DNA from: Calothrix membranacea FACHB-236
Lineage (GTDB): Bacteria; Cyanobacteriota; Cyanobacteriia; Cyanobacteriales; Nostocaceae
Reading direction: 5' to 3'
Assembly: GCF_014696315.1 (NCBI RefSeq)
Contig: NZ_JACJPX010000005.1
Coordinates: 1 to 64,000, forward strand
Length of the DNA: 64,000 nucleotides
The notes beneath the pieces are model-generated. The model ran no database searches. It worked only from the letters and a program-made list of their open reading frames with translations, and was not told the origin of the DNA. Positions 1 to 64,000 of the stretch are shown one piece after another (the first letter of the stretch is position 1; the number at the start of each line of letters is the position of its first letter). Made by a program: the position numbers and the translations under genes.

Positions 1-103
1 GTACTCTAATATCTAATGGTGAAGCTGTCATGCTTCCAAAATGCAGCATTTACATCATTTTCAAAAATACAGCATTTACGATCGCACCTGCGGAATGTGG
101 GTT

Positions 104-1597
104 TTAAGTACTAAAAATAACCTGGCCGTTAATCACTGCCACTAGTTTTACTCTCAGCGGCCCAGCGGTGAAAGTATCCTCAGCCGCGATCGCTTTAATC
201 TCTAATGCTTGGTCGGATTGCCTGAGTTGGGAAACAAAGCGTAGAAAAGTACCATCTATTTGAACATTTTCAATAATGCCAGCATTTCGGGCGCGAAATT
301 GCGAAGCAGAAATTAGTAGATCCAGCCTTTGCCTAAGTTGGTAAGATGTCATGGTCTTGGGATCGGCAGTAGTACTGGCTAGTATCTGCCCTCCAGAAAA
401 GACAAGCTGGTTTCGTGCTGAATCAGCAAAGAATTCGATCTGCTTTTCTCCCCTGACATAATTACCAGCAGAGAAAATGCGGATGACATATTCTCGACCA
501 TCATTAATCTGCTTAATTAATTGCTCAATTCTATCTGGGGTAATGTGCAGTATTTCTACATTATTGAGAGTATTTGTCCCAGGCTCAGCTAATTCGAGGA
601 TAGCATTCTGATTGGCTTCTTGTAGCAGTTGAGTAATTGCTTGACGCGCCGCCGTCGGCTGAGTTACTTGAACTACAGCCGCAGCCAGAACTTGACCCCG
701 CACCAAAGCCAGTTTCCCTAAACGTAGGTCACGGTATGACTGGTAATATTTCTCCAGCCTGGCTACTTCTTGTTCTAGATAGTTCTGTTGCTTTTCTAAT
801 TCTTTCAGACGAGATTCCCGTTTGGTAATTACCAGTTCGCGGGCTGCAACTTCTTGATTGCGTTGTTGAATAAGTTTATCCAACCGGGCAATTTTTTGAT
901 CCCGTTGTTCAACCGCTTCTTGTCTGTTGGCTAATTCGCGATCGCGTTTGGCAATTGCTGTTTTGGCTTCATCAATCGCTTTCTTGGCTTCAGCGTAAAG
1001 TCTTTGGCGTTCTATTTTGCGTTGCTCAATTTCCGCCAACAGATTCTTTTTCTCATCCTCAACGCTTTGGAGTTCTGTGATTGCTTTTTGATATTGTGCT
1101 ACGACTTGGCCCAGTTGGCTTTGAGTGCGTTGCAACTGATTTTGGGTTTGTGCTTGTTGCTTTTGAGTGCGGTTAAGTTGAGCTTGCGTTACCTGTTGTT
1201 TGGCATTCGCCGCCTGCAAGGACTGATTAATCACCTGTAAGTCTCGCTGGGCTTGGGCCTGTTCTTTCCTTGCTTGGTTTAGTTCCCCTTCTACTTGACT
1301 TTTCTGGGTTTCCGCGGTTTTAAGTTGTTCGCGCTTTTGTCTGAGGTCTTTTTGAATATCCTCTAACTCAAACACCCCTTTGCGTAATCCTTCATCAGCA
1401 GCAAATAAAATTGCGAGAGTGGATGCTGAAATTAAAGTGCCAGTAAAAATAGTTACTAATACTGCCGTATTTTTCGGACGTAACTTAAACAGAGAAAGAC
1501 GCGCCTTGCCAACTCGTGTGCCGATGCGATCGCCCACGGTGGCAAGTACGCCCCCTAGAATTAAAATTGCTGCAATGAGGATGTACCCAGTGGTCAT
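104..1597 (-). CDS. DUF3084 domain-containing membrane-anchored coiled-coil protein
   Basis: 497 residues. The N terminus has a hydrophobic stretch (about residues 4-22), then a basic patch and a second membrane segment (about 47-68). Residues of about 75-290 form a very long Gln/Glu/Lys-rich coiled coil. The C-terminal third is globular and matches my memory of the cyanobacterial DUF3084 family. Its function is unknown; the architecture suggests an envelope or scaffold protein with a short cytoplasmic anchor. The ATG start at 1597 has no in-frame competitor. It lies downstream of ntcA on the same strand with 167 bp between, an association I recall from Nostoc genomes. Family call is good, role unknown. 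Confidence 0.8.
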   Translation of the reverse strand: MTTGYILIAAILILGGVLATVGDRIGTRVGKARLSLFKLRPKNTAVLVTIFTGTLISASTLAILFAADEGLRKGVFELEDIQKDLRQKREQLKTAETQKSQVEGELNQARKEQAQAQRDLQVINQSLQAANAKQQVTQAQLNRTQKQQAQTQNQLQRTQSQLGQVVAQYQKAITELQSVEDEKKNLLAEIEQRKIERQRLYAEAKKAIDEAKTAIAKRDRELANRQEAVEQRDQKIARLDKLIQQRNQEVAARELVITKRESRLKELEKQQNYLEQEVARLEKYYQSYRDLRLGKLALVRGQVLAAAVVQVTQPTAARQAITQLLQEANQNAILELAEPGTNTLNNVEILHITPDRIEQLIKQINDGREYVIRIFSAGNYVRGEKQIEFFADSARNQLVFSGGQILASTTADPKTMTSYQLRQRLDLLISASQFRARNAGIIENVQIDGTFLRFVSQLRQSDQALEIKAIAAEDTFTAGPLRVKLVAVINGQVIFST

Positions 1598-1764
1598 CTT
1601 CAGCTACCGAAATGCTTCCAGATACAGCCTACTACTTTCAAACATCTTCTGTGGGAAATCAGAGATTGGCAATTGCTGAACTTAATCAATTTTTAGATTT
1701 ACCTCCATAGTGGTGTGATTTCTAAAAACACAACATTTGCCTCCTCTGCTTTCCCTAATTGCTT

Positions 1765-2436
1765 TTAAGTAAATTGCCTACTTAAAGTCACAGGTTTATG
1801 CACAGTAATCTTCTTTTTGTGGATAGAAATCATCTTTTTTTCACGTAAATCGCCAAGTAACCTGGTAACTGTAACACGAGTAGAACCGATTGCTTCTGCG
1901 ATCGCTTGATGAGATAGCTTCAGATCAATTGTGATCCCATCTGCACAAGGAACACCAAAATCTCGACAGAGAATTAATAAAAAACTCACTAACCTTGAAC
2001 CCATATCTCGGTGCGCGAGGGTTTCAATCATCATCTCTGTTTGCAAAATTCGCGAAGAAAGACCTCGCAGCATTAACATGGATAATTCTGGATTTTCCTT
2101 GAGTGCCTGCTCCACTTGTTCAATAGGAGCTGACAATAATTCTACAGGGGTAAATGCAACGGCATGGTAAAACCTATCCGATTTGTTTCCTGTCAGCAAT
2201 GACAACACACCAAAAACGCTATTTTCCCGTAGCAACGCTACCGTTATTTCTTCTCCTGCCTCATACACCCTGGAAAGCTTTACAGCGCCTTTCAAAAGAA
2301 AATAAACTCGTTCAGCAGGATCGCCAGGAAAAAAGATCGTTTTATTGCGTTCAAACGTTTCTACAACTGGAGGAAATGCTCCAGTTGCCATCTGACGAAA
2401 AACATTTGCTAGGGCTTTATCTTGTGTCACGATCAT
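1765..2436 (-). CDS. ntcA: Global nitrogen-control transcription factor NtcA (CRP family)
   Basis: 223 residues, the usual NtcA length, starting [14 protein letters not shown] chose the ATG at 2436, preceded by a GGGAG Shine-Dalgarno, over a TTG six codons upstream. Residues 30-125 are a cyclic-nucleotide-like beta roll, which in NtcA senses 2-oxoglutarate. Residues 129-165 form the dimerisation helix, and 175-197 are the helix-turn-helix ([20 protein letters not shown]), essentially the family signature. NtcA activates nitrogen assimilation and heterocyst genes by binding GTA-N8-TAC. An exact copy of that motif lies 89 bp upstream, consistent with the known autoregulation. Targets may include the devBCA operon of this window. 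Confidence 0.97.
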
Positions 2437-2524
2437 CTCCCTTCCCCTACCCAATGCCGGAAAAACAAAAACTGATTACCTAAGAATACACCTGAAAAAT
2501 CAATAAAGCACCGTCAACCTTTCT

Positions 2525-2538
2525 GTACTTTCCTATAC
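2525..2538 (-). promoter_or_regulatory. NtcA-type site upstream of ntcA
   Basis: GTA at 2525-2527, eight bases, TAC at 2536-2538: an exact match to the NtcA consensus on both strands. Read toward ntcA, the AT-rich stretch at 2500-2507 is a possible -10 element, but its spacing and match to TA-N3-T are imperfect. Autoregulation of ntcA through such a site is known in Anabaena. Confidence 0.65.
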
Positions 2539-2815
2539 TCAAAATTATTGTTTCCTAATTATTTGTTTATTATGATACATAATTTTTGATATTTTTAGCT
2601 AGTACTTCTTGAATAGCTAGTTATATTAGCTGTATTAGCAATGTTTTTTTAAAGACAAAATCAAGAGTTCTTGAGATTTTCTTAAGGAATAAACTGTAAT
2701 TTTATTCTTGTAAAAACCCTTACCAATAACATTTTTACAAATCCTTTGTAAAACAAGACAAACTAGCCTCAGATTCTAGTATGCTCCTAATGATTGTTTA
2801 CACTAACCATTTCTC

Positions 2816-3592
2816 ATGCTGAATCTGACTGGAAAAAACGCCCTTGTTACAGGTATTGCAAATAACCGCTCAATTGCCTGGGGAATTGCCCAACAACTAC
2901 ACCAAGCTGGAGCTAACTTAGGTATTACCTATTTGCCAGATGAAAAAGGCAAAATGGAGAAAAAAGTTGCGGAATTGGTAGAACCTCTCAACCCCAGCTT
3001 ATTTCTTCCTTGTGATGTCCAAAACGATGAACAGATTCAATCTACCTTTGACACCATTCGGGATAAATGGGGAAAGCTAGACATCCTCGTTCATTGCTTG
3101 GCTTTTGCCAATAAAGACGATTTGAGTGGTGATTTTAGCCAAACAACGCGCGCTGGCTTCAACACAGCACTACAAATTAGTACTTATTCACTCGTGCAGT
3201 TGAGCGGTGCAGCCAAACCTTTAATGACCGAAGGCGGAAGTATCCTCACCCTCACATATTTAGGTAGCGTTAGAGCGATTCCTAACTATAACATTATGGG
3301 AGTTGCTAAGGCAGGGTTGGAGGCTAGTGTACGTTACCTAGCGGCGGAAATGGGGCCAAAAAATATCCGCGTGAATGCTATCTCCGCAGGGCCGATTCGC
3401 ACCTTGGCATCTAGCGCCGTCGGCGGCATTTTAGATATGATTCACCATGTAGAAGAAGTTGCTCCCCTGCGACGCACAGTCACCCAGCTAGAAGTAGGTA
3501 ATACAGCTGCTTTCTTGTGTAGTGATTTGTCCACAGGTATTACAGGACAAGTAATATATGTGGATGCAGGATATGAAATTATGGGGATGTAG
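2816..3592 (+). CDS. fabI: Enoyl-[acyl-carrier-protein] reductase (NADH), type II fatty acid synthesis
   Basis: 258 residues. FabI performs the last reduction of each fatty-acid elongation cycle (trans-2-enoyl-ACP to acyl-ACP). It is a short-chain dehydrogenase-like Rossmann protein with TGIANNRSIAWGIA at the nucleotide-binding end. The FabI catalytic pattern is present as Tyr148, Tyr158 and Lys165 (Y-x9-Y-x6-K). The C terminus (TGITGQVIYVDAGYEIMGM) is typical. It diverges from ntcA with about 380 bp between the starts and is followed by hisB on the same strand after an STRR-containing spacer. The call is secure. Confidence 0.97.
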   Translation: MLNLTGKNALVTGIANNRSIAWGIAQQLHQAGANLGITYLPDEKGKMEKKVAELVEPLNPSLFLPCDVQNDEQIQSTFDTIRDKWGKLDILVHCLAFANKDDLSGDFSQTTRAGFNTALQISTYSLVQLSGAAKPLMTEGGSILTLTYLGSVRAIPNYNIMGVAKAGLEASVRYLAAEMGPKNIRVNAISAGPIRTLASSAVGGILDMIHHVEEVAPLRRTVTQLEVGNTAAFLCSDLSTGITGQVIYVDAGYEIMGM

Positions 3593-3600
3593 TAGATATT

Positions 3601-3697
3601 GGGCGTGGGGCATGGGGCATTGGGCATAGTTCATTAGATTCTTAGCAACTCCCAGTCCCCATTACCCATTCCCCATTACCCATTCCCCAATCCCCAC
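3601..3697. repeat. Short tandem repeats (CCCATTC/CCCATTA heptamers)
   Basis: The fabI-hisB spacer is made largely of degenerate heptamers: GGGCATG/GGGCATT units near 3601-3626 and CCCATTA/CCCATTC units from about 3655. These STRRs are typical of Nostocales intergenic regions. Confidence 0.75.
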
Positions 3698-3702
3698 TAA
3701 CT

Positions 3703-4344
3703 ATGCAAATCAGCGATCGCGAAATTAATTTCTCTCACGAACCATCTCATCCCAGTCCTCGGATTGCTTCTGTTCATCGCAAAACTGGTGAAACTGATGT
3801 TCAAGTTACTGTCAACCTTGATGGTACAGGGATTTGTAAGGCAGCAACAGGGATTCCCTTTTTGGATCATATGCTGCATCAAATTGCCTCCCACGGGTTA
3901 ATTGACTTGGATGTCCAAGCTAAAGGAGACTGGGAAATTGATGACCACCACACTAACGAAGATGTGGGTATTACCCTAGGACAAGCTTTCAGTAAAGCGC
4001 TAGGTGATAGAAAAGGTATTATCCGCTTTGGTAACTTCCTCGCGCCACTTGATGAAGCATTGGTGCAGGTAGCATTAGACTTTTCCGGCCGTCCCCACCT
4101 CAGCTATGGTTTAGAAATCCCTACTCAGCGGGTAGGAACCTATGACACTCAACTAGTTAGGGAATTTTTCGTGGCGGTGGTCAACCATAGCCAATTAACA
4201 TTACATATTCGTCAGTTAGATGGCATTAATTCCCACCATATTATTGAAGCAACCTTTAAGGCATTTGCTAGAGCAATGCGAATCGCGGTGGAAATCGACC
4301 CCAGGCGTGCTGGTATGATTCCCAGTTCCAAAGGGGTTTTGTAA
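3703..4344 (+). CDS. hisB: Imidazoleglycerol-phosphate dehydratase, histidine biosynthesis
   Basis: 213 residues, monofunctional HisB. It dehydrates imidazole glycerol phosphate to imidazole acetol phosphate. Metal-binding His clusters are visible: [13 protein letters not shown] (about 53-65), [11 protein letters not shown] (about 79-90), and a C-terminal half repeat with [16 protein letters not shown]. The internal two-fold repeat and length are normal for the family. ATG start at 3703. A rho-independent terminator candidate follows at 4372. Confidence 0.96.
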
Positions 4345-4371
4345 AGTAATAACCATAATATGCTGAAGCTC

Positions 4372-4402
4372 ATCCCACTTCCTTTCCAGGGAGTGGGATT
4401 TT
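4372..4402 (+). terminator. Rho-independent terminator after hisB
   Basis: Perfect 8-bp stem ATCCCACT (4372-4379) with AGTGGGAT (4392-4399), extendable by a CC/GG pair in the loop, followed by TTTT. It lies 28 bp after the hisB stop. Confidence 0.7.
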
Positions 4403-4620
4403 GCGTGTATAGGGAAATAACCATGCCCGAATTTGCCGGGCTTTCATCGCGCCTAAGAAGGCAAGAGGCTTTGCTGTCAAGTCTCTGTTAAGTACTTTGT
4501 TGGCAACAATTTTCACAATCATGTTAGTTATTGCTAACCAATGGGTACCCTTGATAGTGAACAAAGTTATAGCCCTAAAGCATAACTTTGGCAAATTTGG
4601 TAATTGTTTATGGAACTGCG

Positions 4621-5607
4621 ATGAAGTCTGTTGTAGACGCTCCTAACTTTCAGCTAAATACCCCCGATGCACCACCCGTAGTCTTTACTTCTGAGTTGCG
4701 GAAAGTCTACCGTACTGGATTTTGGATGCATCAAAAAGTTACATCCCTCAAAAGTTGTTCTTTAACTGTTTACCAAGGCGAAACTTTTGGGCTACTAGGG
4801 CCAAATGGAGCTGGTAAAACTACTCTATTAAAACTTTTACTGGGGATTATCCGCCCTACCTCTGGAAGGGGATTATTGCTAGGTAAACCATTAGGCGATC
4901 GCAGTGTTAAGCAATATATTGGCTATCTACCAGAAAATCCCTATTTATATGACTATCTCACCGGCTGGGAATTTTTGCAGCTAGCGGCGGGAATATTCCA
5001 AATTCCCCAAAATATTCAACGCCAGCGTATTCCCGAACTATTAGAATTAGTTGGTCTATCTCAGGCTGATGCACGCAAAAAACAGATGCGTCGCTATTCC
5101 AAGGGTATGTTACAGCGCGTTGGTATGGCTCAGGCACTAATCAACGATCCCAATGTCGTATTTTTAGACGAACCAATGTCTGGTCTCGATCCTGTAGGTC
5201 GCTACCAAATGCGGGAAATTATTTTAAAACTCAAAGCTGCAGGTAAGACAATTTTCTTCAACAGCCATATCCTGAGTGAAGTCGAAATATTATGCGATCG
5301 CGTTGCCATTCTCGCTCAAGGTGAATTAATCTGTACTGGTTCTTTTCATGAACTATTAGGCGACTCCAGCATATATCAAGTCAAAGGTATAGGTGGTAAC
5401 GGCGACATCCTCGAGAAATGGTTACCGAATGTCGTATTTAAAGTTGATGGCTCTTGGCAAGGGACACTACAACAAGAGAATTACTATGATTTTCTAGCTA
5501 GTCTCCGTCTCATGGGAGGACAAATTATGGCGATGAATTTGTCTCGCCTTTCTCTTGAAGAATTTTTTATGCAACAGATCCAACACAAAAATAATTTGTC
5601 TCAGTAA
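4621..5607 (+). CDS. ABC transporter ATP-binding protein
   Basis: 328 residues from the ATG at 4621; an in-frame TTG 33 bases upstream is possible but less likely. It is a soluble nucleotide-binding subunit: Walker A GPNGAGKT (60-67), Q-loop region GYLPENPYLYDYLTG, signature YSKGM (159-163), Walker B VVFLDEP (179-185) and the switch His in FFNSHILSEVE. The degenerate signature and a C-terminal extension of about 80 residues resemble the CcmA/DrrA/NatA type ATPases. No permease gene is adjacent, so the substrate is unknown. Confidence 0.9.
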   Translation: MKSVVDAPNFQLNTPDAPPVVFTSELRKVYRTGFWMHQKVTSLKSCSLTVYQGETFGLLGPNGAGKTTLLKLLLGIIRPTSGRGLLLGKPLGDRSVKQYIGYLPENPYLYDYLTGWEFLQLAAGIFQIPQNIQRQRIPELLELVGLSQADARKKQMRRYSKGMLQRVGMAQALINDPNVVFLDEPMSGLDPVGRYQMREIILKLKAAGKTIFFNSHILSEVEILCDRVAILAQGELICTGSFHELLGDSSIYQVKGIGGNGDILEKWLPNVVFKVDGSWQGTLQQENYYDFLASLRLMGGQIMAMNLSRLSLEEFFMQQIQHKNNLSQ

Positions 5608-5993
5608 TTCAATTAAGTGTAGGATTACTATTGGCAATTACTGCTAAGTATACTGAAAATTAAGTTAGGTTGTAGCTAAGTTAAAGTACTGACAAATTAC
5701 CAATAACACCCCATAATTAAGTAAATAAAAATGCTTAGTTAATATGAGCTTGCACTTTTATAATAAAAATTCAGTAAAATCACGACAAGATTGATCATCA
5801 ATTAAGATTTAAATCCCTCAAACTTTAAATTAGCTTTACTGAAAGTTCAAACTTCCGCAATAAATACTTCTCCGGAAGGTCAAGTTTTTATAAGAAAATA
5901 AGAATGTGACGGAACTTGAGTAATTCCATATAGTCAAGATTAAAATGTTTAGACAGTATTTTAGCAATTGTAGTTTCAGAGTCTTGGGTAAAT
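5608..5993. other. Non-coding AT-rich spacer (386 bp)
   Basis: No credible coding frame. A weak dyad, CTTCCG (5852-5857) with CGGAAG (5873-5878) and a 15-base loop, is followed by a short T run and could be part of a terminator. The promoter of the export gene at 5994 must lie here, but I cannot assign it. Confidence 0.5.
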
Positions 5994-7499
5994 ATGCTTA
6001 ATACAGGTTTGCTGAAAATCCTCACTCAATCAATTATGGGTGTGGTTGTGTTAACGGCTGTTAATGTTGCTGCACCATCTGCCAGTCAAGCTCAGGGACA
6101 ACCGATATCACAGAATAGAAGACCAGTATTACCTAATGCTCAGTTAACAACACCTACTACACCACCTGTTGCGCCATCTGTATCATCTACTATAGATACT
6201 AATTATTTATTAGGCGGCGGCGACCTGATACGGGTAAACGTATTTGAAGTACCAGAATATACTGGTGAATACCAAGTTCCCCCTGGTGGCTCGATTAACT
6301 TACCCTTAATTGGCAGTATCTCAGTTCTTGGCCTAACTACCGAACAGGCCGCTGATTTAATTAGCGAACAATACCAACGCTATCTGAAACGTCCTCTAAT
6401 TTCCGTTAACCTGCTATCACCACGCCCCATCAATATTTTTGTAGCAGGGGAAGTTACACGCCCAGGAGCTTATACTCTCAACTTACAGGGAGGCGCAGGA
6501 AATAATCCTGGTGTACAATACCCAACTGTATTAGCTGCCCTAACAACAGCCGAAGGCGTAACACTCGCAGCCGATGTGACTAAAGTGCAATTACGTCGCA
6601 AGGTGGGAAGGACTGGCGAGCAAACAGTAACACTGAATTTAAAACAATTTATTCAAACAGGTACAATTGGGCAGGATATTACCTTAAGAGATGGCGACAC
6701 CATCGTTGTACCCACTGCCACTACTTTTAACGTAGCAGAAGCACGCAATTTGTTTGCAGCTAACTTTGCTGCCGACCCCACTAGACCACGCACTGTAGCC
6801 GTAATTGGCGAAGTTAACCGTCCTGGTTCTTATCTTGTTACTCAAGGTAGTACAGAAGGACAGGCAGGGGGAACCATTGGTACTGGTTACCCAACTCTCA
6901 CACGCTCAATTCAACTAGCTGGGGGAATTACACCACAAGCCGATATTCGCAGTCTGAAAATCCGCCGCCCCACCAGAACTGGGACAGAACAAACTATAGA
7001 TATCAATCTTTGGCAACTATTGCAGAGTGGTGATGTCAATCAAGATGTAATCGTGCAAGACGGAGATACAATTGTTATCCCAACAGCAACTGAGATTAAT
7101 CCCGCAGAAGCTACTCAATTAGCGACTACTACTTTATCTCCCACAGTTATTCAAGTTGGTGTCGTAGGCGAAGTTAAAAGACCTGGCTCTGTAGATCTGA
7201 AGCCGAATAGTTCGTTAAACCAAGCATTGTTAGCAGCTGGTGGATTTAACGATGCTAGAGCTAAAAGCGGGGCTGTGGATTTGATTCGCTTGAATCCCAA
7301 CGGCACTGTCACTAAACGTGTAGTAGAAGTAGATTTCTCTAAAGGAATCAATGAGCAAACCAATCCTATACTTCGTAATAACGATGTGGTTGTAGTCAGC
7401 CGTAATGGTGTCGCTCGCACTGGAGATACCCTGGGTGCGATATTTAGCCCTGTAGGTGCTGTCTTCGGGATTCTTAGAACTATCTTCTCTGGATTTTAG
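5994..7499 (+). CDS. Periplasmic polysaccharide export protein with SLBB domains (Wza/BexD family)
   Basis: 501 residues. Signal peptide at 1-34 ends near PSASQAQG. A Pro/Thr-rich linker is followed by the polysaccharide biosynthesis/export domain (about 74-160: GGGDLIRVNVFEVPEYTGEYQVPPGGSINLPLIGSI). Three SLBB-type ligand repeats follow, each with a V-x-G-E-V-x-R-P-G motif at about 151, 269 and 394. The family forms or lines the outer-membrane channel for capsule or exopolysaccharide. No partner kinase (Wzc) or polymerase is adjacent, so the polymer is unknown; heterocyst envelope or sheath polysaccharide are possibilities. Confidence 0.88.
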   Translation: MLNTGLLKILTQSIMGVVVLTAVNVAAPSASQAQGQPISQNRRPVLPNAQLTTPTTPPVAPSVSSTIDTNYLLGGGDLIRVNVFEVPEYTGEYQVPPGGSINLPLIGSISVLGLTTEQAADLISEQYQRYLKRPLISVNLLSPRPINIFVAGEVTRPGAYTLNLQGGAGNNPGVQYPTVLAALTTAEGVTLAADVTKVQLRRKVGRTGEQTVTLNLKQFIQTGTIGQDITLRDGDTIVVPTATTFNVAEARNLFAANFAADPTRPRTVAVIGEVNRPGSYLVTQGSTEGQAGGTIGTGYPTLTRSIQLAGGITPQADIRSLKIRRPTRTGTEQTIDINLWQLLQSGDVNQDVIVQDGDTIVIPTATEINPAEATQLATTTLSPTVIQVGVVGEVKRPGSVDLKPNSSLNQALLAAGGFNDARAKSGAVDLIRLNPNGTVTKRVVEVDFSKGINEQTNPILRNNDVVVVSRNGVARTGDTLGAIFSPVGAVFGILRTIFSGF

Positions 7500-7611
7500 A
7501 TTTGGCTAGGTACTGGGGACACTGCTTGCGGATTTATGTCCCCAGACTGCAACAAAAGTGTATATTGACAAGTCACTGTTATGGGTTATGAAATCTTGTA
7601 ACTAATAACTA

Positions 7612-9279
7612 ATGGCTAATATGCATTTTTGGCGTAGCAAACAGCAGCGTAAAATATCCTGGGTGCAAGGGTTACTATGCAGCATAACCATTGCTCTTAG
7701 TTGGGGTGTGGGAATGACCTCAACTTTAGCAGCCCAAAAGGTCACTATCCGCTTAGGGCCATTTCAGCAAGCGATCGCGATCGCCGACATCGAAGCATTT
7801 GCCAAAACTGGAAAACTCCCAGAAAACCTGCAACTTTTTCGCCCTTTCTTAACCCCGCAAATTCAAGAATTACTAAATCGGCGGGTACAAGTAGATCCAG
7901 GATTAGCTGATAAATTTTTTGATGAACTAGTGCGATCGCCACAAGGTCAACAATTAATTTCATCATTGGGAGTTGCGATCCCAGGTAGTACAGTAGAAGG
8001 TCTCCAAGCCGCACTCAACCTCTCTCTACGTCAAGTTAACGGTTTGAGTGTTCTGGGGTTTTTACGAGCCTACCCAGAAGAAAATGTTACCGTTGACGCA
8101 ACCAAAGCCATTCAAATTGCAGTAGAATTCAACGGCAATTACCTGCAAAGCCAAGCTTTAGGCACGTTGCTAGAAAGAGATTTATTAGTAAAAAATCCTA
8201 CAACTTTTCAAGCTAGTTTTGATCCTGCTGCTCTTGGTAAAGAAGCAGTACAGCAACAAACCCTAACTCTACAGGACAAGCAACGAAAAAGAAGCATTCC
8301 CGTAGATATTTATTGGAGTAAAGGTAATACCCAAGCACCATTAGTTGTGATGTCTCCTGGTTTGGGTGCAAACCGCAAATTTTTGAGCTACTTAGCGCGT
8401 CATTTAGCTTCCTATGGAGTCACTGTAGCTGCTATTGAACATCCAGATAGCAAGATTAACGGTTCTATTTATCAAAATTCAACGCCAACAAATTTAAGCC
8501 AAATCCTACCAGCTACAGAATTTATTGATCGTCCCAAAGATATCAGTTTCTTACTGGACGAACTAGCCAAACTCAACAATCAATCAGGAACGCTACAAGG
8601 AAAATTCAACACTGATAAAGTGACTGTCATTGGTCATTCTTTGGGAGGTTATACTGCTTTAGCCTTGTTAGGCCCAGAAGTAGACTTAGAAGCAGTCAGA
8701 CAATTCTGTCAAAATTCTCTTTCTTTCAACGAATCACCTGGGGATTGGTTACAGTGTGCGGCTGCGCCCTTAAAAGAGAAGAAACTACAATTAAAAGACC
8801 CAAGAGTCACAAGTGCGATCGCTTTTAACCCTGTAGTTGGTAATCTGTTTGGTAAAACAGGTCTAAATAAAATTAATAATCCAGTATTAATTTTAACTAG
8901 TACCGAAGATTCTTTAACCCCGTCCTTGAAACATCAAATAGCACCTTTTAACCAACTGCAAAGCAGCAAATATTTATTAACGGCTATTGGTGGAACTCAC
9001 TTAAGTATTAGCGATCCCAGCTATAGCGCTAGTACAGCCACTACTATTTTTCAAGAAAAGCGTGGATCGGAAACTAATTCTCTGCGTCAGCTAGTTCGTG
9101 GTGTCACCTTAGCGTTTGTCAAACAATCAACCCCAGAAGCGAAAATTTATCAACCGTTTCTTACACCTGCTTACGCTCAATCTCTTTCTACACCAGAATT
9201 ACCCCTGCGTCTGAATTCTGATTTACCTAGAAATATCAAACCCTGGTTAGGTTTTGTAGTTGATAAGCTGACAAAATAA
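7612..9279 (+). CDS. Exported alpha/beta hydrolase with N-terminal DUF1400
   Basis: 555 residues. N-terminal signal segment (about 17-41, ending TSTLAAQK). A DUF1400-like region follows (about 46-170: RLGPFQQAIAIADIEAFAKTGKLP...), common in cyanobacterial secreted hydrolases. The catalytic domain (about 230-500) has the nucleophile elbow GHSLGG (341-346, Ser343) and a late His in GGTHLS. It resembles dienelactone or PAF-acetylhydrolase-like enzymes; the substrate is unknown. ATG at 7612. Tandem with the export gene, but 112 bp apart, so co-transcription is uncertain. Confidence 0.85.
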   Translation: MANMHFWRSKQQRKISWVQGLLCSITIALSWGVGMTSTLAAQKVTIRLGPFQQAIAIADIEAFAKTGKLPENLQLFRPFLTPQIQELLNRRVQVDPGLADKFFDELVRSPQGQQLISSLGVAIPGSTVEGLQAALNLSLRQVNGLSVLGFLRAYPEENVTVDATKAIQIAVEFNGNYLQSQALGTLLERDLLVKNPTTFQASFDPAALGKEAVQQQTLTLQDKQRKRSIPVDIYWSKGNTQAPLVVMSPGLGANRKFLSYLARHLASYGVTVAAIEHPDSKINGSIYQNSTPTNLSQILPATEFIDRPKDISFLLDELAKLNNQSGTLQGKFNTDKVTVIGHSLGGYTALALLGPEVDLEAVRQFCQNSLSFNESPGDWLQCAAAPLKEKKLQLKDPRVTSAIAFNPVVGNLFGKTGLNKINNPVLILTSTEDSLTPSLKHQIAPFNQLQSSKYLLTAIGGTHLSISDPSYSASTATTIFQEKRGSETNSLRQLVRGVTLAFVKQSTPEAKIYQPFLTPAYAQSLSTPELPLRLNSDLPRNIKPWLGFVVDKLTK

Positions 9280-9671
9280 TTGCTAATTCGTAATTCATAA
9301 TTCGTAATTAAATGGAAGCTAACACAAGCATAAGCATTTAAACCCACCCAAGTGGGTTTTGTTTGTTTAATCTCAAATTGGCTTGGTCAATATGCGATCG
9401 CAACCACACTCAGCAAAAAATACAATGGTGGAGTTGAAAACCTTTGTTATGAGGAGCCTAGACCTTGCCAGTATGTAATCAAGGTGCTTTAATAGCGATT
9501 GCATTGAGGCAAAATGTCCTATCTGCACAAGACGAGTTGAGACTTGCGATCGCATGTTGCGGCTCGTGTTCGGAAAATTACAAACTTAAAACATTAGACT
9601 TAAGATTTAGGACAAGATAGTACCATGTCCTTTAAACTAAAATTTCTCCAAAAGCTAAATTAGGAGCAGAT
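9280..9671. other. Spacer with terminator and a broken Cys-rich frame
   Basis: Apart from the terminator at 9341, the notable item is a plus-strand frame 9425-9589 interrupted by one TAA (9476-9478). Its second half reads CFNSDCIEAKCPICTRR..., with five cysteines including a C-P-x-C knuckle. It has no start codon after the stop, so it may be a remnant or chance. The promoter and RBS (AGGAG, 9662-9666) of the next gene are also here. Confidence 0.4.
9341..9367 (+). terminator. Rho-independent terminator after the hydrolase gene
   Basis: Stem AACCCAC (9341-9347) with GTGGGTT (9352-9358), 4-base loop, then a T-rich tract interrupted by G. About 60 bp past the hydrolase stop. Confidence 0.75.
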
Positions 9672-10514
9672 ATGGAGCCAATTATTGCTATTGTCTTAGC
9701 GCTTATAGGTTATGCCTTAGGATCTGCGAAACTGATTAATCAGGGAAATGTCGCTTTAGTAGAGCGATTGGGGCGATATCATCGTAAATTAAGTCCAGGG
9801 CTGAACTTTATTGTTCCCTTGGTGGATCAGATCGTCATGGAAGATACTACACGTGAGCAGTATATAGACATCAAGCCCCAGAATGTCATCACCAGAGATA
9901 ATATTTACCTGGAAGTTGATGCTATTCTTTACTGGCGCATCAAAGATATAGAAAAGAGCTTTTACGCTATTGATGATCTCCAAGGCGCACTGGTACAGCT
10001 AGCTCACACCACACTCCGGGAAATTATCGCTCAGAATACGGTAGAAGAAACCAATGTTTCTCGCTCAGAGATGGACAGAGCCATTTTAGACCAGTTGAAT
10101 GATACAACAGCTGGTTGGGGTGTTGAGATTATCCGCTTAGATATCCAGCGCATTACTCCACCTGAAAGCGTGCGGAAGTCAATGGAAGAGGAAAGAGCCG
10201 CTGAAATCAAAAAACGGGCGCTAATTTCCGAAGCTGAAGGAGAACGCCAAGCAGCAATTAAGAAAGCAGAAGGAACTATGACTTCTATGCAAATAATTGC
10301 TGAGGCTTTACGGACAAATCCTGAAAGTAAGGAAATTTTGCGTTATCTGGTGGCTCAAGATTACATCAATGCTAGCTACAGGCTAGGTGAAAGCCAAAAC
10401 GCGAAAGTTGTCTTTGTCGATCCTGGCAAATCAGGTGATTTGATGAAAGAGATGATTGCTGAGAGTACAAATATAGAAGGTAATGGCACACCCAATGGTA
10501 ATGGGAATACCTAG
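9672..10514 (+). CDS. SPFH/Band 7 (stomatin-like, QmcA-type) membrane protein
   Basis: 280 residues. One N-terminal membrane helix (about 3-20), then the SPFH domain (about 26-190: NVALVERLGRYHRKLSPGLNFIVPLVDQIV). The stomatin-type signature EIIAQNTVEE and the RITPPESVRKSMEEERAAEIKKRA coiled coil follow. A Gly/Asn-rich tail ends the protein. The family forms large oligomers in membrane microdomains and modulates membrane proteases. A typical NfeD partner is not adjacent. AGGAG five bases before the ATG supports the start. Confidence 0.92.
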   Translation: MEPIIAIVLALIGYALGSAKLINQGNVALVERLGRYHRKLSPGLNFIVPLVDQIVMEDTTREQYIDIKPQNVITRDNIYLEVDAILYWRIKDIEKSFYAIDDLQGALVQLAHTTLREIIAQNTVEETNVSRSEMDRAILDQLNDTTAGWGVEIIRLDIQRITPPESVRKSMEEERAAEIKKRALISEAEGERQAAIKKAEGTMTSMQIIAEALRTNPESKEILRYLVAQDYINASYRLGESQNAKVVFVDPGKSGDLMKEMIAESTNIEGNGTPNGNGNT

Positions 10515-10592
10515 ATATGTGGCGTAGAATTTAGGTGGTTTTGCGATCGCTAGTTTTCTAGTTAATCGGTATATTTATTTACACCATATTCA

Positions 10593-11447
10593 CTAATCTT
10601 GTGTTATTTGCCGAAACAAAGCATCGGCTACAAGTGAAACATCACGCATTTCTTTCACATCGTGAACTCGGAGGATATCAGCACCATTAAAAATAGCCGC
10701 ACAACAGGCCGCAGCTGTTCCCCAGACTCTTGCTTTGGGATCTGGTTGATTGAGAATCCGACCAATGAAACTTTTACGAGAAGGCCCTACTAAAATAGGG
10801 CAATTAAGCGCTCTCAATGACCCCAAGCGGCGAAAAATTTCTAAATTTTGTTCGTAGTTTTTAGCAAAGCCAATACCAGGATCAATAATTATTTTCTGCT
10901 GGTCAATGCCTACTGTAATTGCAGCAGCTATTTGTTTTGCAAGAAAATTATAAATTTCTGCTATTAAATCTTGATAATCAGTTTGTTGATGCATTGTCTG
11001 CGGGTTTCCCCGGATATGCATCAATACAATAGGCACGCCCAAACTAGCTACTGTTGGCAACATTTCTGAGTCAAACGTGCCGCCAGAAATGTCATTTATC
11101 ATATCAGCACCAGCAGCTACAGAGGCTCTAGCTACATCTGCCCTAGTTGTATCTACAGAAATTGGTATATTAATTCCGGAGCGTAGCGCCGTAACAACTG
11201 GTACGACTCGCTCTAGTTCTTCCGCAACAGTTATTTGCTCTGCTCCTGGTCTGGTAGACTGACCACCCACATCAATAATATCAGCACCAGCAGCTACCAA
11301 TGCTTGGGCTTGTGCTACGGCCGCAGCCGTAGAGTTAAACTCACCACCATCACTAAAGCTATCGGGCGTTACATTTAATACACCCATAAGATAAGTCTGC
11401 TGTCCCCATTGGAAACAACGTCCCCGAATCATTAAGTTAGTTGGCAT
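10593..11447 (-). CDS. folP: Dihydropteroate synthase, folate biosynthesis
   Basis: 284 residues. FolP condenses p-aminobenzoate with hydroxymethyl-dihydropterin diphosphate. Diagnostic motifs: NVTPDSFSDGG (25-35), DVGGQSTRPGA, NDISGGTFD, IDPGIGFAKN, GPSRKSFIG and a C-terminal RVHDVKEM. The TIM-barrel length is normal. The start may be the ATG at 11447 or the one five codons later; neither has a strong Shine-Dalgarno. It follows tpiA on the same strand with a 277-bp STRR-bearing spacer. Confidence 0.97.
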   Translation of the reverse strand: MPTNLMIRGRCFQWGQQTYLMGVLNVTPDSFSDGGEFNSTAAAVAQAQALVAAGADIIDVGGQSTRPGAEQITVAEELERVVPVVTALRSGINIPISVDTTRADVARASVAAGADMINDISGGTFDSEMLPTVASLGVPIVLMHIRGNPQTMHQQTDYQDLIAEIYNFLAKQIAAAITVGIDQQKIIIDPGIGFAKNYEQNLEIFRRLGSLRALNCPILVGPSRKSFIGRILNQPDPKARVWGTAAACCAAIFNGADILRVHDVKEMRDVSLVADALFRQITQD

Positions 11448-11449
11448 AT

Positions 11450-11545
11450 GTAAAATAGGGGCTAGAGGCTAGGGACTGGGGAACTCGGGGCCCCACGACC
11501 GTAGGGAGTGGGGATTAGGGGTAATGGGGACTAGGGAGACAAGGA
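11450..11545. repeat. Short tandem repeats in the tpiA-folP spacer
   Basis: G-rich degenerate heptamers (GGGGACT, GGGGATT and GGTAATG-type units) fill much of this stretch. They are of the STRR type seen elsewhere in the window. Confidence 0.6.
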
Positions 11546-11670
11546 AGATAAGAAGACAGTCCCGATGAAACAAGTTTCACAGCTAAATCTGAAAGTGGGA
11601 CTGGGATTTTTACTCAGCACTTTTTCAAGCTAGAGGATAAATAAGCAATCAGTCTTGACTCTTGTACAGC

Positions 11671-11684
11671 CGCGATTAATCGCG
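11671..11684. repeat. Partial copy of the GAGACGCGATT palindromic repeat
   Basis: Perfect 14-bp palindrome CGCGATTAATCGCG followed by TCTC. It is a shortened or diverged copy of the element at 31280 and 34193. Confidence 0.6.
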
Positions 11685-11724
11685 TCTCTCCAACTCTTGA
11701 CTTTTAACAAACGCCAAATAAAGG

Positions 11725-12453
11725 CTACTTCTTATAATTGACAATTCTGGCGAAACTTTCAGCTTCTAGGCTTGCGCCTCCTACCAGAACACCATCGATT
11801 TCAGGTTGAGCCATAATCTCATCAATATTATTGGGCTTAACTGAGCCACCGTATTGAATCGAAACATTAGCATTAGTCAACTGGCTACGAATTAAGCCAA
11901 TTACCCGATTTGCTTCTGTGACTTCACAAGTGTCGCCTGTACCAATTGCCCAAATCGGTTCATAGGCGATCACCAAATTATCCTGATCGACATTTACCAG
12001 GTCTTTCTCTAGCTGACTGATAATCAACGATTCTGTTTGATCAGCATCTCGTTGTTCTTTAGTTTCGCCTACACAAAGAATGGGGGTAAGACCATGCTTT
12101 TGCGCGGCTTTCAGCCGCAAGTTAACAGTTGCGTCTGTTTCGCCAAAGTATTGTCTTCTTTCGCTATGACCAACAATTACAAAGCGCACACCAATTTCTG
12201 TCAGCATAGGGCCAGAAATTTCGCCAGTATAGGCTCCATTTTCTTCCCAGTGGACATTTTGTGCGCCTAATTGGATACGGCTACCATGCAAATACTTAGA
12301 CAAAATACTTAAGTCAGTGAAAGGAGGACATAGTAGTACTTCACGTTCTTCAGGTGTTTCCTCTAAGTGAGGCAGAAATCCGCGTAAAAACTCTTCGGAC
12401 TCTGCCTGAGTTTTGAACATTTTCCAGTTACCGGCAATTACGATTTTCCGCAC
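11725..12453 (-). CDS. tpiA: Triosephosphate isomerase
   Basis: 242 residues from a GTG at 12453 ([12 protein letters not shown]...). An alternative TTG at 12498 would add 15 unusual residues, and homologues start at the GNWKM strand, so I prefer the GTG. Substrate Lys in GNWKMFKT, catalytic His in IVGHSERR, catalytic Glu in [11 protein letters not shown], phosphate loop [11 protein letters not shown] and GVLVGGASL are all present. It interconverts DHAP and G3P in glycolysis and the Calvin cycle. Upstream of folP on the same strand. Confidence 0.96.
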
Positions 12454-12847
12454 AGGTGATTTAGTCAAGTTCCTAACGCTACTAGATGCATTTTTCAATG
12501 TACTACTTTTTCGGACACTCCTCTCTTGAGGAGTTGTGTATTACGCACAATAAGAGCAAATCCAGGTTATTCATCACAAAAATTTTATTTTTAATTACCC
12601 AGCCCTCATCGCCTAAGAATGAAGATAAACTCAGGCTATCCAGCAAATTGAGAAAATGAGTATTTATGCTCTACAGTCAATTTACCATTGAAAAAGTGAA
12701 ACAAGATTTTCACTTGATGATTTAACAGATTATCTTCTACCACCGATTGAAACTATTTTGAGTTTTCTCGTGTGGATGGTGAAAGCCGGTAAAAAATAAC
12801 TAGGATCAGATCTGAGGTAAATCCCAAATCTCACATCTAAAATTCAC
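12454..12847. other. Spacer between divergent tpiA and the GTPase gene
   Basis: About 390 bp. An inverted pair CTCCTCTCTTGAGGAG near 12518-12533 could be a small hairpin in the tpiA leader. I see no coding frame and no recognisable operator. Confidence 0.4.
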
Positions 12848-14302
12848 ATGACTTCGATATTGCCCGAACCTCATCACAGCGACTCACCCAACTGGGAGGA
12901 AGAACTAGATAGTGCCATTTTTAGTTTTGAAGATATTCAAACGGAACTCAACTATAAAAGGGCACAAACGGCGTTACAAAATTTGGTAGCTAATCTTGAC
13001 CTCTCTCCCCAAGAAAAACAGGGCTTAGAGGCGGAAATTAATGATTTAGATACCATGCTGGGGAAGTTAGAACGCATGGTGGTGCAGATTGCTGCTTTTG
13101 GCATGGTGGGGCGTGGTAAATCTTCTTTACTCAATGCTTTAGTTGGGCAAAGTGTATTTGAAACAGGGCCCCTACATGGAGTGACTCGTGATGCACAGCG
13201 TGTAAATTGGAGTATTAACGAGGAAGCGATTGGAGAAACTGAACGTGCTTTAAGAGTCACTTTACCAGCCGTGGGCAAATCTCAGGTGGAATTAATTGAT
13301 ACGCCTGGATTAGATGAAATTGATGGTGAAACCCGCGCTGTATTAGCCGAACAGATAGCAAAACAAGCAGATTTAATTTTGTTTGTCATTGCTGGTGACA
13401 TGACAAAGTTAGAACACCAGGCCCTTTCGCAGTTACGAGAAGCTGGTAAACCGATAATTTTGGTGTTTAACAAAGTAGACCAGTATCCGGAAGCAGACCG
13501 GATGGCAATTTATCATAAAATTCGCGATGAGCGAGTTAAAGAGTTACTCTCGCCTCTAGAAATTGTCATGGCTGCAGCATCACCATTAGTCAAGACAGCA
13601 GTTCGTCGTCCTGATGGTAGCAAAGGCGTGCAGTTGCGTACAGGTAATGCTCAAGTTGACGAATTGAAGTTAAAAATCTTAGAGATTTTGCAGCGTGAAG
13701 GTAAAGCTTTAGTGGCTTTAAATACGATGCTGTATGCAGATGTTGTTAACGAACAACTAGTACAGCGTAAATTGATGATTCGGGAACAGAACGCCAATGC
13801 GCTGATTTGGAAAGCCGTAATGACCAAAGCATTAGCGATCGCTCTCAATCCGGTGACTATAGTAGATATACTCAGCAGTATTGTCATTGATATTTCGCTA
13901 ATTGTGGGTTTATCTAAACTCTACGGCATTCCTATGACGGAAGCTGGCGCTGTACAATTACTGCAAAAAATTGCTTTGAGTATGGGCGGTATTGGTGCTA
14001 GCGAACTACTAGCAAATTTAGGATTGAGTGGATTAAAAACTTTACTGGGTATCTCTGCGTCAGCTACTGCTGGTGCTGCTATTGGCCCTTATCTTTCAGT
14101 AGCAGTAACTCAAGCCGGGGTAGCTGGTGTTTCTTCTTACGGTATTGGTCAAGTAACTAAAGCTTATTTAGCTAATGGCGCGACTTGGGGGCCTGATGGC
14201 CCAAAGGCAGTCATTAGTAAAATTTTGGCAACTTTGGATGAAGCTTCTATTCTCAACCGGATTAAAGAAGAATTACTCACAAAAGTCAAGTTGAGAAATT
14301 AG
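12848..14302 (+). CDS. Membrane-associated Era-like GTPase (DUF697-type C terminus)
   Basis: 484 residues. G-domain: P-loop GMVGRGKS (85-92), G3 DTPG (151-154), G4 NKVD (208-211) and a G5-like AAASP. A helical N-terminal region of 80 residues precedes it. The C-terminal part (about 320-460) holds several hydrophobic, Ala/Gly-rich helices (NPVTIVDILSSIVIDISLIVGLSKLYGIPM), as in DUF697 GTPases attached to membranes. Cyanobacteria carry several paralogues; the role is unknown. ATG at 12848. Confidence 0.85.
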   Translation: MTSILPEPHHSDSPNWEEELDSAIFSFEDIQTELNYKRAQTALQNLVANLDLSPQEKQGLEAEINDLDTMLGKLERMVVQIAAFGMVGRGKSSLLNALVGQSVFETGPLHGVTRDAQRVNWSINEEAIGETERALRVTLPAVGKSQVELIDTPGLDEIDGETRAVLAEQIAKQADLILFVIAGDMTKLEHQALSQLREAGKPIILVFNKVDQYPEADRMAIYHKIRDERVKELLSPLEIVMAAASPLVKTAVRRPDGSKGVQLRTGNAQVDELKLKILEILQREGKALVALNTMLYADVVNEQLVQRKLMIREQNANALIWKAVMTKALAIALNPVTIVDILSSIVIDISLIVGLSKLYGIPMTEAGAVQLLQKIALSMGGIGASELLANLGLSGLKTLLGISASATAGAAIGPYLSVAVTQAGVAGVSSYGIGQVTKAYLANGATWGPDGPKAVISKILATLDEASILNRIKEELLTKVKLRN

Positions 14303-14665
14303 ACTTATGAATTAGGAATTAATAATTGTCGCTTCTTTTATTCCAGGTAATGATCAATTAATCATAGGTACAAAAGTACTAAAACATTGAGTTTATCTCT
14401 ATGAATCTGGTTTTAAATCTGGAACAGTGATTGCTTCATAAAATAAAAGCATTATTGTCGGGTGGGTACTACTATATCTTTTGTTCAAACCCTGATGAAA
14501 ACTAGTGTTTATCCTACATACAACGGCTAAAATATACCCATAGCTTGCTTCTTTGACGCGACGGATTACTATAGCAAAATTGAAAATACATATTAAGTAA
14601 CATAGCAACTGTGACTACTTCCGTGAAATCCTAGAATCTAGGAAATTATGGCAGAGTAATTCGCG
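14303..14665. other. Spacer upstream of the nuclease gene
   Basis: 363 bp, no credible gene. It contains a perfect short dyad at 14629-14643 just upstream of the nuclease start (listed separately). Confidence 0.45.
14629..14643. promoter_or_regulatory. 15-bp dyad upstream of the nuclease gene
   Basis: TCCTAGA-A-TCTAGGA, a perfect inverted repeat with one central base, ending 22 bp before the ATG at 14666. The position suits an operator near the promoter or RBS. Function is inferred only from position and symmetry. Confidence 0.35.
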
Positions 14666-15142
14666 ATGGCTATGACTCAAGGCGCACGGGCAAATAAATC
14701 TGGCAATATTCTTGAAGGAAATGTAGAAGCAATCTTAAACGGACACAATTATTTCCAAGTAGGAAATCATGTATCAAGAGAGTTTATTTTATCAGCAAAT
14801 TTATTGCCAAAACGTTATGCAAAACAGGTTTATATCGGCGCTGGAATTTATCAAACTTCTTTAAAAGTTGACTTTTTTGTCGTAGGTGTATCCACTAGTT
14901 CCTCAGGATTAATTATCGAATGTAAATGGCAAGAAAGTGGTGGTTCTGTTGATGAAAAGTTTCCTTATCTAAATTTAAATATTAAAGAATCTTACCCTGC
15001 ACCAACTATTGTAGTTATTGGCGGTGAAGGCATGAGAGAAGGAGCAATTAATTGGCTCAAAAGTCAGGTTGCATCTAATCGGAACTTATTAGCAGTTTAT
15101 AGCTTAGATAGGTTTATAGCCTGGGCAAATAAATATTGCTAA
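14666..15142 (+). CDS. PD-(D/E)XK-superfamily nuclease, probable type II restriction endonuclease
   Basis: 158 residues. A PD-(D/E)XK core is visible: Glu17 in an early helix, Asp69 in SLKVDFFVVG, then Glu85-x-Lys87 in GLIIECKWQ, followed by a TIVVIGGEGM strand. The size fits a small restriction subunit. It converges with a Dam-type adenine methyltransferase 72 bp away, the usual arrangement of a restriction-modification pair, which suggests a GATC-type target. The target is inference. ATG at 14666; a second ATG two codons later is also possible. Confidence 0.7.
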   Translation: MAMTQGARANKSGNILEGNVEAILNGHNYFQVGNHVSREFILSANLLPKRYAKQVYIGAGIYQTSLKVDFFVVGVSTSSSGLIIECKWQESGGSVDEKFPYLNLNIKESYPAPTIVVIGGEGMREGAINWLKSQVASNRNLLAVYSLDRFIAWANKYC

Positions 15143-15214
15143 TTAGCTTCTGAGTTTATTTATTAATCAGCTATAGTTTTGTTATTTATGAAGATTAGTC
15201 TGTAACTTGATGAA

Positions 15215-16048
15215 TTAATATGATGTAATTAATAACTCGTAAATCATGCCTCTTTTTTTTGTATTAGAATTAATAGACCGTGCTGCTTCTATGGGGTAAA
15301 TCTTAAAATTAATTTCCTGATAAAGTTTTCTGATGAAATCGCAATCAGAATTGCATACCATAACTTTAACACCACGTTCTGCTAATTTTGCACAAGTATC
15401 TCTTAAGCGTTCTTGGTCTGTTTCATCAAAAGAATATTTGCTGTAACCTGTAAAATAGCTAGTACTACTTATCGGATAATAAGGCGGATCGCAGAATACA
15501 AAATCATCGCTACTTGTCTGATAATTTAAAACTTCTACAAAATCTGCTTGTTTAATTTCGGTGTGTGACAAAGCTGTGGAGGCTGCTCTGAGTAAGGGTT
15601 CATCACAAATATTAGGATTATCGTATCTACCTATAGGTACATTGAACTGACCTTTAGAGTTGACTCGATACAGCCCATTAAAACATGTCTTATTAAGATA
15701 AATTAAACGAGCAGCTTTTTCTAAATCTGTACCTTGATAGTTACTTCTTACACTATAATAATAGTCTCTATTATGTTGATGTTTATGCTCTTTTAATAGA
15801 CATATCAATTCCTCAACTCTATCGCGAACACAACGATAAGTGGTAATTAATTCTGCGTTGATATCCGTTAAAATTGCTGCTTGGGGTTGTAGATAGAAAA
15901 AAACTGCACCACCCCCAATAAATGGTTCATAATAAGTCTTATATTTTTTGGGTAAATAAGGAATATATTGCTGAATTAACCGACTTTTACCACCTGCCCA
16001 CTTCAAAAACGGACGAGGGCAAATTTCTTGGGGAATTTGACTTACCAT
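15215..16048 (-). CDS. Dam-type DNA adenine methyltransferase
   Basis: 277 residues, class alpha N6-adenine methyltransferase (D12/MethyltransfD12). SAM motif FLKWAGGKSRL (14-24), EPFIGGGAVFF (41-51), DINAEL, the NKTCFNGLYRVN block, and catalytic DPPY (187-190). This family includes Dam and DpnII-type enzymes that methylate GATC. HIP1 (GCGATCGC) contains GATC and is abundant here. The neighbouring PD-(D/E)XK gene suggests a restriction-modification role, although solitary Dam-like enzymes are also common in Nostoc. Confidence 0.93.
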   Translation of the reverse strand: MVSQIPQEICPRPFLKWAGGKSRLIQQYIPYLPKKYKTYYEPFIGGGAVFFYLQPQAAILTDINAELITTYRCVRDRVEELICLLKEHKHQHNRDYYYSVRSNYQGTDLEKAARLIYLNKTCFNGLYRVNSKGQFNVPIGRYDNPNICDEPLLRAASTALSHTEIKQADFVEVLNYQTSSDDFVFCDPPYYPISSTSYFTGYSKYSFDETDQERLRDTCAKLAERGVKVMVCNSDCDFIRKLYQEINFKIYPIEAARSINSNTKKRGMIYELLITSY

Positions 16049-16198
16049 TTCATTAGAATTTAATTACGAAATCTAACTAATATAACTAAGAATCATATTT
16101 TATCGGAATTTATTAATTTTCAGGCGGTATCGATTACAATTAAGTTAAACAAGCAGATGAAAACAAACTTATAGTCTATAACAAGGCAGTCTAAATAA

Positions 16199-16405
16199 AT
16201 GTTTGACGGATTTTGGGATAACGTCTCACGCTACCCCCGCTACTTGATTTCTCTCATCTTAGGTATTTTTTTGAACACACTTGAACCTTTGTTTCCATTG
16301 TTAAAACGTCCAGTTACTTTGATTGCTCTTGTAGGTTTATTTATTGGCAGCCTAGCCTTTATTACTTTCACCCTACGTGCAATGCTGGGCTTAAGTACAA
16401 TTTAG
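16199..16405 (+). CDS. DUF751 / Ycf33-like small membrane protein
   Basis: 68 residues, starting MFDGFWDNVSRYPRYLISLILGIFLNTLEPL, with two hydrophobic helices (about 14-30 and 40-62). It matches my memory of DUF751, related to the plastid-encoded Ycf33, of unknown function. It sits 130 bp upstream of rbfA on the same strand, a conserved neighbourhood in cyanobacteria as I recall. Confidence 0.75.
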   Translation: MFDGFWDNVSRYPRYLISLILGIFLNTLEPLFPLLKRPVTLIALVGLFIGSLAFITFTLRAMLGLSTI

Positions 16406-16535
16406 ACAAGGGTTTTAGGGAGGTTATCCTAAAGACAATTGCTTATAGCATTGTCAATGTCAAGCACTATCCTCCCAAAATTGCATTTATATTCTTATTG
16501 ATGTTGTTCAACCTCTGTGAGGAGGCGTAATTTTT

Positions 16536-16958
16536 ATGGCTACAAATCGCCGCATTTCCCGCGTTGCTGAATTGATCAAACGGGAAGTTAGCCAAATGCT
16601 ACTTAACGGGATTAAGGATGACCGTGTGGGTACAGGAATGGTAAGTGTTACCGATGTTGATGTCTCTGGTGATTTACAACACGCCAAAATTTACGTCAGT
16701 ATCTATGGCACAGAAGAGGCTAAGGCAGAAACAATGGCTGGCTTAAAGTCAGCAACAGGTTACGTCCGCAGCGAACTGGGAGCTAGGGTAAGGCTGCGTC
16801 GTACACCAGAAGTTATATTTATTGAAGACCGTTCTTTAGAACGCGGTACAAGAGTACTGACGCTATTGAACCAACTCAAGTCCGATCGCCCATCCGCAAA
16901 TTTGTCAGGAGACGATGACAACAATTCGGACGAATATGATGATGATTTTGCGGAATAA
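16536..16958 (+). CDS. rbfA: Ribosome-binding factor A
   Basis: 140 residues. The KH-like fold of RbfA is recognisable: [18 protein letters not shown] at the start, [23 protein letters not shown] in the middle, and [28 protein letters not shown] near the end. It helps mature the 16S rRNA 5' end and acts in cold adaptation. A strong GAGGAGG Shine-Dalgarno precedes the ATG. The Asp/Asn-rich tail is common in cyanobacterial copies. Confidence 0.95.
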
Positions 16959-17831
16959 GTAATCTAAACAACAATGTAACTTCGGAAACAATCTCATTCC
17001 AGGAAATTCGCCAAACTGTTTACAGACGTGAACAAATAGCGTCTGTTTCAATGTGACTATAGCTGGGGATAGGTAATAAGCTTTTCAGCATATAAGAAAG
17101 CACATTAAGTCCGCAAGGGGCAGGTATCAGGGGGTAAGGGAGAGAGTTTGCAGCTTTTACCGGCATAAAAATGATGCAATTTAAATGACGATGAGCTTAG
17201 TCAAGAGGTAATGGGTAATGGGGGATGAGGAAGCAGGAAAAAATAACAAACATTAAACACCAAAGGTTAAATGAAAAACTGGTTTGCTATATTTTGTGTC
17301 CTAGTTAACACAGTAAGTGGGAAACTCTTTAAGAAATCATTAACAGATGATATGCCGCAAGCTTTTCTGGTGTAGGGTAGACGCTTATATTAGGCAATAG
17401 TTTATACCTTAATCGCTGCTGCTAGAGACTCCTAGCTATAATTTATATATAAATAAATAGCCAAATAGCCGCAAAGCTAGACAAGGTTTTACGGTGTAGA
17501 AGTATTTTCTCTGTACTATTCCTAATTACCCAATTAAGCTTTAGGGCTTTGAGAGTCAGCCTTTAAACCCTCTTGAATAACAAACTAAATATTTCCTAAG
17601 CAGGTTATGTTGACTACCCTGATATCCTTATATGAAGCCCATTGAACGTAAATGTCAGAAAATGTTGACTTTGTTTACATTTCTTTAGATAATTTGAGGG
17701 TATGTAGCGTCAAAATGGAATTAGTTCCGTATAGCAAACTACAAAACCTTAGCCACAAGCCTAATCCTTGTAATGTTTGTTCCAAGTAAATATCGGGAAC
17801 ACTATCTACGTGTAATTTGTGAGTAAAAATC
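16959..17831. other. 873-bp non-coding stretch
   Basis: I see no coding frame above noise. Contents: a hairpin after rbfA (17022-17046), a short GGTAATG-type repeat near 17207-17222, and otherwise AT-rich sequence that must hold the promoter of the gene at 17832. A small RNA cannot be excluded. Confidence 0.45.
17022..17049 (+). terminator. Possible terminator after rbfA
   Basis: Stem ACAGACG (17022-17028) with CGTCTGT (17040-17046), 11-base loop, followed by only TT. The short T tail makes this weak. Confidence 0.4.
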
Positions 17832-18068
17832 ATGAGTGTGAATACGGTGCCCTCTATCAGTTACTACTCTTTAGATGTAATTCAAGATGAAGCACGCCGA
17901 CTGGTGCAAAAGGGAATGGTAAGCCGACAACAGCCAATATATACACTCTGTCAATACATCCCTGCGAGAGAGTGGGTTTGCGTTGAATGTGAATTAGAAA
18001 AATGTGACTTTTTGTTACGCGATCGCATTGGCGATTTGATTGGTCGTGAAGAATGGGACAACGACTAA
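17832..18068 (+). CDS. Small conserved cyanobacterial protein (DUF4327-like)
   Basis: 78 residues. The core DVIQDEARRLVQKGMVSRQQPIYTLCQYIPAREWVCVECELEKCDFLLRDRIGDLIGREEW is soluble and has three cysteines in its middle (CQYIP, CVEC). It fits my memory of the DUF4327 family of short cyanobacterial proteins of unknown function. The long upstream region suggests a stand-alone, regulated gene. The family name is moderately certain. Confidence 0.65.
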   Translation: MSVNTVPSISYYSLDVIQDEARRLVQKGMVSRQQPIYTLCQYIPAREWVCVECELEKCDFLLRDRIGDLIGREEWDND

Positions 18069-18259
18069 TTAAAGTTCAATTCCAGATTTTGGATAGGGAC
18101 TTGGTGTTGCGTATCCAGCCTTGACAACAAATAATTCAAGTGCCAATTTTCCGGGATAATCTCTGTTTTTAATTAATATTTCCCGATCCAGGATCTTTAA
18201 TTTCCCATTAAGACAGAAGCATTAGAGTCTGATTTATACAACTTCACCAGTAGCGATCG

Positions 18260-18291
18260 CATCGGGAATCTATCCTTGTTTACACCCGATG
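18260..18291 (+). other. Hairpin upstream of the possible small RNA
   Basis: Perfect 7-bp stem CATCGGG (18260-18266) with CCCGATG (18285-18291). The loop carries the 3' half of an NtcA-like motif. It might be the end of the 17832 transcript or part of a promoter region. Confidence 0.35.
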
Positions 18292-18308
18292 TCGCCCCTG
18301 AATATAGT
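18270..18308 (+). promoter_or_regulatory. Degenerate NtcA-like promoter in front of a possible small RNA
   Basis: CTA (18270-18272), eight bases, TAC (18281-18283), i.e. one mismatch to GTA-N8-TAC. Nineteen bases later comes TATAGT (18303-18308), matching TA-N3-T and close to a canonical -10. The spacing is one base short of the usual 20-24. Confidence 0.35.
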
Positions 18309-18314
18309 ATGTAC

Positions 18315-18362
18315 ATTCCCTAACCGGGGCAGTTCTCCCATGAAACTGCTCCGGTAATTTTT
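18315..18362 (+). ncRNA. Candidate small RNA (possibly NsiR4-like) or distal terminator
   Basis: A 12-bp stem with one G-U pair, ACCGGGGCAGTT (18323-18334) with AACTGCTCCGGT (18344-18355), is followed by AATTTTT. It lies about 255 bp past the nearest stop codon, with its own -10-like TATAGT just upstream. That suggests a separate transcript of about 50 nt. Its NtcA-like promoter and terminator-hairpin shape recall the nitrogen-stress RNA NsiR4, but I cannot confirm homology. Confidence 0.4.
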
Positions 18363-18403
18363 CAGGGAAGATAGGCATTAATAAAAATTAGCTAACAAAC
18401 TTT

Positions 18404-18757
18404 TTACGCAAATTGCTCTAAGTAGTTATTAACATCTTCAATCACGCGAGTCAGTTCCGCTTCTGTTGTTAGACGAATAGTGACATCGCGGACGGTGAGT
18501 AAGACTTTCGCAGCGAAGGGAGTAGGCCAAATATTAGGGTTACAAAAAATTTCTAAAAATACCTCACCTGTGTAGCGATACTCAACAGGAGACTGGGGAG
18601 TGACTTTACCACCCCCTGGAGTGGCTTTAGCAGCAACAGCTTTGAGACGAGCCATTAATTCATCCAACGCGGCTTTTAATTCCCGTGCAGCTTGGACAGA
18701 AAAGCTGAAAGAAACAGAACCTTCAACCAAGTTTAATGTTAGCGGAGCCGAAGACAT
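18404..18757 (-). CDS. Conserved hypothetical protein
   Basis: 117 residues. Not recognised as a named family, but it reads as a real protein: a beta-rich start (LTLNLVEGSVSFSFSVQAARELKAALDELMARLKAVA), a Gly-rich linker, then EYRYTGEVFLEIFCNPNIWPTPFAAKVLLTVRDVTIRLTTEAELTRVIEDVNNYLEQF. No signal peptide or membrane helix. It stands alone with an STRR region upstream. Confidence 0.65.
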   Translation of the reverse strand: MSSAPLTLNLVEGSVSFSFSVQAARELKAALDELMARLKAVAAKATPGGGKVTPQSPVEYRYTGEVFLEIFCNPNIWPTPFAAKVLLTVRDVTIRLTTEAELTRVIEDVNNYLEQFA

Positions 18758-18825
18758 AAGCTGTTTATTAAAAGTTATTGATATTTACTCATGGTACAGG
18801 AAGAGGGATTGGGGACTGGTGATTG

Positions 18826-18911
18826 GGGATGAGGGAGATGAGGGAGATGGGGGAGATGAGGGAGGAGAAAGGGAAATTACCAACACCAAACACCCATTAC
18901 CCATTACCCAA
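18826..18911. repeat. GATGAGGGA nonamer and CCCATTA heptamer tandem repeats
   Basis: At 18826-18872 a degenerate GATGAGGGA unit repeats about five times; at 18891-18910 CCCATTA units follow. This is STRR-type intergenic DNA. Confidence 0.65.
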
Positions 18912-19109
18912 TTGCGTGAATCATTTAGATACACTCAAAAATGGATTCTACTGGGACAGGATGAGATGAAAGCTGTAATGGCTATGACTTCAATCTATAG
19001 TGAGTAAGAAAAAAAGTGTAAAAATTATCAGTTTTTATACGGATTGGTTATGTTTTGGCACGTATATCTGGGATGGAAGGACTGAAATCTAACTCCCGGA
19101 GGTTGCATT

Positions 19110-19370
19110 ATGAAATATGTATCTTGGAATACTCTAACTAGAACAGCTGTGAATGGTTTCTCTGCACATGGTAGAGGTGCTGTGTATTTCTCTAAGGATG
19201 GGAATGTGCATTATTGCTGGGAAGGTCAGATATCCTTAGCTGTATTATTTTATGATCCAGAGACTGAATTTGTACTGGTAAAAGAATGGTATAACTCAGA
19301 GACACAAAGAACTCATTTTGCTACCGCTATTATGCCTTTAGGGTCAAATGTTGTTTTATCCGAACTATGA
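19110..19370 (+). CDS. Hypothetical protein
   Basis: 86 residues, starting MKYVSWNTLTRTAVNGFSAHGRGAVYF. A CCGGAGG Shine-Dalgarno eight bases before the ATG supports translation. It has no recognised domain, no signal peptide and no membrane segment; it is rich in aromatic residues with alternating beta-strand pattern. I do not recognise the family. Confidence 0.6.
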   Translation: MKYVSWNTLTRTAVNGFSAHGRGAVYFSKDGNVHYCWEGQISLAVLFYDPETEFVLVKEWYNSETQRTHFATAIMPLGSNVVLSEL

Positions 19371-19455
19371 ATGATGAATTAAAGCGTGCCATTTTTACCG
19401 TAAAGGCAGGGTTCTGCTACGCTGCACAAATATTATGTATGGGCAATAAAGTAGA

Positions 19456-19500
19456 CGATCGCTCTTGTTGTGAGTAGCTAGGTAAGCTGTTGAGCGATCG
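19456..19500. terminator. Hairpin between convergent genes
   Basis: CGATCGCTC (19456-19464) pairs with GAGCGATCG (19492-19500) across a 27-base loop. It is built from two HIP1-related sequences between convergent genes; TTTT follows nearby on the plus strand. A bidirectional terminator is possible. Confidence 0.35.
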
Positions 19501-19510
19501 CCTGAGGGTT

Positions 19511-21157
19511 TTAAATTTTCATGCTTGGCACATCTTGTTCTTCACCTTGATATTCCGGAAGATCATTAGGTGCGCCACAAGCGGAAACCTCAATGTCGTT
19601 AGGTGCGCCACAAGCGGAAATATTGCCTGTAAAATCAACATCTGCTTTTAATTCAGGATGTTGTTGCTTGCGTTCAGCAATTTGTTCAGGAGTGAGAATC
19701 TTGGACTCGTCAAAACCTAACTCGATTTCTGTATGTAGTCCTTTATATTTCACCCGCTTCAGGTTGTAGAAGCGTTTGTTGAGAGTAGTTTGAGCAAAAG
19801 CCTTTAAGCAACCTAAAAGATATTTCCGCTTAAAGGGATCTTTTACAAACCAATACTCTATAGTTTTACGCATATAGAACCGAGCATAGTTCCGCAACAC
19901 GCCTTTGAGAACCTCTTCCCGTTCCATTGCGTTTGGCTTCATGATGGGCGTAACAAAGTTATATTGCGAATAATCTCGCACTTCAACGCGATCGCCTAAT
20001 TCTTGGAATAATTCGGAAAATGGCCAAGGGGTAAACATATTCCAGTTCACCATGTCTGGTTTCCAATCCAGTGCCATGTGATAGGTTTGTTCAATTGTTT
20101 CTGGGGTTTCGTTCTCTAAACCCATAATGAATTGCGCTTCGGCAACCATACCATTTTGTTTTAACAGTTGGATTGCCCGCTTATTTTGTTCAATTGTCGT
20201 TTCTTTGCGGAACAAATTCAACTTTAACTGAGCGGCTGCTTCTGTTCCTAAAGACACGTGAACTAATCCAGCTTTGCGATACAGGGGTAATTCGTTTTCG
20301 TCGCGCAAAATATCTGTGACTCGCGTATTAATTCCCCAATACACGCCCAAATTACGCTCGATTAATTCGTTACATAGCGCAATAAATTTGGGTTTGTTGA
20401 TTGTTGGTTCTTCGTCCGCCAAAATGAAAAAGCCTACCTTGTGCTTTTTCACCAAAATTTCAATTTCATCAACAAAGCGCTTGGGAGAACCAGAACGGTA
20501 TTTGCGCCAGAATTTCCACTGGGAGCAAAAACGGCAAGTAAATGGACATCCTCTAGCATAGTTGGGTACAGCTACCCGCACGTTGAGAGGAGTGTAAATA
20601 TATTTCTTCCAATCTAAAAGATCCCAATCTGGGGTGAGGGTATCTAAATCAGCAATTGGGGGATGGGCTGGTGTAGCGATTACTTGACCATCTTCTAAAA
20701 AGGCAATACCTAAAATATTACGGCGATCGCTCACATCTGTACCATTGGCGATCGCACGTAGTAAATTAACTGTAATCTCTTCACCTTCACCACGGATAAT
20801 ATAATCTACCCAAGGTGCTTCGGTAAGAACTTCAGTATACATATAGGTAGGGTGAACCCCGCCCATAATTGTTTTTGCATTGGGGCAAACTTCTTTAACA
20901 ATTTTTAGGGTGATTTGCGATTGATAAATCATCGGCGTGATTGCCGTTGCTAGTACCACATCCGGCTGATATTTAGCGATAATTTCTGCTAAGACATCAT
21001 CCGGAATATAGTCTGTCATCGCATCAACAAAGCGGATATCGGTAAAGCCAGCTTGTTTTAATGCTCCACCAACATAAGGAACCCAACTCGGTGGCCAATT
21101 ACCAGCAATTTCCGCACCACCAGAATGATAGTTGGGCTGAATCATCATGATACGCAT
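19511..21157 (-). CDS. BchE-like B12-binding radical SAM protein (anaerobic Mg-protoporphyrin IX monomethyl ester cyclase family)
   Basis: 548 residues from the ATG at 21157, which has AGGAAG upstream; a TTG at 21187 is less likely. Order: N-terminal cobalamin-binding fold (about 1-150: MIQPNYHSGGAEIAGNWPPSWVPYVGGAL..., GGVHPTYMYTE), then radical SAM with C204-x3-C208-x2-C211 (RGCPFTCRFC). BchE makes the chlorophyll isocyclic ring without oxygen; cyanobacterial homologues are not all proven cyclases. Its place behind heme oxygenase and hemN supports a low-oxygen tetrapyrrole role. The C terminus has a tandem 11-residue repeat (SACGAPND). Confidence 0.82.
   Translation of the reverse strand: MRIMMIQPNYHSGGAEIAGNWPPSWVPYVGGALKQAGFTDIRFVDAMTDYIPDDVLAEIIAKYQPDVVLATAITPMIYQSQITLKIVKEVCPNAKTIMGGVHPTYMYTEVLTEAPWVDYIIRGEGEEITVNLLRAIANGTDVSDRRNILGIAFLEDGQVIATPAHPPIADLDTLTPDWDLLDWKKYIYTPLNVRVAVPNYARGCPFTCRFCSQWKFWRKYRSGSPKRFVDEIEILVKKHKVGFFILADEEPTINKPKFIALCNELIERNLGVYWGINTRVTDILRDENELPLYRKAGLVHVSLGTEAAAQLKLNLFRKETTIEQNKRAIQLLKQNGMVAEAQFIMGLENETPETIEQTYHMALDWKPDMVNWNMFTPWPFSELFQELGDRVEVRDYSQYNFVTPIMKPNAMEREEVLKGVLRNYARFYMRKTIEYWFVKDPFKRKYLLGCLKAFAQTTLNKRFYNLKRVKYKGLHTEIELGFDESKILTPEQIAERKQQHPELKADVDFTGNISACGAPNDIEVSACGAPNDLPEYQGEEQDVPSMKI
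19565..19620 (-). repeat. 33-bp direct repeat inside the bchE-like gene
   Basis: TTAGGTGCGCCACAAGCGGA occurs at about 19566-19585 and again at 19599-19618, period 33 bp, in frame. It duplicates SACGAPND near the C terminus. Confidence 0.8.
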
Positions 21158-21263
21158 AATTTTCTTCCTGCTGCTTGAAGAGGACAAAGGAAGGATGAAG
21201 GATAAAGGATGAAGTGTACATTTATTGACTTCATCCTTAATATTTCACACTTCATCCTTCAAA

Positions 21264-22661
21264 TTAAATCGCTTTAGAAAAAGCGGCATTTTTTCGCTTT
21301 TTGGTATGAGCATCGAAGACTGAGGCAATGTTGCGGATCAGTAATCTGCCGCTCGGTGTTACCTCAATACCATTAGGTATCATCCGAATCAGTCCATCAG
21401 CTTCTAGCAATCGCAACTCAGATAATTCTCTAGCAAAATATTCATTAAAATCCGTATCAAAAGCTATATGATATTTTTCTTCAACGTCATTAATTGACAA
21501 TTGAAACTGACACATAAGTTCCATGATTACAGTCCGGCGGAGTATATCGTCTCGATTGAGGCTTACTCCTTTTTCGATTGGCATTAAGCCTGTATCAATT
21601 GCTTGATAGTAACTTTTTAGCTGCTTAATATTTTGCACGTAAACATCATGCAGCATACTAATTGAAGTAATACCAAAGCCAAATAAATCTGATTCTGGTT
21701 TTGTGGTGTAGCCTTGGAAGTTTCTGTGCAGTTGACCTTCTTTTTGTGCAATGGTGAGTTCATCATTGGGTTTGGCAAAGTGATCCATGCCAATAAACCA
21801 ATAACCATTTGCAGTTAATTCTTCAATAGTCATCTTCAGAATATCTAATTTTTCTGAAGCTTGAGGTAATTCCGATTGGGGAATTTTTCTTTGTACAGGC
21901 TTCATCCAAGGTACATAAGCAAAATTAAAAACAGCAACTCTATCTGGGTCGAGTTTTATTGTTTTTTCAATGGTGTTTTTAAAGGTAGCAAGGCTTTGGA
22001 AAGGTAAGCCATAAATTAAATCAACGTTAACACTCTCAAATCCAGCATCCCGAATCCATTCCATGACATCAAACAGCATCTTTTCTGGTTGGACACGGTT
22101 AATAGCTTCTTGTACTTGAGAGTTAAAGTCTTGAATCCCAAAGCTAATGCGATTAAAACCTAAACTTTTTAAGAAAAAGATATAGTTTTTATCTACATAT
22201 CTAGGATTAATTTCTATAGAAACTTCTGCTTGATCATCTAATCTAAATTGGCGATTGATTTTGTTCCATAAAAAATCCATCTGCTGCATCGTTAAATAAT
22301 TTGGTGTTCCTCCACCAAAATGTAATTGATGCACTTTGCGTTTTGAGGAAATTACGCCGGAAAACTGTTCGAGGTTACGCACCACATAATTTAAATATGG
22401 CTCTACGATTTCTTTCTTTTGAGTGATGATTGTGTTGCAACCGCAAAAATAGCAAGCAGTTTCACAAAAAGGAATATGGAAATAGAGAGACAGGGGAGTA
22501 TTTTTATAATTGCCAACCGCAATACCCGATCGCAAATCCAACTCGCCAAAATTTTCTTGTAACTCCGTTGCTGGCGGATAACTTGTATATCGAGGTAAAG
22601 CTTGGTCGTATTTTCTGAGTAACTCCGAGTTGAATTGGACTGTTTGCGTTGCAAGTTTCAT
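21264..22661 (-). CDS. hemN: Oxygen-independent coproporphyrinogen III oxidase
   Basis: 465 residues. Radical SAM motif YFHIPFCETACYFCGC with Tyr60 and C66-x3-C70-x2-C73-x-C75, exactly as in HemN proper. The oxygen-dependent-like HemW paralogues lack the fourth cysteine context. LHFGGGTPNYL, SIEINPRY and the C-terminal HemN domain follow. It decarboxylates coproporphyrinogen III to protoporphyrinogen IX without O2. It sits 106 bp upstream of the bchE-like gene, same strand, likely co-transcribed. In Synechocystis hemN is induced in low oxygen together with ho2 and chlAII. Confidence 0.95.
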   Translation of the reverse strand: MKLATQTVQFNSELLRKYDQALPRYTSYPPATELQENFGELDLRSGIAVGNYKNTPLSLYFHIPFCETACYFCGCNTIITQKKEIVEPYLNYVVRNLEQFSGVISSKRKVHQLHFGGGTPNYLTMQQMDFLWNKINRQFRLDDQAEVSIEINPRYVDKNYIFFLKSLGFNRISFGIQDFNSQVQEAINRVQPEKMLFDVMEWIRDAGFESVNVDLIYGLPFQSLATFKNTIEKTIKLDPDRVAVFNFAYVPWMKPVQRKIPQSELPQASEKLDILKMTIEELTANGYWFIGMDHFAKPNDELTIAQKEGQLHRNFQGYTTKPESDLFGFGITSISMLHDVYVQNIKQLKSYYQAIDTGLMPIEKGVSLNRDDILRRTVIMELMCQFQLSINDVEEKYHIAFDTDFNEYFARELSELRLLEADGLIRMIPNGIEVTPSGRLLIRNIASVFDAHTKKRKNAAFSKAI

Positions 22662-23114
22662 GATGCTAGTAACCTTGAATGTTGTAATCCTGTGTTAGCG
22701 GCTATATAGAAATGTCAACCTTTTTGGGGAATTAAAAATTCATAATTCAAAATTACCCTTGCTGATTGGGTAAGCATGGCTTATCAAAAGCCCATATAAA
22801 GAGGATTTGAAGTACTAATACCAATTAGAAAAATGATTGTGAAAGACGCATCGCCTCAAAGCTTAGTTACTTATTCTTTCAAAATCTAAGATGGTATAAG
22901 TTACACCAAATTAAAAAGAGAATGCGACAGATACACAGCCATAAACCTTGTCCTATCTGGATTCTTAATTTTGAATTTTGAATTTTGAATTGGTATTACT
23001 CTTAATCTTTTCTCAGTGCAGGTATCTAGTTTGGAGAGCAAAGATAAGATACCTACACTTTGAAAATGCCAAAAATCAAGAGTTTCCCTAAATTTCACTG
23101 TTGATGTGTGATGT
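22662..23114. other. Spacer between heme oxygenase and hemN
   Basis: 453 bp. It contains a 9-bp tandem repeat (TTTTGAATT, about three copies, 22969-22993) and AT-rich DNA; no gene seen. The length means hemN may have its own promoter. Confidence 0.45.
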
Positions 23115-23867
23115 TTAGTCAGCAGCCACAAGTTCTACTGAAGTACTACCAGGTGAACGTTCTGTGCTACCGGGTTTATCTTGGCGTGTAATCAAGTCAA
23201 AAACATGATCGCCAATTGCAATTCTCACATCATCTTCTAACTCATGGACAACATCGCGATTGAGTGCAAAAGCATAATTTGCTTCTGCGACAATTTTCTC
23301 AGCTAAAGCATCATCTACTGGTAATGCATTTAAAGCATCACGATATTGACCTTTAAATGCTCTAATGGCTTCAACCGATGGTAATTGTTCAAATTCATGC
23401 AATCCAGTACCTTGATCTGGTGGTAAGTCTAGCGCTGAACGGATAATTTTCTTTAAACTTTGACCCCCAGACAAGTCTCCCATATAGCGCACATAGGCAT
23501 GAGCTACTAGTAATGCAGGTTCAGTTTCAGCAACTTCATTGATCCGCGCTACATAAGTTTTACCTGCTTCCAGCGCTACGATTTGCTCCCGCCAGTTCTC
23601 ACCGTAGTAAAAAGCCAAATCCTTTTCCAAATTAGCTGTACGGTTCAATATGGGAAAATAAATCAGACTCACTACAGGATGAGTACTATAACGCTGAAGT
23701 TGTGCTTCTAAAGCGCTATAAACTAAATACAAGTTAGCTATGAGTTTGCGGAAAGGCTCTCTTTCGACAATCCCTTTAAGAAAACACTTCATGAAGGCTG
23801 TATTTTCCGCCATTGTATGGGATTGTTTTGTTCCTTCCCGCAACTTGCTTGCTAGATCGCTACTCAT
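23115..23867 (-). CDS. Heme oxygenase (biliverdin-producing)
   Basis: 250 residues from the ATG at 23867, with GAAGGA upstream and the usual N terminus MSSDLASKLREGTKQSHT. A longer frame starting at 23942 lacks family support. His17 is the expected proximal heme ligand; RYMGDLSGGQSLKKI is the conserved distal-helix Gly motif. It opens heme to biliverdin, the precursor of phycocyanobilin. Linkage to hemN suggests the low-oxygen isoform (HO2 type) rather than the housekeeping enzyme; this is inference from context. Confidence 0.93.
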   Translation of the reverse strand: MSSDLASKLREGTKQSHTMAENTAFMKCFLKGIVEREPFRKLIANLYLVYSALEAQLQRYSTHPVVSLIYFPILNRTANLEKDLAFYYGENWREQIVALEAGKTYVARINEVAETEPALLVAHAYVRYMGDLSGGQSLKKIIRSALDLPPDQGTGLHEFEQLPSVEAIRAFKGQYRDALNALPVDDALAEKIVAEANYAFALNRDVVHELEDDVRIAIGDHVFDLITRQDKPGSTERSPGSTSVELVAAD

Positions 23868-24282
23868 ACTTGATTCCTTCAGTTTTGGATTTCTATATAA
23901 CTTTATGGCTATATAGATACCTAGATGAACTAAACTTTTCAAAAATTAACTTGAGGTTAGCAAAACTAAAGGACTACGCGAATAATTGGGATTGGGGACT
24001 GGGTACGAGATACTAGTATTTTTACTCATAACTCAGCACTCAGAACTCAAAAGTTAGCTTTGAGGGGAAATGCTAACTGAGAACTGTTGTATGTAAACCA
24101 AAATCTTTAAGAGCGCTAACACAATTATTTTGCAAGATTCCCGTACTGAAAATTGCTCTGTAGAGTTTGGCTGAATTAAGTCTGACTTGACGAAGAAACG
24201 TTAGACTGAGTCTAGCATAGCTCAAATCTGTACCACTTAAAAAGGGTTTTCCCAGATCTGTTCGCTCTCTTAACTCAATTCT
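23868..24282. other. Divergent promoter region of heme oxygenase and the VOC gene
   Basis: 415 bp. A GGGGACTGGG-type STRR near 23992-24003 is followed by a CTCAGCACTCAGAACTC motif (about 24034-24049) that recurs at 33008-33027. No gene or clear operator seen. Confidence 0.4.
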
Positions 24283-24684
24283 ATGTGCGATCGCCCGCCA
24301 ATTGATCAGCAAATTACTTTCTTATATACCCAGGATCTCGCAGTCTCAGCACGCTTCTATGAAGACAAGCTGGGGTTTCATCTTTGGCTCGATCAAGGAA
24401 CTTGTAGAATTTATACTGTTACTGGTTCTGGATACTTGGGTTTATGCCAAGAAGATAGCATTTTAGCTACAAAAACTAACGATAAAAAATCAGGTGTAAT
24501 TTTTACCTTAGTTACACAACAAGTAGACGAGTGGTATGAGTACCTACAAAAACAGGGTGTGGAATTTGAAAAGCCACCTACATTCAATGAGAAGTACAAA
24601 ATTTATCATTGTTTTCTGCGCGATCCAAATGGTTATTTAATTGAAATCCAACGATTTGAATCACCTCCAATTACTGCTTCATAA
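24283..24684 (+). CDS. VOC (glyoxalase/bleomycin-resistance fold) protein
   Basis: 133 residues. One vicinal-oxygen-chelate unit: ITFLYTQDLAVSARFYEDKLGFHLWLDQGTCRIYTV at the start and HCFLRDPNGYLIEIQRF at the end, with the metal Glu in YLIEIQ. Such proteins bind a metal and act on or sequester small molecules; the substrate cannot be told. ATG start overlaps a HIP1 site. It stands alone between the heme oxygenase promoter and the HpsJ-like gene. Confidence 0.85.
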   Translation: MCDRPPIDQQITFLYTQDLAVSARFYEDKLGFHLWLDQGTCRIYTVTGSGYLGLCQEDSILATKTNDKKSGVIFTLVTQQVDEWYEYLQKQGVEFEKPPTFNEKYKIYHCFLRDPNGYLIEIQRFESPPITAS

Positions 24685-24727
24685 CTGGCGATAAAGTATA
24701 TCTATTGATGCTCTGCTATTATTACTA

Positions 24728-25432
24728 TTAAGCCCATTCTCTAGCCCATGATGTTTTCTTCCAGATAGTAATAAATAAAGCTGCAGCAACTAAAGCTCCC
24801 AAATTAAATTTTACCGAACTCTTCAGCAAATTAAAATGTCTAGATAAATTTGTAGCTGGTAATTTTTTATCTGGATGATTCTGGCTTTGATTCACCTCTA
24901 CTAATGTTTGAGTTTTTACTTCTTGCATACTCTTATGTTCAAGAAGATTATTGAATTCTGTGGCTGAAGCTTGTCTGAACTGCTGTTTCCAGGTGCTATT
25001 GAGTAGCACCTGTTGACTGTAATCTCGATTTAATTCTTCAAGATTTACGTTATAAAGACTGATAGTGTTATTGATTCCTAATGGGATGAGTAATAAATAT
25101 AATAATCCTACTAATAAACATAACCTTGAGAAGCAAAGTAAAAATGGGAATTCCCATTTTAGACGTTTCTCTAACTTACCCGAGAATACTAACACTAGCC
25201 CAATTAAGGTTATAGGAACTAAGTCTACTAGCGCTCCTATCGTCTGAAATTCCCATACGGGATTCATAAAATTCAAGGGAACAAATATATCAATTAAGTC
25301 AATAAATACTAAACCTAAAATGCTATAGCCGACTGTACGAAAAAGTTTAGTTATCCATAGCAGAGAATTAATAGTTTTACGTAGTTGTGATACTTCTATC
25401 TCTAGCGATTGGGGAATGTTAAATTCTTGCAT
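24728..25432 (-). CDS. HpsJ-like membrane protein
   Basis: 234 residues. Hydrophobic helices at about 35-55, 65-82, 97-117 and 210-226. The block NPVWEFQTIGALVDLVPITLIGLVLVFSGKLEKRLKWEFPFL resembles cyanobacterial proteins annotated HpsJ, linked in Nostoc punctiforme to hormogonium polysaccharide. The middle (about 125-195) is polar and Gln/Asn-rich. The family name is from memory; the membrane topology is seen directly. Confidence 0.6.
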   Translation of the reverse strand: MQEFNIPQSLEIEVSQLRKTINSLLWITKLFRTVGYSILGLVFIDLIDIFVPLNFMNPVWEFQTIGALVDLVPITLIGLVLVFSGKLEKRLKWEFPFLLCFSRLCLLVGLLYLLLIPLGINNTISLYNVNLEELNRDYSQQVLLNSTWKQQFRQASATEFNNLLEHKSMQEVKTQTLVEVNQSQNHPDKKLPATNLSRHFNLLKSSVKFNLGALVAAALFITIWKKTSWAREWA

Positions 25433-26129
25433 TTCAGTTATTGAGAGAGAATTTTAAAATTAAATCACAGAAAATCTTAGATAATATTTTCCTTAGCTAA
25501 AAACTCAAAGCTTTATATTTCAATCAATTTGAGATTATTTACTCTAGATATATGCTGAACTTTTTTACAGCAGTTTATCCATGAGGAAACTTATTTAACT
25601 CAAAATTAACTGAAAAATAAACATTTTCTATTTATAACTGAGAGTGGTATAGGTAAAATTCAACTTTTGAGTTTGTGAAATTTTTAGATAACTCAAAACT
25701 ATACCAAACAGTAGTAACACCCAAATATTTTAACCATGACAAACAGCAGCTATTTTTTCCAATAGATAATTATTATTTTTTCTGCTTTGTCCTATGATGA
25801 TGAAAAAGTTCTGGTAAAAACTCGTAAAGAGATTTTCGAGACATTTTCTTTAGTATTATTTAAAGAGCTATAATCGCAAATGTCTATAAGTAATTACACG
25901 TAAATTTTAGCTATTTAGAAAAGTGCTGAGAAAAAGTTGGCGATGTTTGAATGTTAGCTGTTTAAGCTCACTCAGTTTTAGCTTAAATAAATTTATCTAG
26001 CTATAAATAGTAGCTGATTGTATCTGTAGAATTACTCATAGTAAAAACACTCCATCGCCGCTAAGTTATCACGTCAACAGAGTGTTATCTGGATTTTGCT
26101 GATATGAGGTTCAATTAATGCACAGCGAG
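25433..26129. other. 697-bp AT-rich spacer
   Basis: No coding frame, no strong hairpin and no exact NtcA motif found by eye. It must contain the HpsJ-like promoter; otherwise empty as far as I can see. Confidence 0.45.
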
Positions 26130-26555
26130 CTATTTCCGTTGTTGGTAATCTTCCGAGGACATCGGATCTAGTTCCCAACGGCGATCGTCGCGTTCTTCCA
26201 ATATATCGTTAGTGCGGAGGAAAGAGCGATCATCCATTTCTAGCCCTACTGCTGCTTCTAAATCTTCAGTGACGTTTTGATCGGGGGTGGGAGCCGTACC
26301 ACCAACTGCTTCATCTCCCACAGCATCTGCATCTTCCCAATAAGCATCAACATCACCACCAGTCAGTTCGGGACTGGTTTCTGTATACTCACGCCGTTCT
26401 GCTTGTATGGAACGTCCACCGATATTGTACCCTGGCAAGTCTTTCACTCCAGTACCATAGGATTCGGTTATTGCCTGAGGCAAATCATCAGAGTTAATTT
26501 CTTGATTAGAATTTTCTTCTGCCATAATACTAGCCATTTGGTGCATCTTCACCAT
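26130..26555 (-). CDS. DUF6335-like acidic protein
   Basis: 141 residues, strongly acidic and disordered-looking. Recognisable blocks: ITESYGTGVKDLPGYNIGGRSIQAERREYTETSPELTGGDVDAYWEDADAVGDEAVGGTAPTPDQNVTEDLEAAVGLEMDD and a C-terminal RRWELDPMSSEDY. This matches my memory of a cyanobacterial family (DUF6335). Several starts are possible (26555, 26546, 26537, 26525); AAAAGG precedes the first. It is divergent from the DUF2267 gene and may belong to the same stress set. Confidence 0.7.
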   Translation of the reverse strand: MVKMHQMASIMAEENSNQEINSDDLPQAITESYGTGVKDLPGYNIGGRSIQAERREYTETSPELTGGDVDAYWEDADAVGDEAVGGTAPTPDQNVTEDLEAAVGLEMDDRSFLRTNDILEERDDRRWELDPMSSEDYQQRK

Positions 26556-26879
26556 AACCTTTTACTAACAGAACCTTGTCTAACTAGGGATGTATAACTT
26601 TAGAAATAAAAGAATCTATCCCTTGGGAACGAAGATAATTTCAAATTTGAACCATAACCTTGTAAGTATGAATTCATGGTCAAACCCCGTGTAGTTGAAG
26701 TATTAGTTATGAGTAGTAAGTTAATAAAGGAAATTTTGCTTAGTAGCTTATTACTTATAACTAATTTTTATTCAAAAAATTAACGATATAAATCAATTAA
26801 TCTTTTTTGAATTTTCTGTTTGCTCTCAGCTACCTGAATGCTTACTTACTGCATTTATGGGGAAAAAAGGAGGTAGAAA
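26556..26879. other. Divergent promoter region
   Basis: 324 bp between the DUF6335-like and DUF2267 genes. AT-rich; no exact NtcA motif. It ends in an unusually good Shine-Dalgarno (see next entry). Confidence 0.4.
26867..26874 (+). promoter_or_regulatory. Strong ribosome-binding site deciding a GTG start
   Basis: AAGGAGGT, fully complementary to the 16S anti-Shine-Dalgarno, five bases before the GTG at 26880. It fixes GTG as the start of the DUF2267 gene. Confidence 0.85.
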
Positions 26880-27281
26880 GTGCAATACGAAGAGTTTATT
26901 ACCCACGTACAAAGCCTGGCTCTATCAGATTCTCGTGCAGAGGCAGAACGTGCTACCCGTGCGACATTAGAAACAATTAAGGAAAGAATTCCTGCAGATG
27001 AATTACAAGAATTAGCAAAGCAGTTACCTGGAGAACTCAGGAAATATTTAGAAACCAGTCAAGGAAAACCTGGACAAAGTTTTAATTTGCAAGAATTCAT
27101 TAACCGTACTAGTCAAAAAGAAAATATTGAACCTACAACTGCCGCAATGCACGTTAGAGCAGTTTTTGCGGTGCTACAAAATGCAGTTGTTCCAGAAAAG
27201 TTTGCTAGCTTTCATGCATATTTTTCTCACGATTACGAAGAACTCTTTACTAGCACATCAAATAGTGAAGTACCTACATAG
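26880..27281 (+). CDS. DUF2267 domain protein
   Basis: 133 residues, GTG start chosen by the AAGGAGGT site. All-helical DUF2267 fold: MQYEEFITHVQSLALSDSRAEAERATRATLETIKERIPADELQELAKQLPGELR, then a second half SQKENIEPTTAAMHVRAVFAVLQNAV. Two similar halves pack as a helical repeat. Function unknown; the family often lies with stress proteins. It is the first gene of the run of plus-strand genes ending at 32963. Confidence 0.85.
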   Translation: MQYEEFITHVQSLALSDSRAEAERATRATLETIKERIPADELQELAKQLPGELRKYLETSQGKPGQSFNLQEFINRTSQKENIEPTTAAMHVRAVFAVLQNAVVPEKFASFHAYFSHDYEELFTSTSNSEVPT

Positions 27282-27369
27282 AAAATATCTCCAATAGAGG
27301 AGCAAATAAATTAACAAAATTGTTGACTATTTTAGCTAGTTGAATTTACAGATACATAGGAAAAATTAG

Positions 27370-28467
27370 ATGGCACACACTAACAATCATTCTGCAAAGA
27401 AAAAAGTGGCAATTCTCATAGAAAATGGGGTTGAGGATGCGGAATTTACTGTCCCTTACAATGGCTTAAAACAAGCCGGGATGGAGGTAGTAGTCCTTGG
27501 CGCACGCATGAATGAGAAATATAAGGGAAAACAAGGTAAAGTTAGTATCCAAGCCGATGCTACCACCACAGAAGCGATCGCATCGGAATTTGATGCAGTG
27601 GTGATTCCTGGCGGTATGGCTCCCGATAAAATGCGGCGTAATCCCAATACAGTACGCTTTGTGCAAGAAGCTGTACAGCAAGGCAAATTGGTGGCTGCAG
27701 TTTGTCACGGGCCACAACTTTTAATTGAAGGCGATTTACTCAAAGGTAAGCGCATCACTGGTTTTAGAGCCATTCGCAAAGACATTATCAATGCTGGCGC
27801 AGATTTTAAAGATGAGGCGCTAGTAGTAGATGGTAATTTAATTACTTCCCGTGAACCTGGAGATTTGGCGATTTTCACTACAGCGATTCTTAGCCGTTTG
27901 GGTTACGGTGGTAAAGATGCGGCATTACCTAGCGAGAAGGATACAACCGCAGAATGGTGGAAACTGGCTGATGCTTGGGGTGGCTCAACCAAAGGTGATA
28001 TCGTTAAAAATTTAAATACTGCTTTGGCTGGTGAGCGCTATTCTCTAGAAGCATTAGAGAAGTATCTCGAAAAGGAATCTAATACAGAAGCGCGATCGCT
28101 GTTTCAAGAACTCATCGGTACTAAACAGCGCCATATTCAAATCATCGAAACCTATCTTGATAGGCTAGGTGAAAAACCCTCTCTAGCTGCAAATGTCGCA
28201 GAACAATACGCCAAGGTAAAAACTGCCTTAACGGGAAGTGATGACGTATATCAAATCCGTTTAGCTTTGGGCGACATCCAAACAGGAATTGGCGATATTG
28301 GCAATTTGTGGGCGAAGCTTACCGATCCCGTAGCCACCGCTATTTTCAAAGAAATTTACCAGAATTTGTTGCAATACGAACAAAGATTAGTAGGGCTGTA
28401 TCGTAACGCTCCAGGTGCTGAAGTTAAGCCACCTAAGCCAACTACAGGCGCAGCAACAGCTATGTAA
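27370..28467 (+). CDS. DJ-1/PfpI-family protein fused to a ferritin-like (DUF2383-type) domain
   Basis: 365 residues in two parts. Residues 11-180 are a PfpI/DJ-1 domain with ENGVEDAEF, the nucleophile elbow AAVCHGPQ (Cys112-His113) and a family-typical TSREPGDLAIF. Residues of about 203-345 form a helical bundle (AGERYSLEALEKYLEKE, TKQRHIQIIETYLDRLGEKP) resembling stress ferritin-like DUF2383 proteins. A Pro/Thr/Ala tail ends it. PfpI-type enzymes repair glycated proteins or act as chaperones. The fusion suggests protection from oxidative or carbonyl stress. Confidence 0.8.
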   Translation: MAHTNNHSAKKKVAILIENGVEDAEFTVPYNGLKQAGMEVVVLGARMNEKYKGKQGKVSIQADATTTEAIASEFDAVVIPGGMAPDKMRRNPNTVRFVQEAVQQGKLVAAVCHGPQLLIEGDLLKGKRITGFRAIRKDIINAGADFKDEALVVDGNLITSREPGDLAIFTTAILSRLGYGGKDAALPSEKDTTAEWWKLADAWGGSTKGDIVKNLNTALAGERYSLEALEKYLEKESNTEARSLFQELIGTKQRHIQIIETYLDRLGEKPSLAANVAEQYAKVKTALTGSDDVYQIRLALGDIQTGIGDIGNLWAKLTDPVATAIFKEIYQNLLQYEQRLVGLYRNAPGAEVKPPKPTTGAATAM

Positions 28468-28489
28468 ATTTTGCCTTAACCACAGGAGA

Positions 28490-28530
28490 GGACACTTTTC
28501 AGCAGGGATAACCCAAAGTGGAAAGTGTCC
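28490..28530 (+). other. Intercistronic hairpin
   Basis: GGACACTTTTC (28490-28500) pairs with GAAAGTGTCC (28521-28530), 20-base loop, no T run after. It lies between two cassette genes and could be an RNA-processing or stability element rather than a terminator. Confidence 0.4.
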
Positions 28531-28607
28531 GTTACGCAAAGAACTAGAGAGAGAAGAAAGTCTTTGCGTCTTCAGTGGTCATTGTACTGTAATCGGGAGA
28601 GAAAAAA

Positions 28608-29306
28608 GTGACTGCGACTCCGGGAGATCAGATAAATACCAATCAGGGTGAAGCCAGCGAAGCCGAACGTTGGGCTTCTTTAATTGGTGGCGGAGCTATG
28701 GTGTTAATGGGTTTAAAGCAAGGCTCTTTGCGAGGTGCGCTAACGGCTTTGGCTGGTGGCGGTTTGATATATCAAGGTGTAACCAAACAAAGCACAATCC
28801 AGCAAGCACAGGAAATAGTGGGCATGAATAAACCGATCAAAGTTGAAAAGACAGTAACAATCAATAAACCAGCAGAAGAACTGTACCGCTTTTGGCACGA
28901 CTTTGAAAAGCTGCCCACATTTATGAAGCATCTCAAATCTGTGAAGGTGTATGACGATAAACGTTCTCATTGGATTGCCAATGCACCTTTAGGTAACAGT
29001 GTGGAATGGGATGCAAACATTTTAGAAGACCGAGAAAATCAGTTTATTTCTTGGGCTTCCGTAGAAGGCGCAGACGTAGATAATTCTGGTTTTGTGCGCT
29101 TTCAAAAAGCACCAGGCGATCGCGGTACGGAAGTCAAAGTAGTTCTAGAATATAACCCCCCTGGAGGAGCCTTAGCAGCTGTATTCGCCAAACTTTTTGG
29201 TGAAGAACCAGAACAACAAATTGGCGATGATTTACGGCGTTTCAAAATGCTCATGGAAGCTGGAGAAATCGCTACTACCGAAGGTCAACCCGCAGGTAAA
29301 AGATGA
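28608..29306 (+). CDS. SRPBCC (START/polyketide-cyclase-like) protein with N-terminal membrane segment
   Basis: 232 residues, GTG start with GGGAG upstream. Residues 20-62 are a Gly/Ala-rich hydrophobic double segment (AERWASLIGGGAMVLMGLKQGSLRGALTALAGGGLIYQGV). Residues of about 75-225 are a START-like lipid-binding fold (KVEKTVTINKPAEELYRFWHDFEKLPTFMKHLKSVKV). Such proteins may bind hydrophobic ligands at the membrane. In many bacteria this architecture lies beside dehydrogenases and DUF2267 genes, as here. Confidence 0.82.
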   Translation: MTATPGDQINTNQGEASEAERWASLIGGGAMVLMGLKQGSLRGALTALAGGGLIYQGVTKQSTIQQAQEIVGMNKPIKVEKTVTINKPAEELYRFWHDFEKLPTFMKHLKSVKVYDDKRSHWIANAPLGNSVEWDANILEDRENQFISWASVEGADVDNSGFVRFQKAPGDRGTEVKVVLEYNPPGGALAAVFAKLFGEEPEQQIGDDLRRFKMLMEAGEIATTEGQPAGKR

Positions 29307-29379
29307 AGGCTAGAGGCTAATACCTGAACTTTAGTTAATCTCTCGATATTTCTTCATCCTTTACAGTTCATCCTTATTT

Positions 29380-30549
29380 ATGAAAGCTGTCTGTTGGCAA
29401 AGTGCTAATGAAGTCCGGGTAGAGACAGTACCAGACCCTACAATTCTCAACCCGCGTGACGCAATTATCAAAATTACATCCACAGCGATATGTGGCTCAG
29501 ATTTACATATCTACGGTGGCTATATCCCCACAGTGCAAAAGGGTGACATTATCGGTCACGAATTTATGGGGGAAGTAGTAGAAGTAGGTAGGGGAGTCAA
29601 CAATTTAAAAGTAGGCGATCGCGTCGTTGTTCCTTCGACAATTGGCTGTGGTTTTTGCAACTATTGCCAGCGTGATATGTGGTCGCTGTGCGATAATTCC
29701 AATCCTAAAGGTTGGATGGAAGAAAAGTTATACGGCAACATTACCTCAGCAATTTACGGCTACTCTCATCTGTTAGGTGGTTATGCAGGCGCACAAGCCG
29801 AATATGTGCGCGTACCTTTTGCGGATGTGGGTGTAGTGAAAGTTCCTCCCGATTTACCGGACGAGATGCTGCTATTCATCTCCGATGCGATTCCCACCGG
29901 TTATATGGGAGCAGAATTATGCGATATTCAACCCGGTGATACCGTAGCCGTGTGGGGTTGCGGTGCTGTCGGACAGTTTGCCATGATTAGCGCCTACATG
30001 ATGGGTGCAGAGAGAGTGATTGCAATTGATCGCTTTCCTGAACGTCTAGAAATGGCGAGAAAGTTTGCCAAAGCAGAAACGATTAACTACGAAGACGTTG
30101 ATGCTGGCGAAGCGTTGAAAGAGATGACTGGTGGCCGTGGGCCAGATGCTTGCATTGATGCAGTGGGTTTAGAAGCACATGGTGTAGGTCTAGAAGACTT
30201 CTACGATCAGACAAAACAAAAGCTGAGATTAGAAACCGACCGTCCCCATGTACTACGGCAAATGATGGTGGCTGCACGTAAAGGTGGCACTCTTTCCATT
30301 ATGGGTGTTTACGGTGGATTCGTAGACAAAATGCCCTTTGGTGCTGCAATTAATAAAGGTCTAACCTTCAGAATGGGACAAATGCACGGACAGAAATATA
30401 TGCATCTGTTGCTGAATCTCATTTTGGATGGAAAACTCGATCCATCTTTTGTTGTTACCCATCAATTACCGCTAGAGCAAGCATCCTACGGTTACGAGAT
30501 TTTTCAACAGAAAAAAGACAACTGTATCAAAGTTGTTCTTAAACCTTGA
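29380..30549 (+). CDS. Zinc-dependent alcohol dehydrogenase (formaldehyde-dehydrogenase-like), copy 1
   Basis: 389 residues, medium-chain dehydrogenase. Catalytic zinc ligands Cys38 (AICGSD), His60-Glu61 (GHEFMG); structural zinc cysteines C90, C93, C96, C104. The Rossmann part has VWGCGAVGQFAM. The long insertion before the C terminus and the overall length match glutathione-independent formaldehyde dehydrogenase-like enzymes. The substrate is unknown. The copy at 31437 is a close paralogue. It follows the SRPBCC gene by 73 bp. Confidence 0.9.
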   Translation: MKAVCWQSANEVRVETVPDPTILNPRDAIIKITSTAICGSDLHIYGGYIPTVQKGDIIGHEFMGEVVEVGRGVNNLKVGDRVVVPSTIGCGFCNYCQRDMWSLCDNSNPKGWMEEKLYGNITSAIYGYSHLLGGYAGAQAEYVRVPFADVGVVKVPPDLPDEMLLFISDAIPTGYMGAELCDIQPGDTVAVWGCGAVGQFAMISAYMMGAERVIAIDRFPERLEMARKFAKAETINYEDVDAGEALKEMTGGRGPDACIDAVGLEAHGVGLEDFYDQTKQKLRLETDRPHVLRQMMVAARKGGTLSIMGVYGGFVDKMPFGAAINKGLTFRMGQMHGQKYMHLLLNLILDGKLDPSFVVTHQLPLEQASYGYEIFQQKKDNCIKVVLKP

Positions 30550-30602
30550 AATAGCTTTTAGCTATTAAAAACTTACACATTGTAATACAACAGAGGATGT
30601 CT

Positions 30603-31163
30603 ATGACACGTGTATTTGCTTGGGTACAAAATGTACTAGTCCGCCGGATTGCGATGGTTTTTCTATTAGGTTTGGCGTTTTTGGGAATGCAGTTTTCTGG
30701 CTACAGTAATGGAATGCAAGCACAAGCTGAAACTGTCAAAACACCAGAGGGAATCTATTATAAAGGCACACCCGATAACATTGGGAACGGCAGCAGCAGT
30801 GGCGGTAACTTGATAGAAAAAGCTGTAGATAGCCTCAAATCAAATTCTGGCGATAATATCAGACGGAACTTCAATGACGATCGCAGTTCTTACGATAGCC
30901 GAGGATACTATGGCAATACTTCTAGCAATAGTTCCAATCGGGGCAGCATTAGTGAGACAGTAAAAACACCAGAAGGTACCTACTACAAAGGCACTCCTGA
31001 TAATAACCTAATTGACAATAGCCAAAATAAACTAGGTAAAGCTGCTAATAGCATCCGCGAAAAGCTCAACCTAGATGAAGATACTCCTCAAGCTACAAAA
31101 GACTTTGTTGGTTCCGTAAAAAACAAAGTCGGAGAAGTAATTAATTCCGGTTCTAGGGATTAA
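30603..31163 (+). CDS. Exported low-complexity protein with two TVKTPEGxYYKGTPD repeats
   Basis: 186 residues from the ATG at 30603 (AGAGG six bases before); an ATG two codons earlier lies too close to that site. A cleavable signal (about 10-39, ending GMQAQAE) is followed directly by ETVKTPEGIYYKGTPD. A Ser/Asn/Gly-rich stretch and a second copy, ETVKTPEGTYYKGTPD, follow, then a helical tail with KLGKAANSIREKLNLDEDTPQATKDFVGSVKNKVGEVI, reminiscent of CsbD/LEA-like stress proteins. Not recognised as a named family. It sits between the two dehydrogenase paralogues. Confidence 0.75.
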   Translation: MTRVFAWVQNVLVRRIAMVFLLGLAFLGMQFSGYSNGMQAQAETVKTPEGIYYKGTPDNIGNGSSSGGNLIEKAVDSLKSNSGDNIRRNFNDDRSSYDSRGYYGNTSSNSSNRGSISETVKTPEGTYYKGTPDNNLIDNSQNKLGKAANSIREKLNLDEDTPQATKDFVGSVKNKVGEVINSGSRD

Positions 31164-31279
31164 ATTATCACCCTTAAATGTTAGGTCTTGCCCACCATAA
31201 CACCCAGCTATATAGCATTTAGATTGTATTGTTAGGTCGGGCAACATACCCAAAACACAAGAGATTGTCAGCAATTGTA

Positions 31280-31394
31280 GAGACGCGATTAATCGCGTCT
31301 CAAGGATTAATCGCGTCTCAAGGATTAATCGCGTCTCAAGGATTAATCGCGTCTCAAGGATTAATCGCGTCTCAAAGATTAATCATGTCTCTAA
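31280..31394. repeat. Palindrome plus six 18-bp tandem repeats
   Basis: A perfect 22-bp palindrome (31280-31301; half-site GAGACGCGATT) overlaps the first of six 18-bp units (GATTAATCGCGTCTCAAG) starting at 31287, 31305, 31323, 31341, 31359 and 31377. The first four are identical; the fifth has one change and the sixth is diverged. It looks like tandem amplification of half of a dispersed palindromic repeat (other copies near 11671 and 34193). Confidence 0.9.
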
Positions 31395-31436
31395 TTCTGA
31401 CAGACCCAAAAGTTTAAAGGCTAAGGATTAATAATT

Positions 31437-32606
31437 ATGAAAGCAGTTTGCTGGCATGGAGCAAACGACGTGCGGGTGGATACAGTTCCCGATCCCACAC
31501 TGATTAACCCCCGTGATGCCATTATCAAAATTACCTCCACTGCAATCTGTGGGTCAGATTTGCATCTTTACAACGGCTATATTCCCACAATGCAAAAGGG
31601 CGATATCCTTGGGCATGAATTTATGGGGGAAGTCGTTGAACTAGGGAGTCGCGTTACTCATGTAAAAGTGGGCGATCGCGTCGTTGTTCCTTTCACCATT
31701 TCCTGTGGTTCTTGTTTCTTCTGTCAACGGGATTTGTGGTCTCTGTGCGATAACTCTAACCCTAATGCTTGGTTAGCAGAAAAGCAGATGGGCTATTCAC
31801 CATCTGGTCTATTTGGCTACTCTCATTTATTGGGTGGTTATGCTGGTGGTCAAGCAGAGTATGCCAGAGTCCCTTTTGCGGATGTCGGCTTGTTTAAAAT
31901 CCCCGATGGTTTAACGGATGAGCAAGTACTATTTTTAACCGACATTTTCCCCACTGGCTACATGGCAGCAGAGAATTGCAATATCAAACCAGGTGATGTT
32001 GTCGCTGTGTGGGGTTGTGGCCCAGTTGGACAATTCGCCATTAGAAGCGCATTCATGTTGGGTGCAGAGAGAGTCATCGCCATTGACCGCATCCCCGAAC
32101 GCCTCCAAATGGCTAAAGACTATGGCAAAGCCGAGATTTTAAATTACGAAGAAATAGATGTAGGCGAAGCACTCAAAGAAATGACCGGTGGTCGTGGCCC
32201 TGACGCTTGTATTGATGCTGTGGGGATGGAAGCACACGGTACAGACGCGATGGCAGTATACGACAAAGTCAAGCAAGCAGTACGTCTAGAAACAGACCGC
32301 CCCACAGCCTTAAGGCAAGCAATTGTCGCTTGTGGTAAAGGCGGACACCTATCTATACCCGGAGTCTATGGTGGGTTTTTAGACAAAATACCTATGGGTG
32401 CTGCCATGAACAAGGGTTTGACTTTCAAAATGGGACAAACTCACGTTCATAGATATGTAAAACCATTGCTAGAACATATCCAAAAAGGTGATATCGATCC
32501 GTCGTTTATCATTACCCATCGCCTACCTCTAGAACAAGCACCCCACGCCTACGAAATTTTCAAGCACAAAAAAGATAACTGCATCAAAGTTGTACTCAAA
32601 CCATAA
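31437..32606 (+). CDS. Zinc-dependent alcohol dehydrogenase (formaldehyde-dehydrogenase-like), copy 2
   Basis: 389 residues, the same length as the copy at 29380 and similar along its whole length. Zinc ligands are conserved: ICGSD, GHEFMGE and the four-cysteine loop [15 protein letters not shown]. The Rossmann motif is [12 protein letters not shown]. Differences concentrate after residue 110 and in the insertion around 240-270, so the two may have different substrates. The pair probably arose by duplication, now separated by the exported protein gene and the tandem repeat. Confidence 0.9.
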
Positions 32607-32621
32607 GGAAATCAATGGAAT

Positions 32622-32963
32622 ATGAGTGACACCAGTGTTAAAAAAGTAGACTCAACTCATTCCCCTAAGGGTAAACTCGGCCAAAAATATCTTGCATCTG
32701 GCAAGGCTGTGGCTATGCGGATTTGGGAAAACGAACAACCCAGTGAAGGAAAACCATCAGCATCCCGCGACTATGAAACAGTTGGTTATGTAATTAGCGG
32801 TCGTGCCGAGTTACATATTGAAGGGCAAACAATTTTATTAGAACCAGGGAATTCTTGGGTGGTTCCTAAAGGTTCAAGCCATACTTACAAAATTTTAGAA
32901 CCATTCACCGCAGTGGAAGCGACAAGCCCACCTGCTCAAGTTCATGGGCGGGATGAGGAATAG
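32622..32963 (+). CDS. Single-domain cupin
   Basis: 113 residues. Cupin motif 1 region RDYETVGYVISGRAELHIEGQTILLEPGNSWVVPKGSSHTYKI covers most of the barrel; motif 2 is PKGSSHTYKIL. Metal-binding residues are only partly conserved: one late His and a Glu, with Tyr where motif 1 His would be. It may be a non-enzymatic or sugar-binding cupin. 16 bp after the dehydrogenase with AAGGAAA upstream, so probably co-transcribed and last in the cassette. Confidence 0.82.
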   Translation: MSDTSVKKVDSTHSPKGKLGQKYLASGKAVAMRIWENEQPSEGKPSASRDYETVGYVISGRAELHIEGQTILLEPGNSWVVPKGSSHTYKILEPFTAVEATSPPAQVHGRDEE

Positions 32964-33674
32964 GGATGGGGGATTGGGGACTGGGTATTTGGAAATAGTA
33001 TTTTCACTCAGAACTCAGCACTCAGAACTGTACTCTACCTTCTTTGATAAAAATTTAACCTCAGATCAACACAGATTCTCACCGATAAATTAACTAGATT
33101 TATCGGTGTTTTTTTTATTAGGATTAATGATGCGATCGCCTAAAATCTTCTGACAATATTCTCTTAAAATTAAATACTTAAAACAACAACACCCAAAATC
33201 TTACTAACTTAGTTATTTCCTCTCTTTTCTCAGAAATATCTAGGGTTGTACCGATTTAACTCACGCTCACCGTGATATTCTAAAAATCAGTTACATAGCC
33301 CTCTTTTAGACTAATTTGAGGAAATGTAAGCGTTCGATTTGGGTGTTGCCGTCCGTTGACGAGACAGATATTTAAACAGTGGTTTTACCTCTTTCTTTGT
33401 TTAACTGTTGGATCTGCCAGGGAAGCTTGTTTGGCTTCAATTAATAAGTTATCACTCTTAACTGAAGTAAATTGCTATTGCAACTAATGTTTACTTGTAT
33501 AGAAGTTTTGACTTGCATTATGTAAAGTAATTTGAATTAGAAGCCAGCCTTTCTTAAGGACTTACCTAACTCCAAAATTTTTTAAACATTGAGCAATTTT
33601 GGTAAATTTGAGCGAATTCAAATCTTGGAGAATAACTCACTGTACTAACTGCATTGTCAAGGCTCAAACCCTGA
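32964..33674. other. 711-bp spacer with terminator
   Basis: Contains an STRR (about 32966-32988), the CTCAGAACTCAGCACTC repeat motif, and the terminator at 33080. The rest is AT-rich with no gene seen. Confidence 0.45.
33080..33116 (+). terminator. Strong rho-independent terminator
   Basis: Perfect 11-bp stem CACCGATAAAT (33080-33090) with ATTTATCGGTG (33098-33108), 7-base loop, then eight T. The best terminator in the window; it closes the cassette that ends with the cupin gene. Confidence 0.9.
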
Positions 33675-33932
33675 TTATTTAGCGGTAAACTCGCTAATAT
33701 GCAGTACCACTTCGCCATGATCTGGAATCCAAGCTAGCCACTCGTGTTTAGAAACCGGACACAATAACAGTGCTTCATCAAAACTGTATGGATTAGGAAG
33801 CTGTAACAGCTTTACCCAGCGAGATACGGTAAACTGCTGTGACTGGTCTGGTACACAAGGTTTACTGATACAATTCAAATTCTGTCTTTTGAGTTGCATT
33901 GCAAAATCCGGTCTATCAAAATCTAGTTTCAT
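33675..33932 (-). CDS. Small conserved hypothetical protein
   Basis: 85 residues. C-terminal half FTVSRWVKLLQLPNPYSFDEALLLCPVSKHEWLAWIPDHGEVVLHISEF resembles short cyanobacterial proteins I have seen without a named function. No signal peptide or membrane helix. ATG at 33932. An exact GTA-N8-TAC motif lies only 29 bp upstream of its start, too close for NtcA activation but possible for repression. Confidence 0.65.
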   Translation of the reverse strand: MKLDFDRPDFAMQLKRQNLNCISKPCVPDQSQQFTVSRWVKLLQLPNPYSFDEALLLCPVSKHEWLAWIPDHGEVVLHISEFTAK

Positions 33933-33961
33933 GGCTAATGGGTTAGCAGTAAAATAATTCT

Positions 33962-34005
33962 GTATCTAAGAATACAAAATTAATATTACTTCTGAAAAGT
34001 AAACT
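33962..34005 (+). promoter_or_regulatory. NtcA-type promoter candidate 1 (distal)
   Basis: GTA (33962-33964), N8, TAC (33973-33975), then 24 bases to TAAACT (34000-34005). It reads toward devB, about 1.4 kb away. It could equally serve or repress the divergent gene at 33932. Confidence 0.45.
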
Positions 34006-34192
34006 TCTTATAACTTTACGTTGTATTAATGTGAGTTTGTGCTGCTGTTGCAAGTGCTATAGGAGTTTGAGACATCGATTTTACGCAAGCGATCGCATCT
34101 CGTCTCCTCCCACCACCGCAAATGCGACGATTGCATTCAATAACTCAAGTATGGTTCGGTTAAGAATTTTTCGTCATGATTTTGGGGTTGTG

Positions 34193-34214
34193 GAGACGCG
34201 ATAAATCACGTCTC
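34193..34214. repeat. Copy of the dispersed GAGACGCGATT palindrome
   Basis: GAGACGCGATAA at 34193 with ATCACGTCTC, 22 bp, two mismatches in the dyad relative to the perfect copy at 31280, followed by TACA as in other Nostoc copies. Confidence 0.7.
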
Positions 34215-34344
34215 TACAGGATTTAAACGTCAATCGATTTGTATTATGGGAACCTTATTGCTCAATAACTAACTTCTTTTAAGATGTGGTGCTTTCTTAT
34301 TTCTCCTCTGCTTTTCCCAGTCCCCATTCTCCATCGCCTCATCT

Positions 34345-34386
34345 GTAGGTTCTGTTACGTTTTCCGCCAAGTTATAAAGGTAGAAT
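34345..34386 (+). promoter_or_regulatory. NtcA-type promoter candidate 2 upstream of devBCA
   Basis: GTA (34345-34347), N8, TAC (34356-34358), exactly 22 bases, then TAGAAT (34381-34386) matching TA-N3-T. This is the textbook NtcA-activated promoter layout. Predicted start near 34393, about 1,015 bp before the devB ATG. Confidence 0.7.
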
Positions 34387-34478
34387 TCATTTAACCAAAG
34401 TTTGATGGAGTAAAAAACAGCAGCAGAGAGAACAGCTAAGCCTTTGAAATAGATATCAAAGAGAAGTTAGTTGTCTTG

Positions 34479-34521
34479 GTAAAGATAGCTACAAAATCTG
34501 CTCCATAGTTGACTATAAACT
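34479..34521 (+). promoter_or_regulatory. NtcA-type promoter candidate 3 upstream of devBCA
   Basis: GTA (34479-34481), N8, TAC (34490-34492), 23 bases, then TAAACT (34516-34521). Predicted start near 34528, about 880 bp before devB. Confidence 0.65.
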
Positions 34522-35407
34522 TAAGGAAAATGCAATGTTAGGAACCCCTATTTTGATATAGCAGTTCTGATTCATGCTGGAAATCTTCTGCAAGGTTAAT
34601 CAACTAGCTAGAAAAGTTTAGATCACATAAATCTCGATTGTTCATGAAAGGTAAGGTAAATTATTGGCTGAATTCAATTACGTTATATCTATCAAAATCA
34701 TGCCAGTAATTTTGCCACTTTAGTGAATTCATACTTTAGAACTATCAAACTTCACAGTATCAACTCCAATGGCGGCGTAGAAGTCGCTGATTCTAAATTC
34801 AAAATTCGACAACATTTTATTCCAGGCTTGTGCGCTGTTTAGTAAACACAGAGCTATCATTTATCAGTAAATAGACTAAATTACTGAATGAAAAGCTGGC
34901 TGGTTACTAAAAACCCACTTTAATTAGTTGTCTACCTCATTAATTTTGTTGGTTAATTTTCACACTTCAGAATTTTAGTTAGTGCTGAAGAGTAAAAATT
35001 TTAACCACCATAATTCATCTGACCAAATATTGTACTTTATTACATTCTTTTTGATGAGTTCATCGTTAGTACTTACCTGCTGACAACTTCAAAGCTAAAG
35101 TCCTGACCATCAAGTTATTCAGCCATCAAAATTAATGTCATAAAGCACTAATTTAATTGTGCGTCATACCAATTCTCTAAAATTCGGCATCACATATAGC
35201 AATCCTCAATGATTTGTGAAATCTGATCTGAAGGGTTGTTGGCTGTTAACCTTTGACAGTCAACACTCAACAGCCAAAAACGATATTTTTCACAACTGAA
35301 ATAGGATGGCTATAGATACAATGTGAATTTTTTAATTATGAATTACGAATTGGTATAACTCGCTTTTCACTTCTATCAGCAAAATTCAGATAAACGGGCA
35401 ATATATC

Positions 35408-36826
35408 ATGTCAAGGGTGACTGAGAAGCCAAAGTTAAAGGAACAGCCACTTGATCAACCTAAAATTTTATGGAGCATAGCTGTAGCCCTACCCATAGTA
35501 ATTGCTGCCGGTGTACTGGGTACAGCTAAGGTTGAGCAGTTGAGAAAGCTAGCTTCATCCGTACCCATTAGGCCAATGGTCAATACTGTTACTGCTGTGG
35601 GTCATATTGAACCACGGGGAGAAGTAATTAATTTATCTGCACCGATGGGGGGAATGCAAGCTTCGTCGCGAGTACAAAAACTGCTGATTAAAGAAGGCGA
35701 CAAAGTCAAACAAGGTCAAGTACTGGCGGTTTTGGATAATCACGATACCCAACTAGCTGCATTAGAAGAAGCAAAAGCAAAATTGCAAGAATCTCGTGCT
35801 AATTTAGCGCAAGTTAGAGCCGGTTCACCTAGAGATATTCAAGCCCAAAATTCTGTAATTGCTCGTTTAGAAGCTCAGTTACGTGGGGAAAGGGATGCAC
35901 AGCAAGCAACGATCACGCGCATTGCAGCTCAGTTAAGTGGCGAGAAAGTCGCGCAACAAGCAATGGTTAACCGTTTAGAAGCTGAGTTGAGTGGACAAAA
36001 AGATACTTTAAGAGCCACACTCACACGTATTCAAGCTGAACAACGGAATGCTCAAGTTGATGCTCAACGCTATGATATGTTGTATAAAGAAGGTGCGATT
36101 TCCCAGCAAGAGCGAGATAGAAGACGCTTGAGCGCCATTACTAGCAATCAGCAGGTGGTGGAAAGCCAAGCAAGCCTCAGACAGGCGATCGCCACAATCA
36201 AACAACAAATTGCAGAAGCTAGAGCGAATCAAGTCAAAACTTTATCGACTTTGCAACAACAGCTGGTGGAAGCTAAAGTTAACCGCGATAAAACCGTGGC
36301 TACTTTGCAAAGACAAATTGACGAAGAACGAGCCAAACTCAACCGATTGATCGAAGTCCGTCCGACTGATGTACAAATGGCGCAGGCTCAAGTGAGTAAT
36401 GCGATCGCAATGGTAAGAAAAGCCGAAGCAGAACTGAAATTGAGCTATGTGAGAGCACCCATTGATGGTGAAATTTTAAAAGTTCACACCAAATCGGGAG
36501 AAGCCATCACTCAAATGGGAATTGCTGAACTTGGACAAACTGATCAAATGTTTGTCATCGCTGAAGTATCAGAAGACAGTATTGGTAGAGTGCGTCTTGG
36601 CCAAACTGCAACTATATCTAGTGATAACGGGGCCTTTGCTGGCGAACTTAAGGGAACCGTCGCTGAAATTGGCAGAAAGATTGGTAAAAAAGATGTGTTA
36701 AATACAGATCCAGCAGCTGATGTAGATGCCAGAGTTGTAGAAGTGAAAATTGCCCTCTCTCCAGAAGATAGTACAAAAGTGGCAGGTTTAACCAACGCTA
36801 AGGTGGTTGTAGAAATTAACAATTAA
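35408..36826 (+). CDS. devB: DevB-type membrane fusion protein (HlyD family) of the heterocyst glycolipid exporter
   Basis: 472 residues. One N-terminal membrane helix (about 22-42), then a biotinyl-lipoyl-like half-motif (VTAVGHIEPRGEVINLSAPMGG), a long periplasmic coiled coil (about 115-320, Gln/Arg-rich) and the second half (LSYVRAPIDGEILKVHTKSGEAI). It is followed by devC and devA homologues. In Anabaena DevB joins the inner-membrane ABC pump to TolC (HgdD) to export heterocyst glycolipids. Several devBCA paralogues exist per genome, but the NtcA-type promoters upstream favour the heterocyst operon. Confidence 0.85.
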   Translation: MSRVTEKPKLKEQPLDQPKILWSIAVALPIVIAAGVLGTAKVEQLRKLASSVPIRPMVNTVTAVGHIEPRGEVINLSAPMGGMQASSRVQKLLIKEGDKVKQGQVLAVLDNHDTQLAALEEAKAKLQESRANLAQVRAGSPRDIQAQNSVIARLEAQLRGERDAQQATITRIAAQLSGEKVAQQAMVNRLEAELSGQKDTLRATLTRIQAEQRNAQVDAQRYDMLYKEGAISQQERDRRRLSAITSNQQVVESQASLRQAIATIKQQIAEARANQVKTLSTLQQQLVEAKVNRDKTVATLQRQIDEERAKLNRLIEVRPTDVQMAQAQVSNAIAMVRKAEAELKLSYVRAPIDGEILKVHTKSGEAITQMGIAELGQTDQMFVIAEVSEDSIGRVRLGQTATISSDNGAFAGELKGTVAEIGRKIGKKDVLNTDPAADVDARVVEVKIALSPEDSTKVAGLTNAKVVVEINN

Positions 36827-37043
36827 ATAGTTTGAAATTACCAATAAAAGCTCATTCGGGGTGATAGTTGCTATTACTAATTAGCTAATTCATCTACTTA
36901 GAATGTAATTTTTTGTCCATAATTTTTGAATTAAATATAATCTCATGTAATTACTCTATGGTGGTCAATGGCTACCATATTCCGAGTTGGCTGGTAAAGA
37001 CTTAGGACTATTCCCTAATTGAAAAATTCATCTAATATGGCTA

Positions 37044-38240
37044 ATGATTGCTGAAAGAATTGCTAACTTCTTATCTACCTATTTAATGAATAAAAAAATC
37101 CCTTTGTCATGGCTACAATTAACCAGGGAAAAAACACGTTTAGCTGTGGCTTTGGCAGGGATTGGCTTTGCTGATATTTTAATGTTTATGCAACTTGGTT
37201 TCCGAGATGCTTTGTATTATAGTAACGTGCGTTTACATAGCAGCTTGGAAGGCGACATTATTTTAATTAACAGTCAATCTAATGCTGTGTTGTCGATGAA
37301 GAGTTTTTCACAAAGGCGTTTATATAAAGCTTTAGATTTACCAGCAGTTCAATCAGTACATCCTATATATTTAGATTACACAGCCTGGAGAAATCCTGAG
37401 ACAGGTCGCCCTCGGAGTATTCTGATATTTGGTTTTAACCCGGAAGTTAATATTTTTAACTTACCAGGAATGGTAGAAAATTTAGATAAACTCAAACTTC
37501 CTGATGTCGTTTTATATGACCGTTCTTCTCGGGTAGAGTACGGGCCAATTGCTGCTGATTTTGAACAAGGTAAAAATGTCACAGCAGAAGTTAGAAGACG
37601 GCGGATTAAAGTAGTAGGATTATTTACTTTAGGTGCATCCTTCGGTGCTGATGGTAATTTAATTACTAGTGATGTTAACTTTTTGCGAATATTTAATAAT
37701 CGCCAGCGCGGTTTAATCGATATTGGTGTAATCAAGCTCAAGCCTGGTGCAGATGCGAACGCAGTTACTCAGGAATTAAGGAATTATTTACCTCAAGATG
37801 TTAATGTTTTAACCAAGCAGGAATTTATTGACTTTGAGCGTAATTACTGGGCAAGTAGTACTGCGATTGGTTTTATTTTTACTTTAGGGACAATTATGGG
37901 ATTTATTGTGGGAACTGTAATTGTTTACCAAATTCTTTATACTGAAGTTGCGGATCACTTGGCTGAGTACGCAACTTTAAAAGCAATAGGTTATACCCAA
38001 AACTATTTATTAACTGTTATTCTGCAAGAAGCTTTCTTATTAGCTGTGATTGGTTATATACCTGGATTTGCCTTTGCATTATTTATGTACTCTACTGCTA
38101 GAAACGCTACATTGCTACCAGTTTTTATGAGCATTGATCGTGCTATTTTAGTACTATTTTTAACGATAGTAATGTGCTTTGTTTCTGGTGCGATCGCAGT
38201 GCGTAAGTTACGTTCAGCCGACCCTGCTGATATCTTTTAA
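37044..38240 (+). CDS. devC: DevC-type ABC transporter permease (FtsX-like)
   Basis: 398 residues. Four membrane helices in MacB/FtsX arrangement: one near 33-52, and three C-terminal (about 275-298, 325-345, 362-385), with a large extracytoplasmic domain between (about 65-260). Characteristic ends: LSWLQLTREKTRLAVALAGIGFADILMFMQLGFRDALY and AVRKLRSADPADIF. It is the DevC family, forming the channel with DevA and DevB. The 217-bp gap from devB is AT-rich with no clear promoter. Confidence 0.88.
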   Translation: MIAERIANFLSTYLMNKKIPLSWLQLTREKTRLAVALAGIGFADILMFMQLGFRDALYYSNVRLHSSLEGDIILINSQSNAVLSMKSFSQRRLYKALDLPAVQSVHPIYLDYTAWRNPETGRPRSILIFGFNPEVNIFNLPGMVENLDKLKLPDVVLYDRSSRVEYGPIAADFEQGKNVTAEVRRRRIKVVGLFTLGASFGADGNLITSDVNFLRIFNNRQRGLIDIGVIKLKPGADANAVTQELRNYLPQDVNVLTKQEFIDFERNYWASSTAIGFIFTLGTIMGFIVGTVIVYQILYTEVADHLAEYATLKAIGYTQNYLLTVILQEAFLLAVIGYIPGFAFALFMYSTARNATLLPVFMSIDRAILVLFLTIVMCFVSGAIAVRKLRSADPADIF

Positions 38241-38403
38241 AGTATTAAATATTAGTTGTATAAATTTATAAATTCACCAATCATAAAATCAATATTAATG
38301 CTCAATACTTATTAAAAAAGATATTTTATAATCAATAATTAATAACTTATTTTTGTACTTACAGTTACGTTGGTAAACTCCTAACCTATAGCTACCCCCT
38401 TTT

Positions 38404-39141
38404 ATGATGAGACAAGAACCTGTAATTGCTATTAAAAATATCAATCATTATTATGGTAGAGGCGCACTCAAAAGACAGATTTTATTTGACATTAATCTAG
38501 AAATTTTTGCTGGCGAAATTGTCATTATGACCGGGCCATCAGGTTCAGGTAAAACTACATTACTTAGCTTGATTGGGGGATTACGGTCTGTACAAGAGGG
38601 TAGCCTAAAATTTCTAGGCGAAGAATTACTAGGTGCCAGCCAAAATCAGTTAGTGCAAGTCCGCAGGAAAATAGGTTATATTTTCCAAGCTCATAATTTG
38701 CTAGGATTTTTAACCGCCAGACAAAATGTACAAATGGCGGTAGAGCTAAATGACGCAGTTGCCCAAAGCGAAGCGATTGCTAAATCAGAAGCAATGTTAG
38801 CAGCCGTTGGGTTACAAGAGAGAATTAATTACTATCCAGATAATCTTTCTGGTGGTCAAAAACAAAGAATTGCGATCGCTCGGGCTTTGGTAAATCACCC
38901 TCCTCTCGTACTAGCCGACGAACCAACAGCAGCTTTAGACAAACAATCCGGTCGAGATGTTGTAGAAATCATGCAACGTCTTGCCAAAGACCAAGGAACG
39001 TCTATTTTGCTGGTAACACATGACAACCGCATTTTAGATATAGCCGATCGCATTGTGGAAATGGAAGATGGGCTTTTAACTCGCGATTCTCAAAGTGTAG
39101 TCAGCCATTACGATTCTGGAGCGAGAAATCATAACTCATAA
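38404..39141 (+). CDS. devA: DevA-type ABC transporter ATP-binding protein
   Basis: 245 residues. Walker A GPSGSGKT (44-51), signature LSGGQ (148-152), Walker B LVLADEP (168-174), D-loop AALD and switch His in LVTHDNR. LolD/MacB-type ATPase that drives the DevBC exporter. Normal DevA length and gene order (B-C-A). The 163-bp gap from devC is AT-rich. Confidence 0.9.
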   Translation: MMRQEPVIAIKNINHYYGRGALKRQILFDINLEIFAGEIVIMTGPSGSGKTTLLSLIGGLRSVQEGSLKFLGEELLGASQNQLVQVRRKIGYIFQAHNLLGFLTARQNVQMAVELNDAVAQSEAIAKSEAMLAAVGLQERINYYPDNLSGGQKQRIAIARALVNHPPLVLADEPTAALDKQSGRDVVEIMQRLAKDQGTSILLVTHDNRILDIADRIVEMEDGLLTRDSQSVVSHYDSGARNHNS

Positions 39142-39167
39142 AGTGGAAGAGCTGCACCCTACAAACC

Positions 39168-39992
39168 TCAATGATTTTTAGCAGGGCCTGATGGTTTGGC
39201 TACAGGCTGCTGCACATTTTTAGAGGGAGTAGCTTGACGGCTAGTACGGAAAGAGACATTGACACCATCATTGGATTGCTCTAGCACTAACAAAGGAGTA
39301 GGCTTAGCCTTCTGATCCCAATGCATATTAGCAATCCGTCCTTGAATTGTTGGTTGCCAAGTATCCTCATCGTCTGTAGGGCTAAGATAAGTTTCAATAC
39401 AATCAATAATCTGGCTAATAGTGGCAGAAGTCGCTTGTGTAGGTAACTTCATTAAGCGAATTTGTACACGAAATAGTACTCGCTTTGCAATATTGGGTGG
39501 AGTTCCAGCTTCATACTCAACATCAAAAGTCTCATCTACTTGCCGTCCGGTGTTAGTAGCAATCCCTACAGATCCCTGTTGGGATTGACTTGGACGCAAA
39601 GCTTGAGAAATTTTTTCTTTGACCTGGATTTTAATTTGATTAACGATCGCAAAGTGAAATACCTCTTCTGCCATCCGCATCCGCAGATAATCTAAGTTGA
39701 AATCCCGTGAGTTAACCAAATCGGGGTTTGTTTCCATTTTCCGAATGGTTTCTAGCGCCAGCTTAAACTTCTTCTCTAGTTCTCGGGTGCGGAATTGTTC
39801 AAACTTGAGTTTTTTATCTAGCTGAGTCTTGAGGAATTTGCCATAGACAACCAAAGCAATCATCGCTAACAACAGTCCTCCAGAAGTAAACATGAATATA
39901 GGAGGGCTTTGTGGAGTGTTTGATGGTACTTCTTGGGTTGCCTTTTTAGCTTTTCCCGCTGAAGTTTGGGCTGCAAAAATCAAATTGTACAT
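39168..39992 (-). CDS. Membrane-anchored conserved cyanobacterial protein
   Basis: 274 residues from the ATG at 39992; a TTG at 40037 would add 15 residues. One membrane helix (about 35-53), a coiled-coil stretch with DKKLKFEQFRTRELEKKFKLALETIRKMETNPDLV, then a soluble domain (about 95-245) with KRVLFRVQIRLMKLPTQATSATISQIIDCIETYL. I recall similar proteins across cyanobacteria without a known function. Convergent with devA (26 bp gap). Confidence 0.65.
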   Translation of the reverse strand: MYNLIFAAQTSAGKAKKATQEVPSNTPQSPPIFMFTSGGLLLAMIALVVYGKFLKTQLDKKLKFEQFRTRELEKKFKLALETIRKMETNPDLVNSRDFNLDYLRMRMAEEVFHFAIVNQIKIQVKEKISQALRPSQSQQGSVGIATNTGRQVDETFDVEYEAGTPPNIAKRVLFRVQIRLMKLPTQATSATISQIIDCIETYLSPTDDEDTWQPTIQGRIANMHWDQKAKPTPLLVLEQSNDGVNVSFRTSRQATPSKNVQQPVAKPSGPAKNH

Positions 39993-40096
39993 GGTTGGCA
40001 AACTGCTAAACTTAATTCCTGATGCTAGGATGCCCAAATTTTGTGTGTCTATTTGCGGTATTATTACTATTTTTTATCCCTTTGACTAAATCGTAT

Positions 40097-40906
40097 ATGT
40101 ACACACACCTTAGCCCTGATGGTAAAGGTTTTATAAATCCCTTGCCCTTGTCTGAAGCTACCTCAAGTTTGTGGAAAAATATTCGGCTAGTAGCTTCAGA
40201 CATGGATGGTACATTAACCAAAAAAGGCAAATTTACCAGCCAACTTTTGCAATCTTTAGAAAATTTAGCAGCAGCAAATATTAAAGTGCTAATTGTTACT
40301 GGGCGCTCCGCCGGATGGGTGAGTGGGCTGAATAGCTTAATGCCTGTAGCGGGTGCGATCGCAGAGAATGGTGGTTTATTCTATCCTGCTGGGAGCGATC
40401 GCCCAATCACCTTAACACCTATTCCTGACTTAGCCAGCCATCGTCAAAATTTAGCTGCAGCTTTTAAACAATTACAAATTCAGTTTCCACAAATCCGAGA
40501 ATCTACTGACAATAGGTTTCGCATCACCGATTGGACTTTTGATGTCGCATCGTTAAATCCCACAGAATTACAAACCCTAAGTCATCTGTGTCAAGAAATG
40601 GGATGGGGATTTACTTACAGTAATGTTCAGTGTCATATTAAACTGCAAAATCAAGATAAAGCTATAGGTTTGTTGCAAGTATTACAGAAAAATTGGCCAG
40701 AATATTCTTCAGAACAAATTGTGACAGTGGGTGATAGTCCTAATGATGAAAGTTTATTTGATCCGCGTTATTTTTCCATGTCTGTAGGTGTAGCTAATGT
40801 ATTAGAATATGCCAACCAATTAAAGCATCAGCCTGCTTATATAACTAACGCTACAGAAGGCGAAGGATTTTGTGAGTTATCGAAATATATTTTGCAAGTT
40901 TGTTGA
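40097..40906 (+). CDS. HAD-superfamily (type IIB) sugar-phosphatase-like hydrolase
   Basis: 269 residues from the ATG at 40097; an upstream ATG at 40022 would add a hydrophobic 25-residue stretch that could be a spurious extension. HAD motif I is SDMDGTLT (Asp35 nucleophile, Asp37), motif II in LIVTGRSAGW, and motifs III/IV in KAIGL and VGDSPNDESLFD. A Cof-type cap lies between about 95 and 190. It resembles sucrose-phosphate or mannosyl-3-phosphoglycerate phosphatases; the substrate is unknown. Confidence 0.85.
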   Translation: MYTHLSPDGKGFINPLPLSEATSSLWKNIRLVASDMDGTLTKKGKFTSQLLQSLENLAAANIKVLIVTGRSAGWVSGLNSLMPVAGAIAENGGLFYPAGSDRPITLTPIPDLASHRQNLAAAFKQLQIQFPQIRESTDNRFRITDWTFDVASLNPTELQTLSHLCQEMGWGFTYSNVQCHIKLQNQDKAIGLLQVLQKNWPEYSSEQIVTVGDSPNDESLFDPRYFSMSVGVANVLEYANQLKHQPAYITNATEGEGFCELSKYILQVC

Positions 40907-41094
40907 CTGGTAAGAAGGATGAGGTAGGGGGCAGGGAGCAGGGGGAGAATAAATTACCAATGCCCAATGCCCAATGCCCATTTTTAAGTTAGAAAGAATC
41001 CCTGACTGTGACACAGCTTTTAATTAAAAGCTGCGAAATTTCTGTATAAACATTCTGATATCATCATTTTTGTCTAATTAATCCAAAATTAATT

Positions 41095-41991
41095 ATGGAA
41101 GCCAGCTTTTTTACCACTGTTGCTTTACCTATTGCCTTGGCTATCATTATGCTAGGAATGGGTTTATCTCTTATTCCAGAAGATTTTCAACGTGTAAAGA
41201 AGTATCCCAAAGCTGTGGCAATTGGCTTGATTAGTCAGTTAGTTTTTTTACCAATTATTGGTTTTGCCATTGCTAAAGTTGTACCCATGCAACCTGCGAT
41301 CGCTATGGGGTTAATGATAATTGCACTGTGTCCTGGTGGTGTATCCTCAAATGTCATTACATATCTCGCCAAAGGAGATGTAGCACTTTCAGTAACTCTG
41401 ACAGCTTTTAGCAGCGTGATTACAGTATTTACAATTCCCGTGGTGGCAAACCTTGCATACCAGCACTTCATGGGACAGACAGCTGCGATCGCCTTACCCA
41501 TTGGTGCAACAATAGTCCAAATTTTTCTGATGACACTGCTACCTATAGGTTTGGGGATGGGTATAAGGCAGATATTGCCAGAAGTAGCGCGTCGTCTGGA
41601 AAAAGTTACTAGCCGCCTAGCAGTTGGTTTCCTAGCAGCAATTATTCTGCTGTTGATTGTTCGTGAGTGGAACCGTCTCCCTGGCTTTATTGTGCAAGTG
41701 GGAGTTGCCGTGGTGCTATTAAATACTATTTCAATGTTGGCGGGGTTTTATATTAGCAAGCTATTTAACCTTAATCTGCCACAGCAAATCTGCATTGCCA
41801 TTGAGGTTGGTATTCAAAACGGCACATTAGCGATCGCAATTACGGCTGGATTACTCAACAATCCAGATATGGCAGTCCCGGCTGCGGTTTACAGTCTGTT
41901 TATGTATGTCACTGGTTTAATTGCTATTAGCTACGGTAGAAAGTTGACTACAACTAATCCTGTTCAGCAACCTGTAGAGAGTCAAGTTTAA
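41095..41991 (+). CDS. Bile acid:sodium symporter (BASS) family transporter
   Basis: 298 residues, about nine hydrophobic helices over the whole length. Family motifs: MGMGLSLIPEDFQRV near the start, CPGGVSSNVITYLAKGDVALSVTLTAFSSVITVFTIP in the discontinuous-helix region, and EVGIQNGTLAIAITAGLL in the second. BASS proteins carry organic anions such as 2-keto acids or pantoate with Na+. Neighbours do not reveal the substrate. Confidence 0.9.
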   Translation: MEASFFTTVALPIALAIIMLGMGLSLIPEDFQRVKKYPKAVAIGLISQLVFLPIIGFAIAKVVPMQPAIAMGLMIIALCPGGVSSNVITYLAKGDVALSVTLTAFSSVITVFTIPVVANLAYQHFMGQTAAIALPIGATIVQIFLMTLLPIGLGMGIRQILPEVARRLEKVTSRLAVGFLAAIILLLIVREWNRLPGFIVQVGVAVVLLNTISMLAGFYISKLFNLNLPQQICIAIEVGIQNGTLAIAITAGLLNNPDMAVPAAVYSLFMYVTGLIAISYGRKLTTTNPVQQPVESQV

Positions 41992-42112
41992 TGGGGTAAT
42001 TTTAGATTTTAGATTGTTGAATTCACAATTGCTCTCAAGAAGCAAGCTACGTGGAATAAATGCAAAATCCTCAATTTTTAATTGTTAGCGTAGCGTTCCC
42101 GCACGGTAGTCC

Positions 42113-42430
42113 CCAATACGGTTCGGATAAGTATTTTGTATCTCCCTCGTGATTGGGGAAAAGGGTAATGGAAAAAGGGGTAAGGGTGAATTCAATCCTT
42201 TTCTCCTTTTCCCTTTCCCCCTTACCCAAACTGTATTGCGGTAGCCCCTACATTTATACGCCAATACAGTTCAGTTAAGAAAATAAATTGACAACAAAAC
42301 AATAATTTTGGAGGGGGTTTGGGGGACGCAACCGTCCCCCAATCGGGGGCTTGGGGGAGAATCCCCCAATTGTGCTAGCTGTTTCCACAAGTGACAAATC
42401 AATTACTAATGAGCTTATCTGAACTGTATT
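42113..42430. mobile_element. MITE-like non-coding element
   Basis: Left end CCAATACGGTTCGGATAAG (42113-42131) and right end CTTATCTGAACTGTATT (42414-42430) are inverted copies (15 of 17 positions). A third, direct copy lies at 42261-42279. Between them are an STRR and a strong G/C hairpin. No transposase and no clear target-site duplication; other single copies of the end sequence are at 34148 and 48818. Confidence 0.5.
42311..42373. repeat. GGGGGA/TCCCCC hairpin array
   Basis: GGGGGACG (42321-42328) faces CGTCCCCC (42333-42340), followed by GGGGGCTTGGGGGAG and CCCCCAATTGTG. The dyads make a stable structure; a repeat type common in Nostoc intergenic DNA. Confidence 0.6.
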
Positions 42431-42527
42431 AATTTATAAGCAACTGCGGTGGACAGGTTCCCCGGTATAAAGCAAGTGGCGTGCATAGGGTCAATCTAAA
42501 ATCTAAAATCCTAAATCCAAAATTGAT

Positions 42528-44117
42528 TTATGACACTTTAGCTAGTACTGCTTCTGGCTTAGGTGGAGCCGACGCTGTCAATGGATCGTAGCCTAACTGT
42601 TGAGTAATTCGTTTTCTAGCTAAAACGCGATACTCCCAAAAATGTTCGCCAGCAGCACATAAACCCAAATACATATTAAGAACTTGCGGCTTGCTCACCA
42701 AAATTGTCCAGAATTGTCGCCAGAATTGTCCACGAATTTCTGGCCTTTTGAAGCCTTGCAGCCAGATTAATTGAGCAACGATGCGTAGTCCTTGACCTGG
42801 AGAAAACTGCATGGTTTGTTTTCGCTCTTTTAAGGAGCCAATATTGAGACATTGCTGAAAACATCGTCTCAGATAGTTTTGCGGCTCATACAACGTCCAG
42901 AAAGTTTCTACATAGTCTCTGGCAATTTCAGCTAAGGGGCGAGTCGGTTGAAAATTCATCAAGGAATTCTGATCTCCGACTTCCGTTGCACCCACACCCT
43001 TGACTAAACGTTGCTCTGTTTGCAGGCGGTTCCATAAAGCTGTATTGGGTAAAGCTTGAAGAATACCTAGCATGGGTTGAGGAATGCTGGTTTGTTCCAC
43101 AAAAGCTTCAATTCGTTTTCCTGCACCTGTGCGTTCGCCATCAAAACCGAGGATAAACCCTGCATATATCAACATTCCAGCTTGATTAATCTTGCAACAG
43201 GCTTCGATCAGGGGATTGCGAGTATTTTGTAATTTGTTTGTCACTTGCAAGCTATCTTGATCGGGTGTTTCAATACCCAGAAAGACTGCATAGAAACCTG
43301 CTTCTTGCATTAAATGTAGTAGTTCATCGTCTTCTGCCAAATTTACAGAAGCTTCTGTGATGAAGGTGAAAGGGTAATTGTGTTGCTTCACCCAAGGAAT
43401 CAATTCTCTTAAGAAACGTTTGACGTTACGTTGATTACCAATAAAGTTGTCATCAACAATAAATAGTGAACCCCGCCATCCTAAATCATAAAGAGCTTGC
43501 AATTCTGCGATCGCCTGACTCGGTTCTTTAGTTCGTGATTTTCGCCCATAAAGGGTAATGATGTCACAAAATTCGCAGTTAAATGGGCAGCCACGAGAAA
43601 ACTGCATCGCCATCATTAAGTAAGCTTCCCGCTTTAACAAATCAAAACGCGGCATAGGACTCAGGGTAACATCCGGTTTTTCTGGAGAACGAAAGATTCC
43701 TCGGCTTTTACCTTGGCTCAATGCTTCTAGAAACAGGGGAACCGTCATCTCTCCTTCATCCAAAATCAGGTAATGCGCGCCAGAATCCAGAGCATCCTGC
43801 GGTAAAGATGTGGGATAGGGGCCACCAACTGCGACTTTTTTACCTAATCGCACAGCTTTTTTGATTAAAGCGTGGAAATCTGGCTTCTGCACCAACATAG
43901 CGGAGATAATTACCAAATCGCACCATTGCCAATCTGCTTCCGTTTCCAAAGTGACATTGCGATCGCAAAATCTAATTTCCCAATCTTGAGGTAGAAGTGC
44001 AGCAACAGTAATAATCCCCAATGGGGGAATCGCCGCCTTCAACCCAGCAATTTCCATAAAGCGATCGTAAGACCAAAAAGACTGAGGAAACTGGGGATAA
44101 AGCAATAGTGCTTTCAT
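42528..44117 (-). CDS. B12-binding radical SAM protein with DUF4070-type C terminus (HpnP-related family)
   Basis: 529 residues from the ATG at 44117, six bases after AAGG; an ATG two codons upstream abuts that site. N-terminal cobalamin-binding fold (about 1-140: LLLYPQFPQSFWSYDRFMEIAGLKAAIPPLGIITVAALLP). Radical SAM cysteines C177-x3-C181-x2-C184 (RGCPFNCEFC). A helical C-terminal domain follows. The hopanoid C-2 methylase HpnP has this architecture, but cyanobacteria carry several paralogues, so the substrate is open. Confidence 0.82.
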   Translation of the reverse strand: MKALLLYPQFPQSFWSYDRFMEIAGLKAAIPPLGIITVAALLPQDWEIRFCDRNVTLETEADWQWCDLVIISAMLVQKPDFHALIKKAVRLGKKVAVGGPYPTSLPQDALDSGAHYLILDEGEMTVPLFLEALSQGKSRGIFRSPEKPDVTLSPMPRFDLLKREAYLMMAMQFSRGCPFNCEFCDIITLYGRKSRTKEPSQAIAELQALYDLGWRGSLFIVDDNFIGNQRNVKRFLRELIPWVKQHNYPFTFITEASVNLAEDDELLHLMQEAGFYAVFLGIETPDQDSLQVTNKLQNTRNPLIEACCKINQAGMLIYAGFILGFDGERTGAGKRIEAFVEQTSIPQPMLGILQALPNTALWNRLQTEQRLVKGVGATEVGDQNSLMNFQPTRPLAEIARDYVETFWTLYEPQNYLRRCFQQCLNIGSLKERKQTMQFSPGQGLRIVAQLIWLQGFKRPEIRGQFWRQFWTILVSKPQVLNMYLGLCAAGEHFWEYRVLARKRITQQLGYDPLTASAPPKPEAVLAKVS

Positions 44118-44781
44118 AAACATCCTTGTTGCATCTGTAGTGGACTTTGAACTAAATCAAGATGCAGGGATTAGTTAAAGCATTGGCGCATTCTAGTCCC
44201 TACAATAGATTTCTCAACGAGTAATAATTTGCGATCGCAGTGGCTACAACGCTAGTAAAGTAGCTAAAAATCAAAGCTCAGTATGTTTTGCTCTTATTTA
44301 TTAGTTAGAAAATGCCTTGGCATCAAATAGATTTCTTGAGATAGTTTCAAACTCTATTTCTCTGTGATGTTTGTCGCAAATTTAGCAGATTCTTCAGTTG
44401 ATTATCTCTACCTGAAGGCAGGTTTGAGGCGAATTTTGGTGTTTACGCTTATTAATCTATATTTTCAACTTCTTCTCACCTCAAAGGTATATTTTATTAT
44501 TTCATTTGGATAATTACAGAGGAAATAATTACCTATTTAATCCTCAAATACTTACATATATAAGCTTTTACTTAACTGGATATAACCATAGTATGAGTAA
44601 GTAAATAATATTGAAGTAATTAATTACCTCGGTAGCATGAGGACATAATTCTCTAATTTGAGAAAATGAAATTGTAAGAGTGAAATATATTACCAATTAA
44701 CAAACACAGTTTCTTTAGTAAAACACATCCGTAAATCTTTTACTGATGCTTAAGCTTTTAAAACTGCACGGAGGAAGAATT
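44118..44781. other. AT-rich spacer between divergent genes
   Basis: 664 bp. Direct repeats of GTAATTA/ATAATTAC type around 44505-44660 but no clear hairpin, gene or NtcA motif. It ends in GGAGGAAG, the Shine-Dalgarno of the next gene. Confidence 0.45.
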
Positions 44782-45228
44782 ATGAGACAGACATTGTTGA
44801 CAGCAATAGCTTTATTTAGCACGCTATCTTTAGCTGCTCCAATTTCTGCTCAAGCAGGGGAAACCCAAACTCAAGTCAAACGGTTACTAGAAACTGGAGC
44901 CTGTTCTGGATGCGATTTAACAGGTGTTAATCTCAGCGGCGCTCACTTAATTGGTGCTGATTTAAGAAATGCTAATTTACAAGGTGCTAATTTAAAAGGC
45001 GCAAATTTAGAAGGTGCTGATTTAGCCGGTGCAAATTTAGAAGCAGCGAATTTAACAAAAGCCTTCGCCAGTGGTACCAGCTTCAATAACGCTAACTTGA
45101 CTAATGCTAATTTAAGCGACGCTCATCTACATAATGCTCAAGTAGATGGCGCAGTCATGATTGGAACTAATTTAACTGGTGCTGATGGATTTGATATCAA
45201 TCTCGGTATCGGTGGTGGAGAAGAATAG
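44782..45228 (+). CDS. Exported pentapeptide-repeat protein
   Basis: 148 residues from the ATG at 44782, fixed by GGAGGAAG four bases upstream. A signal peptide (about 1-24, ending SAQA) precedes LLETGACSGCDLTGVNL. About 18 pentapeptide units of the A(D/N)LxG type follow and should fold as a right-handed beta helix. The CSGCDL cap with two cysteines is a recurring start of secreted cyanobacterial copies. Role unknown, probably periplasmic. Confidence 0.9.
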   Translation: MRQTLLTAIALFSTLSLAAPISAQAGETQTQVKRLLETGACSGCDLTGVNLSGAHLIGADLRNANLQGANLKGANLEGADLAGANLEAANLTKAFASGTSFNNANLTNANLSDAHLHNAQVDGAVMIGTNLTGADGFDINLGIGGGEE

Positions 45229-45287
45229 TTAACCCCGTTGGGGAATTCAAAATTCAAAATAAATACCAATTTGCATTTGAACAGTAG

Positions 45288-45308
45288 GGGCAAGGCACTG
45301 CCTTGCCC
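45288..45308. terminator. Hairpin between convergent genes
   Basis: GGGCAAGG (45288-45295) with CCTTGCCC (45301-45308), 5-base loop, flanked by A/T. A common Nostoc intergenic dyad that may end both the pentapeptide gene and tldE. Confidence 0.5.
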
Positions 45309-45368
45309 TAATAATTTCTTGTGCAAAGCAAAAATTAGGAGTAGATGAATACTCCTAACTTTTAAATG

Positions 45369-46709
45369 CTAATCTCCGGTAATTGATAATTCATTAACCC
45401 AGATGCGAGGACAAACTCCTCCTGGTGTTAACTCAACCTCTTTTTCTACACAAACAATAGACTTCAAAACTTCTAAGAAATCACCAGCAACTGTTGCTGA
45501 TTCAATACTCGTTTTCACACCTTTATTAATTAACCAACCATCAAAAGGTAGAGAAAACGAACCTTGTAAAGCTTTTACCCCTGCATGGAGAGCTTGTAAA
45601 TCATCAATTAAAACCACATTTTCAGCATTTTCCAAACTTAATTCTTGCTCGGGATCGGCGGCTCTAAATACATGAAAAAAGTTAGGACTAACGCTAACTT
45701 TTGCCCCAATACTCGCATTTCCTGTGGGTTGGGCGTTCATTCTTTTCGCAGTTCCAGCACTGTGCAAAAAGCTGGTTAAAACGCCATTTTCAATTAGAGA
45801 AATGCGACGAGTTGGGGTTCCTTCACCATCAAAACTTTCTGCGCCAATGTTAGCAGGATGCAGTGCATCATCTGCAACTGAAAGCATAGGAGAAGCAATT
45901 TGCTTACCTAAGTCATCAGGAGTAGATAAGCTTTGATTGTCCAAAATATTTTGAGCATTGTACAAGTTAGAAAACGCGCCCAATAAACTTAAAAAAGCTT
46001 CGGGAGAGAAAACCACTAAATATTTACCAGTCTTAATTTTTTCATAGTTCAAGTGACTAATAGTTTTCTCGGCTGTTTCTTGAATGCAACCATTAATATC
46101 GAGATTTTCGACACCACGGTTGATTCTAAAAGCACCTGCACTGCGTGGTTTTTTCCCTTCCTCTTCAGTTTTGCTGTAAAGATAAACTGAGGCTATGGAG
46201 TGGGATTCAATTCTGGCTGCACCTTCACTATTGAGATAAAAACGGTCAATATCTCTTTGCGCTAAACCGTTATAAGGTACGCCTTTAATTGCTGGGTGCG
46301 CTGAGAGTAATTCTTTTTCAGCTACCACTAATTTTTCTATTAGTTCCGCAACAGGTGCTTGTGCTGCTTTATCGTGAGGTGTATTGTCGATAGGAACTGT
46401 AGCCTCTGGGCTAAAATCAGGCACATTTTCTTTAACACCAAAGAAACTAGCTTCGTAAGCAGTTTTTAAAGCTAATTCTAATCCTTTGGGGTCTACATCT
46501 GTGGTGCTGGTGACACCCATTGTATTGTCTTCATTCCAAACACGAACTGTTACACCAGAACGGTTAGAAGCTTTAACTTGTTTTGGCTCACCTTGGTCTA
46601 CTTGGACGCTAGTTTCGTCTACAGTGGAGCCATAAATGTCGAATTTTTTAATGCCAAGCTTTTCTGCATTTTCCTTGGCGTAATTTGCAATTTCGTTGAT
46701 AGTAGCCAT
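45369..46709 (-). CDS. TldE/PmbA-family metallopeptidase partner
   Basis: 446 residues from the ATG at 46709; a TTG two codons upstream is less likely. The PmbA/TldE-like pattern is seen in VDETSVQVDQGEPKQVKASNRSGVTVRVW at the start and FDGEGTPTRRISLIENGVLTSFLHSAGTAKRMN in the middle, with no HExxxH motif, as expected for TldE. TldD and TldE form a heterodimer that cleaves peptides and processes modified peptides. It follows tldD by 245 bp on the same strand. Confidence 0.92.
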   Translation of the reverse strand: MATINEIANYAKENAEKLGIKKFDIYGSTVDETSVQVDQGEPKQVKASNRSGVTVRVWNEDNTMGVTSTTDVDPKGLELALKTAYEASFFGVKENVPDFSPEATVPIDNTPHDKAAQAPVAELIEKLVVAEKELLSAHPAIKGVPYNGLAQRDIDRFYLNSEGAARIESHSIASVYLYSKTEEEGKKPRSAGAFRINRGVENLDINGCIQETAEKTISHLNYEKIKTGKYLVVFSPEAFLSLLGAFSNLYNAQNILDNQSLSTPDDLGKQIASPMLSVADDALHPANIGAESFDGEGTPTRRISLIENGVLTSFLHSAGTAKRMNAQPTGNASIGAKVSVSPNFFHVFRAADPEQELSLENAENVVLIDDLQALHAGVKALQGSFSLPFDGWLINKGVKTSIESATVAGDFLEVLKSIVCVEKEVELTPGGVCPRIWVNELSITGD

Positions 46710-46954
46710 AGTCAATAGTCAGTCAATTTGAATTTTAGATTTTTAACCGCCGATGAACACAGATAGATATTGATTTATGTCCAGCTACAAGATTACCTTG
46801 ATAAAACGCTTGATTTATTTCGTACCAAATCGTTTTCAGATACTCTGCGTAACTTTGCGTTTCCTTTGCATTCCTCTGCGTTTAAAACTCTCAAGTTTTA
46901 AAGGAAGCAAATAGAACAGAAAAAAGGTAATCTTGTAGCAAGCAGAAATAGCTA

Positions 46955-48427
46955 TTAACGACCACCTACAGTAATAGAATCAACCTTAATATGTGGTTGT
47001 CCTACTGTGGTGTAAATACTGCCGCTAACTGAACCACAGAAACCAGGTGCAAGTTCTAAATCTTGAGAACACATGGAAATTTTATTCATTATTTCCGTTG
47101 CTTCCCCAATCAGAATTGCACCTTTTAATGGTTTGGTGATTTTGCCATTTTCAATCAAATAAGCTTCATCAACACCAAAGTTAAATTGACCAGTAGCACC
47201 TACGCTACCACCACCCATTTTCTTGCAGTAAATGCCTTTATCAATGGAGCTAAATAAATCATCAATACTATATTCACCAGTAGCGATGTAAGTATTACGC
47301 ATTCGACTGGCAGCAGCATAGGTATAATTTTGACGGCGACCGCTTCCTGTTCTAGGATGTCCAGTACGCCAAGAACCTGTTCTGTCTGCTAAGAAGTTTT
47401 TCAGAACGCCTTTTTCTATTAATAAAGTTCTTTGAGCTGGCATACCTTCGTCATCCATGTCGATTGTGCCAAAGGCATTGTCAGCTCGCCCTTCATCCCA
47501 AGCTGTGAGGCTTTCGTGGGCAATTTTCTCGCCTTTTTTGTCAGCAAAGGGAGAAGTATTACGTTCAATTTGAGTAGTTTCTAATAAGTGTCCGCAGGCT
47601 TCGTGGAAGATTACCCCGCCAAAGTGATTGGCCATGATAATGGGGTATGTGCCAGATTCCACGTAATCTGCATAGAGCATTTTCCCAGCAGATTCAGATA
47701 TTTGTTCGGAAGCTTGTTGGTAATCCCAAGTTCTGAGGAAGTTGGCATCACTGGTATTACCAGCGCGTTCACCAATGGAGGCGCGGTTAGCTCCATCTGC
47801 ACACAACAGGTTAAAACCTACAGATTGGGTGAGGCGAATATCACGGGCAAAAGTACCGTCACTGGCTGCAACTAATACTTCTTGCCAATCGCGGAAGTAA
47901 GTAGCACGGCGAGATTGCACATGGCTAGCTTTGCGCTGCAATTGGGCTGTACCATCAAGTAGAATTTCTCCCATTTCTCGGATGGAGCTACACAGAGGTA
48001 ACCAGCCATCTTTTCCTCTTTTTGTGGCGTAGTCTCGGAGTAATTCTAGATTGATTTCTGGGATAAAAGCGTTGGGTGCAGGTAATTGTAATCCCAGGAT
48101 AGAAAGACCTTTTTCTAAGGCGGCTTTCAAACCGGAAAATGTAAGATTATTGGTACTGACGTAGCAATCAGCTTTGCCGCGAAATACTCTAACTCCCGCA
48201 CCTGTAGCGAGGCTGGGTGAAATACTGGTGATCGCGTCATCTTCTGCAAGACAACTAATATAGTTGCGACGCTCTAGAAAAAATTCAACAAAGTCGGCAC
48301 CAGCAGCCCGTCCTAGTCCTAAAAGGGTAGCCAGAGGGGCTTCCCAAGTGTCATCGAATCGTTCCGATGTAGAGGAATACTGTAAATTGGGCAGTTGGTT
48401 CGAGAGAAGTAGCGTACTTGTAAGCAT
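46955..48427 (-). CDS. tldD: TldD-family metalloprotease
   Basis: 490 residues. The catalytic zinc motif HEACGH (His275, Glu276, His280) sits in [16 protein letters not shown], followed by [31 protein letters not shown] and the C-terminal [15 protein letters not shown] with the third-ligand Cys region. It is the active subunit of TldD/E. The N-terminal 25 residues vary among homologues; the ATG at 48427 is the best start. Confidence 0.93.
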
Positions 48428-48905
48428 GGATAGCCTCTTCTGCTGGCGTATTCAGAGATTTGACCGGAAGTTCCTGGTGTGTTAAGTCTAACAAATCAGT
48501 GAAAGACGCAGTCGGCAGTTAAGCTGTAGGGGTTTCCTCACTTGAAAAAGTCCTACAGCCTAATTTTTGCCTACAAATAAAGCGAAAGGAGCAAAACTAA
48601 AATAGTTTATTAGTAAATTATCCTGCAGTAAGCCGCTACGCCTCTACGTACCTCAAACGCCAGTTGCTACAACGGTGGGAAGCCCAACAGAAAGTTTGAC
48701 GGCAGTTGCTACTCTTCGGGTTCTGCGTTAGCGGTACAATTCGGGAAACCCGCCCACGCAACTGTCCTCTGCAGCGTACTGGCTTCCCAACCTATACCAA
48801 ATCAGGTTTTTGACGCTAACTGAACCGTATTGCTGTAGAAGGGAATCGCTGTAGTTTATAAAATGTAAAGATAAACTACAGAAAATTTACTTTACTGCGA
48901 TCGCC
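48428..48905. other. Repeat-rich spacer
   Basis: 478 bp. It contains a Nostoc-type dispersed repeat (about 48640-48800: CCAGTTGCTACAACGGTGGG-like sequence and its inverted counterpart) and a copy of the AACTGAACCGTATT sequence (48822-48835) shared with the MITE-like element. Confidence 0.5.
48640..48800. repeat. Dispersed palindromic repeat with CAGTTGCTAC and CAACTG arms
   Basis: CCAGTTGCTACAACGG near 48660-48675, GCAGTTGCTACTCTTCGG near 48703-48720 and GCAACTGTC near 48760-48768 form inverted arms. Multiple partial dyads; an element of this kind is frequent in Nostoc genomes as I recall. Confidence 0.45.
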
Positions 48906-49058
48906 GTGAATCTCCAAACCGACAAAGACAAGCCACAAACAAGCACCAGTACAAATATCGCTCCCGAAACCGAAACCATTCTCTGTCCTCATTGTCAGCG
49001 TACAGCTACCAATGGCATCAAATGTAAGGGAATGTGTGTAGCTGACAGTGACTATTAA
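48906..49058 (+). CDS. 50-residue Cys-rich (zinc-ribbon-like) protein
   Basis: GTG start at 48906, TAA at 49056-49058. The first 25 residues are polar and Thr/Ser-rich; the rest reads ILCPHCQRTATNGIKCKGMCVADSDY. That gives two C-x2-C-like knuckles (C27-x2-C30 and C40-x3-C44), suggesting one zinc site. I recall similar tiny cyanobacterial proteins ending in MCVAD-DY. No strong Shine-Dalgarno; a HIP1-related sequence lies at the start. No ATG alternative in frame. Confidence 0.7.
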   Translation: MNLQTDKDKPQTSTSTNIAPETETILCPHCQRTATNGIKCKGMCVADSDY

Positions 49059-49217
49059 CTCTTTTACATAATGGATAACAAGCGAAAGGGAACAGAGACT
49101 TTTTCTTTTATCCTCTATGCACTCTGTGTTCTCTGTGGTTAAAACCATCTTTTTACTAACCGCAGAGGACACATAGATTGCAGAGTATGACTAAACGCAC
49201 AAAACTCAATTTATTTT

Positions 49218-49640
49218 TTACTTTACTTGATTAAATTGCTGCCATAATCCCAGGCGCTTATTTTTAGCATTGGCTTCTGCAATTAAAAATTGGGTTTTGG
49301 TTTCGTTGCAGAATTCTAAAGATTCCTGATCAACAACAGCATTACCCTCTTCTACCAAACGCAGATTTACTGAGCGATTATCTACATATACTTCACCCAA
49401 TGTCTGCCCCCTGTCATCTAAATTGACGCTTCTGATGACAACTCGGCTACTCGGTGGTAGTAGCTGTTTGAGCTTTTTGGTGGCTGCGGAAACATACTGC
49501 TGTTTAGTTTCTTTGGGTGTATTAATACAAGCTAATTTAACTGTTTTGCTTTGCCCAGTTTCATCTTTAAAGCGAATTGTATTACTATCTGCTACGCCAA
49601 TTACTGTAGCCAGCACTAACATTAACTCTATTAAATTCAT
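49218..49640 (-). CDS. SNase (thermonuclease)-like OB-fold protein, probably inactive
   Basis: 140 residues from the ATG at 49640; a TTG one codon earlier is possible. An N-terminal hydrophobic segment (about 1-18) is signal- or anchor-like. The OB-fold core IRFKDETGQSKTVKLACINTPKETKQQY and DRGQTLGEVYVDNRSVNLRLVEEGNAVV match SNase. Compared with the active enzyme pattern V-R-L-x-x-(V/I)-D-T-P-E, the Arg is Lys, the metal Asp is Asn and the Glu is Lys. The Arg in DRG is kept. Loss of activity is inferred. Confidence 0.8.
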   Translation of the reverse strand: MNLIELMLVLATVIGVADSNTIRFKDETGQSKTVKLACINTPKETKQQYVSAATKKLKQLLPPSSRVVIRSVNLDDRGQTLGEVYVDNRSVNLRLVEEGNAVVDQESLEFCNETKTQFLIAEANAKNKRLGLWQQFNQVK

Positions 49641-49802
49641 CAAGTGTTTAGTATTTTTTTATGCATGGATATTAATTTTATAACCGTAATATCTCATATA
49701 ATGTGATTTAACTCACTCTTAAGCGTATTGCTACAGATGGGAAAAGGTACAAGGGTAAAGGTTTTCCTTTCCCTCATTCCCCGTTCCCCCTTTACCCTAC
49801 AT

Positions 49803-51014
49803 TCAACCCCATAATAAGTGTGAAGCCAGCCCGATCGCACCTCCTGCTAGAACTAACCAAGCAGAATTGATTTTGAACCGGAAAACAGCGATCGCACTCA
49901 ATATTGCCAAGATAATTGTTAACCAATCCACTAGTGCGGCTCGTCCTAATGTGTAGGTAACTCCTGCCATTAATCCTAGAGATGCTGCATTCACACCATC
50001 GAGAAAGCCACTAGCCCAGGGTGATTGACGTAATTTAGCCACCCAGGGATTAACCACCCATACCAGCACAAAAGCTGGTAAAAATATACCAATGGTAGCC
50101 GCGATCGCCCCAGTGTTTCCTGCTAGCAAATAGCCGATAAATGTTGCGGTGGTAAAAACTGGCCCTGGTGTAAACTGTCCAATGGCTACTGCATCTAAAA
50201 GCTGCTGTGATGTTAACCAGTGGTTGCGCTCAACTAAATCCCGTTGCAGAAATGCCAACAACACATAACCGCTACCATAAAGAACACATCCTATCTTCAG
50301 AAAAAACAAAAAGACGTTAACCCAACTGATTGATGTGATTGCTGCTGTACTACCAATCTGGGCGAAAACACCGGAAAAAGGTAATAGGAATGCTCCGGTT
50401 GTGTTACCTCTGGTTTGCCAATTTTTCACTAGCATGACAGCGATACCTAGCAAAATCAGCACCAAAATTTCATTTAATCCAGCGAAATATGCTGCGATCG
50501 CAACTACTCCCGCAATGCTTGTTGGTACATCTTTGGCTGCTTTTTTACCCAAATTCCACACAGCCAACAGCACGATCGCAATAATTACAGGTTTAATTCC
50601 ATATAGCAGCCATCCCACTTGAGGGACGGTTTGATAGTGGGCATAAATGGCGGCTAATACCCAAACTATCACCATCGCAGGCAGAATAAAGCAGCTACCT
50701 GCAACTAGTAAACCAGCCCATCCAGCGCGCTCATAGCCAATGTGAATGGCTAATTCCGTCGAGTTGGGGCCGGGAATCAAATTCGTAATTCCAAGTAAAT
50801 CTAGCAGTTTCTCCCGACTCATCCATTGACGGCGATTAACTACTTCATTGTCCATTATGGCGATATGGGCAGCCGGGCCACCAAAGGCGATCGTTCCTAA
50901 TCGCAAAAACACCATTGCTAGTTGGGTTAATCGCTGCTGCTGTTGTTTGCGAGTCAGAGCATGAAAGGAAACCGCTGCTGGCTCTGTCTGAATATTCTCA
51001 GTTTCCTCGGTCAC
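49803..51014 (-). CDS. chrA: Chromate transporter ChrA (two-domain CHR family)
   Basis: 403 residues, GTG start at 51014. Two homologous CHR halves: first with LGTIAFGGPAAHIAIMDNEVVNRRQWMS and ITNLIPGPNSTELAIHIGYERAG; second with LKIGCVLYGSGYVLLAFLQRDLVERNHWLT and AIGQFTPGPVFTTATFIGYLLAG. About ten to twelve membrane helices. Long-chain ChrA exports chromate. A PadR-type regulator lies 0.6 kb away, beyond a DUF442 phosphatase gene, and may control this locus. Divergent from the DUF442 gene (144 bp). Confidence 0.92.
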   Translation of the reverse strand: MTEETENIQTEPAAVSFHALTRKQQQQRLTQLAMVFLRLGTIAFGGPAAHIAIMDNEVVNRRQWMSREKLLDLLGITNLIPGPNSTELAIHIGYERAGWAGLLVAGSCFILPAMVIVWVLAAIYAHYQTVPQVGWLLYGIKPVIIAIVLLAVWNLGKKAAKDVPTSIAGVVAIAAYFAGLNEILVLILLGIAVMLVKNWQTRGNTTGAFLLPFSGVFAQIGSTAAITSISWVNVFLFFLKIGCVLYGSGYVLLAFLQRDLVERNHWLTSQQLLDAVAIGQFTPGPVFTTATFIGYLLAGNTGAIAATIGIFLPAFVLVWVVNPWVAKLRQSPWASGFLDGVNAASLGLMAGVTYTLGRAALVDWLTIILAILSAIAVFRFKINSAWLVLAGGAIGLASHLLWG

Positions 51015-51158
51015 TATAGTTTGCCTGATGATTTGATGATGTTGACAGCATCAATATATCGAAATTCGATAACGAAAATCTATATATGAAAGGTTAATTC
51101 ATGCTACCATGCCGTTGATTGTCAAATACGGTAAATCTATCAGAATTATGAGGTATAC

Positions 51159-51584
51159 ATGAGTAATATCAAAAAGGTGAGCGATGAGTTTTCCGCAGGT
51201 GGACAGCCAACCCCAGATACACTAAAACAACTTGCCGATGAGGGATATAAATCTGTGGTGAATTTGCGCGCACCTGATGAAGCTGGCGTATTAGATGACG
51301 AAGAGCAACAAGCTCAAGCTGTAGGTCTGGAATATGTTAATGTACCACTCAATTCCACATCAGCTAAGGATGGCTTAACGGCGAAAGTTCTCAGAGAACT
51401 AGAACAATTACCAACTCCTGTATATTTTCATTGTGGCGCAGGGGGAAGAGCTAACGCTTTGGCGCTAATTGCGTTGGCAACTCAACAGCAATTGAATCGC
51501 GAACAGGTTTTAGCAAAAGCCCAGGAACTTGGTATCAATCCAAAGCAAGCTCATCTCAAGCAGTTTTTAGATAGTCTCTCTTAA
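51159..51584 (+). CDS. DUF442 / beta-lactamase-hydrolase-like protein tyrosine phosphatase
   Basis: 141 residues. Dual-specificity-type loop HCGAGGRA with Cys-x5-Arg (about 92-98); N-terminal SDEFSAGGQPTPDTLKQLADEGYKSVVNLRAPDEAG is typical of DUF442 (Blh-like) proteins. A GAGGT site lies upstream of the ATG. In other bacteria this family is linked to sulfide or sulfur oxidation; no such genes are adjacent, so function is open. Confidence 0.88.
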   Translation: MSNIKKVSDEFSAGGQPTPDTLKQLADEGYKSVVNLRAPDEAGVLDDEEQQAQAVGLEYVNVPLNSTSAKDGLTAKVLRELEQLPTPVYFHCGAGGRANALALIALATQQQLNREQVLAKAQELGINPKQAHLKQFLDSLS

Positions 51585-51624
51585 ATAGTGCTGAGTGCTG
51601 AGTAAAATAATTCAGCACTTTTTG

Positions 51625-51927
51625 TTACTGCTCAAATAATTCGCCAAATAATTCTCTTACTTTTCCTTTAGCATCCTCTAGAGTAATTTTTCCTAAATCG
51701 GTAGCGCGGTAAAGCCGTCGGCTTTGTCGTCCCGATCGCTCTTCAAAGGAAGATAAATATCCCTTACGCTCCATATCGTGCAACATCGGGTAGAGCGTTC
51801 CCGCACTGAGTTTATAGCCGTGACGTGCCAGTTCTTCAATAATACCTAGCCCAAAAATTGGCTCCTGAACTGCATGATGCAGAATGTGAAGCCTAATCAA
51901 ACTCGAGTAAAACTCTCTTCCATTCAT
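51625..51927 (-). CDS. PadR-family transcriptional regulator
   Basis: 100 residues from the ATG at 51927; a longer frame (start at 52002) has a non-homologous Cys-rich extension. Winged helix: FYSSLIRLHILHHAVQEPIFGLGIIEELARHGYKLSAGTLYPMLHDMERKGYLSSFEERSGRQSRRLYRATDLGKITLEDAKGKV, which covers the PadR HTH and wing. Such repressors respond to small molecules or metals. Its neighbours are the DUF442 phosphatase and, across it, chrA, so a chromate-responsive role is possible. Confidence 0.9.
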   Translation of the reverse strand: MNGREFYSSLIRLHILHHAVQEPIFGLGIIEELARHGYKLSAGTLYPMLHDMERKGYLSSFEERSGRQSRRLYRATDLGKITLEDAKGKVRELFGELFEQ

Positions 51928-52060
51928 TGGGCAGACGATTGCAAAACTTAGAATTTTATTTTCGCTTATATCGCTTGTGTTACATAAATTGCAACAAAAC
52001 AAGCTTCTATTGTGCCATCAGCCATACTGAAATTAATTTCATCTCTCTCAGGTTTAGATT

Positions 52061-52981
52061 ATGCCAGCCTTGACTCAATTACCCGGCAAATCTGCTTTAT
52101 TTGTCAGTGCGCTGTTGGGAAGTGTGATTTTTACTAGCTGTGCTTCAGTGTCGCAAACAGGGAGTAGAGCATTACCTCCCAGCGCAGGTGATACCGTTAA
52201 TCAAGCCGCACCCGCTGTTGAAAGTGGCGGTGAATCTCAAAAAGCTAATGCTGCACCAGTACCCCAAACGCGTCCGCAATTAATTAAAAAAGCAGCGATG
52301 ACTGTAATTGTTAACTCTGTAGATCGGAGTATCGATACAGTCACCAAAATTATCAACAACAAACAAGGAGACTTAATCGGATTAAACGAACGCCAACCAA
52401 CTAAAGAGAATGCGCGTCATACTGCATCTATTATTCTGCGAGTACCGCAAAGCCAACTAGACTCAACTCTCAATGAATTAGCTAAATTAGGTACAGTAGA
52501 AAATCGTAATATTACGGCAGAAGATGTCAGTAACCAACTGGTAGATATCCAAGCTCGATTAAGTAATCTACGGAAAACAGAAGCTAATTTGCAAAAAATT
52601 ATGGATCGCTCTGGTTCCGTTAGAGATGTATTAAGTGTTGCTCAAGAACTTAGTAATGTTCGGCAATCAATTGAGCAAATTGATGCTCAACTCAAAAATC
52701 TTCAAAATCAAGTTGCCTATTCTACTATTACTTTAAACCTGGAAGCAGCAGTTTCTAGTAGCAGCCCTCAGCGGGGTTTAGGTTCACAAATTCAAGAAAC
52801 CTGGAATAACTCTAGCAACTCTGTTGGGGAATTTACCGTTGGTTTGCTGAAGTTGGGTATTTGGTTAATGGTATACAGCCCTTACTTGTTGATTTTGGTT
52901 GCGGCTATTTATGGTTTGAACCGTTGGCGACGCAGTTCTCAAGCTGTAAGATCAACACCACCAGCAGAAAATTATGAGTAA
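52061..52981 (+). CDS. DUF4349 lipoprotein
   Basis: 306 residues. A lipobox at about 23-27 (FTSC) follows an N-terminal hydrophobic segment, so Cys27 is the likely lipidation site. An Ala/Pro/Ser linker leads to the DUF4349 domain (about 74-230): LIKKAAMTVIVNSVDRSIDTVTKII, a coiled coil VDIQARLSNLRKTEANLQKIMDR, and VAYSTITLNLE. A C-terminal membrane helix (about 265-287) precedes a basic tail. Envelope protein of unknown role. Confidence 0.88.
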   Translation: MPALTQLPGKSALFVSALLGSVIFTSCASVSQTGSRALPPSAGDTVNQAAPAVESGGESQKANAAPVPQTRPQLIKKAAMTVIVNSVDRSIDTVTKIINNKQGDLIGLNERQPTKENARHTASIILRVPQSQLDSTLNELAKLGTVENRNITAEDVSNQLVDIQARLSNLRKTEANLQKIMDRSGSVRDVLSVAQELSNVRQSIEQIDAQLKNLQNQVAYSTITLNLEAAVSSSSPQRGLGSQIQETWNNSSNSVGEFTVGLLKLGIWLMVYSPYLLILVAAIYGLNRWRRSSQAVRSTPPAENYE

Positions 52982-53371
52982 ACACCAACTGAGGTTTGAG
53001 GCAAAAACAACTCCGGGTAGCAACAGTTTAATGCAGCTATTTTTACTAAGAAATTACTTAATTACTTAAATAATCAGAGTCTTACCTTTTTTATTCAAAC
53101 CGTAACGCACTAAAAGGTTTGGTGCTGATGCGTTAGCGATAGCGTAACGCATCCTAGGTGAACTGGCTCTCCTACGTGAACTCCAAAAATCAAATATGAG
53201 TCCTATATTCCCTACAGGTTTTCTTGATAGCTTCCTGTTCTTAATTCCTGATTGATTACTAGAGTTACTCAGCCTCAGTTGTAATTATTAAGATTGTACC
53301 AATTAACACGAAATAATTAGGCGCAGGAATGCCAAGATCAAAAAAGGACGACCAATGCTATTGACAGTACT
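52982..53371. other. Spacer with palindromic repeat
   Basis: 390 bp; besides the GATGCGTTA hairpin at 53128 I see no gene or regulatory site. Confidence 0.5.
53128..53153. repeat. GATGCGTTA hairpin repeat
   Basis: GATGCGTTA (53128-53136) pairs with TAACGCATC (53145-53153) around an 8-base loop. A related hairpin is at 54953, so this is a family flanking the SagB-like gene. Confidence 0.6.
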
Positions 53372-54901
53372 ATGCCAGAAATACACCAATCAATTGCTCA
53401 GCACTACCACGAACGTACTAAATATGACCCTGAGACTCTGTCTGCAAAAAGCCAGAGGTTAGATTGGGCTAAGCAACCAGTACCGTTTAAAGAATACAGA
53501 ATTGGCTCGTCTTTTGATCTCAAACCCTACATTCTCGAAAATACCCCAGTTCCTGACATTGCAAATGCTCAATGGTGGCAAAGAATTTCCCGGTTACTGT
53601 TTCGTAGTTATGGACTAACGGCGAAAATGCCTTCTATGGGCAGTGCCGTATATTTAAGATCTGCGCCTAGTGCAGGTGGGTTGTACCCAGCTGAGGTGTA
53701 TATAGTTTCCCGAGGAACGGAGTTGTTACCACCTGGGCTATATAACTACCAATGTCGGAGTCATTCGCTGATGCATTATTGGGAACGCGATGTGTGGACA
53801 GCTTTGCAAGAAGCTTGTCTTTGGCATCCTTCCTTAGAAAGTACACAAATCGCAATTGTCATTACTGCGGTATTTTACCGTTCTGCTTGGCGATATGAAG
53901 ACCGCGCTTACCGCCGCATTTTTTTAGATACAGGACATTTATTGGGGAATATTGAGTTAGCGGCGGCGGTGAATGACTATCGCCCCCATTTAATTGGCGG
54001 TTTTGTAGATGAAGCTGTTAACGATCTACTTTATATCGATCCGCAACAAGAAGGTGCGATCGCAGTTTTACCTCTGGCAGACTTATTAGATATCACACAA
54101 AATTTACCACCAGGAAGAACAGCGCTACCTTCTGCTACCGAAACGGATTATCCTCACATTCCCGATGGCCAGTTACTAAAATACTTTCATCACCAAACTC
54201 AAATCCAATCTGGTACAACTGGCAAACTCAATTTACCAGCAGTCAAACAAGAAAAATCCCTTGAAGATAAATACAACTTCCCCTTTTGTTTAAAAATTCC
54301 TACAGCTACTACACCAATTGAATGGGGAGAAAAGCTAGTAGAACTGGAAAACACCATGCACAAGCGCCGTTCTACCCGTGCTTATAGTGGTGAAGATATT
54401 AGTTTTGATGAACTCAAAGCTTTACTCGATTTCACTTATCAACCACAAAATTACATTTATCAAAGTTTAGATCCTGCTCCCGACTACTTTGACTTGAATT
54501 TAATCGAAACATTTATTGCCGTGTGTGGAGTTAAACGCCTAGAAGATGGCTGTTACTATTACGCACCTAAAGCCCAGGAATTAAGGCAAATTCGCTTTAA
54601 AAACTTCCGCAGAGAATTACACTACCTATGCTTGGGACAAGATTTAGGGCGAGATGCCGCCGCTGTAGTATTCCATACCGCCGATCTTAAATCTGCGATC
54701 GCTCAATATGGCGATCGCGTTTATCGTTATTTACACATGGATGCTGGACATTTAGGGCAACGGCTCAATTTAGCTGCTACTCAACTCAATGTAGGCGTTA
54801 GCGGTATCGGTGGCTTTTTTGACGATCAAGTTAATGACGTTTTGGGTATTCCTACTGATGAGGCGGTTCTTTACATTACCACTTTGGGAAGACCTCGTTA
54901 A
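53372..54901 (+). CDS. SagB/ThcOx-like double nitroreductase (FMN dehydrogenase)
   Basis: 509 residues with two nitroreductase-like halves. The first (about 80-250) has SMGSAVYLRSAPSAGGLYPAEVYIVSR and LDTGHLLGNIELAAAV; the second (about 330-505) has MHKRRSTRAYSGEDISFDELKALL, MDAGHLGQRLNLAATQLNVGVSGIGGFFDDQVNDVLGI and a C-terminal LYITTLGRP. SagB-type enzymes use FMN to oxidise azoline rings in peptide toxins, but stand-alone copies are widespread in cyanobacteria. No cyclodehydratase or precursor peptide is nearby. Confidence 0.85.
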   Translation: MPEIHQSIAQHYHERTKYDPETLSAKSQRLDWAKQPVPFKEYRIGSSFDLKPYILENTPVPDIANAQWWQRISRLLFRSYGLTAKMPSMGSAVYLRSAPSAGGLYPAEVYIVSRGTELLPPGLYNYQCRSHSLMHYWERDVWTALQEACLWHPSLESTQIAIVITAVFYRSAWRYEDRAYRRIFLDTGHLLGNIELAAAVNDYRPHLIGGFVDEAVNDLLYIDPQQEGAIAVLPLADLLDITQNLPPGRTALPSATETDYPHIPDGQLLKYFHHQTQIQSGTTGKLNLPAVKQEKSLEDKYNFPFCLKIPTATTPIEWGEKLVELENTMHKRRSTRAYSGEDISFDELKALLDFTYQPQNYIYQSLDPAPDYFDLNLIETFIAVCGVKRLEDGCYYYAPKAQELRQIRFKNFRRELHYLCLGQDLGRDAAAVVFHTADLKSAIAQYGDRVYRYLHMDAGHLGQRLNLAATQLNVGVSGIGGFFDDQVNDVLGIPTDEAVLYITTLGRPR

Positions 54902-55337
54902 TCTTGGCAATTAGGGATGATTCACTAATTTCAGCACCTTTCCCAAAGGTTTGGATGTGTTACGGCTTATGCCTAACACATCCTACATAATACTGCGATT
55001 TTCTCAAAGTTAAAATTTGATTCCTGTATAATATAATTAGCGATCGCTCTTCATTGACGCTGCAGTTAATACAATTCATGTTACAAAACTTAACTATTCG
55101 CTGCTAGTAATTTTGAGGGGATAGTATTATTTCTCTTAATGACAATCTAATTTATAGGAATCCTATTTAATTTTAGTGAATCCATAACACCGATTCACTC
55201 TTTGGTCAACCATAGTAAACCCTAGGGTGGAATGAATAGATGTTTTATCTGTTGTCTGTTCCTTGTCCCTGGTTCCTCCGCAAACTACTAATAATTTCCC
55301 AACTCAATTCAATAAATTTTTTTACACATAAGCACTA
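54902..55337. other. Spacer with palindromic repeat
   Basis: 436 bp; contains the GGATGTGTTA hairpin and AT-rich DNA upstream of the sensor kinase. No gene seen. Confidence 0.5.
54953..54983. repeat. GGATGTGTTA hairpin repeat
   Basis: GGATGTGTTA (54953-54962) pairs perfectly with TAACACATCC (54974-54983), 11-base loop. Same family as 53128; could also end the SagB-like transcript. Confidence 0.6.
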
Positions 55338-57407
55338 ATGCTGTTACCCGAGCGAGAAAGGCAACGAATAGAATTACTTGATCAATATCGAATTTTAGAT
55401 ACCGTACCAGAAGAATTTTTTGATGAACTCACGCAGTTGGCTGCGGATTTATGCGAAATGCCAATTGCAATGATTAGTTTAGTCGATGCTGAACGTGAAT
55501 GGTTTAAGTCTAAAGTCGGAGTTAATCAAGCTGAAGTTCCGCGTAGCTTGGCTTTTGGCGCGTATACGATTCTCGAAAGTGAAAGCTTGATTATTCCAGA
55601 TACTTTAGAAGATGAGCGATTTATTAAAAATCCACTTGTAATTTCTGATCCTTATTGTCGCAGTTATCTAGGAGTTCCTTTAATTGCCTCAAACGGCTTG
55701 GCTATAGGTAGCTTTTGTGTAATTGATATTGTGCCTCGCTACTTCAATTTGCAACAACAAGCAATATTAAAAAAATTAGCCAAACAAGTATTGAGGTCTT
55801 TGGAATCACATCGAGAAAAAGTTACTAATTATAGCCAAAGGATGATTAATCTTCTATTCCGCCATCATCCTAATCCCATGTGGGTATATGACGGTAATAC
55901 CCTAGAATTTTTAGATGCCAATGAAGCAGCAGTTATTCATTATGGCTACTCTCGCAAAGAGTTATTAAGAATGCATGTTACTGACATTGATTTATCAGAA
56001 GACGTGCGTTTATTACAGAAATGTTTAGTTCACAAAAATAGTAAATTTAGCTTTTCTGGAGAAGCTCAACATCGTCTCAAAGATGGGCAGATTATTGATG
56101 TTGAAGTTGTGAAGCATGCCATCGAATATGATGCAAAATACGCTTGCTTAGTTTATAACCGAGATATTACAGAACGGAAAAAAACTGAACAGGCTATTAA
56201 AACTCAACTGGAACGAGAGCATTTGATGAGAACTGTTTCTGGGAGAATTCGTCACTCTTTGAATCTCCAGGATATACTCAATGCTACGGTACAAGAGGTA
56301 CGAGATATTCTTCAAGTCGATCGGGTAATAGTTTTTCGCTTTGCCGCAGATATGAGTGGTACAATTGTTGCCGAATCAGTAGAAAATGGCTGGACTGCTT
56401 GTATTGGTGTAGAGATAAAAGATACCTGCTTTCAAACAGGTGCAGAATTGGCGTGTTATCAAGGCCGTAACAAGGCGATCGCGAATATTTACGAAGCTGG
56501 ACTTACTGATTGCCATATTAGGATGTTAGAACAGTTTGAAGTCAAAGCAAGTTTAGTAGTACCAATTCTCTTGCAGGTAAGTGAGGAAAACCCTAGCGCT
56601 AGCCTCTGGGGTTTATTAGTTGCACACCAATGTTCTCATCCTCGCAAATGGGAAGAACATCAAATAGATCTACTCGATCAACTGACTGTGCCAATTGCGA
56701 TCGCTATTCAACAGTCTAGTATTTTACAGCAAGCTCAGACAGAAATTGCCCAAAGACAGCAAGCTGAAGTGAAGCTTAGAAGCGCATTGGCCGAAAAAGA
56801 AGTATTGCTTAAAGAGATTCATCATCGAGTTAAAAATAATTTACAAATTGTCTCTAGCCTCTTGCAGCTTCAGTCTCAAACCCTCGACGCGCCGGAAGCT
56901 ATTAAAGTCCTTAGAGAAAGCCAAAATCGTATTGATTCTATCTCTTTAATTCATAAAAACTTATACACAACACCGAATATTGGACAACTAGATGTTGCCG
57001 AATATATCGAAAATTTAGCAACTAATTTGTTAATTTCTTATCAAATAGAACCTGCCAAAATTAGTTTAGAAACTTATATAGATGCAGTGAGCCTGAATAT
57101 TGATCAAGCAATTGCCTGTGGTTTAATTATTAATGAATTAATATCCAACGCTCTGAAACATGCTTTTACTAACCACCAAGTAGGCAATATTATAATTAGC
57201 TTGCATAATCTCGGAGAGACGATAGAAATGGTAGTGCAAGATGATGGTATTGGCTTACCCAATGATTTTGATTTAATAAATACTAACTCATTAGGTCTTT
57301 CGCTAGTTTATGATTTAGCCACTGCTCAACTAGAAGGAAATATTACTGTAGACAATAATCAAGGAACAATATTCAAAATCCAATTTCCACAATTAACCTT
57401 ATATTAA
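55338..57407 (+). CDS. GAF-PAS-GAF-HisKA_2 sensor histidine kinase with a probable DXCF-type cyanobacteriochrome GAF
   Basis: 689 residues. GAF1 (about 20-160), PAS (about 167-285), second GAF (about 305-465), HisKA_2 with EIHHRVKNNLQ (His496 likely phosphorylated) and HATPase (NELISNALKHAF, DDGIGL). The second GAF has the two cysteines of DXCF-type cyanobacteriochromes: Cys364 in DTCF (362-365) and Cys392-His393 in GLTDCHIRMLEQF. This suggests a bilin chromophore and light sensing, possibly violet/blue to green. No transmembrane segment. The RR-kinase gene begins 10 bp later. Bilin attachment is inferred. Confidence 0.87.
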   Translation: MLLPERERQRIELLDQYRILDTVPEEFFDELTQLAADLCEMPIAMISLVDAEREWFKSKVGVNQAEVPRSLAFGAYTILESESLIIPDTLEDERFIKNPLVISDPYCRSYLGVPLIASNGLAIGSFCVIDIVPRYFNLQQQAILKKLAKQVLRSLESHREKVTNYSQRMINLLFRHHPNPMWVYDGNTLEFLDANEAAVIHYGYSRKELLRMHVTDIDLSEDVRLLQKCLVHKNSKFSFSGEAQHRLKDGQIIDVEVVKHAIEYDAKYACLVYNRDITERKKTEQAIKTQLEREHLMRTVSGRIRHSLNLQDILNATVQEVRDILQVDRVIVFRFAADMSGTIVAESVENGWTACIGVEIKDTCFQTGAELACYQGRNKAIANIYEAGLTDCHIRMLEQFEVKASLVVPILLQVSEENPSASLWGLLVAHQCSHPRKWEEHQIDLLDQLTVPIAIAIQQSSILQQAQTEIAQRQQAEVKLRSALAEKEVLLKEIHHRVKNNLQIVSSLLQLQSQTLDAPEAIKVLRESQNRIDSISLIHKNLYTTPNIGQLDVAEYIENLATNLLISYQIEPAKISLETYIDAVSLNIDQAIACGLIINELISNALKHAFTNHQVGNIIISLHNLGETIEMVVQDDGIGLPNDFDLINTNSLGLSLVYDLATAQLEGNITVDNNQGTIFKIQFPQLTLY

Positions 57408-57417
57408 TAAATCTCAA

Positions 57418-58935
57418 ATGGTTCATGTGAGGGTTTTAATCGTAGAAGATGAAGTGATTGTGGCTAGAACTATTTCTAGCCAACTTAGTCAACTTGGCTA
57501 TATTGTTACGGGTACAGCTTCTTCAGGCAATGTTGCTATTGCCAAAGCTTTAGAAACTAAACCAGACATAGTGTTAATGGATATTATCCTGAAAGGAGAA
57601 ATGGATGGTATTGCTGCATCTAGTTATATACGTGAGCAATTGGATATTCCAGTAATTTTTCTGACGGCCTATGGCGATGCTAATACTTTAGAACGGGCAA
57701 AAATTACTCAACCTTTTGGATATATTGTTAAACCTTTTACTATTAAAGATTTACAAATAGCTATAGAAATAGCCCTATTAAAATATCAGTTAGAATGCGA
57801 TTTACGAGAGAATCGGGATCAATTAGCAACGCTGTTAAACTCAATGAGCGATGCAGTAATTGCTACAGACGAGCGCGGAATTGTCACATTTATGAATCCC
57901 GCCTCGGAAAAATTAACTGGCTGGTGTAAAGAAGAAGCATTAGGAAATGACATATCACAGATTTTTCGTTTAATCGATGATGTAATCAACACAACAATAG
58001 AAAATTCTGTTACACGAGCGCTGCAAGAACAACAAGTTATTTCTTCAGGAGACTATACTTCTCTAATTGCCAAAAATGGTAAAAAAATACCCATTGGTGA
58101 CAAAGCTTCACCCCTAATGCGAAGACCAAATCAAATAACTGGTGTAGTTCTAGTTTTTTGGGATCTCAGCGCTAAGCGTGAAACAGAATTACTGAAGCAA
58201 GCTTTAGAAAAAGAACAAGAAGTTAATCGGCTGAAATCTTTATTTATCTCTACGGTGTCTCATGAATTTCGCAATCCCTTAACAGTAATTCAAACCGCAG
58301 TTGAGTTGATTGACCTCAAAGGCGCAAATTTAGCAGATGCTAAAAGAACAACCTACGTCAAGCGCATTCTCACTGCTGTGCAAACCATGAAACATCTCAT
58401 GGATGATGTACTCTTCATGGGTAGGTCTGAAGCTGGAAAACTTTTGTTTAATCCTGTTCCCTTAAACTTGCATAAATTCTGTCAAGAAGTAATTGAAGAA
58501 TTTGCACTTATTGAAGGTAGCCTTCATGAATTTGTATTTACTTGCGAAAGTCAAAATACAGATGCTGTAATGGACGAACGTCTCTTACATTACATATTAG
58601 GAAATATACTTTCTAATGCAGTCAAATATTCACCAGAAGGTGGCAGAATTGAACTACATCTCAAATGTGATTCTTTAACAGGCATAGCTACTTTTGAGAT
58701 TCAAGACCAAGGAATTGGCATTCCCGAAGCAGACTACAATAAACTTTTTGAATCATTTTATCGAGCTTCTAATGTTAAATTAACTCAGGGTAATGGTTTA
58801 GGTTTAGTAATTGTTAAAAAGTCAGTAGAAGCTCACAAAGGCCAAATCAGTTTCACCAGTCAAGTTGGTGTTGGTACTAAATTTACAGTGAATTTGCCCT
58901 TAAGTCCTGAATTATCTGTGACTACGATTGAATAA
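57418..58935 (+). CDS. Response regulator-PAS-histidine kinase hybrid
   Basis: 505 residues. REC domain (1-125) with phospho-acceptor Asp55 (IVLMDIIL), acidic pair Glu10-Asp11, Thr in LTAYGD and Lys105 in VKPF. PAS (about 132-255: LLNSMSDAVIATDERGIVTFMNPASEKLTGW), then HisKA with His282 (SHEFRNPLTV) and HATPase (NILSNAVKYSPEGG, DQGIGIPE, GNGLGLVIVKK). The 10-bp gap from the upstream kinase implies an operon and a phosphorelay between them: the HisKA_2 kinase likely phosphorylates Asp55. Its own output target is not encoded here. Confidence 0.9.
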   Translation: MVHVRVLIVEDEVIVARTISSQLSQLGYIVTGTASSGNVAIAKALETKPDIVLMDIILKGEMDGIAASSYIREQLDIPVIFLTAYGDANTLERAKITQPFGYIVKPFTIKDLQIAIEIALLKYQLECDLRENRDQLATLLNSMSDAVIATDERGIVTFMNPASEKLTGWCKEEALGNDISQIFRLIDDVINTTIENSVTRALQEQQVISSGDYTSLIAKNGKKIPIGDKASPLMRRPNQITGVVLVFWDLSAKRETELLKQALEKEQEVNRLKSLFISTVSHEFRNPLTVIQTAVELIDLKGANLADAKRTTYVKRILTAVQTMKHLMDDVLFMGRSEAGKLLFNPVPLNLHKFCQEVIEEFALIEGSLHEFVFTCESQNTDAVMDERLLHYILGNILSNAVKYSPEGGRIELHLKCDSLTGIATFEIQDQGIGIPEADYNKLFESFYRASNVKLTQGNGLGLVIVKKSVEAHKGQISFTSQVGVGTKFTVNLPLSPELSVTTIE

Positions 58936-59033
58936 TGGTAATGGGTAATGGGTAATGGGTAATTGGTAATGGTTAATTGGTAATTGGTAATTGGTAATTG
59001 GTAATGGTTAATTGGTAATTGGTAATTGGTAAT
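58936..59033. repeat. GGTAATT/GGGTAAT heptamer tandem array
   Basis: About thirteen degenerate 7-bp units (GGGTAAT, then GGTAATT with TGGTTAAT variants). Begins right after the kinase stop codon. Confidence 0.85.
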
Positions 59034-59043
59034 AGAAAATTCC

Positions 59044-59080
59044 CCCTTGCTCCCTGCTCCCTGCTCCCTGCTCCCTTGCC
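59044..59080. repeat. CTCCCTG heptamer tandem array
   Basis: Four to five CTCCCTG units (with CTTGCTC/CCCTTGCC ends). A second STRR type directly next to the GGTAATT array. Confidence 0.8.
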
Positions 59081-59082
59081 CA

Positions 59083-61707
59083 TTAAGGCTCCTGCGTCAC
59101 CCCGCCCACAACTGGCTTCACATTCTCTCCGGAAAATGGATCAGTACCGCCACTCCAGTTAAAGTCACTAATGCGGAAGCTAATACCGCCTAATTGCAAT
59201 ACGGGATTGTAACGTAAGGTTAGTCCGTAGGTGCGGCGGCTATATTCTAGAAAGTAATCGGTGCTACTTTCTCTCCCTGTATCTAAGTTGACCGATGTCT
59301 GAAAGCCTAAGCGGAATGGGCCATAGATTTGCTGTGTAATTCCCGCACTCAAAACTCTAGTATCAACAGCGCGATCAAATAAGAAAGGTGATAATCCACT
59401 GTTGAAACCTTGGGAATAGCTGACATTAAAGGCCGTATAGTCGAAATAAGGGCGCGAAAAATGACCAATCTGCCCTTCTAAACCAATTGTGCCAATGAGG
59501 GTGCTTTGGTTATCGCCGTTAGTGTAATAACTAGAAGTACCTGTAATCCCAGCGATCGCTCGCAAGTAAGGAACCACGGGGTTGGCTGTGTATCGTAAAC
59601 CCTCAGTAGCAGTGGGTGGTAATCCTTGCCCTTGCCACAGCAACAAACCACCACTTAGAGATGCGCTAGCTTGCAGACGACCGAGAGAAATGCGATCGTT
59701 GTCTCTTGTTACTTCTAACAAGTCGAGGCGATCTGTATTGGCATTAATATATTGAGCGCCTGCTTGATAGCTCAGGTTAATACCACTGTTACCTAAAGGA
59801 ATGATTGGCGAACTCACTACACCGCCAAGGCTACTTTGCACAGTTTGATAGCCCAGCGTACCGTTATAAAGGCGATCGCGGTAACTATATTCTAAATTCA
59901 ATAAATGGGGATTTTGATTGCCTAATTCCTGGCGCAAACGCACACTGGCTTTGAGGTTATCTTCGACTTTACTGAGGTTGAGACTGGTTAGCTCTCCATT
60001 ACCCTCAATTACAGCTTTGGGGTTCAAATTCACACTCAGCCGACTTCTAAGACCAAATAAGGCTCCTAAATCACCAGTACCGTCTTGCACTGCTTTTTGA
60101 GCAAAAAACTGCGGCGAGATAGTCCAGCGTGTCTTGTCTGTAGTCACAACATCAAAACCACGCTCAAGATACAAACCACCCCGCTGATCGCCATCAAAAC
60201 CAGGTGAGACGATCGCGGGAGTAACATCACGTTCCCGGCGGTCAATCTGCTGCTGCTCACGGGGAATACCAACGGCAAAGTTTTGATCAAAAACTAACCT
60301 CGCTCCCTGACTCCTGACGTTGTCTACTAAGGGCGATTCTCTAGTGAGAGTGACATTAGCTGCCCTTAAGACTAGTTCTGGCGGTGAAAAGGGGTCATTA
60401 GTAATGCTCACATCTTGCGCTTGCCAGCCACGCGGGTAAAAATCAATACGTTCTGCTTCAAAACGTAGGCGCTTAATTATACCCCCCGATTTTGGAGGAG
60501 GAATGTTTCTGGCATCAGATCTGCCACCTAAGGCGACATCAATTCCGCCTGGGCTGTTAACACCAGTAAGGGGCTGATTGGCACGAATGCGATCGCTATT
60601 TGGACGCTGGGGAAATCCACCTGCGGTTACATCTGTGGGTAAAAATGCTACATCTTTTTCTGCTGTGGGGATGTAAATTTCACCCCGACCTTTTTGCAGT
60701 TCCCCATTATCTTGAATAAAGTTATATGTAAAACGTTGTCCTCGCAACACTTGATCGCCCCGTGTCAAGGCAACGTTACCTTCTCCCACAGCAATTAAGT
60801 TATCTAAATTGATTTGTAAGCGATCGGCATCCACCACAGCGCCATCAAACCTTACTACTACATTTCCTTCGGCTGTTACAATCCGGCGTTGCTCATCAAA
60901 TACTTGGCGATCGGAAATGACTTCTACAGTTCTGGGCCGAGGCGGTGTATTGGCAGGGGGAGTTGTATTTGCAGGTTGACTTGGTTGTTGATTTGTAGTT
61001 TCACCTTGAGGCGCTGTTGTGGGCTGGCTGGGGGTGGGAATTGGCGCAGGAGACGTAAATTCTATAGCTGAGGGCACTGGCGAGCCATTTGTCGGGCTGC
61101 GAGATTTAAACTCAATAGTATTTTGTACTACTTGCGGCGATTGCTGTATGTTTTGAGCAACAGTTGTGGGTGTAGTTGGAGTCTGGCTAGGCTGTGCTAC
61201 TTGAGGAGAGGGGAATGAGCTTTGATTTGTAGCGTTAGGTGCGTAGGCGTAGCCCGTCGTAGACATCGCATTTGTTGAAGGGAAGTTTTCATTGTTGATG
61301 GCGTTAGGTGCAATTGCACCTCCTATATTTAAGCGATCGCTGTCATTCTGCTGTGGGTAAGCAATGCCCAAAGGCTGTCCTAATAACGCCGCGCTCATTG
61401 GCGCATTCAGGGGAGAAAATTCTGATGGAAGAGTTTTTGGTGGGTTTGGTTGATTGAGATTTGGGGAAACTACTAATTTATCCCGCGTCAACTTGTTGGC
61501 ATCGGGCTGAGTTTGAGATTTGTCCCCCACAGTCGAAGGCTGTGGCGTTGCTTGTTGCGGCTGGGATTTCTCTAGATTTGACTGCGTACCAGTATCTGCT
61601 GCTACAGATAATTTGAACTTAGTATCGCTAGCAGATGAGGTAGGATTTGCAGGTTGTAACGCTTCCGCGACGGGAGGCAGGGCGGGAGGCAGGACGGGAT
61701 GAAGCAT
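59083..61707 (-). CDS. LptD/OstA-like outer-membrane protein (DUF3769)
   Basis: 874 residues. The first 280 residues are Pro/Gln/Thr/Ser-rich and of low complexity. An OstA/LptA-like segment (about 285-370: RTVEVISDRQVFDEQRRIVTAEGNVVVRFDGAVVDADRLQINLDNLIAVGEGNVALTRGDQVLRGQRFTYNF) follows. The last 400 residues are alternating beta strands typical of an outer-membrane barrel. This matches the cyanobacterial LptD-like family with the DUF3769 domain. It probably inserts lipopolysaccharide at the outer membrane. ATG at 61707; an export signal is not obvious at this start, so the true start could differ. Confidence 0.8.
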   Translation of the reverse strand: MLHPVLPPALPPVAEALQPANPTSSASDTKFKLSVAADTGTQSNLEKSQPQQATPQPSTVGDKSQTQPDANKLTRDKLVVSPNLNQPNPPKTLPSEFSPLNAPMSAALLGQPLGIAYPQQNDSDRLNIGGAIAPNAINNENFPSTNAMSTTGYAYAPNATNQSSFPSPQVAQPSQTPTTPTTVAQNIQQSPQVVQNTIEFKSRSPTNGSPVPSAIEFTSPAPIPTPSQPTTAPQGETTNQQPSQPANTTPPANTPPRPRTVEVISDRQVFDEQRRIVTAEGNVVVRFDGAVVDADRLQINLDNLIAVGEGNVALTRGDQVLRGQRFTYNFIQDNGELQKGRGEIYIPTAEKDVAFLPTDVTAGGFPQRPNSDRIRANQPLTGVNSPGGIDVALGGRSDARNIPPPKSGGIIKRLRFEAERIDFYPRGWQAQDVSITNDPFSPPELVLRAANVTLTRESPLVDNVRSQGARLVFDQNFAVGIPREQQQIDRRERDVTPAIVSPGFDGDQRGGLYLERGFDVVTTDKTRWTISPQFFAQKAVQDGTGDLGALFGLRSRLSVNLNPKAVIEGNGELTSLNLSKVEDNLKASVRLRQELGNQNPHLLNLEYSYRDRLYNGTLGYQTVQSSLGGVVSSPIIPLGNSGINLSYQAGAQYINANTDRLDLLEVTRDNDRISLGRLQASASLSGGLLLWQGQGLPPTATEGLRYTANPVVPYLRAIAGITGTSSYYTNGDNQSTLIGTIGLEGQIGHFSRPYFDYTAFNVSYSQGFNSGLSPFLFDRAVDTRVLSAGITQQIYGPFRLGFQTSVNLDTGRESSTDYFLEYSRRTYGLTLRYNPVLQLGGISFRISDFNWSGGTDPFSGENVKPVVGGVTQEP

Positions 61708-62064
61708 ATTTCAGCACAATCAAGCAAACAAATAGCCAATTAGTAGCCGGAAGGAGAATACACCTTTTGCCTTCCGACTATGCCGTCTGCCTATTTGCAG
61801 CAAGCTGGCCGGAGATGGACACTTTTTACTAAAAGAATCCGCTAGGAGGGTTTCCTTTGGGAATAAATTTAGGGTTCCCTCCTTTGTAGCAAATGCCGTC
61901 AGCTTTGACTATTCATAGATGTTTGAGAGCCGTGAGTCATCTCAAAGCCGAACCTACAACATAGAGTAGCAAATGCCTTGGGGAACCCCATAAAAGCAAG
62001 TGTCCATATAGCTTTTGGTGTCTTCCGCCTTCCGGCAATCCTACGCGGATAATAAATCGCGCTT
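61708..62064. other. Spacer with partial dyads
   Basis: 357 bp. GGAGGG (61845-61850) faces CCCTCC (61877-61882), and the string GTAGCAAATGCC occurs twice (about 61888 and 61966). Function unknown; no gene seen. Confidence 0.45.
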
Positions 62065-62181
62065 TTACTCGAAATCCCGACGACCGGGGTTACGAGCTGG
62101 ATCGTTAGACAAGAATCCCAAGACGAAGATAGTTACAAAGAAGGCAACAACAATATAAACAACGATTTTTAAAGTAAGCAT
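62065..62181 (-). CDS. psbI: Photosystem II reaction centre protein I
   Basis: 38 residues: [20 protein letters not shown], then [18 protein letters not shown]. It is essentially the conserved PsbI sequence, with one membrane helix (about 5-24) and the diagnostic SNDPxRNPGR lumen/stroma tail. PsbI stabilises the D1 side of photosystem II. ATG at 62181 with GGAG nine bases upstream. It stands alone, as usual in cyanobacteria. Confidence 0.95.
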
Positions 62182-62504
62182 CAGAGAAATCTCCAAAAGG
62201 TATGAGAAACAGCAAATCTCTCTCTCGGTATCTGCTATGCAGAAAAGATAGCTCCTTTATATTACCCAAATCTCGTACCTTTTTTGGAGGACTCTATTGA
62301 GACAGGTCGAGTGTTTGGTTGTTGTTGCTGTTGTTGTGTATCTATCTTTGAGATATTCCCAATCAAGAACTTGTGGACTCGCTACTCTTGTGACGTTTAC
62401 TCACGCCTTAGGTTTCCATCTGTAAACAAAGAATTTGTTTGGTGTTTGGTGTTGGGTAATTAGTAATTGGTAATTGGTAATCGGAATTTCTTCCCTCATC
62501 ACCC
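62182..62504. other. Spacer upstream of psbI
   Basis: 323 bp. It should carry the psbI promoter; no element identified. Near 62455-62482 there is a GTAATTG-type STRR. Confidence 0.4.
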
Positions 62505-63194
62505 TCATCCTCTAACCTCCACCCCCTCACCTATACGGCTTTTAATCACTTTTGCCGGTATACCTACAGCTACAGAAAAAGGCGGAATATTTTTACTCAC
62601 TACTGCGCCTGCACCAATGACACTACCTTTACCGATAGTGACTCCATCCAATACAGTTACTCCATGCCCTAGCCAACAGTCATTCTCAATGACGATTCCC
62701 TGGCGAGTGATCCCTTGATTTCTAATTGGTTCGATCAGATCTGCAAAATTGTGATTATTCGCATATATTCCAGTGTGGGATGCAATCATGCAGTGCTTGC
62801 CAATTCTGATATCCCCAGGGCCAGCAATACACACATTTGGCCCGATGAATGTTTCTTCATCAATATATATGGAAGTATTATCCAAAGAACCAATATCTAC
62901 ATTGCGCTCAATTGCAACTTTATTTCCTAGATAAATTCTATTGTTATCGCCTCTGGCATCTATCCGCACACCTTTAAAGATAAATACATTCTTGCCGATT
63001 TCAATACAATCAGTGCCAAGAAATTCAACGCCATTTTGAATATAAACCTGACTATCTATACGAGCAAAGATACTACGATAAGCAAAGTTGCGTAATTTTG
63101 GGCCTAGTAGCAGTGAGGGAATTCCCCCTAGTAAACTTGTGGCAATAATTTCTTCTAAACGCTGAATTTTTGCTAAATATTGCTGAATTTTCAT
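62505..63194 (-). CDS. Left-handed-beta-helix acyltransferase (hexapeptide repeat)
   Basis: 229 residues. The first 50 residues are helical; the rest is a hexapeptide (LbH) array ([LIV]-G-x4 units: IEIGKNVFIFKGV, IYLGNKVAIERNVDIG, IYIDEETFIGPNVCIAGPGDIRIGKHCMIASHTGI). The active-site His is probably in YANNHNF, followed by a loop and WLGHGVTVLDGVTIGKGSVIGAGAVVSKNIPPFSVAVGIPAKVIKSR. O-acetyl- or acyl-transferase of sugar or polysaccharide type; the substrate is unknown. No sugar cluster is adjacent. Confidence 0.88.
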   Translation of the reverse strand: MKIQQYLAKIQRLEEIIATSLLGGIPSLLLGPKLRNFAYRSIFARIDSQVYIQNGVEFLGTDCIEIGKNVFIFKGVRIDARGDNNRIYLGNKVAIERNVDIGSLDNTSIYIDEETFIGPNVCIAGPGDIRIGKHCMIASHTGIYANNHNFADLIEPIRNQGITRQGIVIENDCWLGHGVTVLDGVTIGKGSVIGAGAVVSKNIPPFSVAVGIPAKVIKSRIGEGVEVRG

Positions 63195-63813
63195 GATTCA
63201 ATGTGTCTCTAATAGATTTTATTGGCTGGTAGGGATAATTTGTTATCACTGGATTTCGGGTTATGCTCATGCCATTTATCTTGAGTATTTCTCAAGCGCA
63301 GTATTGCCATAATTTTGAGCAGCAAAAATGCATATTAAGTAGTTAGCGCTCAAGCACCCACTACATCAACTGCAAAATTTGTTTAGTGAAGAGGAATATG
63401 CTGATTAAGCATCAGCTAACACATTGCTGATTTCTTATTGCTTATGCTTAATTTCAAAACCTGGTTTTTAGCAAAATGCTATGCAATACTCAAGATATAG
63501 CAAAATATCAATGTTAACAAAATTACATTTTTGATAATAATAGAATTCCTATGGAATGTTTTCATCCTAGTAATCACGGGCTAATAATGCCTAATAAAAC
63601 AACTCTATTTTTGGCACATTAGTTGTGAGAATTTACTGGTGGTCAGATCCCCGACTTCTTCAAGAAGTCGGAGAGCTAAAAACTCATCAAAAATAATGGG
63701 GAAGACCACTAGATTGAGGATTTCTATATACGCAAGCTAGCAAAACTTACATTTTACCTAAAATGTAATTATTGTTAAATAATTATGAGTATTTATGCCC
63801 TAGTAAAAATCTG
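63195..63813. other. AT-rich spacer with one repeat
   Basis: 619 bp. It contains the CCGACTTCTT hairpin (63651) and otherwise no recognisable feature. Confidence 0.45.
63651..63671. repeat. CCGACTTCTT hairpin repeat
   Basis: CCGACTTCTT (63651-63660), one central base, AAGAAGTCGG (63662-63671). A perfect 21-bp dyad of a type frequent in Nostoc intergenic regions. Confidence 0.6.
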
Positions 63814-63942
63814 CTAGGGTGGAGTATCTCCGACTTCAGCCATCACATTAAAATTAACCATCGGTGCAAACAAGTAAGCGCTTCCCCGACTACTATGACG
63901 GCTTTCTTGCAACGAATTTCTAGAGTATGCTGCTCTAATCAT
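63814..63942 (-). CDS. Possible 42-residue protein
   Basis: ATG at 63942, TAG at 63814-63816. Translation starts MIRAAYSRNSLQESRHSSRG and continues SAYLFAPMVNFNVMAEVGDTPP. It is basic in the first half and hydrophobic in the second, with no stops, but no convincing Shine-Dalgarno. A GTG three codons upstream is also in frame. I do not recognise the family; it may be chance. Confidence 0.4.
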   Translation of the reverse strand: MIRAAYSRNSLQESRHSSRGSAYLFAPMVNFNVMAEVGDTPP

Positions 63943-64000
63943 GTTGCACACAGATGTTACTTACAAAACAAAGCACTCTTGCTATTACATGAGTGGCTTT

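Follow-up and report, generated by a model that had tools for sequence, protein, structure and literature searches.

A conserved NtcA-type devBCA promoter and the NtcA-type box of a probable divergent nirP1 gene share one gap lacking pcyA in Calothrix membranacea

The region upstream of devBCA in Calothrix membranacea FACHB-236 is most probably (probability about 0.87) a divergent gap in which one NtcA-type site (site 2) activates devBCA, another (site 1) represses nirP1 on the opposite strand, a third (site 3) is a chance match, and pcyA is missing. The motifs, their conservation, the identities of the genes by sequence and the absence of pcyA were observed directly; "the window" is the whole stretch of 64,000 nt that was analyzed (contig NZ_JACJPX010000005.1, positions 1 to 64,000 of the forward strand; assembly GCF_014696315.1). 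NtcA binding, activation at site 2 and repression at site 1 are predicted from the literature, and the start points from spacing. After nitrogen step-down, NtcA with 2-oxoglutarate would act at site 2 together with the polymerase at TAGAAT, 22 bases on, and this activation would start the devBCA leader of about 1 kb. For nirP1, which is read from the opposite strand, the start point would lie under site 1, and NtcA bound there would repress the gene. Two promoters of opposite senses, both of known kinds, would have been brought into one gap by the missing pcyA. The features are listed in Table 1.

Table 1. Features of the nirP1-devBCA region in window coordinates
Feature	Position	Strand	Remarks
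nirP1 homologue (probable), 85 aa, divergent from devBCA	33675..33932	-	one Cys and three Trp invariant; 57% identical to L123 protein
Stretch between nirP1 box and start codon, with inverted repeat GCTAA-CCCA-TTAGC in the window	33933..33961	-	7-bp form in 33 selected relatives
Site 1, predicted repressor position (NtcA-type box in the nirP1 promoter)	33962..33975	-	box in 49/51 loci
Usual pcyA position, pcyA absent here	33976..34344	.	pcyA upstream of devB in 73/80 relatives
Site 2, conserved NtcA-type devBCA promoter, GTAGGTTCTGTTAC-N22-TAGAAT	34345..34386	+	77/80 relatives
devBCA leader	34393..35407	+	start near 34393 predicted from spacing
Site 3, GTAAAGATAGCTAC, probable chance match private to window	34479..34492	+	exact in 1/78 sequences
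devB	35408..36826	+	TIGR02971, 323.8 bits (cut-off 129)
devC	37044..38240	+	TIGR01185, 709.6 bits (cut-off 290.35)
devA	38404..39141	+	TIGR02982, 380.1 bits (cut-off 295.8)

The operon was recognized by the DevB, DevC and DevA families, which follow one another in this order, each above its curated cut-off. A preliminary description of this DNA had pointed to three exact GTA-N8-TAC motifs within 531 bp, and a motif scan indeed found all three, at 33962, 34345 and 34479 (sites 1, 2 and 3). TA-N3-T follows them on the plus strand at 24, 22 and 23 bases, respectively, as had been claimed. Well under one such motif had been expected by chance; a first-order model gave 0.27 for the 1475-bp intergenic region. 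In 4000 first-order simulations of this region, three or more motifs arose in 0.175%, and three or more motifs all with TAN3T at 22 to 24 bases arose in none; thus, the cluster, taken alone, is unusual. These simulations, and the fit of all three sites to GTAN8TAC plus TAN3T at 22 to 24 bases, count in favor of the tandem NtcA array for staged induction of devBCA that had been proposed. On the other hand, 23 GTAN8TAC sites were found in the whole window versus 11.1 expected, and 23 was reached in none of 100 shuffles. When 23 sites were placed randomly in the window, three fell within 517 bases somewhere in 25% of the simulations; the chance rate of TAN3T at 22 to 24 bases, also by simulation, is about 8.5% per site. 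The motif is symmetric, and therefore its direction can be read only from the neighboring sequence.

Site 2 was compared with 80 devB loci from other genomes, the best 80 of 188 confirmed stretches obtained in one scan of genome contigs. GTAN8TAC with TAN3T at 22 bases was present in the window and in 77 of the 80 relatives; the three without it were L062 and L081, for which fewer than 200 bases upstream were covered, and L090. An alignment of 77 sequences, window included, has the box core and TA-N3-T fixed through the selection of the sequences, and beyond this picked core, the G, A and A of TAGAAT as well as the next T were invariant. The distance from site 2 to the devB ATG was 389 to 1464 bases (78 sequences). 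The NtcA-type promoter with a long leader that had been proposed for devBCA therefore stands. In class II NtcA promoters, the site and the -10 box are about 22 bases apart, and the start point lies about 41.5 bases from the center of the site. The devBCA promoter of Anabaena is reportedly NtcA dependent (the work is that of Fiedler et al. in 2001). It is the same in that heterocyst-forming relatives carry one GTAN8TAC with TAN3T at 22 bases several hundred bases before devB, but it differs from the window in that the leader is about 1 kb here and pcyA is missing upstream. Site 2 is, as judged from its sequence, an ordinary canonical NtcA-type devBCA promoter, at which NtcA binding and activation are predicted. 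GTAN8TAC with a TAN3T -10 box is the pattern given for NtcA-activated promoters (PMC3898017). Similarly, the text on hgdB, a devB homologue of Anabaena sp. PCC 7120, places one GTAN8TAC at -629, which provides the devB gene group with a precedent for a single site far from the gene; hgdB is, however, another gene, and its site was predicted in silico only (PMC6161253).

Site 1 had been taken for a promoter of devBCA as well, but its conservation in relatives assigns it to a small gene that diverges from devBCA. Of 81 loci, the window among them, 51 have this gene upstream of devB, and it was not found in the other 30 of the 80 relatives in the DNA covered at the devB locus. A GTAN8TAC box no more than 70 bases from the start codon was present in 49 of these 51 loci (window included); the box is lacking in L018, which has a partial match, and in L040, which has a one-base change. 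The distance from this box to the start of the small gene was 29 to 50 bases (standard deviation 6.3, n = 49), and that from box 1 to box 2 was 135 to 1732 bases (standard deviation 306, n = 49). A profile search detected the small gene in 192 of 291 genomes of an order draw (E up to 0.001) and in 55 of 292 genomes of a phylum draw (E up to 0.01); some genomes are in both draws. Order-wide loci were taken for the 30 best-matching genomes only, and they include at least 3 from the devB comparison, namely, the window (L092), L093 and L095. The box lay 43 to 204 bases before the chosen start in 29 of these 30 loci (L097 was the one without), and devB was not seen in any of the 30 in the roughly 1.5 kb covered on each side. 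Since the box keeps its 29 to 50 bases to the small gene and recurs in the order-wide loci, site 1 belongs to the small gene. The box is 28 to 29 bases from the ATG in the window, in L011 to L016 and in L082, versus about 46 in most others, and therefore the exact start of the gene is uncertain. TAN3T on the devB side, at 22 to 24 bases after site 1, was found in only 3 of 49 loci (the window, L011 and L082), and the claim that all three motifs are oriented toward devB was not confirmed.

The divergent gene of 85 aa is very probably nirP1, the gene of a nitrite reductase regulator. In Synechocystis, NirP1 binds this enzyme and has been proposed as its inhibitor; according to PMC10907346, the proteins are mostly 76 to 86 aa long, the last 50 or so aa are conserved, and one Cys and three Trp are invariant in 485 homologues. 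The protein in the window matches this description, with its 85 aa and with a Cys and three Trp that do not vary in the family (W38, C57, W64 and W67, numbered without the first Met, were invariant in 16 sequences), and a search of its own genome at E up to 1 gave a single match. Furthermore, it is 57% identical over 49 aa to an 81-aa protein of locus L123, which has W36, W62 and W65 as well as C27, C55 and C81. The L123 gene and a chloride-channel gene lie tail to tail; at 1742 to 1759, 38 bases before the box of the L123 gene, a tandem repeat of the TTTGT(T/C)AA type is found, with one mismatch. If this repeat is centered at the published -51.5, the start point is at about 1802, inside the box at 1798 to 1811. 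In length, residues, chloride-channel neighbor and promoter repeat, the L123 protein fits the published Synechocystis NirP1; it was matched by these features and not by a named record. In Synechocystis, the transcription unit of nirP1 and a chloride-channel gene overlap, and a tandem TTTGT(T/C)AA element, present in 135 homologues (456 promoters analyzed), drives nirP1 (PMC10907346). An NtcA motif over the start point is kept in 435 of 456 homologues, and NtcA repressed nirP1 in a reporter assay, in which some repression remained without the motif (PMC10907346). The gene in the window resembles Synechocystis nirP1 in its small product, which has the one Cys and the three Trp, and in having an NtcA-type box just before it, but it differs in that it faces devBCA and in that the tandem octamer was not found near it with up to 3 mismatches. 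An exact tandem was found in none of 139 loci, and since the octamer is missing from most of the published homologues, it does not define the family. That the gene encodes another cyanobacterial small protein with an NtcA box of its own is very improbable. No Pfam or NCBIfam family names it, the N-terminal half of the protein is poorly conserved, and the Synechocystis repeat is not near it, but the size, the one Cys and three Trp at the reported spacing and the L123 match all argue for NirP1.

In most relatives, sites 1 and 2 are separated by a gene. A 245-aa gene, pcyA, lies upstream of devB in 73 of the 80 relatives, and 46 of the 51 nirP1 loci have a plus-strand pcyA-like open reading frame between nirP1 and devB (176 aa in L018 and 245 to 268 aa in the others); that of L012 is pcyA, phycocyanobilin:ferredoxin oxidoreductase (NF002760). 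No pcyA was found at 20001 to 50000 of the window. The gene is also absent from L011, L014, L015, L071 and L082, relatives with enough sequence; L062 and L081 have too little sequence to judge. Both flanks of the gene can still be recognized: 33934 to 34053 of the window matches the nirP1-pcyA flank of L012 (77.5% over 120 bp), and 34338 to 34411 matches the flank between pcyA and devB (90.5% over 74 bp). To L012 pcyA itself, the gap has a single match at E <0.05, which is 20 bases long and includes GCGATCGC. A PcyA-like gene is found on another contig of the same genome (G000:C90:73706-74419; 65% identical to L012 pcyA), and such genes also occur in the genomes of L011 (66%), L082 (65%) and L015 (two of 68%). 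This suggests that the native pcyA was lost and that a divergent copy is used instead, and this gene loss is the best explanation for the gap that holds sites 1 and 2. The two sites share one gap because pcyA, which usually lies between them, is missing. Among the order-wide loci, pcyA was found within about 1.5 kb of nirP1 in 8 of 30 in all, including L094, L096, L098, L104 and L112, where devB was not seen in the DNA covered.

The joining of the two sites raises the question of whether site 1 acts on both sides, repressing nirP1 and, since the loss of pcyA, adding to devBCA expression or driving read-through into the leader in a small clade. Where nirP1 is present and pcyA is missing, sites 1 and 2 do lie in one gap, and the window, L011 and L082 share TAN3T 24 bases on toward devB. 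However, these three close relatives may share TAN3T by descent alone, and L014 and L015, which are also without pcyA, are without TAN3T at site 1. We therefore regard a dual role of site 1 as improbable and assign it to nirP1.

Site 3 fared differently from the other two sites. An exact motif 90 to 200 bases after the start of site 2 was found in the window only, 1 of 78 sequences, and the two nearest relatives, L011 and L082, have GCAAC where the window reads GCTAC; the DevB of L011 is 99% identical to that of the window. Lack of conservation in close relatives had been named beforehand as evidence against the array, and site 3 shows just this. It is best read as a chance match. With site 3 private to the window, TAN3T rare after site 1, site 1 following nirP1 and not devB, and a pcyA-like frame usually standing between nirP1 and devB, a tandem array of three NtcA promoters for devBCA is hardly credible despite the unusual clustering. 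A false lead, the triple NtcA array, is thereby removed.

In many relatives, the NtcA box is separated from the start codon of nirP1 by a stretch with a 7-bp inverted repeat, ATTAGCC-N10-GGCTAAT; in the window, this repeat is shortened to 5 bp and is not significant alone (P = 0.075). The repeat was counted on 33 of 47 distinct sequences. The 14 shorter or ill-fitting sequences that were left out include the window, L021, L022, L034, L035, L057 and L089, so the count leans toward structure, and kinship among the sequences inflates counts of this kind. In the 33 sequences, 95.2% of the cells pair (as high in 7 of 500 shuffles), three cells at one pair were changed on both sides (7 of 500 shuffles) and the covariation score was reached by 1 of 500 shuffles; the number of doubly changed pairs (263 of 500) and that of additional pair types (174 of 500) were ordinary. 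An RNA hairpin and a DNA operator are indistinguishable from these data.

A wider and rather unlikely scenario would combine these elements: the loss of pcyA would have made two independent NtcA promoters of a small clade into one back-to-back switch, in which site 1 acts on both sides, so that nitrogen starvation turns nirP1, the brake on nitrite reductase, off and devBCA, the heterocyst glycolipid exporter, on, and nirP1 of many relatives would in addition be controlled posttranscriptionally by the 5' hairpin. In the open-licence part of PubMed Central, no paper was found that links nirP1 with devB or pcyA with devB and NtcA. None of the terms synteny, neighbor, devB, UTR, stem-loop and divergent occurs in the main text of the NirP1 paper (PMC10907346). 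In many heterocyst-forming cyanobacteria, the present data place nirP1, a recently described nitrite reductase regulator, beside pcyA and devBCA; they also provide testable predictions for nirP1 in heterocyst formers and describe a natural case in which two promoter regions were joined through the absence of a gene. The genome also carries ntcA, nifH and genes of the nitrite/sulfite reductase family. The ntcA gene lies in the same window at 1765 to 2454 on the minus strand, with two GTAN8TAC motifs upstream, at 2525 and 2710; two NtcA sites are mentioned for the ntcA promoter of Anabaena (PMC3898017).

The leader of devBCA had been suggested to hold RNA control elements as well, but none was detected. 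Rfam gave no match in 32900 to 35450 at E up to 1, and RNAalifold, run on the 5' ends of 14 of the 78 leaders, predicted no pairs, which does not imply the absence of an RNA element. Conservation of the leader, in an alignment of 78 sequences, is found mainly in the first 160 or so bases and in the last 45 or so before the ATG. The latter, directly 5' of devB at 35365 to 35407 of the window, are highly conserved and exceed what a ribosome-binding site needs. Two coding explanations were considered. A short upstream gene could start at a conserved ATGGAG near the start of the leader, which is present in 60 of 78 sequences, but its frame is 2 to 45 residues long (30 in 14 of the 60) and has 2 residues in the window, and therefore no peptide is common to all. 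As for a start of devB further upstream, stops interrupt the frame before the ATG in many relatives, although in the window this frame is open for 22 codons. Finally, 21 of the 78 leaders, apparently those of one clade and including L026 and L029, have a GTAYCGCAYCATAC motif no more than 700 bases after site 2.
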